From contig CALGPO010000068.1 of assembly GCA_937960465.1 (NCBI GenBank), positions 1 through 37,592 on the forward strand: DNA of 37,592 nucleotides. Reading direction: 5' to 3'. Below are positions 1 through 37,592 of this stretch, in pieces. Made by a program: the position numbers and the translations under genes. This DNA comes from an uncultured bacterium (lineage in GTDB: Bacteria; Nitrospirota; Thermodesulfovibrionia; Thermodesulfovibrionales; Dissulfurispiraceae). Position 1 is the first letter of the stretch; each line of letters begins with the position of its first letter. The notes beneath the pieces were generated by a model, which worked only from the letters and a program-made list of their open reading frames with translations, had not been told where the DNA came from and ran no database searches.

Positions 1-123
1 GTTTCTCCTTCTCAGATATTCAAGAGAAACGCTCCAGCCTTTCCCAATATCTTTTGAGAGAACTGTATTCAGCGACCTCTCAGTATCCTCACGCCTTTTG
101 TTAATCCCATCTTCGACAGTCAT
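1..123 (-). CDS. Partial hypothetical protein, cut by window edge
   Basis: An open frame of 41 codons runs from an ATG at 123 off the left edge of the window with no stop. It begins MTVEDGINKRRED and is charged and probably helical. I do not recognise the family. It lies downstream of gyrB and reads in the same direction, beyond a REP-like hairpin. The same frame extends a few codons upstream of the ATG (to a TAG), so the true start is uncertain. It may be mobile-element related because of the adjacent hairpin, but nothing in the residues proves this. Confidence 0.35.
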   Translation of the reverse strand, partial: MTVEDGINKRREDTERSLNTVLSKDIGKGWSVSLEYLRRRN

Positions 124-198
124 AGGTAAACACAAGCGAAATTTCTATGTAAAATTAATGAGTTAGCGTTAAAATGGAGATACGAAAGGTCCTCTTGA

Positions 199-220
199 TC
201 AAAATATGGGATGTGTCCCT
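199..220. repeat. REP-like hairpin shared with the TnpA_REP fragment at 37.1 kb
   Basis: Read on the minus strand, this contains AGGGACACATCCCATATTTT, directly after the gyrB stop codon. The core GGGA-CACA-TCCC forms a short hairpin. The same 20 bases occur at 37088-37107, just upstream of a REP-associated tyrosine transposase start. Such hairpins are known substrates of that transposase family. The site could also act as a weak 3' structure for the gyrB transcript. Confidence 0.6.
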
Positions 221-224
221 CATT

Positions 225-2676
<2,452 letters not shown>

Positions 2677-2684
2677 ATAAATTT

Positions 2685-3791
2685 TTACAGCCTCATCGGC
2701 ATTACTACACATTTATAGTCATCTACTCCGTCCTCTGTGATCATAGCAGGACTAAGGGGTTCATTTAGTTTAAGTATGACCTTTTCAGAAGACATGACAT
2801 TCAATGCATCCAGTACATACCGCGCATTGAAGGCCATAGTCATTGCATCCCCTGAATAGCTTGCGCTGATCTCGTCACTTGCCTCTCCAAGGTCAGGGTT
2901 TGAGGCAGATATAACCATGTTGCTTGAATCTATATCTACTTTTACTGCATTGCTTCTCTCCCTGCTCATTATCGAGACCCTTCTTAGGGACTTTGTTAGC
3001 AGGTTTCTGTCCACCATGAGTATCTTCTCGTTTGCAGTTGGAATAACCTGTTCATAATTTGGATATGTCCCCTCTATTAGCCTTGTCAGAAACTGTATGT
3101 TGTCTATCTTAAAAAGGACATGGTTTTTCCCAACAACAACCTTTACAGGTTTTGCTTCATCGCTCAAAAATCGCCTCAACTCAGCTACGGACTTTCTCGA
3201 AACGATCATCTTTTTCTCTTCTTTTGATCTGAATGCAATGGCCTTTTCAGAAAGCGCCAGCCTGTGACCGTCTGTACCGACAACAATAAGTGCCCCGCTG
3301 GGTTTTACATGAAAGAGAAGACCATTCAGTACATACCTTGTATCCGACTCTCCGGCAGCGTATATGGATTTGTCTATCATATCGAGAAGCAGCGAAGAGT
3401 CCATCTCCATCTCCATTTCCCCTGTTGATTCGAGGGATGGCCAGACAGGGAAATCGTCTGCAGAGAGGCTTGCAAGGCGGAAATTGCTCTTTCCTGATTT
3501 AACCTTTACCCATTGGGTGTCTACAGATTCGAGGGATACTTCTCCGTCCATCTCTTTTACAATCTCGAACAGCTTTCTTGCAGGAATGCACATCCTACCT
3601 TCTTCTGATATATCGAGTTCAATTGGCTCTTTAAAAGCTGTTTCAAGATCTGTGGCAGTAATATACGCCCCCTCCTTTTCTGCTGTGAGAAGGAAGTGGT
3701 TCAAGATGGGCATGGTATTTTTCTTTTCCACGATATTCTGGATATCGGAAAGTTTCTTTTGCAATTCGTCCTTTTCGACTGATACCTTCAT
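2685..3791 (-). CDS. dnaN: DNA polymerase III beta subunit (sliding clamp)
   Basis: Encodes the ring-shaped processivity clamp that tethers DNA polymerase III and recruits other replication and repair proteins. It has 368 residues, the usual clamp length. It starts MKVSVEKDELQKKLSDIQNI and ends in the typical MPMRL tail; the internal GTDGHRLA motif is characteristic. The start ATG at 3791 has GGAGGG close upstream. The gene lies 22 bp after dnaA on the same strand, the classic origin-region order, and is probably co-transcribed with dnaA. Confidence 0.97.
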   Translation of the reverse strand: MKVSVEKDELQKKLSDIQNIVEKKNTMPILNHFLLTAEKEGAYITATDLETAFKEPIELDISEEGRMCIPARKLFEIVKEMDGEVSLESVDTQWVKVKSGKSNFRLASLSADDFPVWPSLESTGEMEMEMDSSLLLDMIDKSIYAAGESDTRYVLNGLLFHVKPSGALIVVGTDGHRLALSEKAIAFRSKEEKKMIVSRKSVAELRRFLSDEAKPVKVVVGKNHVLFKIDNIQFLTRLIEGTYPNYEQVIPTANEKILMVDRNLLTKSLRRVSIMSRERSNAVKVDIDSSNMVISASNPDLGEASDEISASYSGDAMTMAFNARYVLDALNVMSSEKVILKLNEPLSPAMITEDGVDDYKCVVMPMRL

Positions 3792-3813
3792 TGTTCCCTC
3801 CGTTTTATAGAGA

Positions 3814-5166
3814 TTATCCTCTCAGCTTTTTATTAATATTCTCTATAGTTTTATTCAGGTTTTCATCCCTACTGCGTCTGTCCTCTATCTGCTTGCATGC
3901 ATAGATCACAGTTGCGTGGTCTTTTCCGCCAAAGCACCTGCCGATTTCACTTAAGGATAGCTGCGTATGCTGCTTTGCAATATACATTGCTATCTGTCGT
4001 GCATTTGCTACTTCCTTCGTACGTTTTTTTGTTCTTAGCTCCTGTGCCTTCATCCCGAAATATTCACTGACTACCTTTTGTATGGTCTCTACGGTTATGG
4101 GTTTGTTGTCTTCGGATATCAGGTCTTTCAGCACATTCTTTGCCATATTTATGTCTATTGGCATACCTGTGAGTGACGCATAGGCGCCTAACTTTATAAG
4201 GCATCCCTCCAGTTCTCTTATGTTGGACTTTATCTTAGTGGCTATGAAATATGCTACTTCGTCGTTTATTGAGAGTTTCTCTGCATCCGCCTTTTTATAT
4301 ATAATTGCAACCTTTGTCTCGACCTCCGGAGGTTGTATGTCCGCAATAAGCCCCATACTAAATCTCGACCTTAGCCTGTCCGTAATATCCGCAATTTCCA
4401 TTGGCGACCTGTCGCTGGAGACTACTATCTGCCTCTGCTTTTCATAAAGTGAATTGAATGTGTGAAAGAACTCCTCTTGTGTTGTAGTCTTACCCGCAAT
4501 AAACTGGACATCATCAAGCAGCAATACATCAACATTTCTATATTTTTCTTTTAGTTCAGCCATTTTTTCATGTCTTAAGGAGGATACAACCTCATTAGTA
4601 AATTGTTCTGCAGGGACATAACAGACTATCATTCCAGGATTCCTATCTACTATTGCATTTCCAATAGCATTTATTAGATGTGTCTTACCAAGACCAACAC
4701 CTCCATATATAAACAATGGATTGTAGGCATAGCCTGGGTTTTCTCCAACCCTTACGGCAGCAGCATGGGCAAACTGGTTTGAAGGGCCCACAACAAAGGT
4801 ATCAAAGGTATATCTCGGATTTAAATAAATGCCCCTGCTTGCCAGTTTATTCCTTCTGTTTTCAAGCCTCGACTCTATCCTTCTCAGGGCGGCATCCTCT
4901 TTTTCTGCAGTCTTGTATTTTACGGTCAGGGGATATCCAAGTATGCTTTCCACTGCGTCTGCAATAATTGTAGGATAATTGTCTTCTATCCAGTCTCTGA
5001 AAAACCTATTCGGAATCTCAACTGCTATAGTTTTGTCTTTCAGTTGAAGGAGTTTTATTGGCTTGAACCAGAGGTCAAAGGTACTGTTTCCAACCTTTTC
5101 AGCAATCTTAGAGAGGCTTTTATCCCATATTTTTTCTATGTTTTCTATGTTGGTAACTGCTGACAT
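3814..5166 (-). CDS. dnaA: Chromosomal replication initiator DnaA
   Basis: AAA+ initiator that binds DnaA boxes and melts oriC. It has 450 residues with the standard four domains: an N-terminal helicase-loading domain (IWDKSLSKIAEKVG...FDLWFKPI), a short linker, the AAA+ core with Walker A GGVGLGKTH and Walker B LLLDDVQF, and the C-terminal DNA-binding domain with GGKDHATVIYAC. The ATG at 5166 follows an AGAGGAT-type ribosome site. Its upstream region carries a MITE copy 44 bp from the start codon, and beyond that the AT-rich oriC candidate. Confidence 0.98.
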   Translation of the reverse strand: MSAVTNIENIEKIWDKSLSKIAEKVGNSTFDLWFKPIKLLQLKDKTIAVEIPNRFFRDWIEDNYPTIIADAVESILGYPLTVKYKTAEKEDAALRRIESRLENRRNKLASRGIYLNPRYTFDTFVVGPSNQFAHAAAVRVGENPGYAYNPLFIYGGVGLGKTHLINAIGNAIVDRNPGMIVCYVPAEQFTNEVVSSLRHEKMAELKEKYRNVDVLLLDDVQFIAGKTTTQEEFFHTFNSLYEKQRQIVVSSDRSPMEIADITDRLRSRFSMGLIADIQPPEVETKVAIIYKKADAEKLSINDEVAYFIATKIKSNIRELEGCLIKLGAYASLTGMPIDINMAKNVLKDLISEDNKPITVETIQKVVSEYFGMKAQELRTKKRTKEVANARQIAMYIAKQHTQLSLSEIGRCFGGKDHATVIYACKQIEDRRSRDENLNKTIENINKKLRG

Positions 5167-5210
5167 CCCCTATCCTCTTCTAAAAAAAGCAAAATGTCCA
5201 TTATTTATTA

Positions 5211-5292
5211 CCTAAATTGAGCGATTCTATATTCAGACCTGTCTGCGTGCAACGCACAGGTAGGCCTGCCTTACAAAATCGCTCAACTTAGA
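5211..5292. mobile_element. MITE-like element, copy 1, with 5-bp target duplication
   Basis: An 82-bp element beginning CCTAAATTGAGCGATT and ending AATCGCTCAACTTAGA, imperfect terminal inverted repeats of each other. It is flanked on both sides by TATTA (5206-5210 and 5293-5297), a 5-bp target duplication. The interior has a GC-rich hairpin built on TGCGT/ACGCA. A near-identical 82-bp copy is at 25568-25649, and the same left end begins the IS at 37213. No coding capacity. It lies between dnaA and the oriC candidate. On the minus strand, toward dnaA, a promoter-like TTGCAC-N17-TAGAAT is present (5252-5247 and 5229-5224). Confidence 0.85.
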
Positions 5293-5554
5293 TATTAACA
5301 TGTTATTAACATTTGTTAATAACTTTATCTGCTTTTACCTGCTCATTATAGCCTATATGTTAAAACAAGGGCAATAATATGTTAGTTAATAAGAACCGAA
5401 AATCTTTTCAACACCAAATGCAATTTCATTTAAAAACAATACCGATTTCTTACATCTATAACTTATTGATAAATAAATATTTATATAGGTTATTAACAAA
5501 TAAACAGTGCCTACTACAATTACTATTTATTATTTAAATAAAAGAATAGTAGTA
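5293..5554. other. Putative chromosomal origin (oriC), AT-rich, with DnaA-box-like repeats
   Basis: A gene-free, strongly AT-rich stretch between dnaA and prfB. It has three copies of the 9-mer TTATTAACA: plus strand at 5303-5311 and 5490-5498, minus strand at 5314-5322. The first and third form an inverted pair 2 bp apart. A near match lies at 5292-5300, and TTATTGATA is at 5463-5471. These differ from the E. coli box TTATCCACA at two positions. An AT inverted repeat (arms 5521-5527 and 5545-5551) may be an unwinding region or part of the prfB 3' end. The origin role is inferred from position beside dnaA, composition and repeats. Confidence 0.65.
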
Positions 5555-6668
5555 TTACTTCTTAGTATTTGTTAAGATTTTTAAATATCCCTTGATAAAG
5601 ATATCAATATCTCCATCAAGAACTGCATCCACATTTCCGACCTCTATATTAGTCCTGTGGTCTTTAACAAGCCTGTAAGGCTGAAGCACATAAGACCTTA
5701 TCTGATTTCCCCATGATATTTCCTTTTTATCGCCTACTATACCCTCAAGTTTCTGTTCCCTCTCCTTGAGAGACATATCATAGAGCCTCGATTTTAATAT
5801 CTTTATTGCAACTTCCCTGTTTCTGTGCTGTGATCTCTCACTCTGGCAAGAAACTATTATTCCTGTAGGAATATGGGTAATCCTTACAGCAGATGAAACC
5901 TTGTTCACGTGCTGTCCACCTGCACCTGAGGCCCTGAATGTATCTATTTTCAGATCCTCATCCCTTATCTCTATCTTAATATCATCCTCTATTTCAGGAT
6001 ACACAAGCACGGCAGAAAAAGATGTATGCCTTCTCTTATTTGCATCAAAGGGCGATATTCTTACGAGTCTGTGTATACCGGCTTCTGCCTTCAGATAGCC
6101 ATAGGCATAAGGTCCTTCAACCGTAAAGGTCGCTCCCTTTATTCCAGCCTCATCCCCTATTTGTAAATCAACTATTTCTGTCCTGTAACCATGCGTCTCA
6201 GCCCATCGCAGGTACATCCTCATCAGCATCTGCGCCCAATCCTGGCTCTCTGTACCTCCTGCACCTGGATGGATTGTCACTATTGCACTATTTTTATCAA
6301 CATCTCCTGAAAGGAGGAGTTTTGATTCTATGTCCTCTAAATTTTTTCTGAGCTCATCAGCCTCTCTTTTAATATCCTCGAAGAATATCTCCCCCTCATC
6401 CTCGCTCAGGATTGCAAGAGAGTCCTCAAGGTAAAGGATCTTGTTTATTGCATTTTCTACAGGCCATATGGTCTCTTCGATATTGGTCTTTGCCTTCTGT
6501 AGACCCCTCAGTTTTTCTGGAGAAGACCATACGTCTTCAGATGAGAGTTCCTTCTCTATATTAGACAGTTCAGTCTTAAGTCTGTCGACATCAAAGATAA
6601 CCTCTTAAAGAGGCTGCCTTCTCTTTTAATTCAGAAATATAATCTTTAAGCTCGTTCTGTAACAACAT
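5555..6668 (-). CDS. prfB: Peptide chain release factor 2, with programmed +1 frameshift
   Basis: RF2 releases peptides at UGA and UAA. The gene is in two frames: 25 codons from ATG 6668 (MLLQNELKDYISELK...LRGYL) end at an in-frame TGA (6593-6591). Shifting +1 at CTT-TGA continues as DVDRLKTELSN through to the stop at 5555, giving about 370 residues, the normal RF2 length. AGAGG (6605-6601) lies just upstream of the slip site, as in the E. coli autoregulatory frameshift. The C-terminal part shows the SPF stop-recognition tripeptide and the catalytic GGQ in GAGGQHVNKVSSAVR. The start has GGAGG 7 nt upstream. It lies 25 bp after lnt on the same strand. Confidence 0.95.
6591..6605 (-). promoter_or_regulatory. 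prfB +1 recoding site (internal Shine-Dalgarno plus CTTTGA)
   Basis: The minus strand reads AGAGG-TTAT-CTT-TGA. The ribosome slips from CTT onto TTT when RF2 is scarce and UGA is decoded slowly. This is a known autoregulatory circuit, seen here from both the frame break and the motif. Confidence 0.92.
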
Positions 6669-6693
6669 GTCTATTCCTCCGTCACTCATTAAC

Positions 6694-8292
6694 TTATATA
6701 CTTTTTCTTTTAATCAACAGCAACACCGAACAAACAATGCATAGATACGAAAATATATCCCCGTATTTCGTATATGGGGTCAGTGTCCTGTCTGTTTTTA
6801 TATCCTTAACTAAAGATGTTCTATCAAACAATTTTGTTGTACCTACTATTCTTCCGCTGCTGTCGATAAATCCAGAGATCCCTGTATTTGCAGCCCTTAT
6901 AACAGGTTTTCTGTTCTCTATAGCCCTGAACACAGCCATGCTGAAATGCTGATAAGGGCCGTGAGTTTTTCCAAACCATGCATCGTTGGTGATGGTCACA
7001 ATAAAGTCTCCCCCTCGGACATAAAACTTCCTAACAAGGCCCGGAAATACGATTTCGTAACAGATTAGCGTACCGAAACTTCCGAAGGGGGTCACTGCCT
7101 TTATATAACTATCCCCGGGGATGTAATCCCCTATGCCGACAACCAATTTATCAATAAAGAACAAAAGGTTTTTTAGGGGGACATACTCTCCGAAAGGAAC
7201 TAGATGTAGTTTATCATAGATATATGAGATATTTCCATTTTTATCAAGGAGCACAGCGCTGTTGGTATATAACATTTGGCGTTGAGCGTCATGCGTCGTG
7301 CGCTTAACTCTTGACCCTTGACTCTCAACGCTGTTTGTTCTCTGTTCCTTGGCCAGTACACTCCCGAAGAGGAGGTAAGAATTCAACTGCTTCTGAAAGG
7401 AGACGAGATTTTCTGTGAATTCCCTGTCTCTTCCAAAATAAAACGGGACGGAGGTCTCTGGCCACACAATAATATTGGGGTTGTCCAGGGACACAGCAAG
7501 GGAAAGCTCCTGATATGTGTTTATAACAGCATTCTGGTATGCGGGATCCCATTTCTTGTCTTGCTCTATATTGCCCTGAATTACAGCAGCCCTTATACTA
7601 AATCCATCCCTTTTCTGGTTGAGTTTATAAAGGCCGTAGGAAAAGGTCGATAAAAGAGCTATAAAGAGTATTACAAAGCCGATGGTGGTTGGAATAAGAG
7701 AATAAAGGGGCCGCTCCAGCCGTCTCTTTTTTAATAAAAGGGCATCGGCGAAGGCGCCATTGATTGCCACCAAAAGGAAGGAGATGCCGTAAACGCCTGT
7801 GATATCCGCAACCTGTATGAATGCTAAAAACTTATATTGACTGTAACCGAGACTTGACCATGGAAATCCGGTCATGGCATATGAACGGCCAAACTCAAGT
7901 ACAGTCCAGAAGACAGGAGCCACAAGCATCACGGGCAGGTCGGTTTTTCTTATATATGACGAATATAAAAATGAAAACAGTGCAGGATAAAGGCTCAGAT
8001 AGAGGCACAGGAGGAGAACTATCAGAATACTCGGAACAAATGGTATAGAGCCGTATTGGTTTATTGAGTGGTAAATCCAGTAGGTTGTGCCGAAGAAATA
8101 TACTATACCAAAGAAAAACCCCGCCTTAAATGCCTCTTTCTTATCTTTATCGTAAAGAAACACAAACAAAGGTATAAGGGCAACCCATGCAAGGAGATAA
8201 AGATCTATCTTTGGAAAAGACAGAATGAGCAAAAGCCCTGATAATAGGGCAGGTCCGTAAAGTTGATTGAATTTTGCCTTGAGATTGTTCAT
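6694..8292 (-). CDS. lnt: Apolipoprotein N-acyltransferase
   Basis: Inner-membrane enzyme that adds the third acyl chain to the N-terminal Cys of lipoproteins. It has 532 residues: about six hydrophobic segments in the first 220, then a periplasmic nitrilase-fold domain, then a final membrane segment. The catalytic triad is visible as Glu279 (WPETS), Lys361 (DKLHLVPFGEY) and Cys411 (LICYE). Around residues 315-340 there is an extra hydrophilic stretch (SVESQGSRVKRTTHDAQ) encoded by a degenerate 7-bp tandem tract. The start ATG 8292 is preceded by another 7-bp repeat and has no clear ribosome site, so the start is less certain than the gene. Confidence 0.93.
   Translation of the reverse strand: MNNLKAKFNQLYGPALLSGLLLILSFPKIDLYLLAWVALIPLFVFLYDKDKKEAFKAGFFFGIVYFFGTTYWIYHSINQYGSIPFVPSILIVLLLCLYLSLYPALFSFLYSSYIRKTDLPVMLVAPVFWTVLEFGRSYAMTGFPWSSLGYSQYKFLAFIQVADITGVYGISFLLVAINGAFADALLLKKRRLERPLYSLIPTTIGFVILFIALLSTFSYGLYKLNQKRDGFSIRAAVIQGNIEQDKKWDPAYQNAVINTYQELSLAVSLDNPNIIVWPETSVPFYFGRDREFTENLVSFQKQLNSYLLFGSVLAKEQRTNSVESQGSRVKRTTHDAQRQMLYTNSAVLLDKNGNISYIYDKLHLVPFGEYVPLKNLLFFIDKLVVGIGDYIPGDSYIKAVTPFGSFGTLICYEIVFPGLVRKFYVRGGDFIVTITNDAWFGKTHGPYQHFSMAVFRAIENRKPVIRAANTGISGFIDSSGRIVGTTKLFDRTSLVKDIKTDRTLTPYTKYGDIFSYLCIVCSVLLLIKRKSI
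7279..7333. repeat. Degenerate 7-bp tandem tract inside lnt
   Basis: About eight heptads on the plus strand, starting GCGTTGA, GCGTCAT, GCGTCGT and drifting to ACTCTTG, ACCCTTG, ACTCTCA. It lies within the nitrilase domain coding region of lnt and keeps the frame open. It encodes the unusual hydrophilic insertion between conserved strands. Confidence 0.65.
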
Positions 8293-8293
8293 A

Positions 8294-8318
8294 ATAGCTC
8301 ATAGCTCATAGCTCATAG
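8294..8318. repeat. 7-bp tandem repeat (ATAGCTC) in the lnt leader
   Basis: Three exact ATAGCTC units (8294-8300, 8301-8307, 8308-8314) followed by ATAG, directly upstream of the lnt start codon on the minus strand. A separate inverted match (TATGAGCTAT, 8349-8358) lies on the other side of the lnt/kdsB divergent gap, so a hairpin could form. Confidence 0.7.
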
Positions 8319-8390
8319 ACACTATGGTTTTAAAATTATCAGCCATAAGTTATGAGCTATCAACTTACTTATGTTATCATAAAAAAAGTT

Positions 8391-9215
8391 ATGCCTGCTA
8401 TTGTTATTATACCGTCCCGCTATGCCTCCTCCCGTTTTCCGGGAAAACCCCTCTGCCTCCTCTTAGGAAAACCCATGATCCAGCATGTGTATGAAAGGGC
8501 GAGGGAAGCACGCCTTGTACAGGAAGTCTTTGTGGCAACGGACAACAAACTCATTTATGAGACTGTAGAGGGCTTTGGAGGGAAGGCAATAATGACTTCA
8601 GAGGCGCACCCATCAGGAACAGACAGGATCGCAGAGGCGGTCGAAAAATTACAGGCTACAGGCTACAAGATACAGGCTGCTGATATAATTGTCAATGTTC
8701 AGGGAGATGAGCCCATGATCCATCCACAGATGATCAACGATGTCATAAGCCTGATGGACGATGAAAGGGCATCGATGGGCACTCTGGCAAAGAGGATAGA
8801 GGAAGTGGAAGAAACATTTGATCCGAATATTGTGAAGGTTGTTTTTAATGCAGAGGGCTTTGCCCTTTATTTTTCGAGGTCGCCCATACCGTATCACAGG
8901 GACGTATTTAGCGCGGAAGCGCTGAAGCACGGAAGCGCTGAAAAAAAAATTTTTAGTTTTGGACTTCCGGACTTCCGGACCTCCGGACTGTTGATGTTCA
9001 AGCACATAGGCATATACGCATATCGAAGGGATGTATTGCTAAGCCTTTCAAAACTGCCTTCAACAAGGCTTGAAGAGACAGAAAAACTCGAACAATTGAG
9101 GGCGCTGGAGAACGGCTTCAGGATAAAGGTAAAAGAAACAGGGTTTGAGACCATAGGGGTAGATACACCAATGGATCTGGAACGGGTGGAAAGATGCCTA
9201 AGTATATCTTTGTAA
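8391..9215 (+). CDS. kdsB: 3-deoxy-manno-octulosonate cytidylyltransferase (CMP-KDO synthetase)
   Basis: Activates KDO with CTP for lipopolysaccharide inner-core synthesis in the cytoplasm. The N-terminal [21 protein letters not shown] is the signature of the family; I chose ATG 8391 over the in-frame ATG 8352 because family proteins begin here. [10 protein letters not shown] and the C-terminal [11 protein letters not shown] are also typical. Two tandem-repeat tracts lie inside the frame, adding about 10 residues (around 87-96) and about 20 residues (around 174-200). Without them the length would match the usual 240-250. The 3' end overlaps pyrG by 22 bp; pyrG makes the CTP this enzyme uses. 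Confidence 0.93.
8650..8677. repeat. 7-bp tandem tract (TACAGGC) inside kdsB
   Basis: Four heptads: TACAGGC at 8650, 8657 and 8671, with TACAAGA at 8664. They encode [11 protein letters not shown] just before the conserved VNVQGDEP strand, where homologues have a short loop. Confidence 0.75.
8911..8990. repeat. Two 8-bp tandem tracts inside kdsB
   Basis: The first tract is four octads alternating GCGCGGAA/GCGCTGAA/GCACGGAA (8911-8942). An A/T run follows, then three octads GGACTTCC, GGACTTCC, GGACCTCC (8961-8984) and a partial unit. The stretch stays open in the kdsB frame and inserts about 20 residues between HRD and the [12 protein letters not shown] block. Confidence 0.75.
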
Positions 9216-10846
9216 CAGGCGGAGTCGTATCAGCATTAGGTAAAGGTATTGCAGCAGCAGCAACAGGGGCGCTCCTCGAGGCAAAGGGGCTCAGGGTAAC
9301 AATGCAGAAGCTCGATCCATATATCAATGTTGACCCGGGGACATTAAGCCCTTTTGAGCATGGAGAGGTCTTTGTTACGGACGACGGCTGCGAGACAGAC
9401 CTTGATTTAGGGCATTATGAGAGATTCACACATGTAAGGACATCTGTTTTTAACAACTACACAACAGGAAAGATATATCACAATGTGATAACAAAGGAGA
9501 GAAGAGGCGATTACCTTGGAGACACTGTTCAGGTAGTTCCCCACATAACCGATGAGATAAAAAGCGCCATAAAGTCCGCAGCAACAGAGGAATACGATAT
9601 AGCAATAGTCGAAATCGGCGGCACTGTCGGAGATATCGAGAGCCTGCCCTTTCTCGAGGCAATCAGGCAGTTCAGATACGATGTAGGAAGGGAAAATGTC
9701 TTATACATGCACCTGACCCTTGTTCCTTATATAAGGGCAGCAGGAGAACTCAAGAGCAAGCCAACACAGCACAGCGTTAAGGAGTTGAGGGCAATAGGTA
9801 TCCAGCCAGACATACTCGTCTGCAGGTCAGAGATGCCCCTTTCTGCAGATGTTAAGCGTAAGATAGCCCTTCACTGCAACCTTGATCCCGAAGCAGTTAT
9901 TGCAGCCATAGATGTGGAGACTGTTTATGAAGTGCCCCTCTCATTCAAGTTAGAAGGACTTGATAAAATGATAGAAAAGAAGCTCTCCATCAACCGTCCT
10001 GAGCCTGAGCTGTCACGCTGGAAAGAAGTGGTGCACAGGATAAAGGAGCCGAAATTCGAGACAACGATAGCAATTGTCGGAAAATATGTGGGGCTGAAGG
10101 ATGCATATAAAAGCCTTACAGAGGCACTCCTTCATGGCGGGATCGCAAACAATGCAAAGGTAAATCTCCAGTGGGTCGATGCAGAAGAGATAGGGAAAAA
10201 GGGGGCAGAGAATTTTTTATCAGAGGTTGACGGAATCCTTGTCCCCGGCGGATTCGGAAGCAGGGGCATTGAGGGAAAGATAGAGGCAATAAAGTATGCA
10301 AGGGAGAAAAAGATCCCTTATTTCGGCATCTGCCTCGGGATGCAGACTGCTGTGATAGAATTCAGCCGCAATGTTTGCAAGCTCGCAGCCAACAGCACAG
10401 AATTCGATGCGGATGTAAAAGACCCTGTTATTTATCTCATGGAGAGGTGGTATAACCACAGGACAGGCAGGATTGAGGAGAGGACAAAGGAATCACAGAT
10501 GGGCGGCACAATGAGACTTGGAGCTTACCCCTGTGTTATAAAGGAAGGCACACATGCCTTTGATGCATATGGTGCAAAGGAAATATCAGAAAGGCACAGG
10601 CACAGATACGAGTTTAACAACAAATATAGAGACATTCTCACTAAAAATGGACTTGTCATCAGCGGCACATCCCCTGATGGCGAACTGGTTGAGATGATAG
10701 AGTTAAAAGATCACCCTTGGTTTTTGGGATGCCAGTTCCATCCTGAATTCAAATCAAAGCCCATAGAGCCGCATCCGTTGTTCAAGGCGTTCATAGGCGC
10801 ATCCCTCAAAGAGAAGCGAGAGCTTTTTCATCCTGATGAAGGGTAG
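9194..10846 (+). CDS. pyrG: CTP synthase
   Basis: Converts UTP to CTP using ATP and glutamine. It has 550 residues, a normal length. The N-terminal amidoligase domain starts [17 protein letters not shown] and contains [22 protein letters not shown]. The C-terminal class I glutamine amidotransferase domain has the nucleophile in YFGICLGMQ and the His-Glu pair in CQFHPEFKS. The start ATG 9194 has GGTGGAAAG upstream and lies inside the end of kdsB, so the two are probably translated from one message. Confidence 0.98.
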
Positions 10847-10867
10847 TAATTGCAGGGGTTTTTGAAC

Positions 10868-11064
10868 CATGTCATGGTTCGACAAGCTCACCATGACAAG
10901 TAGACTGTCACCCTGAGCTTGTCGAAGGGTGACACACACAACAAGCTCACCATGACATGGTTCGACAGGCTCACCATGACATGGTTCGACAGGCTCACCA
11001 TGACATGGTTCGACAGGCTCACCATGACATGTAGACTGTCACCCTGAGCTTGTCGAAGGGTGAC
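10868..11064. repeat. Tandem 24-bp repeat array flanked by a 33-bp direct repeat
   Basis: Three identical 24-bp units (10951-10974, 10975-10998, 10999-11022) contain GGTTCGACAGGCTCAC; a partial unit follows at 11023 and a diverged unit lies at 10868-10891. A 33-bp sequence is repeated at 10901-10933 and 11032-11064. Each copy ends in a palindromic GTCACCC...GGGTGAC hairpin carrying GAGCTTGTCGAA. There are no unique spacers, so this is not a CRISPR. It fills the gap between convergent pyrG and parB. Confidence 0.85.
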
Positions 11065-11068
11065 TTTT
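11038..11068 (+). terminator. Possible terminator between pyrG and parB
   Basis: A hairpin with outer stem GTCACCC/GGGTGAC (11038-11064) is followed by TTTT then AATT on the plus strand, about 190 bp after the pyrG stop. The short T run makes it modest, and the hairpin is also part of the repeat family, so termination may be incidental. Confidence 0.4.
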
Positions 11069-11092
11069 AATTATGTCAAGGTAAACATTGAA

Positions 11093-11920
11093 TTATTGCT
11101 GTAAGAGGATTTCAAGCAGTCTATCTAATTCATCAAGGGAATAATACTCTATCTCTATCTTGCCACGTTTGCCTTTATGATTGATCTTTACTTTTGTTCC
11201 GAGTGATCTGGTGAGTTTATGTTCGAGGTCTTCAACTTCGGGCAGTTTTTCTTTTTTCTTTTTCGGCATTACAGACTGGGATAATCTCTTGCATAAAGCC
11301 TCAGCCTCTCTTACGCTCAACCCTTTTTTTATAATTTCATTTGCAGCCTCTATCTGCTTCTGCCTGTTTTCTAATGTAAGCAGTGCCTTTGCATGTCCGA
11401 TGGAGATGCTGTCATTGTTTATAAATGCCTTAATTTCATCCGGAAGCTTCAGGATTCGGAGATAATTCGCTATTGTTGCCCTGTCCTTTCCAACCCTTTG
11501 CGAAAGGTCTTCCTGCGTCAGATGGAATTCCTTAAGAAGTCTGTTAAATGCCTCTGCAGTCTCAACTGCATTCAGTTCTTCACGCTGGATATTTTCTATG
11601 AGGGCTATCTCTATTGCATCCTGCGAGGATACATCTTTTATGAGTGCAGGGATTTTTTTCAGGCCTGCCAGTGTTGCAGCCCTCCATCTGCGCTCGCCTG
11701 CAATGAGCCTGAAAGTGCCGTCTCCAACTCTTGATACAATAACAGGCTGGAGCACGCCCTTTTCTTTTATTGAGGCGGAAAGCTCTTTCAGTGCCTCATC
11801 CTTAAATATCTTTCTCGGCTGGTGCTGGTTTGGAATTATCTTTTCTATTTCGAGTCTGATGACCTCTTCACCTTTTTCAGGGAGGAGTGCCTCAAGCCCT
11901 TTGCCTAATGCAGCCTTCAT
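11093..11920 (-). CDS. parB: Chromosome partitioning protein ParB
   Basis: Centromere-binding CTPase that loads at parS and spreads to organise the origin region. It has 275 residues. The N-terminal segment ends in LGKGLEALLP, typical of chromosomal ParB. The CTP-binding GERRWRAATLAG is near residue 75, a HTH (LSQRVGKDRATIANYLRILKLP) near 140-160, and a C-terminal dimer domain follows. The start overlaps the parA stop by 4 bp (ATGA), so the two are translationally coupled. No consensus parS was seen in the window. Confidence 0.95.
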   Translation of the reverse strand: MKAALGKGLEALLPEKGEEVIRLEIEKIIPNQHQPRKIFKDEALKELSASIKEKGVLQPVIVSRVGDGTFRLIAGERRWRAATLAGLKKIPALIKDVSSQDAIEIALIENIQREELNAVETAEAFNRLLKEFHLTQEDLSQRVGKDRATIANYLRILKLPDEIKAFINNDSISIGHAKALLTLENRQKQIEAANEIIKKGLSVREAEALCKRLSQSVMPKKKKEKLPEVEDLEHKLTRSLGTKVKINHKGKRGKIEIEYYSLDELDRLLEILLQQ

Positions 11921-12675
11921 TTTGTGAGCATCTCCTTTGCAAGGGATAGATAGCTCTGGGCGCCTTTTGAGCGGGCATCATAGAGAATTGCAGGTTTCCC
12001 ATGGCTCGGCGCCTCGCCGAGAGCGACATTTCTTGGTATAAGGGTATGATAGACCTTTTCCCTGAAGAATTTTCTGACCTCCTCTGCCACCTGATGGGAA
12101 AGGGTATTCCTTGCATCAAACATTGTCAGGAGTATTCCTTCTATGTCAAGTGTTGGATTGAAAGAGCCGCGCACGAGCTTAAGAGTCCTTGATAAAAGTC
12201 CGAGTCCTTCGAGGGAATAATACTCGCACTGCACAGGCACAATGACAGAATCAGCAGCAACAAGGCCGTTGAGCGTAAGCAGTCCGAGGGACGGAGGACA
12301 ATCAATAAATATATAGCGGTAACGATCTTTTATCCCTGCAATCGCATTTAACAGTATTTTCTCCCTTCCTTCTCTCTGGACAAGCTCCACTTCTACACCG
12401 AGGAGGTCTATATTTGACGGGATGATATTAAGATGGGGGACAGATGTCTCGATAATCACATCTTCTATAGAAAGCTTCCCTGTATAGATGTCATAGAGGC
12501 TTTTTTGCAAATTATCCCGATTTATACCGAGTCCGCTTGTTAGATTGCCCTGAGGGTCTGTGTCTATAACGAGAATATCTTTTTCTGCAAGGGCGAGAGA
12601 GGCAGCAAGGTTAATTGTTGTCGTTGTTTTTCCTACTCCGCCTTTTTGATTGGCTATGACAATTGTCTTTCCCAT
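11917..12675 (-). CDS. parA: Chromosome partitioning ATPase ParA (Soj)
   Basis: Deviant Walker-A ATPase that moves ParB-bound origins. It has 252 residues, the size of chromosomal Soj proteins without an N-terminal HTH. KGGVGKTTTTINLAASLA is the deviant P-loop, DTDPQGNLTSGLG is motif A', and IDCPPSLGLLTLN is Walker B. It is encoded just upstream of parB and 21 bp downstream of the PBP gene, all on the minus strand. The location 6-7 kb from the oriC candidate agrees with the usual origin linkage. Confidence 0.96.
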   Translation of the reverse strand: MGKTIVIANQKGGVGKTTTTINLAASLALAEKDILVIDTDPQGNLTSGLGINRDNLQKSLYDIYTGKLSIEDVIIETSVPHLNIIPSNIDLLGVEVELVQREGREKILLNAIAGIKDRYRYIFIDCPPSLGLLTLNGLVAADSVIVPVQCEYYSLEGLGLLSRTLKLVRGSFNPTLDIEGILLTMFDARNTLSHQVAEEVRKFFREKVYHTLIPRNVALGEAPSHGKPAILYDARSKGAQSYLSLAKEMLTK

Positions 12676-12696
12676 GGATAGTTTATTGTATCATTT

Positions 12697-14466
12697 TCAC
12701 TGGATATTTTTCATAAACTCAATCCATATGGGCAGGGCTGCCTTTGCGCCGGCCTCTTTTGGGCCTATGGGTTTATGATTGTCCCTTCCAACCCATACGC
12801 CGACAACAAGCCTGTCATCAAAGCCTATGAACCATGCATCCGAAAAGTCGTTTGTTGTTCCTGTCTTGCCGTAAACAGTCCTCTTAATCTCCCTTGCCTT
12901 TGTTGCTGTTCCCATTTCAACAACCGCTCTCAACAGCACCTTCATCTTATCCACGGTCTCCGGCTCGAGAATACTCTCCGATGATGGAAATGACTCTTCT
13001 AAAAGGGCGCCGTCCCTGTTGATTATTTTTTCATAGGTAATGGGTTCGACCCTGTTGCCAGTGGCAAAAACACCATAGGCTGATGTCAATTCCAGAAGGG
13101 TGACATCCGATGCGCCGAGGGCTAATGGCAGATATGGCTGGAGGGTGCTTTTAATTCCGCATTTTTTTGCGAACTCAATTATGCTGTTAATCCCTACATC
13201 ATTTGCAAGGCGAACTGTTGCTACATTCAGCGAGAGGGCGAGGGCTGTTTTTAGCGGGACATAACCGCGATATTCGCCGTCATAATTTTTTGGAGACCAG
13301 AGTGTGTTCGGCCTTCCCCCGGGAAAGGATACTGGCTCGTCCAGTACTTCGTCGGATTCTGTCATGCCATTTTCGAGGGCAACTGCATAAACAAAAGGCT
13401 TAAATGCAGAACCGGGCTGCCTCAATGCCATGGTTGCTCTATTGAACTGCGTCTCCCAGAAGTCTGTGCCGCCCACCAATGCCTTTACATGCCCGCTCCT
13501 TTGATCAATAGCTATCAACGCAGCCTGAATGCCCTTTTTTACGCGCTTTTCGATTGCATTTATTCCATTTGCCACAGCCTCTTCTGCAATTTTCTGCATG
13601 TTATAGTCGATGGTTGAATATATCTTGAGACCAGATGTATATATGGCATTTCCATACTTTGCCTCGAGGTGCTGCCTCACAAGTTCTACAAAGTAAGGGG
13701 CCTCATATTTTCTGTAAAACGGTTTGACAGGCAATGGCTCTGCATTTGCCTTTTCGTATTCTTCCTGTGATATAAATCCGCTCTGGAGCATTTTTTTTAG
13801 AACGAGGTGTCTTCTCATGAATGCCTTTTCAGGGTTTTTGAAAGGTGAATACAGCGTGGGCGCCTTCTGCAGGCCTGCAAGCAGGGCAGTCTCTGCAAGT
13901 GACAATTCATTTACAGCCTTTCCAAAATAGGTCCGGGCAGCAGCCTCGATTCCATATGCCCTCGTGCCAAAGTAAGCCTGATTCAGGTACATGCCTATTA
14001 TCTCATCTTTTGTATATCGCTTCTCTATCTGGACGGATATGATGGCCTCTTTTATTTTCCTTGACAGGCTCTTTTCCGGTTTTAGAAAGAGCATCTTTGT
14101 CAATTGCTGTGTGATGGTGCTTCCGCCTTCGACAATGCTTTGTGCCATAATGTCCTTGTAGAGGGCGCGCAGGATTCCTATAAGATCCACACCGGGATGG
14201 GAATAGAATCTCTGGTCTTCGATGGCGATGAAAGCCTTTTTTATGCGGTCAGGGACATTATAATATGGAATAAAATTTCTTCTTTCGAGATAGAACTCGG
14301 CCAGAACCTTTCCGTCAGAGGAATATACAAAGGAGGACTCGGAAGGGGTGTAGCCTTCGAGGGATCTTACTTCAGGAAGGTCAGAAAGGCTCCAGTAAAT
14401 AAATCCTCCAAATGCACCAATGGCTGCCGATATAAGAACAACGATCAAAAGCCTTAACCAATGCAT
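12697..14466 (-). CDS. Class A penicillin-binding protein (PBP1A type)
   Basis: Bifunctional peptidoglycan synthase of the inner membrane. It has 589 residues: an N-terminal membrane anchor (about 5-27), a GT51 glycosyltransferase domain with catalytic Glu83 in AIEDQRFYSHPGVD and GGSTITQQLTK, then the transpeptidase domain with Ser353-x-x-Lys356 (GSAFKP), SLN at 412-414 and KTGTT at 534. It is shorter than E. coli PBP1A (850), lacking the large OB-type insert, as in many non-proteobacterial forms. It lies upstream of parA and is divergent from uvrC with 29 bp between the starts. Confidence 0.93.
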   Translation of the reverse strand: MHWLRLLIVVLISAAIGAFGGFIYWSLSDLPEVRSLEGYTPSESSFVYSSDGKVLAEFYLERRNFIPYYNVPDRIKKAFIAIEDQRFYSHPGVDLIGILRALYKDIMAQSIVEGGSTITQQLTKMLFLKPEKSLSRKIKEAIISVQIEKRYTKDEIIGMYLNQAYFGTRAYGIEAAARTYFGKAVNELSLAETALLAGLQKAPTLYSPFKNPEKAFMRRHLVLKKMLQSGFISQEEYEKANAEPLPVKPFYRKYEAPYFVELVRQHLEAKYGNAIYTSGLKIYSTIDYNMQKIAEEAVANGINAIEKRVKKGIQAALIAIDQRSGHVKALVGGTDFWETQFNRATMALRQPGSAFKPFVYAVALENGMTESDEVLDEPVSFPGGRPNTLWSPKNYDGEYRGYVPLKTALALSLNVATVRLANDVGINSIIEFAKKCGIKSTLQPYLPLALGASDVTLLELTSAYGVFATGNRVEPITYEKIINRDGALLEESFPSSESILEPETVDKMKVLLRAVVEMGTATKAREIKRTVYGKTGTTNDFSDAWFIGFDDRLVVGVWVGRDNHKPIGPKEAGAKAALPIWIEFMKNIQ

Positions 14467-14495
14467 ACGGATATTATAACTGATATACTATTTTT

Positions 14496-16256
14496 ATGAC
14501 CTTAGAACTGTCAAAAGTCCCTCGCAAGCCGGGTGTCTATATTTTAAAAGGCATGAAGGAGAACGTGCTCTATGTGGGCAAGGCAAAAAATCTGAGAAAC
14601 CGCCTGAGGAGCTATTTTCAGGATTCTGCAAACCTTGATCAGCGCAAGGCAGCGATGGTCAGGATGGTTAAGGACTTTTCCTTTATTGCCACGGGTAATG
14701 AATTAGAGGCGCTTATATTAGAAGCAAATCTCATAAAGCAATACAAACCGAAATTCAACATTATTCTGAGGGATGATAAGAATTATCCCTACATCAAGCT
14801 GACTGTTACAGAACAATGGCCGAGGATAGAGGTTGCAAGAAGAATAAAAAAGGACGGCAATTTATATTTTGGCCCTTATGTGCCTTCACAGGCAATGTGG
14901 GAAGCACTCGCTTTTATCAGGAGGAATTTTTTAATCAGGACATGCGGGTATTCCCTTGATAAGCCTATGAGACCATGCATTCAATACCAGATGAAGAGGT
15001 GTTCTGCTCCATGTGCAGGACTTATCAGCAGTAGCGAATACAGGAAGATAATAGATGATGTAATTCTTTTTCTAAAGGGCGAAAAGAGGGAGTTGCTGCA
15101 CCGGCTTGAAGAAAGAATGCAGAGGCTTTCGGATGAAATGAGATTTGAAGATGCTGCAAAGATAAGGGACAGGATATTCAAGCTCAGGAGGGCATTTGAG
15201 TCGCAAAAGGTTGTTTCTCCTGAACTCGGGGATATAGATGTTATCGGTTATTGCAGAGAAGGCGATGACATAGCTGTAAATGTCTTATTCGTGAGAAACG
15301 GCATGCTCATAGGCGCGAAGGATTTCTTTTTGGAAAAGGTTCTGACGTCAGACAATTCCGAGATGATGCACAGCGTTATAGAGTTCTTCTATGCAAAGGA
15401 GATAATTCCGCCGGAAATTATTCTGGTAAATGTAATGCCTGAAAGTGCAAAGTCGCTGAAGGCATGGCTTAAGAAAAAGAAAGGAGAGAGCGTTAATATA
15501 GAGGTTCCAGCAGATGGAAAGGGTATGGAACTCCTCCAGATGGCAAATGAAAATGCAAGGCTTCATTTCGGAACAAAAAAGAAGTCCACTTTTGATGAGA
15601 CCTTAAAAATATTGAAGGACAGATTACATTTAATAAAAGTCCCTTCATCCATTGGAGCCTTTGATGTATCCACGATTCAGGGCAGCGAATCAGTAGGGGC
15701 GTTTGTTTATTGGGAAAATGGTGAGTTCAAAAAGGATAATTACAGGCATCTGAAAATAAAGGGCGTTCTCGGAGTTGATGACTATGCGATGATGCATGAG
15801 ATTGTAGAACGTGTGCTGAGAAAAGAACATCTTATACCTGACCTTGTCGTTATTGACGGTGGTAAGGGACAGCTTGAGGTTGCAAGGAGGGTTATGGGGG
15901 ATTTAGATATAAAGACCGATCTTATCGCTGTTGCCAAAAAACCTGACAGGGTATTTCTGATAAATGATGAAATTATAGACCTTGAGGACAGAAGCAGTTC
16001 ATCGCTTCTTTTGAAAAAGATAAGGGATGAAGTTCACAGGTTTGCGATTTCTTTTCACAGGAAATTAAGGGATAAGAGGCTTATGGAATCTCCTCTTGAA
16101 AAAATCCCCGGAATCGGCAAAAAGAGGAGGCTCGAACTCCTGCGGCATTTCGGAAGTATTGAGAACATCCGCAAGGCAACGGTTGATGAGATTGCGAAGA
16201 TTAAGGGGTTTAATAAGAAGGTGGCAGAGAAGGTGGTTGAGGGGCTGCAGCCATAG
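14496..16256 (+). CDS. uvrC: Excinuclease ABC subunit C
   Basis: Dual-incision endonuclease of nucleotide excision repair. It has 586 residues with all family parts in order: GIY-YIG domain (GVYILKGMKENVLYVGKAKNLRNR) making the 3' cut, a UVR motif binding UvrB (RLSDEMRFEDAAKIRDRI, around 205-222), the RNase H-like domain making the 5' cut (AFDVSTIQGSESVGAFV and VIDGGKGQLEVA), and a C-terminal helix-hairpin-helix pair (IPGIGKKRRLELLRHFGS...IKGFNKKVAEKV). No strong ribosome site is seen before ATG 14496. Confidence 0.97.
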   Translation: MTLELSKVPRKPGVYILKGMKENVLYVGKAKNLRNRLRSYFQDSANLDQRKAAMVRMVKDFSFIATGNELEALILEANLIKQYKPKFNIILRDDKNYPYIKLTVTEQWPRIEVARRIKKDGNLYFGPYVPSQAMWEALAFIRRNFLIRTCGYSLDKPMRPCIQYQMKRCSAPCAGLISSSEYRKIIDDVILFLKGEKRELLHRLEERMQRLSDEMRFEDAAKIRDRIFKLRRAFESQKVVSPELGDIDVIGYCREGDDIAVNVLFVRNGMLIGAKDFFLEKVLTSDNSEMMHSVIEFFYAKEIIPPEIILVNVMPESAKSLKAWLKKKKGESVNIEVPADGKGMELLQMANENARLHFGTKKKSTFDETLKILKDRLHLIKVPSSIGAFDVSTIQGSESVGAFVYWENGEFKKDNYRHLKIKGVLGVDDYAMMHEIVERVLRKEHLIPDLVVIDGGKGQLEVARRVMGDLDIKTDLIAVAKKPDRVFLINDEIIDLEDRSSSSLLLKKIRDEVHRFAISFHRKLRDKRLMESPLEKIPGIGKKRRLELLRHFGSIENIRKATVDEIAKIKGFNKKVAEKVVEGLQP

Positions 16257-16321
16257 AAAAATCAGAGATTTTGAGATAGAATAAAGGCATAAAGATTAGT
16301 GGAGCAAAGGGAATCTTTTAA

Positions 16322-16639
16322 ATGAAAAGAGCAAATGTTTTAAAGGAAATTGACAATATCAAAGACCAGCTTGTAGAGAAATACGGACCTGAGAAGATTA
16401 TTCTTTTCGGCTCTGCTGCATCAGAGAAGGAAGAGATACACGACATTGATCTTTTTATCATAAAAAGAGACGTGCCTTATTATGGAGCGGACAGACTATG
16501 TGAGTTGTATAAACTGCTGGATACTGATTTGCCTATTGATTATATAGTCTATAAGCCTGAGGAGGCTGATGAGAGGCTTTCTCTTGGAGACCCCTTTTTA
16601 AAGAAGATTTTTAAAGAAGGAAAAGTCCTTTATGGCTGA
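16322..16639 (+). CDS. Minimal nucleotidyltransferase (MNT-type)
   Basis: A 105-residue protein of the minimal nucleotidyltransferase fold. It shows FGSAASEKEEIHDIDLFII: a GS motif followed by the metal-binding D-x-D pair. In MNT-HEPN toxin-antitoxin modules this partner AMPylates and neutralises the HEPN ribonuclease. The stop overlaps the following HEPN-like gene by 8 bp, the usual arrangement. The gene starts a plus-strand run that continues into two kinase genes. Whether it still has an antitoxin role is unclear, because its partner is short. Confidence 0.8.
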   Translation: MKRANVLKEIDNIKDQLVEKYGPEKIILFGSAASEKEEIHDIDLFIIKRDVPYYGADRLCELYKLLDTDLPIDYIVYKPEEADERLSLGDPFLKKIFKEGKVLYG

Positions 16640-16847
16640 TCTCAAAATAGTTAACGAATGGCTGAGTAAAGCTGATGAAGATTTTCATTTTGCTGTAGCT
16701 AATCTTAAAGAAGGCAGTAATTTTTACGCGCAAATCTGTTTTCATTTTCAGCAGGCAGCAGAGAAATATCTTAAAGCATTACAGGCTAAACAATCCACAC
16801 AGAAAATAGCAAAGTCAATAAAAAATCTTTTGGCAAAGGAGACGTAA
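16632..16847 (+). CDS. Truncated HEPN-domain protein
   Basis: A 71-residue protein with the first half of a HEPN domain: VNEWLSKADEDFHFAVANL then ICFHFQQAAEKYLKALQ, which matches the helix typical of the family. Full HEPN proteins are about 120-140 residues and carry an R-x4-6-H catalytic motif in the second half. That part is missing here, replaced by AKQSTQKIAKSIKNLLAKET. Loss of the catalytic motif suggests a non-toxic remnant. It overlaps the upstream nucleotidyltransferase by 8 bp, and its stop codon overlaps the next ATG as TAATG. Confidence 0.7.
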   Translation: MADLKIVNEWLSKADEDFHFAVANLKEGSNFYAQICFHFQQAAEKYLKALQAKQSTQKIAKSIKNLLAKET

Positions 16848-17779
16848 TGAGCATCTACATTTCTGGCTCGATGGCGTATGACAGGATTATGGACTTCCCG
16901 GGGAAGTTCTCCGACCATATCCTGCCTGATAAAATACACATTTTGAATGTCTGTTTTACTGTAAACGGCATGATCGAAAAATTCGGCGGGACTGCAGGAA
17001 ACATTGCCTATTCCTTAAGCCTTCTTGGAGAAAAGCCTATAATCATAGCAACTATAGGAAAGGACTACGACAGGTATTTTGAATGGCTGAAGAAGAATAA
17101 TATTTCTGTTGAAGGCATTAAAATAATCGATGAAGAATTCACTGCAGGGGCTTATATAACAACAGACATAGCAGACAACCAGATAACTGGATTTAATCCC
17201 GGAGCAATGAAGCATCAAACTAAATATGATTTTAAAAATCCTGAATCAAAGGACTCGATGGTCATCATCGGTCCAGGCAATCTTCAGGACATGAAAGAAT
17301 ATGCAAAGAAAGCCAAAAGCAAAGGTATAAAGTGCATCTGCGATCCTGGTCAATCCCTCACACAATGGGACGGCAATTCTCTCAGGGAATGGATTGACGG
17401 CTCATATATGTTGATTACCAATGACTACGAACTTGAGCTTGTTATGAAGATGACAGGAATGGACAAGAAAGGTCTTTTAGGAATGACGAAAACAATTATT
17501 ACAACACTCGGTGAAAAGGGCTCTCTTATAAGCAATTCTGACGGCGATATGCAAATACCTGCAGCAAAGATTTCAGAGATTCTTGACCCGACAGGCGCAG
17601 GAGACGCTTACAGGGCAGGTTTGCTCAAAGGGCTTGTCAGCGGCAAGGACATGGAGACCTCTGCAAAGATGGGAGCGGTTGCCGCTGCCTATGCGATAGA
17701 GAAATACGGCACTCAAGAGCATTATTTCACTTATAATGAATTTGTAGAAAGGTATAGGAGCAATTTTGGGGAGTTGTGA
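16847..17779 (+). CDS. PfkB-family sugar/nucleoside kinase
   Basis: A 310-residue ribokinase-fold kinase. The N-terminal substrate region has GGTAGNIAYSLSLLG, and the C-terminal anion hole and catalytic base are in DPTGAGDAYRAGLLKGL. The N-terminal region (GSMAYDRIMDFPGKFSDHI) resembles archaeal-type adenosine/nucleoside kinases of the family rather than fructokinases, but the substrate cannot be fixed from sequence alone. A strong AAAGGAG lies before ATG 16847. The 3' end overlaps the next gene by 4 bp (GTGA), so the two kinases are probably co-expressed. Confidence 0.85.
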   Translation: MSIYISGSMAYDRIMDFPGKFSDHILPDKIHILNVCFTVNGMIEKFGGTAGNIAYSLSLLGEKPIIIATIGKDYDRYFEWLKKNNISVEGIKIIDEEFTAGAYITTDIADNQITGFNPGAMKHQTKYDFKNPESKDSMVIIGPGNLQDMKEYAKKAKSKGIKCICDPGQSLTQWDGNSLREWIDGSYMLITNDYELELVMKMTGMDKKGLLGMTKTIITTLGEKGSLISNSDGDMQIPAAKISEILDPTGAGDAYRAGLLKGLVSGKDMETSAKMGAVAAAYAIEKYGTQEHYFTYNEFVERYRSNFGEL

Positions 17780-18828
17780 TTAACGAAGATGCAATAAAAT
17801 CCTATCTTCTCAAGAAATTCAAAGATGCAATTCGTGTTGATATCCACAAAATCGGTGCTGGTGTTCACGGAGCAGGCTTTCTTATAGAAATAAAGACAAA
17901 AGAAGAAGTTAAATCATATGTCATAAAAGGCCTTTTTCCCCAAGGCCTCGGACATGATTATCCCTCTGACAGGGCGCAGGTCTTTTTACTCGACCTCGAA
18001 ACATACGACGGACTTCCGAAACACGCTAAGGCAGTAGATGTTCTTTCTGAAATGCCGGATGGCTCTGTAAAGTCCATCGGCGGAGGCAAGGAATATTACC
18101 TGCTGATGGAGAGGGTTGAAGGAAGGGATTATTTCAATGACCTCAGAGAATTCTCCAAAAAAGAAAAACTTGATTCCGAGGACATAAGCAAGATAAAGGC
18201 AATGACATCATATCTTGCAGAGATACACTCGGTAAAGAAAGAATCAAGGGCATTATACTGGAGAAAAATAAGGGACATCATAGGGCATGGTGAGTGCCTG
18301 ATGGGGGTGTTTGATATATACCCTGACGGAACTCTGAGCTATGATGAGATGGCAGAGATAGAAAAGATGTGCGTGGACTGGAGGGCAAAACTAAAGCCTA
18401 AGACCCATCGACTGTGTCAGATTCACGGAGACTTTCATCCCGGCAACATCTGGTTTAAAGACAGCACAGACTTTGTCCTTCTCGACAGAAGCAGAGGGCC
18501 TTATGGTGATGCAGCAGACGATGTTACTGCCCTTTGCATTAATTATATATTTTTCTCTTTGATGTATCATGGAGAGGTAAAAGGCGCATACCTTGAAGGT
18601 CTTAATCTGTTTTTCGAAGATTACATCAAACAGACGAAGGATAATGAATTGTTCGAGGTGGTCGCCCCGTTCTTTGCCTTCAGGGGCATTGTTGTTGCAA
18701 ATCCTGTGTTTTACCCAGAATTAAGCAGGGATGCACGAAATAGGATATTCAGGTTTGTTAAGAGTGTTCTTTTATCAGAAAGATTTGATATGAGTAAAGT
18801 TAATTACTATATGGCTGGTTCGATTTAG
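17776..18828 (+). CDS. APH-family phosphotransferase
   Basis: A 350-residue protein kinase-like fold small-molecule kinase. The Brenner motif HGDFHPGNIWF with downstream LLDRSRGPYGDAADD supplies the catalytic Asp and metal ligands. The substrate is unknown; many family members are not resistance enzymes, and this one lies directly after a PfkB kinase, suggesting a metabolic role. It starts with GTG overlapping the pfkB-type gene stop. Its last 29 bp overlap the end of the convergent exonuclease gene. Confidence 0.8.
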   Translation: MINEDAIKSYLLKKFKDAIRVDIHKIGAGVHGAGFLIEIKTKEEVKSYVIKGLFPQGLGHDYPSDRAQVFLLDLETYDGLPKHAKAVDVLSEMPDGSVKSIGGGKEYYLLMERVEGRDYFNDLREFSKKEKLDSEDISKIKAMTSYLAEIHSVKKESRALYWRKIRDIIGHGECLMGVFDIYPDGTLSYDEMAEIEKMCVDWRAKLKPKTHRLCQIHGDFHPGNIWFKDSTDFVLLDRSRGPYGDAADDVTALCINYIFFSLMYHGEVKGAYLEGLNLFFEDYIKQTKDNELFEVVAPFFAFRGIVVANPVFYPELSRDARNRIFRFVKSVLLSERFDMSKVNYYMAGSI

Positions 18829-19522
18829 AATTACCTGTGCTTACTTTGATATAATTTTCCCAGATTAAGAATAACTCCTTTGTTGCTCTGAGATCTCCTG
18901 CACAATATCGCGCAATATCCACATAGCGGCCCGATTTAAAGAGGTCTTTTACCTCATAACCCGTTATCACTTTGCCTGATTCATTGGCTGATTTCGGGCT
19001 CTTTATATTAAATGTTTTACACCACATATCGAGGCTGAATCTCCTTTTTGAAGCACCATAGAATGTTAACTGGTCGAGGAGGTCTATGTGTGCGCTGTTA
19101 TATCTGTTTGGCATTAAATCCCTTGAAGGTTTTATTTTGTTTACTGCTGAGCGGATCATGATAAAGGGGCAGTCAAAGCCCCTACCATTGAATGTAATAA
19201 ACTGGTCGTATGTTTTTATGGCATTCCAGAATTTCTGGAGTATCTCTGCCTCTGTCCCGCATTCATATCTAATGCCGTCTTCTTCAAAAGGCAGAAGCAT
19301 ATCTCCTGGTGTCTGGAAATATACAGCGCCTTTGTTTGAATCAGGGTTGAGCATACCGATGGTAACTATCTCGCCTGTGAGGGGATAGAAAGAGAGGCTT
19401 TCTCTGACCCGTTCTTCTTCCTCTTCTGTCTCAGCCCATTTCAGGAGATATTGCTGCGTTGACGGCTCAAGGGAATCGAAATCAGCACCGACCGTCTCTA
19501 TATCAAATATTATTCTACTCAT
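18800..19522 (-). CDS. Predicted 3'-5' exonuclease related to PolB proofreading domain
   Basis: A 240-residue DEDD-type exonuclease. ExoI motif DIETVG is at residues 7-12, ExoII is in FITFNGRGFDCPFIM, and ExoIII-type YCAGDLRATKELF is near the C terminus. It matches the stand-alone DnaQ-like family similar to B-family polymerase exonuclease domains. The in vivo role is not known. It lies downstream of ctpA on the same strand, separated by a strong palindrome that reaches into its start codon. Confidence 0.8.
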   Translation of the reverse strand: MSRIIFDIETVGADFDSLEPSTQQYLLKWAETEEEEERVRESLSFYPLTGEIVTIGMLNPDSNKGAVYFQTPGDMLLPFEEDGIRYECGTEAEILQKFWNAIKTYDQFITFNGRGFDCPFIMIRSAVNKIKPSRDLMPNRYNSAHIDLLDQLTFYGASKRRFSLDMWCKTFNIKSPKSANESGKVITGYEVKDLFKSGRYVDIARYCAGDLRATKELFLIWENYIKVSTGNSKSNQPYSN

Positions 19523-19574
19523 AGCTTTTGAGGGGGATTTCGTAAGGGGGACATTGTCCCCCTTACGAGCTATG
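19520..19574. repeat. Strong palindrome between ctpA and the exonuclease gene
   Basis: Two perfect 13-bp arms, CGTAAGGGGGACA (19541-19553) and its complement (19555-19567), separated by one base. Outer arms CATAGCT (19520-19526) and AGCTATG (19568-19574) are also complementary; they contain the exonuclease start codon and the end of ctpA. No T run follows on the transcribed strand, so it resembles a REP-type element more than an intrinsic terminator. Confidence 0.7.
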
Positions 19575-20862
19575 CTGCCTTTTTCATCTTTTCAAAAACT
19601 TTCCATGTCTTAAGGGTATCGATAGCCCTCTGTAATTGATTGTCGTCTTTTTCATCCACTTCTAATGGAGCCATCTCTTTTTCTTCTGGGGTCTCCTTTT
19701 GCTGGTCGTTTTTAAGATGTCCTTCGAGATCTTTTTCCCTTATAACCCTGTGCTGCTCTTTTCCATCCTTAACCTCGAGTTTTACGATTATATCAGGGGT
19801 AATTCCAACACCCTGAATGCTTATGCCTTTTGGTGTATAGTATTTTGCAGTTGTAAGACGCAGCCCAGAACCGTCGCTGAGTGGAATAAGGCTTTGCACA
19901 GAGCCTTTTCCAAAGGTCTGGACACCGATAATTACTGCCCTGTTCCAGTCTTTCAATGCGCCTGCAACGATTTCTGATGCACTTGCACTGCCCTGATTGA
20001 CAAGGACTACCATAGGCATATCCGTATATGGTTTTTCCCCTTCCGTGAAGTATTCTGTTTTTTCGCCGCTTTTGCTCTTTATATAAACCACGAGCTTTTT
20101 GGGTGGAAGGAACTGTTCGGTAACCTCCACAGCGCTGTTCAGGAGGCCTCCGGGATCGTTTCTCAGGTCAATGATCAGCGAGGTCATGCCTTCCTTTGAC
20201 AGCTTATCCAGTGCAGCGGAGAGGTCAGGACCTGTAGACTCTTGAAACTGGGTTATTTTTATGTACCCTATTCCGTCCTGAAGCATTTTTGACTTTACGC
20301 TCTTGATCTTTATGATATCCCTGACTATTGTAAAATCCTTTGTCTCTTTCCAGCCTTCCCTGAATATGGTCAATATAATGGATGTGCCTTTCGGCCCACG
20401 CATTTTAGAAACAGCATCCGTCAACCCCATATTCTTTGTGGACTCTCCGGAGATCTTGAGGATCTTATCGCCTGCCTTAATGCCTGCCTTAAATGCCGGC
20501 GTATCTTCGATTGGAGCTATAACCGTGAGTATGCCGTCCTTAATCCCTATGTGAATGCCGAGTCCACCGAATTCGCCCTTTGTTTCTACCTGCAGTTCCT
20601 TTAATGCCTCGGGCGTCATATAGCTTGAATGCGGGTCGAGGGAGTTGATCATCCCTTTAATGGCGCCAACCACGAGGTCTTTTGTTTTGACCTCATCAAC
20701 ATAGTTTTTCTTTACAAGGGTAAGAACCTCGGTAAAGGTGCGCAACTCTTCGTATCCGTTTTGTGCATTTACGGTTTCCACCGCCCATTTGCCTGCTACT
20801 ATTCCGATTAAGGCGATGGAGAATATTACTGTTACAAAAAGCCATCTTTTCTTTCGAAACAT
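19570..20862 (-). CDS. ctpA: S41 C-terminal processing peptidase
   Basis: Periplasmic serine protease of the CtpA/Prc family. It has 430 residues: an N-terminal membrane anchor or signal (about 6-25), a PDZ domain (around 95-180, with GGLGIHIG and GIKAGDKILKISGE), and the S41 core with the catalytic Ser in QGSASASEIVAG (about 290-300) and Lys319 in QTFGKGSVQ. The C-terminal tail is charged. It is encoded 22 bp after envC in the ftsE-ftsX-envC-ctpA run, a recurrent neighbourhood that links it to control of peptidoglycan hydrolases during division. Confidence 0.94.
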   Translation of the reverse strand: MFRKKRWLFVTVIFSIALIGIVAGKWAVETVNAQNGYEELRTFTEVLTLVKKNYVDEVKTKDLVVGAIKGMINSLDPHSSYMTPEALKELQVETKGEFGGLGIHIGIKDGILTVIAPIEDTPAFKAGIKAGDKILKISGESTKNMGLTDAVSKMRGPKGTSIILTIFREGWKETKDFTIVRDIIKIKSVKSKMLQDGIGYIKITQFQESTGPDLSAALDKLSKEGMTSLIIDLRNDPGGLLNSAVEVTEQFLPPKKLVVYIKSKSGEKTEYFTEGEKPYTDMPMVVLVNQGSASASEIVAGALKDWNRAVIIGVQTFGKGSVQSLIPLSDGSGLRLTTAKYYTPKGISIQGVGITPDIIVKLEVKDGKEQHRVIREKDLEGHLKNDQQKETPEEKEMAPLEVDEKDDNQLQRAIDTLKTWKVFEKMKKAA

Positions 20863-20884
20863 CCTTTATCCTCCGTAACAACTT

Positions 20885-22123
20885 TTATTTCTTCAGCCAT
20901 TGTTGAGGGTCAAGGGGCTTTCCTCTATATCTGAGTTCGAAATACAGACCGCTTGCTCCGATGGCGCTGGATTCCCCAACCTCTCCGATGGTTGTATGTT
21001 CTTTTATTATAGCTCCATTTTTCAAAAAAATCTTGGACAGGTTCCCATACAGCGTATGATAACCGCCTCCATGACTGATTATAATTAATTGACCGTATCC
21101 CTTGAAATCATCAGCAAATACAACTTTGCCTTCATGAACTGCTTTCACGGAAGACCCATTGGATGCTTTTATATGAATGCCGCTTCTGAAGACAGGCAGG
21201 TTAAACAAAGGGTCAACCTGTGTTCCGTACTGAATTGCCACAGTACCGTTTACAGGCCAGGGAAGCCTTCCCTTTAATCGTGCAAACCCACTGTCCTCAA
21301 CCGGCTCCTCTTCTTTTATTCCCGGTTTTGTCCCTTTCTTTTTCCTCAGCTCGCTTTCCCGCCTTTCGGATTCCTGTATTATTCTCAAGAGCCTGTTTGA
21401 TGCCTCCTGCAATTCCTTTATCATTTTTTCATAAGTCTTTTTTTCCTTTCTGACACTTACTAACAGGGTCTCTCTTTCCCTTTTCTTTTCTTTTAACGAC
21501 TCCTCCAATTTAGCAAGTTTTAGTTCTTCTGTCTTGAGCTCTGCAAATAACTTTTTAAGATTGTTCTGTTTTTCGCTTAAGACCCTGACTGCCTCTTTGT
21601 ATTTGTTTATAAGACTGTAGTCATATGTGGATATATCGCTTATGTACCGCAGCGTCCTCAATGTTTGCGATATATCCTCTCCGCCTATAAGTATGAGGAG
21701 GGCGTCGTTTCCCCTGCTTATCCTCTGTAATACCCGCAGTCTTTTTTTGAGGAGATTGCCTTGCAAATTAAGGCTTTCTTTATTGTGATTAATATCCATC
21801 TGCAAGGCCGAGATATTGCTTTGTATTTTTTTTATTTTTCCGCGCTGGACTGTAAGCTGTTCTTCTATTTCATCAAGCTCTGCATATGTTTTTCTGAGTT
21901 CTTCAAGGACTGACTTCTCGACCCTTTTTACAGATTCGAGTTTCTTTTTTTGTGTCCTGATATCCTTCTGGATTTGCCTGTACTCTTCATGAGGGTTTTG
22001 AGCATATGAGGCAGTGAATAGTGGATAGTGAATAGTGAATAGTGAAAGCACAACAAGTAGGCTATACAGTGCTATATTGAAGATTTTCTGTCTTTTGAGT
22101 GTTATTTTCCTTTTGCTGTTCAC
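20885..22123 (-). CDS. envC: EnvC-type murein hydrolase activator (coiled coil plus degenerate LytM)
   Basis: A 412-residue periplasmic protein with a signal peptide, a long coiled coil (about 45-260) and a C-terminal M23/LytM domain. The LytM zinc ligands are replaced: the HxGxD site reads RSGIHI and the final His position reads LYGNL. This is as in EnvC, which activates amidases rather than cutting itself. The gene follows ftsX, whose complex with FtsE controls EnvC. The start is probably GTG 22123, inside a 7-bp repeat with no clear ribosome site. The signal-peptide core (SLFTIHYPLFT, 27-37) is itself encoded by a 7-bp repeat. Confidence 0.88.
   Translation of the reverse strand: MNSKRKITLKRQKIFNIALYSLLVVLSLFTIHYPLFTASYAQNPHEEYRQIQKDIRTQKKKLESVKRVEKSVLEELRKTYAELDEIEEQLTVQRGKIKKIQSNISALQMDINHNKESLNLQGNLLKKRLRVLQRISRGNDALLILIGGEDISQTLRTLRYISDISTYDYSLINKYKEAVRVLSEKQNNLKKLFAELKTEELKLAKLEESLKEKKRERETLLVSVRKEKKTYEKMIKELQEASNRLLRIIQESERRESELRKKKGTKPGIKEEEPVEDSGFARLKGRLPWPVNGTVAIQYGTQVDPLFNLPVFRSGIHIKASNGSSVKAVHEGKVVFADDFKGYGQLIIISHGGGYHTLYGNLSKIFLKNGAIIKEHTTIGEVGESSAIGASGLYFELRYRGKPLDPQQWLKK
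22014..22045. repeat. 7-bp tandem tract (GTGAATA) encoding the EnvC signal-peptide core
   Basis: Four heptads, GTGAATA at 22014, 22028 and 22035 with GTGGATA at 22021, plus a partial unit. On the coding strand the TATTCAC-type unit gives alternating Phe, Leu, Ile, Tyr and Thr residues, so the repeat supplies hydrophobic residues of the export signal. Confidence 0.7.
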
Positions 22124-22138
22124 TGTTCACTATTCACT
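22118..22138. repeat. 7-bp tandem tract spanning the envC start codon
   Basis: Three heptads, GTTCACT, GTTCACT and ATTCACT. On the minus strand each unit contains a GTG, and because 7 is not a multiple of 3 the three GTGs fall in three different frames. Only the last (22123) opens the envC frame. Confidence 0.65.
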
Positions 22139-22140
22139 GA

Positions 22141-23016
22141 TTACAGTTTCAGCCTCCCGAGTGCAATGACAGAACCCACGATGCCCAGCGAGATCCCTGT
22201 TACCGGCAGCAGGATTAAAATTTCCAGTGGAAAGACTAAAGTCTTGAGCAAGGGAATGACTATGCTCAATCTGTATGTAATAGCAAAATAAAAGAGCAGT
22301 GCGCCAATTATACCGAGAATTCCTCCGAAGAATCCAATGGTGCCGCCCTCTATGAGAAAGGGCATTCGTATAAAGCCCTTTGTTGCTCCAAGGAGTTTGA
22401 TTATCTCTATCTCTTCTTTTCTTCTGTAAAATAAGATCTTTACCGTGCTGTAAGCAACAAAGACAACGCCTGTGGAGATTGTTATAAAGATGATGATGCT
22501 CATGTTCTGCAATGATTTTTTCAGGAGGTGAATTGCCTCTGCTACTTTTTCTCCGTAATATACATCATCAATGCCAGATACCTTTTTTATCTCCTCGGAA
22601 ATCCGTTTTGCAGAGGCGGATGTTACAAAATCTCTTTTCAGTCTTATTTCGATAGACGACGAGAGCGGATTTTCATTCAGCCCTTCAAGAATATATCGGG
22701 CATCCTTCAAGGTCTGTTTTAATTCTTTTATGGCATCATCCTTTGATATATATTTCAAGCCCGCAATGTCGTCTCTCTTTTTGAGGGTATCCACGATGCC
22801 CTGTACTTCTTCCTGCGAAATGTTGTCATTAAGATATGCCACCAGAGAAAAACGATCGGGAAGATGGCTCGCGACAAGCTCTACATTGTAAAGGAAAAAG
22901 GCAGTGAGGGTTATTATCAGCAGGCTGGATGCCACGGTGAACATGGAAAGAATGTTAATCCATTTCTCTCTGCAGAGGCTCTGAAAAGCTGATTTGAAAG
23001 AATAAGCCAGTGTCAT
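22141..23016 (-). CDS. ftsX: Cell division protein FtsX
   Basis: Permease-like partner of FtsE; the complex transmits ATP-driven changes to periplasmic amidase activators. It has 291 residues. There is one membrane segment near 25-45, a periplasmic loop of about 120 residues (QEEVQGIVDTLKKRDDIAGLKYISKDDAIKEL is in the loop), then three more segments toward the C terminus, the standard FtsX topology. The start ATG overlaps the ftsE stop as TAATG, so the two are translationally coupled. envC starts 18 bp after its stop. Confidence 0.94.
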   Translation of the reverse strand: MTLAYSFKSAFQSLCREKWINILSMFTVASSLLIITLTAFFLYNVELVASHLPDRFSLVAYLNDNISQEEVQGIVDTLKKRDDIAGLKYISKDDAIKELKQTLKDARYILEGLNENPLSSSIEIRLKRDFVTSASAKRISEEIKKVSGIDDVYYGEKVAEAIHLLKKSLQNMSIIIFITISTGVVFVAYSTVKILFYRRKEEIEIIKLLGATKGFIRMPFLIEGGTIGFFGGILGIIGALLFYFAITYRLSIVIPLLKTLVFPLEILILLPVTGISLGIVGSVIALGRLKL

Positions 23017-23678
23017 TAGCCTATCTCCTCACCAATGAGATTTCCGCCGTCTAATTTCAGCACACGCCTTCTAGTATTTCTGAATAACTCCCTGTTGTGG
23101 GTTGCAATGAGGATTGTCGTCCCCTGGAGATTTATCTCTTCAAATAGTTTTATTATGTCAATTGATGTGTTGGGATCGAGGTTCCCTGTCGGTTCATCGG
23201 CAAGCAAAACGAGGGGCCCTGTTACAATTGCCCTTGCAATAACAACCCTCTGCTGCTCCCCTCCTGAAAGGCTGCGCGGATAGCTGTCCGAGAGGTGGCG
23301 AAGGTGAACCTTTTTTAATGCCTCGGAAACGAGGTTTTTAATTTCTTTTTCGCTAACACCCTTGATCCTCAAAGCCATGGCTATATTGTCGAATACAGTA
23401 AGGTTATTTATGAGCTTGAAATCCTGAAATACAACGCCGATATTTCTTCGCAGGTGGGGTATTTGAGGCGGTTTTAATGATTGAAGGTGAAAGTCTCCGA
23501 TAACTATGTCTCCTTCATCAGGCCATTCAGCAAGATACATAAGCTTTAAGAGAGTGGATTTGCCAGCGCCACTGGGTCCTGTTAAAAAAGCCATTTCGCC
23601 TTTCTGTATAGAGAAGGTTATATTTTTAAGGACGCCTTGATGTTCATAATATTTCGAGACATTTTGGAAAGCAATCAT
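23016..23678 (-). CDS. ftsE: Cell division ATP-binding protein FtsE
   Basis: ABC ATPase of the FtsEX complex at the septum. It has 220 residues with Walker A GPSGAGKSTLLKLM, Q-loop VVFQDFKL, signature LSGGEQQRVVIARAI and Walker B LLADEPTGNLDP. The order ftsE-ftsX-envC-ctpA on the minus strand forms one division and cell-wall hydrolysis operon. It begins 23 bp after the transketolase gene end. Confidence 0.96.
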   Translation of the reverse strand: MIAFQNVSKYYEHQGVLKNITFSIQKGEMAFLTGPSGAGKSTLLKLMYLAEWPDEGDIVIGDFHLQSLKPPQIPHLRRNIGVVFQDFKLINNLTVFDNIAMALRIKGVSEKEIKNLVSEALKKVHLRHLSDSYPRSLSGGEQQRVVIARAIVTGPLVLLADEPTGNLDPNTSIDIIKLFEEINLQGTTILIATHNRELFRNTRRRVLKLDGGNLIGEEIG

Positions 23679-23700
23679 AGCGTTGATAATGGATGGATTC

Positions 23701-24702
23701 TCATTTCCTCATAAACTCGGTCACTGTTTTTACTATATCCTCTGCTGTAAGCCCGTAGAGCTTCAGTAGCTCATCAGGCTTGCCAGAGCCGCCAAAGGTA
23801 TCCCTTGTGCCGATTCTCTTTATTGAAATCGGATGGTTTTCTGACAAGAATTCAGAGACAGCACTGCCAAGCCCTCCTATTATGGAATGCTCTTCTGCGG
23901 TGACTATCAGCTTTGAGATCTTTGCAGCTTCAAGCAATATCTCTGTATCGAGGGGCTTTACTGTTGACATATTGATTACGCCTGCATCTATCCCTTCTTT
24001 TGATAATAGTTCTCTTGCCTGCAACGCCGCAGAGACCATTATTCCATTGGCAATTATATTTACATCACGGCCGATATTGAATTTATACGCCTTCCCTATC
24101 CTGAACTTATAATCAGCAGGCATTACAGCAGGAACCTTTGCCCTTCCGAGCCGCACATAAACAGGGCCTTCGTAGTCTGCTACAGTATCTATGACCTGTT
24201 TTGTCTCAAATCCGTCAGAAGGCACTATTACAACCATCTGGGGCAGGACGCGCATTAATGCCACATCTTCCAATGCCTGATGGGATGCCCCATCCTCTCC
24301 AACAGTTATGCCGCTGTGTGTTGCAACCAGCTTTACATTGAGGCTGGAGTAACAAATGGTCTGTCGTATCTGTTCCCATGCCCTTCCTGTTTCGAATATG
24401 GCGAATGTTGATGCAAAAGGTATCTTTCCTGTTAATGATAGTCCTCCTGCTGTTCCAATCATGTCTTGCTCGGATATTCCCATATTAAAAAATCTATCAG
24501 GAAATGCCTTTGCAAACTTTGCTGTCTTTGTTGAGCCTGAAAGGTCTGCATCGAGCACTACTACCTTTTCATTCCTCTTTCCTAATTCTGCAAGGGCTGC
24601 GCCGTAGGCATCCCTTGTGGCAACAGCCTGTCCGGCAAAACTCTGAGATTCGACTGTTGACTGCTGAGTGTTGACTGCTGACTTTTCTTCCCTACTTCCC
24701 AT
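23701..24702 (-). CDS. Transketolase, C-terminal half
   Basis: The split transketolase subunit carrying the pyrimidine-binding and C-terminal domains. Residues from about 28 (TRDAYGAALAELGKRNEKVVVLDADL) are typical, with GISEQDMIGTAGGLSL and THSGITVGEDGASHQALEDVALMR. Together with the N-terminal half encoded upstream it forms the enzyme of the non-oxidative pentose phosphate pathway. The first 20 or so residues (SAVNTQQSTVESQS) are an unusual hydrophilic extension encoded by a 7-bp repeat. The start ATG lies 11 bp inside the end of the upstream half. Confidence 0.93.
   Translation of the reverse strand: MGSREEKSAVNTQQSTVESQSFAGQAVATRDAYGAALAELGKRNEKVVVLDADLSGSTKTAKFAKAFPDRFFNMGISEQDMIGTAGGLSLTGKIPFASTFAIFETGRAWEQIRQTICYSSLNVKLVATHSGITVGEDGASHQALEDVALMRVLPQMVVIVPSDGFETKQVIDTVADYEGPVYVRLGRAKVPAVMPADYKFRIGKAYKFNIGRDVNIIANGIMVSAALQARELLSKEGIDAGVINMSTVKPLDTEILLEAAKISKLIVTAEEHSIIGGLGSAVSEFLSENHPISIKRIGTRDTFGGSGKPDELLKLYGLTAEDIVKTVTEFMRK
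24648..24682. repeat. 7-bp tandem tract at the N terminus of the transketolase C-terminal half
   Basis: Five heptads from ATTCGAC through TGTTGAC, TGCTGAG, TGTTGAC and TGCTGAC. They encode residues of about 7-18 that precede the conserved start of the domain. Confidence 0.7.
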
Positions 24703-25534
24703 TTCCGCCTAACTCCTTTAGTGCGATTTCGAGTTCTTCCTTTGTAGGTGCGAGTCCGTGATATTCCACCTTGCCTTCGAATATGGATACGCCCTTGCCT
24801 TTTACTGTCTTTGCAAGGATTGCGGATGGCTTGCCTTTTATCTTTTCTGCCTCGTCGAGGGCAGTTACAATTTCTTCCATGTTGTGGCCGTCTATCTCAA
24901 ATATATGCCAGTTGAATGCCTTCCATTTTTCAGCCACAGGGTCTATTTTCATTACATCTTCACACCTACCGTCTATCTGAAGGCTATTTAAATCTACAAT
25001 GGCGCATAAGTTGTCGAGGACATAATGCCCTGCTGTCATGGCAGCCTCCCATACCTGACCTTCCTGAATCTCGCCGTCGCCCAGAAGGCAATAAACCCTT
25101 GCAGGGCTTTTATCAAGCCTTAATCCTAATGCCATACCGTTTGCTATGGACAATCCCTGACCCAGAGAGCCTGTGGAAACCTCTACTCCATGAAGCATTT
25201 TTGATGAGGGATGTCCTTGCAGAGGGCTTCCTGTTTTTCTGAGGGTGTTTAGGAGGGATTTATCAAAATAACCTGTTAATGCTAAGACTGTGTAAAGAAG
25301 CGGAGCTGCATGTCCCTTTGATAAAATAAATCTATCTCTTTCTGGCCATTTTGGGTTATCAGGTCTGTGGCGCATTTTATAGAAATAAAGTGCAGTAACA
25401 ATATCTGCAGCGGATAAGGAGCCGCCTGTGTGACCTGAGCCTGCCTGTGCAAGCATTTTCAATATCTCTATCCTGACTGTTCGCGCCTGCTTTTTAAGAA
25501 ATTCAATGTCGCGGGATTGTGTTACAGTGGCCAT
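24692..25534 (-). CDS. Transketolase, N-terminal half
   Basis: Thiamine-diphosphate-binding subunit of the split transketolase. It has SGHTGGSLSAADIVTALYF, SKGHAAPLLY, the ThDP motif GDGEIQEGQVWEA ending in NLCAIVDLNSLQIDG, and KTVKGKG. I chose ATG 25534 (MATVTQSRD) with AAAGGAAA upstream rather than the TTG two codons earlier. The end overlaps the C-terminal half by 11 bp. A MITE copy ends 33 bp upstream of the start codon and may supply or disrupt its promoter. Confidence 0.93.
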   Translation of the reverse strand: MATVTQSRDIEFLKKQARTVRIEILKMLAQAGSGHTGGSLSAADIVTALYFYKMRHRPDNPKWPERDRFILSKGHAAPLLYTVLALTGYFDKSLLNTLRKTGSPLQGHPSSKMLHGVEVSTGSLGQGLSIANGMALGLRLDKSPARVYCLLGDGEIQEGQVWEAAMTAGHYVLDNLCAIVDLNSLQIDGRCEDVMKIDPVAEKWKAFNWHIFEIDGHNMEEIVTALDEAEKIKGKPSAILAKTVKGKGVSIFEGKVEYHGLAPTKEELEIALKELGGNGK

Positions 25535-25567
25535 TAACAATTTCCTTTCTCAGTCAAAAAATTAAAA

Positions 25568-25649
25568 CCTAAATTGAGCGATTCTATATTCAGGCCTGTC
25601 TGCGTGCAACGCACAGGCAGGCCTGCCTTACAAAATCGCTCAACTTAGA
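25568..25649. mobile_element. MITE-like element, copy 2, with 5-bp target duplication
   Basis: Also 82 bp and the same as copy 1 at 5211-5292 except for a few substitutions (for example CAGGCC for CAGACC, and CAGGCAGG for CAGGTAGG). It is flanked by TAAAA on both sides (25563-25567 and 25650-25654), different from copy 1, so it is an independent insertion. It lies just upstream of the transketolase N-terminal half, in the same orientation relative to its neighbour gene as copy 1 is to dnaA. The promoter-like TTGCAC-N17-TAGAAT facing the gene is kept (25609-25604 and 25586-25581). Confidence 0.87.
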
Positions 25650-25736
25650 TAAAATATTATATATCATATGGATAAAAAATTGTAATGATGAAATCGCTAA
25701 GGAGACCAGATAGGTATAGACATGCGGATTATGGTT

Positions 25737-25764
25737 TTGTCTTTTTATTTGTTAATGGTATAAT
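25737..25764 (+). promoter_or_regulatory. Promoter candidate for the gene at 25771
   Basis: TTGTCT (25737-25742), a 16-bp spacer and a perfect TATAAT (25759-25764). Transcription would be expected to start about 7 bp later, at or next to the ATG at 25771. Confidence 0.5.
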
Positions 25765-25770
25765 GACCAG

Positions 25771-26253
25771 ATGGAACTTCACAGAGAGATAAGGGCGTTT
25801 TATATAAAACTGCCTTATTCGTATAAGGACATTACTCCTGATATCGTGGATAATCTATGGAAGCTTTCGAAAGATTTTGCTATAACTTCTATAGATATAA
25901 GCAAAAATAACGAGGTGTTTATACATTCCGATATTGAATTCAGTTTGGCAAGCTGGAATGAGGCTATAGGGTACCTGAGGTCCGTGACCACGCTCTTAAA
26001 TGCAAAAAGCGGGTATTTGCTTGTGAGAAAAATAATAGGATTAAAGAATTCTGTGAGGACAGAACTGGAGGGATACAAGGTTACAAAAAGGGGTGTTTAT
26101 AATGCAGAGATGCCGGAGTCCCCTGACTTTATAGAGGATGTAATAAGGCTTTCAGGCAGGAACAAAAAACTCCAGCAGATGGATGCAATGGAAAAGCTGT
26201 TCAGGTTTATTGAGGAGCAGGAGAAGGACAAAGATAATGAGGGTGCTGGTTAG
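25771..26253 (+). CDS. Hypothetical protein
   Basis: A 160-residue soluble protein beginning MELHREIRAFYIKLPYSYKDITPD and ending in a charged helix (FIEEQEKDKDNEGAG). I do not recognise the family. It has mixed alpha/beta character, no membrane segment and no cysteines. It stands alone between the MITE and tRNA-Asn. No ribosome site precedes the ATG and the predicted -10 box lies 7 bp upstream, so the message may be leaderless. Codon use looks like that of the neighbours and the reading frame is clean, so I take it as a real gene. Confidence 0.65.
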   Translation: MELHREIRAFYIKLPYSYKDITPDIVDNLWKLSKDFAITSIDISKNNEVFIHSDIEFSLASWNEAIGYLRSVTTLLNAKSGYLLVRKIIGLKNSVRTELEGYKVTKRGVYNAEMPESPDFIEDVIRLSGRNKKLQQMDAMEKLFRFIEEQEKDKDNEGAG

Positions 26254-26254
26254 T

Positions 26255-26284
26255 TTGACAATGGTTCAAATTTTTTGATATAAA
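26255..26284 (+). promoter_or_regulatory. Promoter of tRNA-Asn
   Basis: Consensus TTGACA (26255-26260), an 18-bp spacer and TATAAA (26279-26284), about 17 bp before the mature tRNA 5' end. Confidence 0.65.
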
Positions 26285-26301
26285 TAAGTTTCGTTAAAAT
26301 T

Positions 26302-26374
26302 TCCTGGGTAGCTCAGCCGGCAGAGCGGGTGGCTGTTAACCACTTGGTCGGGGGTTCGAGTCCCTCCCCAGGAG
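26302..26374 (+). tRNA. tRNA-Asn (GTT)
   Basis: A 73-nt cloverleaf: acceptor stem TCCTGGG/CCCAGGA, D arm GCTC/GAGC, anticodon loop CTGTTAA with anticodon GTT, T arm with TTCGAGT, and discriminator G. The 3' CCA is not encoded. A promoter lies upstream and a hairpin terminator downstream. Confidence 0.95.
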
Positions 26375-26385
26375 CTTAAAGGCAT

Positions 26386-26423
26386 AAAGAGGGCGGGATA
26401 AAATCCCGCCCTCTTTATATTTT
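26386..26423. terminator. Bidirectional intrinsic terminator between tRNA-Asn and hsp20
   Basis: A perfect 14-bp stem, AAAGAGGGCGGGAT (26386-26399), with its complement at 26403-26416 and an AAA loop. It is followed by ATATTTTT on the plus strand. The stem ends in A/T on both sides, so it can serve both the tRNA and the convergent hsp20. Confidence 0.85.
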
Positions 26424-26878
26424 TACGATACTTCTATTTTAATCTCTTTCGGCTTTGCCTCTTCCCTCTTTGGAAGTACTATCTCGAGCACCCCGTTTTT
26501 AAAGGATGCCTTTGCCTTTTCGCTATCAACCTCAACAGGTAGAGCGATGGTTCTTGTGAAGCTTCCGTAGCTCCTTTCGCAGGCATAGTAATCTTCTTCT
26601 TTTATTTCCTCTTCTTTTTTTACCTCGCCTTTCATGGTAAGTGAATCTTTTGTTATGGTGAGGTCTATGTCCTCCTTTGAGACACCCGGAAGCTCTGCTT
26701 TTACTACGATCTCATTTTTCCTGTCGTACATCTCGATGTTTGGGACAACCACTCCAACCTCGGGTCTTATCCAGCCTCTCCTCCTTCTGACAGGTGCAAA
26801 AAAATCTTCAAATAGTCTGTCCATGTCCTTTCTCATCTCTTCGAGTTCTTTTAATGGGCTCCATTTTACGATTGACAT
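26423..26878 (-). CDS. Small heat shock protein, Hsp20/alpha-crystallin family
   Basis: ATP-independent holdase chaperone. It has 151 residues from ATG 26878 (MSIVKWSPLKELEEMRKDMDRLFEDFF). The alpha-crystallin domain includes VVKAELPGVSKEDIDLTITKDSLTMKGE, and ends with the A-x-x-x-x-G-V-L-x-I-x-x-P signature (AKASFKNGVLEIVLPK). I chose this ATG over an in-frame TTG two codons earlier because AGGAGG lies 6 nt upstream of the ATG-plus-two position and abuts the TTG. It follows clpB on the same strand, in a heat-shock cluster. Confidence 0.92.
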   Translation of the reverse strand: MSIVKWSPLKELEEMRKDMDRLFEDFFAPVRRRRGWIRPEVGVVVPNIEMYDRKNEIVVKAELPGVSKEDIDLTITKDSLTMKGEVKKEEEIKEEDYYACERSYGSFTRTIALPVEVDSEKAKASFKNGVLEIVLPKREEAKPKEIKIEVS

Positions 26879-26900
26879 AGCCAACCTCCTTACTTCAGGT

Positions 26901-26969
26901 TAAGGTCAAGGCCTATGTTAAGCGGGCCTCAACCTTAGCCTTTTTATTTTTAAGGGTCAAAGACCCTTA
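26901..26969. promoter_or_regulatory. Inverted repeats in the clpB-hsp20 gap
   Basis: Two structures lie in this gap. One is an imperfect inverted repeat built on TAAGGT..AAGGCC (26901-26913) and GGCCTCAACCTTA (26925-26937), placed just upstream of hsp20. The other is a perfect 8-bp stem TAAGGGTC/GACCCTTA (26951-26958, 26962-26969) that includes the clpB stop codon. Neither is followed by a T run on the minus strand, so a regulatory or RNA-processing role is more likely than termination. This is inference. Confidence 0.35.
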
Positions 26970-29609
26970 TGATACAACCTCGGCAACTGCCAACTTGCTG
27001 AATACTATTCTGTTATCTACAACATCCACTTCTACCATATCTCCTTCGCTGAATGTGCCGTCAAGGAGCTTCAATGCAAGGGGATTGAGTATTTCCTTCT
27101 GAATTGCCCGTTTTAATGGCCTTGCTCCGTAAATAGGGTCGTATCCTGCTCTTGCAATGAACTCTTTGGCATTTTCTGTAAGCACAATGTCAAGCCTCTT
27201 TTCATGGAGATACTTTTTCATCCTGTTCACCTGAATCTCAACAATCTGCTTTAAAAGTTCCTCACTCAGTGGATTGAATATGATTGTTTCGTCAATCCTG
27301 TTCAGGAACTCAGGCCTGAAGAATGCCTTCAGGTCTTCCATGACTTTTTCTTTTAATTCTTTTTCATTTTCGCTCCAGTGCGAAGGTCTTTTTATCCTCT
27401 CTTCCAATATCTCCTGAATATGGGTGCTGCCGATGTTTGATGTCATTATGACTATGGTATTTCTGAAATCCACAGTGCGTCCATGCCCATCTGTAAGCCT
27501 GCCGTCGTCAAGCAACTGGAGCAGGATGTTGAAGACCTCCTGATGCGCCTTTTCCACTTCATCGAACAGGATTACGGAATAAGGCCTTCTCCGTACTGCT
27601 TCTGTAAGCTGTCCGCCCTCTTCGTATCCCACATAGCCCGGAGGCGCTCCAACGAGTCTTGACACAGTATGCCGCTCCTGATATTCGGACATATCGATCC
27701 TTATCATTGCAGCCTCGTCGTCAAACATAAACTCTGCAAGAGCCTTTGCCAGTTCTGTCTTTCCCACGCCTGTCGGGCCGAGGAACAGAAAAGAGCCTAT
27801 AGGCCTGTTCGGATCCTGAAGTCCTGCTCGTGCCCGCCGTATGGCATCGGATACTGCAACAATTGCCTTATCTTGGCCAACAACCCTGAGCCTCAGCCTG
27901 TCCTCCATATGTATCAGCTTCTGCACCTCTGTCTCCAGCATCCTTGAAACAGGAACACCTGTCCATTTGGATACGACCTCTGCGATGTCTTCTTCATCTA
28001 CCTCTTCCTTAAGCATCTTTCTTTTTGTCTGGGTTTCTTTTAGTTTTATATTTTCAGCTTCGAGCGCCTTCTGGAGTTCGAGGAGTCGCCCGTATCTAAG
28101 TTCTGCAGCCTTTGTGAGATCTCCTTCCCTTTCCGCCCTTTCCGACTCTGTCTTTGTCTTTTCTATCTGCTCTTTTATATCCCTTATCTTCTGTATTACC
28201 TCTTTTTCACTCAGCCACTGCGCCCTTAATGAATCCCTCTTTGCCTGGATTTCTGCCATTTCTCTACCGAGCTTTTCGAGTTTCTCCCTTGCATCAAGGG
28301 AGCCGTCATCCCTCATCAATGCCTGTTTTTCTATCTCGAACTGCCTTAATTTTCTTTCTATCTCGTCCAGTTCCACAGGCATGCTGTCTATCTCCATCCT
28401 TAGCCTTGCTGCGGACTCATCAATGAGGTCTATGGCCTTATCAGGCAGGAATCTGTCCGTTATATACCTGTGGGAAAGAACTGCAGCAGCTATAAGGGCG
28501 GAGTCTTTTATCTTCACCCCGTGATGGACCTCGTATTTTTCTTTGAGCCCCCTCAAAATGGAGATTGTATCCTCAACAGAGGGCTCTTTTATATAAACAG
28601 GTTGAAATCTCCTCTCCAGTGCAGGATCTTTTTCTACATGCTTCCTGTATTCATCAACAGTTGTGGCACCAATGCATCTCAATTCCCCCCTTGCAAGAGC
28701 AGGCTTCAACATATTGGCTGCATCGACAGCGCCTTCTGCTGCGCCTGCACCAACGAGCGTGTGAAGCTCGTCAATAAAGGTTATTATCTTTCCTTCCGAC
28801 TGCTCTATCTCTTTTAAGACTGCTTTCAGTCTCTCTTCAAACTCGCCCCTGTATTTTGAGCCTGCAACGAGACTGCCTATATCGAGGGCAATCAATCTCT
28901 TATCCCTTAAGGTTTCAGGGACATCCCCTGCAACTATCCTCTGTGCAAGTCCTTCTGCTATTGCTGTTTTGCCAACGCCCGGGTCGCCTATAAGCACAGG
29001 ATTATTTTTTGTCCTTCTGGAAAGCACATGAATTACCCTTCTTATTTCCTCATCCCTTCCAATTACAGGGTCGAGCTTTCCTCTTCTTGCAAGGTCTGTA
29101 AGGTCTTTAGCATAGCGTGCAATTGCCTGGTATTTTTCTTCGGGATTAGGGTCTGTTACACGGTGAACCCCCCGTATCTCCCTCATTGCAGAAAGAATAT
29201 TATCAGGATTTGCGCCGTATCTCTTGAGAATATCAGATGCCGGGCCATATGCCTTTGAAATGGCAAGCAGCAGATGCTCAACGCTTATGAATTCATCTGT
29301 TAAATGCGTTGCCTCTTCAAATGCCTTTTCCAGCACTGTTTTTAGTCTTGGAGCTATATATATCTGTCCAAGAGGTGTTGCACCCGAGACCTTCGGGAAC
29401 TTTTCTATTTCCTTATCAATATCTGCTTTTAATGAATTTATGTCTGCATTGAGACGCTTAAGTATCTGGCATGCTATTCCATCTTCGTCCTCAAGGAGCG
29501 CATAAAGGAGATGCTCCACATCGAGCTGTTGATTGCCTTTTGCCTCTGCAATCCTCTGGGCCTCCTGCAGCGCCTCCTGACTCTTTACTGTCAATTTATC
29601 CAATCTCAT
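26967..29609 (-). CDS. clpB: ATP-dependent disaggregase ClpB
   Basis: Hsp100 disaggregase acting with DnaK/DnaJ. It has 880 residues from ATG 29609 ([18 protein letters not shown]), chosen because AGGAGG lies 9 nt upstream; an in-frame upstream start adds only 8 residues. It contains the two-repeat N domain, AAA1 with [18 protein letters not shown] and the [11 protein letters not shown] Walker B, the coiled-coil M domain (about 400-530) that distinguishes ClpB from ClpA/C, AAA2 with [19 protein letters not shown], and the C-terminal domain. It is in the operon dnaJ-hspR-clpB. Confidence 0.97.
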
Positions 29610-29622
29610 ACCTCTAAGCCTC

Positions 29623-29973
29623 CTATTCTTCAAATATCCTTCTTAATCGTTCTTCAAATTGCCGTCTTATATCATTTTCCATGAAGCGCATCATTTCTCT
29701 CATTTCTTCCTGCATTGCCTGTATCCTGTTTCTCATGCGAAGGATTATATCCACACCAGCCTTATTAACTCCGAGCTCCTTTGTGAGCTTTATGACAAGA
29801 TTCAGCCTCTCTATATCCTCGTCAGAATAGAGCCTTTGCTTGTTTACCCTATGTGGACGTACAAACCCTTCCCTCTCGTACATCCTCAATGTCTGGGGAT
29901 GCACTTCAAGGATTCTTGAAACCACGCTTATCATATATACAGGGCTGCTTCTGTCCTGTCTTTTTCTGACCAT
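29623..29973 (-). CDS. hspR: MerR-family heat shock repressor HspR
   Basis: A 116-residue MerR-type regulator. The HTH reads [30 protein letters not shown], followed by the wing [14 protein letters not shown] and a helical C-terminal part. HspR proteins in Actinobacteria and some other phyla repress dnaK and clpB operons using DnaK as co-repressor. The position between dnaJ and clpB supports that identity. Its ribosome site AAGGAGG lies inside the end of dnaJ, 2 bp before that stop, and clpB starts 13 bp after its stop. Confidence 0.9.
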
Positions 29974-29975
29974 TC

Positions 29976-31049
29976 CTATTGCCTCCTTATCCCCTTTCTC
30001 GGATCTTCTTTATAAAGGGCCTCTATTTTATTTATTGCCTCTTTTGCGCTCTCAGGAATGTCTTTTGGAACTACTATTTTTATATCTACATATTCATCGC
30101 CTCTGTGTTTTGTTTTCGGAGAAATAAAACCCTTTCCTGAAAGTTTGAATCGCTGGCCCCCTTGAGTTCCCTGCGGCAGCTTCATTATAGCAGAGCCGTC
30201 TATTGTCGGCACCTCTATCTTTGCGCCAAATGCGGCTTCGCCAAAGGTTACAGGCAACTGCAAATAAATATCATCGCCTTTTCTCGTAAACACTGGATGT
30301 GGCTTTATAGTTATTTCAATAAGCAAATCGCCTGCTGGCCCTCCACCGGTGCCTGCATTGCCCATGCCTCTAAGTTTTACAATAGAACCATTATCAACAC
30401 CTGCCGGTATCTTTACCTTTACTGACTCTGTGTGTACAATTTTGCCTCTTCCTCCGCATTTCTTGCATATAGATGTGATCTTTCTGCCCGTACCATGACA
30501 TTCAGGGCAGGTCTGGGCAATCTTGAAAAAGCCTTTTGATGTCTGTATTTTTCCTGTACCTTTGCATGTAGGGCATATCTGAGAAGATTCAGCGCCTGTG
30601 CCATTACAGGCATCGCAATTAATAGTCCTTTTAATACTTATCGGTCTGGTTACCCCTGCAAATGCCTCCTCGAGGGTAAGTTCTACTTCCATAAGTATGT
30701 CTTCGCCCCTGGCATAATGCTCTGCTGCCCTGAACCTTGTGCCGAATAAATCCCCGAATATGTCTCCGAAGTCAAAGGCCTCTCCAAAATCGAAACCTTT
30801 AAATCCCTCAAAGCCGGGAAACTCATAAGCGGTTCCTGCCCTATCGTATTCTGCACGCTTCTGTGGGTCGCCGAGCACAGCGTATGCCTCGTTTATCTCC
30901 TTGAATTTCTCCTCTGCAGTCTTGTCTCCCGGATTCAGATCAGGATGATACTTCCGCGCAAGCCTTCTGAAAGCCTTTTTAATCTCATCCGGAGATGCAT
31001 CCTTGCTGACGCCGAGTATCTGGTAATAGTCTTTTACTGTTGTGGACAT
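29976..31049 (-). CDS. dnaJ: Chaperone DnaJ
   Basis: Hsp40 co-chaperone that stimulates DnaK. It has 357 residues: J domain with the HPD tripeptide ([22 protein letters not shown]), a short Gly/Phe region ([20 protein letters not shown]), four CxxCxGxG-type zinc repeats ([32 protein letters not shown]) and the two beta-barrel substrate-binding domains. It is therefore a type I DnaJ, not CbpA. It is first in the dnaJ-hspR-clpB operon. ATG 31049 has GGAGAGAAG directly upstream and a consensus promoter 23 bp away. Confidence 0.96.
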
Positions 31050-31071
31050 CTTCTCTCCTTTGTCTGTTCAT

Positions 31072-31100
31072 ATAATAATACTTTAGTAATAGTTTGTCAA
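31072..31100 (-). promoter_or_regulatory. Sigma-70-type promoter of dnaJ-hspR-clpB
   Basis: On the minus strand TTGACA (31100-31095), exactly 17 bp, then TATTAT (31077-31072). The ATG of dnaJ is 22 bp downstream of the -10 box. I saw no full HAIR operator (CTTGAGT-N7-ACTCAAG) overlapping it. Confidence 0.75.
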
Positions 31101-31121
31101 GTGTTTTGATTCGATTAAAAT

Positions 31122-31841
31122 CTATTTGCCGACAAGAACTGCCTTGACAGAGCCAAGCTGCACTTTGGTTTTCAGCATCACCGGCGTTCTCTTTTCATCA
31201 TCGGTAAGCCAGATCAGGATGTCTCCTTTTCTGTAAAAGATGCCCTCTGATTTCATTATGGGCTTTATGAGAATGGTTTTGAATGTACCGAGGGGTGTTT
31301 CAACAGTCTCTTTATTTAAGACCTGTACCTCAGCCGTATATAATTTTTTGCTGTCGAACACTTCAATAAAAACCGATTTGCCCACTTTTAGAGGAAGTTG
31401 TCTGACATAATAAAGGCAAGAAAGTGGATCGAGGGCTGAATCATTTATGGCATGACTTGTTGTTTCATTGTTGAGATAGTTTATGTATTTGGCCGTTTTT
31501 GCAGCATGGTCAAAGATGATCTCCTTATCCCTCCTGTATTTCCCTTCCCTGAGCTTTATCCTATAGTTTTGAGGAATTCCGACAAAATTTTGAATCCGCT
31601 CTTTCTTTAATGTGCTGACTACGGTATCCTCTACAGTATAAAAGATGGATACCCACTTTGCAGAATTTGCCTTTGATATGAATTGTATGTTAGTGCCGTT
31701 GTCTTTTGCCTCAAGGACGGACTCTCCTGTTTTAATGCCAGCCCATGTAAGGTCGTACTGCAGCCTTTCAGGAATATCAAAGGCAAAGGCATTAGCAGTG
31801 AAATGTATGACGAATATAAAAAGCAAGAATTTAAATTTCAT
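31122..31841 (-). CDS. DUF3108-like exported protein
   Basis: A 239-residue protein with a clear signal peptide ([19 protein letters not shown]). The mature part starts [19 protein letters not shown], which is the DUF3108 pattern, and ends in a beta-rich domain with [22 protein letters not shown]. The function of the family is not established; it is predicted periplasmic or outer-membrane associated. It is divergent from hisA with 37 bp between the starts. Confidence 0.8.
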
Positions 31842-31878
31842 ATTTCAGTTCCTAATCCGCTTTTTGTTATATTACTCT

Positions 31879-32601
31879 ATGCTTGTAATTCCTGCAATAG
31901 ACTTAAAGGACGGCCTCTGTGTAAGACTCCTTCAGGGAAAGAAGGAGGATGCCACAGTTTATTCCGATGCCCCTGCATCAACTGCCCGGAGATGGGAGGC
32001 ATGCGGCGCAAGGCTCCTCCATGTTGTTGACCTCGACGGCGCATTTACGGGCAATCAAAAAAATATAGAGAGCATACGAAGAATCAGGGAAGCAGTAAAA
32101 ATGGACATAGAAGTGGGCGGAGGCATAAGGGATATGGAAAGAATTGAGTTGCTCCTTGGGGTGGGAATAAACAGAGTAATACTTGGTACAGTTGCCATTG
32201 AAAGACCTGAGCTTGTAAAAGAGGCATGTAAAAGGTATCCCGGCAAAGTGGTTGTTGGTATCGATGCGAAGAGCGGTTTTGTTGCTGTAAAGGGATGGGT
32301 GGAGGTCACTGAGGTTAAGGCAATAGAGCTTGCCCTGAGGATGCAGGATTATGGAGTATGGGGGATAATCTATACAGACATCTCAAGGGATGGCATGATG
32401 ACAGGGCCTAATATCCCTGCCATAAGAGAGATGGTGGAGACAGTGCATATACCTGTTATTGCCTCAGGTGGTGTATCATCCATTGATGATATAAAAAGGC
32501 TTAAGGAGATAAAAGGCCTCTACGGCGTCATTACAGGAAAGGCACTTTACAGTGGTGCAATTGACCTCAAAGAGGCGATAAAACTAACAGAAAAAGTATG
32601 A
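31879..32601 (+). CDS. hisA: Phosphoribosylformimino-AICAR ribotide isomerase
   Basis: Fourth-step isomerase of histidine synthesis. It has 240 residues from ATG 31879; the longer frame upstream reads through DUF3108 antisense sequence and is not real. It is a TIM barrel with the N-terminal catalytic Asp in [19 protein letters not shown], the phosphate-binding GGGIRD and the second catalytic Asp in [10 protein letters not shown]. hisF, which normally follows, begins only at 37008, so the two are now separated by an accessory insertion of about 4.4 kb. Confidence 0.95.
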
Positions 32602-32681
32602 AGGTGATAGAAAAAGCTCAGGTTTGAGATAGAAGATATTAACTGCAAAATTAATAATGCTTTTGAATGCAAGGAAACATG

Positions 32682-33530
32682 ATGACACACCATAAGTTAA
32701 TAATTGGCAATTGTATGAGTATGCAAGAAATACCAGATGAAAGTGTTCATTTAATGTTAACATCACCACCTTATTTTAACGCACCATTTGATTATAAAGG
32801 ATTGTTTAAGAATTATGATCAGTATTTAAGCGTATTAAATAGAGTAGCTCGGGAAGTATTTAGAGTGTTACAAAATGGCAGAATTGCTGTATTAAACATT
32901 GATGATATGCTTGTAAATGGTGAAAAATTTCCAATCGTTGCTGATGCCACAAAAATATTTCAATCCGCTGGTTTTAGATATAGAGATAGAATGATATGGA
33001 AAAAACCTGACGGTTATTTAAGAATAAGCAGAAGGAGTGGGGTAATTTTACAAAATCCTTATCCAATGTACTTTTATCCCGATAATCTTTTAGAAAGTAT
33101 AATAATATTTCAAAAGGGCAAATTCGATTATCGATCAATACCAAAAGAAGTAAGGGAAGAGTCAAAAATTGATATAAAAGAATTCTCTGATAATAAATGG
33201 TATATGACACTTTGGGAAATGGTTAATGTTTTGCCGGGTTCACCCTTAGAAAAAGAGATTGCTGCTTTCCCTGAAGAGTTACCCTATAGAGTTATAAAGT
33301 TATTTTCTTACAAAGGAGAGACAGTATTAGATCCATTTGCAGGAAGTGGAACCACTATGAAGGTAGCCAGACAACTTGGAAGAAACAGCATAGGAATAGA
33401 AATTAAAAAATCTTTAATTTCTATAATTAAGAAAAAACTAGGTTTTGATGGGCAATTAAATCTTGATAATCGGGATGATACTTTTGAAGTAATAATAAGG
33501 GAAGGCGGCAAATATGGATGTATCAGCTAA
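32682..33530 (+). CDS. DNA methyltransferase, beta class (probable m4C)
   Basis: Restriction-modification methyltransferase. From ATG 32682 (MTHHKLIIGNCMSM) it has 282 residues. Catalytic motif IV TSPPY is near residues 27-31 and the AdoMet motif I DPFAGSGTT is near 217-225, the order of the beta class. SPPY favours N4-cytosine over N6-adenine modification, but this is not certain. The start choice rests on AAGGAA at 32671-32676; ATG 32667 and 32679 are in frame. The sequence is more AT-rich than the core genes. The stop overlaps the next gene by 17 bp. Confidence 0.88.
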   Translation: MTHHKLIIGNCMSMQEIPDESVHLMLTSPPYFNAPFDYKGLFKNYDQYLSVLNRVAREVFRVLQNGRIAVLNIDDMLVNGEKFPIVADATKIFQSAGFRYRDRMIWKKPDGYLRISRRSGVILQNPYPMYFYPDNLLESIIIFQKGKFDYRSIPKEVREESKIDIKEFSDNKWYMTLWEMVNVLPGSPLEKEIAAFPEELPYRVIKLFSYKGETVLDPFAGSGTTMKVARQLGRNSIGIEIKKSLISIIKKKLGFDGQLNLDNRDDTFEVIIREGGKYGCIS

Positions 33531-34587
33531 AGTAACAGGTATAAAATATACTCCATTTTTGTGTCGTCCAATGAATCAATATGGCATATCCGAAATAGAT
33601 TTTGCTTTTAGTAATGATGCAGCATTTATACTAAATATTCAAGAAAATAAACAAGTTGCTTTGAGCTGGTGGGTATCTCCAAAGAGAACAAGATCATATC
33701 CTTATGCAAGAGTGTATGACACTTTAAATTTTCAGGGTAAAAAATCAACGATAATTCCTATCCTAAAAGATGAGGGAAAGGAGGGAGATAGAGATTTTTT
33801 ACAGTGGGACACTGTTTCTTTAATGAGTTTGTTGGGTGTTTATGTGATTATTGGTTACTATAAAATAGCTGAACGAAGTTTAAGATATAGGCATAAAATA
33901 ACAAATCAAAAATTTGATATTCAACATATTAAAGAGAAACTAAATAACCTTTTATCTTACCAATCAGATGCCTTGCATTGGAATCTTGCACAAATTGAAG
34001 AAGTTGCTGAAATTGCTCAGAAGGCATTGGACTCATACAAAAAAATTGCAAAAAAACTTGATGTTGAAATGCATTCAAAAGAAACCGCTGAAAAAAGAGT
34101 TAAGGAACTTCTTAAAGGAAAGGAAAATTTTATGGGACTTTCCCGAACATTAGCAGAGAAGGCACAAAGAAGAGAATTCGTAACAGTTCAACCAAAAGAA
34201 AGATTATCTGGGATCAAAGCCACTTTAACAATTAAAAACTATCTTGGAGGGTATTATTTCTTTACCTGTGATGAGGTAAATATTGAAAAAGGAGTTATCT
34301 ATCTAATAGAGGGAAAACACAGCAAGCTAAGTTCTATTCCTTCATTAGAAGATATAAAGGATGGTTTAATAAAAATGATTTTGTTTACAAATTTAAAAGA
34401 AGTAAAAATAGGGTCAACGGAATATACTCCTATGCCAATATTAAAACTTACAACAGACGTAGATTTTTCAACCAATAAGTTAAGAAATTCTCATATTAAT
34501 ATTTTGCGTCTTCTCAAAAAAGAAGCAGAAGAAAATGGTTTTCAAGTGTTAATTAACAAAACTAATTTGGATACAATTGATCTATAA
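33514..34587 (+). CDS. Probable type II restriction endonuclease
   Basis: A 357-residue protein overlapping the methyltransferase by 17 bp, the common layout of a type II system. Near the C-terminal third, Asp253 and the IEGK motif (Glu266, Lys268) in strand VIYLIEGKHSK fit a PD-(D/E)xK nuclease core. A long helical region (about 135-225) precedes it and may bind DNA or dimerise. I do not recognise a named prototype, and the recognition site is unknown. AT-rich codon use matches the methyltransferase and differs from hisA. Confidence 0.7.
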   Translation: MDVSAKVTGIKYTPFLCRPMNQYGISEIDFAFSNDAAFILNIQENKQVALSWWVSPKRTRSYPYARVYDTLNFQGKKSTIIPILKDEGKEGDRDFLQWDTVSLMSLLGVYVIIGYYKIAERSLRYRHKITNQKFDIQHIKEKLNNLLSYQSDALHWNLAQIEEVAEIAQKALDSYKKIAKKLDVEMHSKETAEKRVKELLKGKENFMGLSRTLAEKAQRREFVTVQPKERLSGIKATLTIKNYLGGYYFFTCDEVNIEKGVIYLIEGKHSKLSSIPSLEDIKDGLIKMILFTNLKEVKIGSTEYTPMPILKLTTDVDFSTNKLRNSHINILRLLKKEAEENGFQVLINKTNLDTIDL

Positions 34588-34652
34588 GCTAATGATATAC
34601 TCCTGTAGAAATTACCATAAGATAAAAGTCCTCAAGTTTAGATTATTTTAAG

Positions 34653-34918
34653 ATGAGGATTGATCAAAATACATTAAAGTTGTAGGGGCAATTCATGAAT
34701 TGCCCCTACATGCTATCAGGTATTTTGGTGAAGATTGCGAGATAAGGATCTTTGGTTCACGGATAGATGACTCTAAGAAGGGTGGGGACATAGACATCTA
34801 TATTGAGACCTCTTTAGAGGCAGGTCCTGAGGACAAGGCAGGATTCCTTGCAGACCTGAAGCTTGCGATTGGTGACCAGAGGATAGACCTCTTTACTTGG
34901 AAGCGCAGCGCATTCTAA
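34653..34918 (+). pseudogene. Broken nucleotidyltransferase gene interrupted by a 30-bp palindrome
   Basis: ATG 34653 opens MRIDQNTLK, the usual start of MNT-type proteins, and then meets a TAG inside a 30-bp palindrome (34681-34710). Downstream another frame resumes the family: IRYFGEDCEIRIFGSRIDDSKKGGDIDIYI, with GS and D-x-D motifs, to a stop at 34918. The end (LFTWKRSAF) departs from the family. The neighbouring frame from about 34897 reads LEAQRILKKGATIW, suggesting a second frameshift. The gene therefore has at least two lesions and is probably dead. Confidence 0.7.
34681..34710. repeat. Perfect 30-bp palindrome (REP-like)
   Basis: Each 15-bp half is the exact complement of the other; the left half is TGTAGGGGCAATTCA. 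It lies inside the 5' part of the nucleotidyltransferase gene and introduces a stop codon. Confidence 0.85.
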
Positions 34919-35161
34919 AAAAAGGCGCTACCATCTGGATTACAGGAACTTACCATAGCATCGGGGTAATAAATGTTGTTCTTCAGGATTTAGGGTTCAA
35001 GATATGGCAAAGGCGGTTGACCTCAAAGGCGCTCCGTATAAGAATTTGAAGGAGTATAAGGAATATAAGAAGTTGAGGGAGTAAGATGATAGAAGTGGAA
35101 CAGTTTGTTTATGAACGAGATAGGGAGACATTTCGGCGGATAGTCTTTGGAGAACTGAAAG
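34919..35161 (+). other. Gap between broken nucleotidyltransferase and nuclease gene, with two tiny frames
   Basis: Two short plus-strand frames are present. 35004-35084 encodes MAKAVDLKGAPYKNLKEYKE and six more residues. 35086-35172 encodes MIEVEQFVYERDRETFRRIV and eight more, and its end overlaps the next ATG (35162). Neither is recognised. They may be decayed gene ends or leader peptides. Nothing else was seen. Confidence 0.3.
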
Positions 35162-35923
35162 ATGACCGATAAAAGACCAGAAGTTCTTGAAAATGCACCG
35201 TTGCAATACGCGCCAGAAAATGAGCTGGGAGTTGTTTTTCTATTTTCACATATTTCAAAAAAACTGCGAGTTAGGGTTGAAAGCATTAGACCGCAATTCC
35301 CTGATTGTGTTGCATACCAAAAAACCTCTCATGGTGAAAAACGAATAAGGATTGAATTTGAGTATCGCTCAAGCAGTTTCAAAAGCCATAATCACTCAAG
35401 CAGAAAATGCGATTGGATAGTTTGCTGGGAGCATGATTGGCCTGAAGTTCCTAAAAATCTTAAAGTAATTGAACTTAGGAACTATTTTGGATTAGGTTTC
35501 AAGGTATGGATCCAACCTTATAATATCAAGCAACTAAATGGCCGTTGTCTTACAAATAAAGAGTCTTGGGGTGTTTCTAAACGAGCATCCTCTGGTGACC
35601 TATTATTAATGTATGCCAATAGACCCAAACAATGTATTGAAGATATTTTTTTGCTTACGGAAAAGCCTAAGCTTGGCAGGGCTGGATGGCGTGAGGGCGA
35701 CTGTTACCGGGGAGTGATTAAGAGAGTATGTAAACTTAAAAGTCCTATTTTTTTAGATGACCTAAGACAGCATAAAATCATCAAAACAGCCGGGTTTATC
35801 AAAGCTCATCTGCAAGGCAATAGCAATGTTACGGAATATTGGCCTCATCTGTATAGAATGATAGTAAATAGAAATCCAAGTATTAAGAAAAAGATTATTA
35901 AGTATGCACCGGAAAAGTTATAA
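35162..35923 (+). CDS. Putative PD-(D/E)xK-type nuclease fused to an EVE/PUA-like domain
   Basis: A 253-residue protein with two apparent parts. The N-terminal 110 residues resemble a restriction-endonuclease fold: PDCVAY (Pro47-Asp48) then strand RIRIEFEYRS (Glu65, Glu67) and CDWIVCWEHDW. From about 115 the sequence (QLNGRCLTNKESWGVSKRAS, GDLLLMYANR, YRGVIKRV, WPHLYRMI) looks like an EVE or related PUA-type domain, a fold that reads modified bases in some restriction enzymes. The gene overlaps the following adenine methyltransferase frame. Assignment is by eye and the active-site Lys is not evident. Confidence 0.5.
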   Translation: MTDKRPEVLENAPLQYAPENELGVVFLFSHISKKLRVRVESIRPQFPDCVAYQKTSHGEKRIRIEFEYRSSSFKSHNHSSRKCDWIVCWEHDWPEVPKNLKVIELRNYFGLGFKVWIQPYNIKQLNGRCLTNKESWGVSKRASSGDLLLMYANRPKQCIEDIFLLTEKPKLGRAGWREGDCYRGVIKRVCKLKSPIFLDDLRQHKIIKTAGFIKAHLQGNSNVTEYWPHLYRMIVNRNPSIKKKIIKYAPEKL

Positions 35924-35942
35924 CGAAAATATTAGAATCAAT

Positions 35943-37004
35943 ATGACTATCACCAATAAACAGATAGCATTAATAGACGACCCTGCATTCCCCTCAACCC
36001 GTTTTCAAGGAAGCAAGCTGAAGATAGTTGACTGGATTTGGGAGGCTATTAAGGATTTGGATTTTAATTCCGCTCTTGATGCTTTTGGCGGAACTGGGTG
36101 TGTTGGCTACATGCTAAAGGAAAAGGGCAAAAAGGTTACATATAACGATATTTTGAAGTTTAACTGGTACATCGGACTTGCGCTGATTGAAAATGACAGA
36201 GTTACATTAACAGACAACGAAATTGACTTTCTTCTTACAATGCATGATGAAATTAAATATCCAACTTTTGTTTATGATACCTTCAAAGATATTTACTTTA
36301 CTGATGAGGAAAACCAATGGATTGATATGGTAGTAACAAATATAAATCTCCTTGATGACATTTATAAAAAAGCCCTGGCCTATTTTGCGCTTTTTCAGGC
36401 ATGTATTATTAAAAGACCCTTTAATCTTTTTCACAGGAAGAATCTTTATATAAGATTTGCGGAGGTTAAAAGAGACTTTGGGAATAAGGCTACATGGGAT
36501 ACCCCTTTTGAAGTCCATTTCAGAAAATTCGTTGACGAGGCTAATCAAGCAGTCTTCTCAAACGGACAACATAATAAGGCGTTAAATTTAGATGTCTTTG
36601 ACATTGGAGGAGATTTTGATCTTGTCTATATTGACACCCCTTATATCTCAAAAGCCGGCGTTGGTGTTGATTATTTCAGTTTTTATCATTTCTTGGAAGG
36701 ATTGGTTAATTATCCCAAATGGGCAGAGATGATAGATTATCGGACAAAACATAAAAAATTAAAGGGAAACGGCTCTGTATGGATTAATAAAAATCAGATT
36801 CATTCTGCCTTTGATAGATTGTTTGAGAAATTTCAAGACAGTATCTTAGTTGTTTCTTACAGGGCTGACGGCATTCCGTCTATTGAAGAACTGGAAAACC
36901 TGCTGAGCAAATACAAACCAACTGTGCAAGAAATAAAACGGAAAAATTATAAATATGTTTTAAGCACCAATCATTCTGAAGAAGTCTTATTAATCGGGAG
37001 ATAA
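35943..37004 (+). CDS. D12-class adenine-specific DNA methyltransferase
   Basis: An alpha-class m6A methyltransferase. From ATG 35943 (MTITNKQIALIDDPAFPSTRFQGSKLK) it has 353 residues. AdoMet motif I is LDAFGGTGCVGYML (FGGTG about 48-52), and catalytic motif IV is YIDTPYIS (DTPY about 231-234), with a recognition domain between. ATG 35904 is in frame but overlaps the upstream gene; neither start has a clear ribosome site. It forms a second methyltransferase/nuclease pair with the preceding gene. Its stop is 3 bp before the hisF start codon. Confidence 0.82.
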   Translation: MTITNKQIALIDDPAFPSTRFQGSKLKIVDWIWEAIKDLDFNSALDAFGGTGCVGYMLKEKGKKVTYNDILKFNWYIGLALIENDRVTLTDNEIDFLLTMHDEIKYPTFVYDTFKDIYFTDEENQWIDMVVTNINLLDDIYKKALAYFALFQACIIKRPFNLFHRKNLYIRFAEVKRDFGNKATWDTPFEVHFRKFVDEANQAVFSNGQHNKALNLDVFDIGGDFDLVYIDTPYISKAGVGVDYFSFYHFLEGLVNYPKWAEMIDYRTKHKKLKGNGSVWINKNQIHSAFDRLFEKFQDSILVVSYRADGIPSIEELENLLSKYKPTVQEIKRKNYKYVLSTNHSEEVLLIGR

Positions 37005-37007
37005 ACA

Positions 37008-37079
37008 ATGCTTGCTAAGCGGATAATACCGTGTCTTGATGTAAAGGATGGAAGGGTTGTAAAGGGTGTCTCCTTATAA
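37008..37079 (+). pseudogene. hisF: hisF, 5' fragment only
   Basis: Imidazole glycerol phosphate synthase cyclase subunit, cut after about 21 codons. MLAKRIIPCLDVKDGRVVKG is the invariant HisF N terminus, with the catalytic Asp in CLDVKDG. The frame then enters a REP-type hairpin sequence and stops at TAA 37077-37079. The full protein is about 250 residues. A ribosome site GGGAG lies in the end of the methyltransferase gene. The rest of hisF could lie beyond the window, past the inserted elements. Confidence 0.88.
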
Positions 37080-37110
37080 ATTTTATTAGGGACACATCCC
37101 ATATTTTTGA
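37066..37110. repeat. REP-like hairpin at the hisF break
   Basis: AGGGACACATCCCATATTTT at 37088-37107 matches the sequence after gyrB (199-220, opposite strand). GTGTC at 37066-37070 with the nearby CCT can also pair with AGGGACAC, giving a longer imperfect hairpin upstream of the transposase start. Confidence 0.6.
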
Positions 37111-37141
37111 CATTAAAATAGCTGTTCTGTAAAATTACTAC

Positions 37142-37222
37142 ATGCCAAGAATAGCAAGAGCGGTTGCGGTAGGATTCCCTCATCATATAATCCAAAGAGG
37201 GAATAATAAAGACCTAAATTGA
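37142..37222 (+). pseudogene. REP-associated tyrosine transposase (TnpA_REP), 5' fragment
   Basis: MPRIARAVAVGFPHHIIQRG is the characteristic N terminus of the Y1/IS200-like REP-associated transposases. The frame runs into the end of the IS at 37213 and stops at TGA 37220. Full-length proteins are about 200-330 residues, so only the first tenth or so remains here. The hairpin just upstream fits the element's own REP. Confidence 0.85.
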
Positions 37223-37592
37223 GCGATTCTTTTTTGCAAAACAGTTTTGTCACCCGAAATCTTTAAATCTTATCATTTTGAAATAGATAGAACCTCTAAG
37301 AGCAAAGATTTCACGACAGTGCAACTATATTTTTGCACTCATTATTGAAAACTCTCTCATAAAACACTGCTTTAAGGTGAAAATTACAGAATTCAGACGC
37401 ACCTATCCTCTCTTGTGTTCTTTAATTTCTCTGCTGTCAAACAATTATTGGTATCGGATTCTGACACCTTTTCCATAAATCATTAAATCGCAATGTATCC
37501 ATAACTGTCTGTGTGATTTTCAGGATTATTTCTCCACCTGTCTTTACAATCTTTGCTGCAAAGTCTAATGCCTTCCGCCTGACTGTCGTCGC
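37213..37592. mobile_element. IS1380-like insertion sequence, one end (runs off the window)
   Basis: Starts with CCTAAATTGAGCGATTCT, the same terminal repeat as the two MITE copies. It interrupts the TnpA_REP fragment; the 5 bp before it are AAAGA, the expected target duplication. Between the end and the transposase stop are about 220 bp of non-coding sequence. CCT ends and 5-bp or similar duplications are consistent with the IS1380 family, but the family call is tentative. Confidence 0.75.
37437..37592 (-). CDS. IS transposase, C-terminal end (partial)
   Basis: Minus-strand frame open from the right edge to TGA 37439-37437, 51 residues in view. It contains TVRRKALDFAAKIVKTGGEI and then DTLRFNDLWKRCQNPIPIIV. 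The basic, helical tail is like that of IS1380/IS4-type DDE transposases, where a segment of this sort follows the last catalytic Glu. The catalytic part lies outside the window. Confidence 0.65.
   Translation of the reverse strand, partial: ATTVRRKALDFAAKIVKTGGEIILKITQTVMDTLRFNDLWKRCQNPIPIIV

Follow-up and report, generated by a model that had tools for sequence, protein, structure and literature searches.

The window, by which we mean the whole 37,592-nucleotide stretch of DNA analysed here, carries dnaA on its reverse strand (3814-5166; TIGR00362, 564 bits) and, 43 bp upstream of the dnaA ATG at 5166, an 84-bp repeat that occupies positions 5210-5293 (copy 1). A second copy of 84 bp lies at 25567-25650, about 31 bp upstream of the transketolase ATG (at about 25535). 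Both copies are assigned to the reverse strand, which is the strand that carries a promoter-like motif and that, for copy 1, would be transcribed as the dnaA leader. The initial annotation had placed the two copies 44 and 33 bp upstream of the genes and had set the limits of copy 1 at 5206-5297; there is indeed an element at these close upstream positions, but the distances and exact limits are those given here. Upstream of copy 1 follow a cluster of DnaA-box-like sites, the native dnaA promoter (5345-5374, reverse strand) and a putative origin unwinding module (5490-5535, forward strand). Note that prfB (release factor 2), at 5555-6640, has a programmed-frameshift layout in which a short first frame ends ...SLRGYL-TGA and is followed by the main frame (GGTTATCTTTGA).

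Insertion of a MITE in two leaders

Copy 1 runs ACCTAAATTGAGCGATTC...AATCGCTCAACTTAGAT and is bounded by terminal inverted repeats, the left one (ACCTAAATTGAGCGATT; 5210-5226, forward strand) being matched by the right one (ATCTAAGTTGAGCGATT; 5277-5293, reverse strand) at 15 of 17 positions. The two copies are identical at 82 of 84 positions. When compared to a consensus of 48 copies of 84 bp, which have a mean identity of 96.3% to it, copy 2 is equal to the consensus and copy 1 is off by two bases. All copy counts refer to the host draft genome (1.92 Mb in 155 contigs), in which we found at least 40 near-full-length matches. Allowing up to two mismatches, a search for the left end of the element (TTGAGCGATTCTATATTCAG) gave 90 occurrences in this genome and none for its reversed control; likewise, the core of the terminal inverted repeat occurs 205 times versus 0 for the reversed control. 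Copies are typically 84-85 bp long, and longer relatives of 100-485 bp have other interiors. The repeat is thus shorter than 500 bp, too short for a transposase gene, and dispersed in multiple copies that are mostly intergenic (1 of 75 falls within an ORF of 100 aa or more).

Direct repeats of 3 bp flank both copies in the window. Copy 1 lies between ATT/AAT triplets at 5207-5209 (dnaA side) and 5294-5296 (origin side), and copy 2 between AAA/TTT triplets at 25564-25566 (transketolase side) and 25651-25653 (promoter side). As an empty-site reference we used G002, a sibling species of the same genus whose DnaA is 94% identical. At the dnaA leader the empty site in G002 (GTTAATAAATAATGG) reads AACGTGTTAATAAATAATGGACATTTT, and the window reads AACATGTTAAT-(84 bp)-AATAAATAATGGACATTTT; the difference between the two leaders is exactly the element plus AAT, which means that the insertion duplicated AAT. 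Similarly, the empty site of copy 2 reads ATATAATATTTTAATTTTTTGAC in G002 and ATATAATATTTT-(84 bp)-TTTAATTTTTTGAC in the window, with TTT duplicated. Exact 3-bp direct repeats flank 34 of 54 copies in the genome, as against a mean of 3.3 and a maximum of 10 when the pairing of flanks was shuffled (2000 trials). Moreover, in an enlarged set of 73 copies, 41 have a 3-bp target duplication and none has one of 5 bp. The triplet that is duplicated differs between copies and is most often AAT. The 3-bp duplications and the empty sites together establish that the element arrived by true transposition. The empty sites in this relative prove both insertions, and for copy 1 they supply the comparison with the origin of a relative lacking the element that the initial annotation had proposed; the identification of the repeat as a MITE present in two copies is upheld by the terminal inverted repeats, the target duplications and the empty sites. 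Copy 1 also lies, as had been claimed, between dnaA and the replication origin, if the origin is taken to be the putative module, and it does so at the edge of the DnaA-box-like cluster. (An origin of the element as a REP/RAYT palindrome is ruled out by the 3-bp target duplications and the terminal inverted repeats; in the copies that were read the repeat was not seen bounding Y1 transposase genes, and such genes exist in the genome.)

The full element, including its interior, was found in none of 150 relatives, and those relatives that gave matches share one end or an interior palindrome of approximately 30 bp. As far as the compared genomes show, the 84-bp form thus appears to be a recent expansion in the host species. 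An Rfam scan of the window returned a single tRNA and placed no known RNA family on the MITE. MITEs that have the same ACCTAAATTGAGCGATT ends, are 82-263 bp long and are unrelated in their interiors were seen across the order (loci L104-L133); some of these hold other palindromes inside, and one genome, G131, has dozens of such ends.

Native promoters, DnaA-box-like sites and a putative origin module

We compared the region upstream of dnaA in 30 genomes of the order (the window's genome and 29 relatives). The native dnaA promoter, TTGCCC-N18-TATAAT, matches the consensus at 10 of 12 positions and is intact, and in 30 of 30 genomes a TTG-type -35 element is found 17-18 bp ahead of a TATAAT upstream of dnaA. 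The promoter columns have a mean identity of 80% to the relatives, as compared to 46% for the preceding stretch and 32% for the leader past the insertion. Copy 1 starts 51 bp downstream of the native -10 element. The native transketolase promoter, TTACAA-N18-TATAAT (25656-25685, reverse strand), is also intact, with a -10 box (25661-25656) that is conserved in four of four relatives; copy 2 starts 5 bp downstream of this promoter, at approximately the expected transcription start. Because intact native promoters lie upstream of both copies, the element sits in the 5' leaders of the two genes and not in the place of a promoter. The conservation of the dnaA promoter suggests that it is most likely still the promoter that drives dnaA.

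The DnaA-box-like sequence TTATTAACA occurs three times in the 37.6 kb of the window, where 0.43 occurrences would be expected, and all three lie in the dnaA intergenic region; the earlier observation that such repeats adjoin the insertion is thus confirmed. (The classical sequence TTATCCACA is absent from the window.) Two of these putative sites, at 5303-5311 (forward strand) and 5314-5322 (reverse strand), face each other. A third promoter-proximal site (5292-5300, forward strand) reads TGTTAATAA in G002 and was altered by the insertion at one end base, so that TTATTAACA became ATATTAACA. In nearly all of the 30 genomes DnaA-box-like sites are present downstream of the conserved dnaA promoter. 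We infer that the listed sites bind DnaA, and autoregulation by DnaA may be slightly affected by the alteration of the third site.

The putative origin unwinding module consists of a DnaA box (TTATTAACA), AATAAACAG, the spacer TGCC and the DnaA-trio-like sequence TACTACAATTACTAT..., and was left untouched by copy 1, which is some 200 bp away. The block at 5486-5560 that includes it has a mean identity of 64% across the 29 relatives. We compared the order of these parts with that of the basal unwinding system (BUS) (PMC8287927). As in the BUS, a DnaA box, a short spacer and DnaA-trio-like repeats are found in the same order near dnaA and are conserved; the MITE is no part of the module. From the 30-genome set, three features of the dnaA region can be read off for a little-studied lineage: its promoter, its DnaA boxes and its putative unwinding module.

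The leader of dnaA seems to accommodate insertions. The distance from the -10 element to the matched dnaA start is 67-196 bp in the relatives, and the 184 bp of the window fall within this range. The leader of G005 (C33:14083-14147) contains a palindromic repeat that occurs at 8 further places in the G005 genome, and that of G041 (C4:16165-16239) contains a different palindromic repeat with 16 further long matches, so that the same leader holds unrelated repeats in three genera, namely those of the window, G005 and G041. This variable spacing and these dispersed repeats contradict the supposition that the region is usually kept free of insertions. The recurrence of leader repeats fits a site that is tolerant, for which no function of the repeats would be required; the insertion at dnaA shows that mobile elements can settle between a DnaA-box cluster and dnaA provided that they miss the native promoter and the origin module. 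We entertained the idea that, in this order, unrelated palindromes land time and again in the leader, between the promoter-proximal DnaA boxes and the start codon, and have been co-opted there as leader hairpins which, together with the altered third box in the window, retune dnaA autoregulation, an idea that we consider decidedly improbable. (A description of a MITE upstream of dnaA was not found in the papers that were searched.)

Consequences of the insertion for dnaA expression

The motif TTGCAC-N17-TAGAAT faces dnaA in copy 1 (5224-5252, reverse strand) and transketolase in copy 2, just as the initial annotation had stated. Its agreement with the sigma-70 consensus extends to 8 of 12 positions, to which the -35 element contributes 3 of 6 and the -10 element (TAGAAT) 5 of 6. 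A promoter scanner reported the native dnaA promoter and did not report this motif, which fell below its threshold. The motif occurs in the window against a chance expectation of 0.01, but it does so only as part of the repeat; it is exact in 42 of the 48 copies of 84 bp, and since nearly every copy has it, finding it at two genes is not very informative by itself. We also asked on which side of 75 oriented copies genes lie, genes being long ORFs called without a gene finder. Gene starts within 300 bp were found 40 times on the side that the motif faces and 29 times on the other, a difference that is not significant (p=0.23). Where the neighbouring genes are in tandem, the motif was co-directional in 23 cases and opposite in 12 (p=0.09), which leans towards a promoter-facing orientation without reaching significance. 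(A bias of 18:7 in tandem contexts, p=0.04, came from a smaller sample and was dropped in favour of the 23:12 obtained with 75 copies.)

When folded by itself, the element forms one hairpin of -43.7 kcal/mol (copy 1) or -49.8 kcal/mol (copy 2). The whole dnaA leader has a folding z-score of -8.2, and the hairpin is isolated within it. Between the RBS and the start codon, the mean unpaired probability is 0.245 when the element is present and 0.252 when it is left out, and as these values are nearly equal, translation initiation should be little affected. These predictions suggest that the leader hairpin is probably self-contained and of little consequence.

How, then, is the element at dnaA best explained? 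We think it highly probable that a non-autonomous MITE entered the 5' leader of dnaA where this borders on the DnaA-box-like cluster, duplicating AAT, that the native TTGCCC-N18-TATAAT upstream of it stays in use and most likely keeps driving dnaA, and that the element would be transcribed as a self-contained leader hairpin of approximately 84 nt that is near-neutral in effect, with predicted RBS accessibility unchanged; the probable mobiliser would be a transposase of the IS1380 family acting on this same terminal repeat. The insertion looks like a recent and largely ordinary one, and not like an event by which replication control was taken over. Such a takeover, in which the element's own promoter would have replaced the native control of dnaA (and of transketolase), is what the initial annotation had suggested. 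In its favour, the distance of the motif from the two genes that it faces would suit a promoter, and other MITEs, the Correia elements, do carry real promoters (PMC10969869). Takeover of dnaA control by the transposon is nevertheless not supported and strikes us as very improbable: both native promoters are intact upstream of the insertions, that of dnaA in a form found throughout the 30 genomes, and the motif is weak in its -35 element, sub-threshold, common to nearly all copies and not significantly biased towards gene starts. If instead the element merely added a second, weak promoter beside the native one, dnaA expression would be modestly raised. The near-consensus -10 element, the ideal spacing of 17 and the small surplus of gene starts on the motif side, which is not significant, would agree with this, yet the -35 element is just as poor here and the one orientation bias that had appeared significant shrank with the larger sample, so that we deem an added promoter unlikely.

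The hairpin itself might have been retained by selection as a regulator, for example as an RNase III site that sets the stability of dnaA mRNA, in combination with a DnaA autoregulation weakened through the altered third box. Its great stability would suit such a role, as would the unrelated palindromic repeats in the same leader of two other genera, and there is a precedent in the Correia element at mtrCDE, which is cut by RNase III (PMC10969869); by analogy, cutting of the dnaA leader hairpin by RNase III is possible. Copies of the MITE adjoin many different genes, however, the accessibility of the RBS is predicted to be unchanged, a tolerant leader equally predicts recurrent insertion, and among the genomes compared (150 relatives) the 84-bp form is confined to one species, and we therefore regard retention by selection as unlikely. 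Finally, a draft genome of 155 contigs and a high-copy repeat might raise the suspicion that the repeat was misjoined between dnaA and the origin by the assembly, an error that the initial annotation had named as a way in which its reading could fail. The perfect 3-bp duplication and the matching empty site speak against such an artefact, and so do the ends of two pairs of contigs, C68/C6 and C3/C53, which overlap by exactly 141 bases in each pair: these overlaps suggest an assembly word of 141, which exceeds the length of the element, so that single copies would be placed unambiguously. We consider an artefact extremely improbable.

The element can be set beside two known kinds of repeat. Like ERIC of enterobacteria, which is about 127 bp long, it is a non-autonomous intergenic palindrome whose transcript would fold into a stable hairpin; it differs from ERIC in sequence and size. 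An effect of ERIC on mRNA has been described at 3' ends (PMC10969869). With the Correia elements of Neisseria it shares a short length, high copy number, intergenic location, the capacity to form a hairpin and a sigma-70-like motif, and one Correia element likewise sits in a transcribed leader, immediately past the native promoter of mtrCDE (PMC10969869). Unlike the Correia elements, the MITE studied here duplicates 3 bp of varied sequence and has a weak motif that is a putative promoter.

The candidate mobilising transposase and the right end of the window

The last stretch of the window (37212-37592, forward strand) is the left end of an insertion sequence of the IS1380 family, which has the same 18-bp terminus as the MITE and is truncated where the contig stops. 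The remainder, including an IS1380-family transposase (NF033539, 207.5 bits against a cut-off of 180; PF13701), is on contig C6, which overlaps the right end of the window by 141 bp. The terminal inverted repeat adjoins five of the five IS1380 genes that were found, four of them besides that of the window's genome and from among the 150 relatives, with ends of the form ACCYAARTTGARCGRTT; the genes in these four relatives are partial, and no IS target duplication is measurable from them. A scan of viral contigs yielded no autonomous partner with both ends. (The stretch at 37202-37235 had been considered as a third copy of the MITE and was rejected, as it is the end of the IS1380-family IS, with the same terminal repeat.)

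Target duplications of IS1380 elements are usually 4-5 bp long, whereas the MITE, which has no transposase, duplicates 3 bp; its link to this family is therefore a link of termini. The target duplication of IS1247 is 5 bp (PMC3281130). A possible 5-bp duplication, TAAAG, is seen between C68 and C6, for an IS copy that is broken at the contig end; the right flank of this C68 plus C6 copy is not the continuation of the intact Y1-transposase gene, which is in C137 and continues differently. Judging from the shared terminus, we consider mobilisation of the MITE by an IS1380-family transposase to be rather likely.

The right end of the window (37008-37211) shows nested insertions: hisF breaks off after 23 codons, where part of a transposase gene of the Y1 kind (IS200-like, RAYT-type) interrupts it, and this fragment is itself cut by the IS1380-family element. 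The start of the Y1_Tnp (PF01797) gene occurs in four partial or longer copies in the genome (including L049, at 1-333 of contig C137, L048 and L050), three of which share the upstream sequence TTATTAGGGACACATCCCATATTTCTTGACA. Directly upstream of the broken hisF lies a gene for an adenine-specific DNA methyltransferase (MethyltransfD12, PF02086; 35904-37004), in a stretch from about 32 to 37 kb that is AT-rich (33-37% GC). Elsewhere in the window, at 10858-11064, intergenic tandem repeats of 24 bp around ACATGGTTCGACAGGCTCACCATG are flanked by CACCCTGAGCTTGTCGAAGGGTGAC palindromes and represent another type of dispersed repeat.
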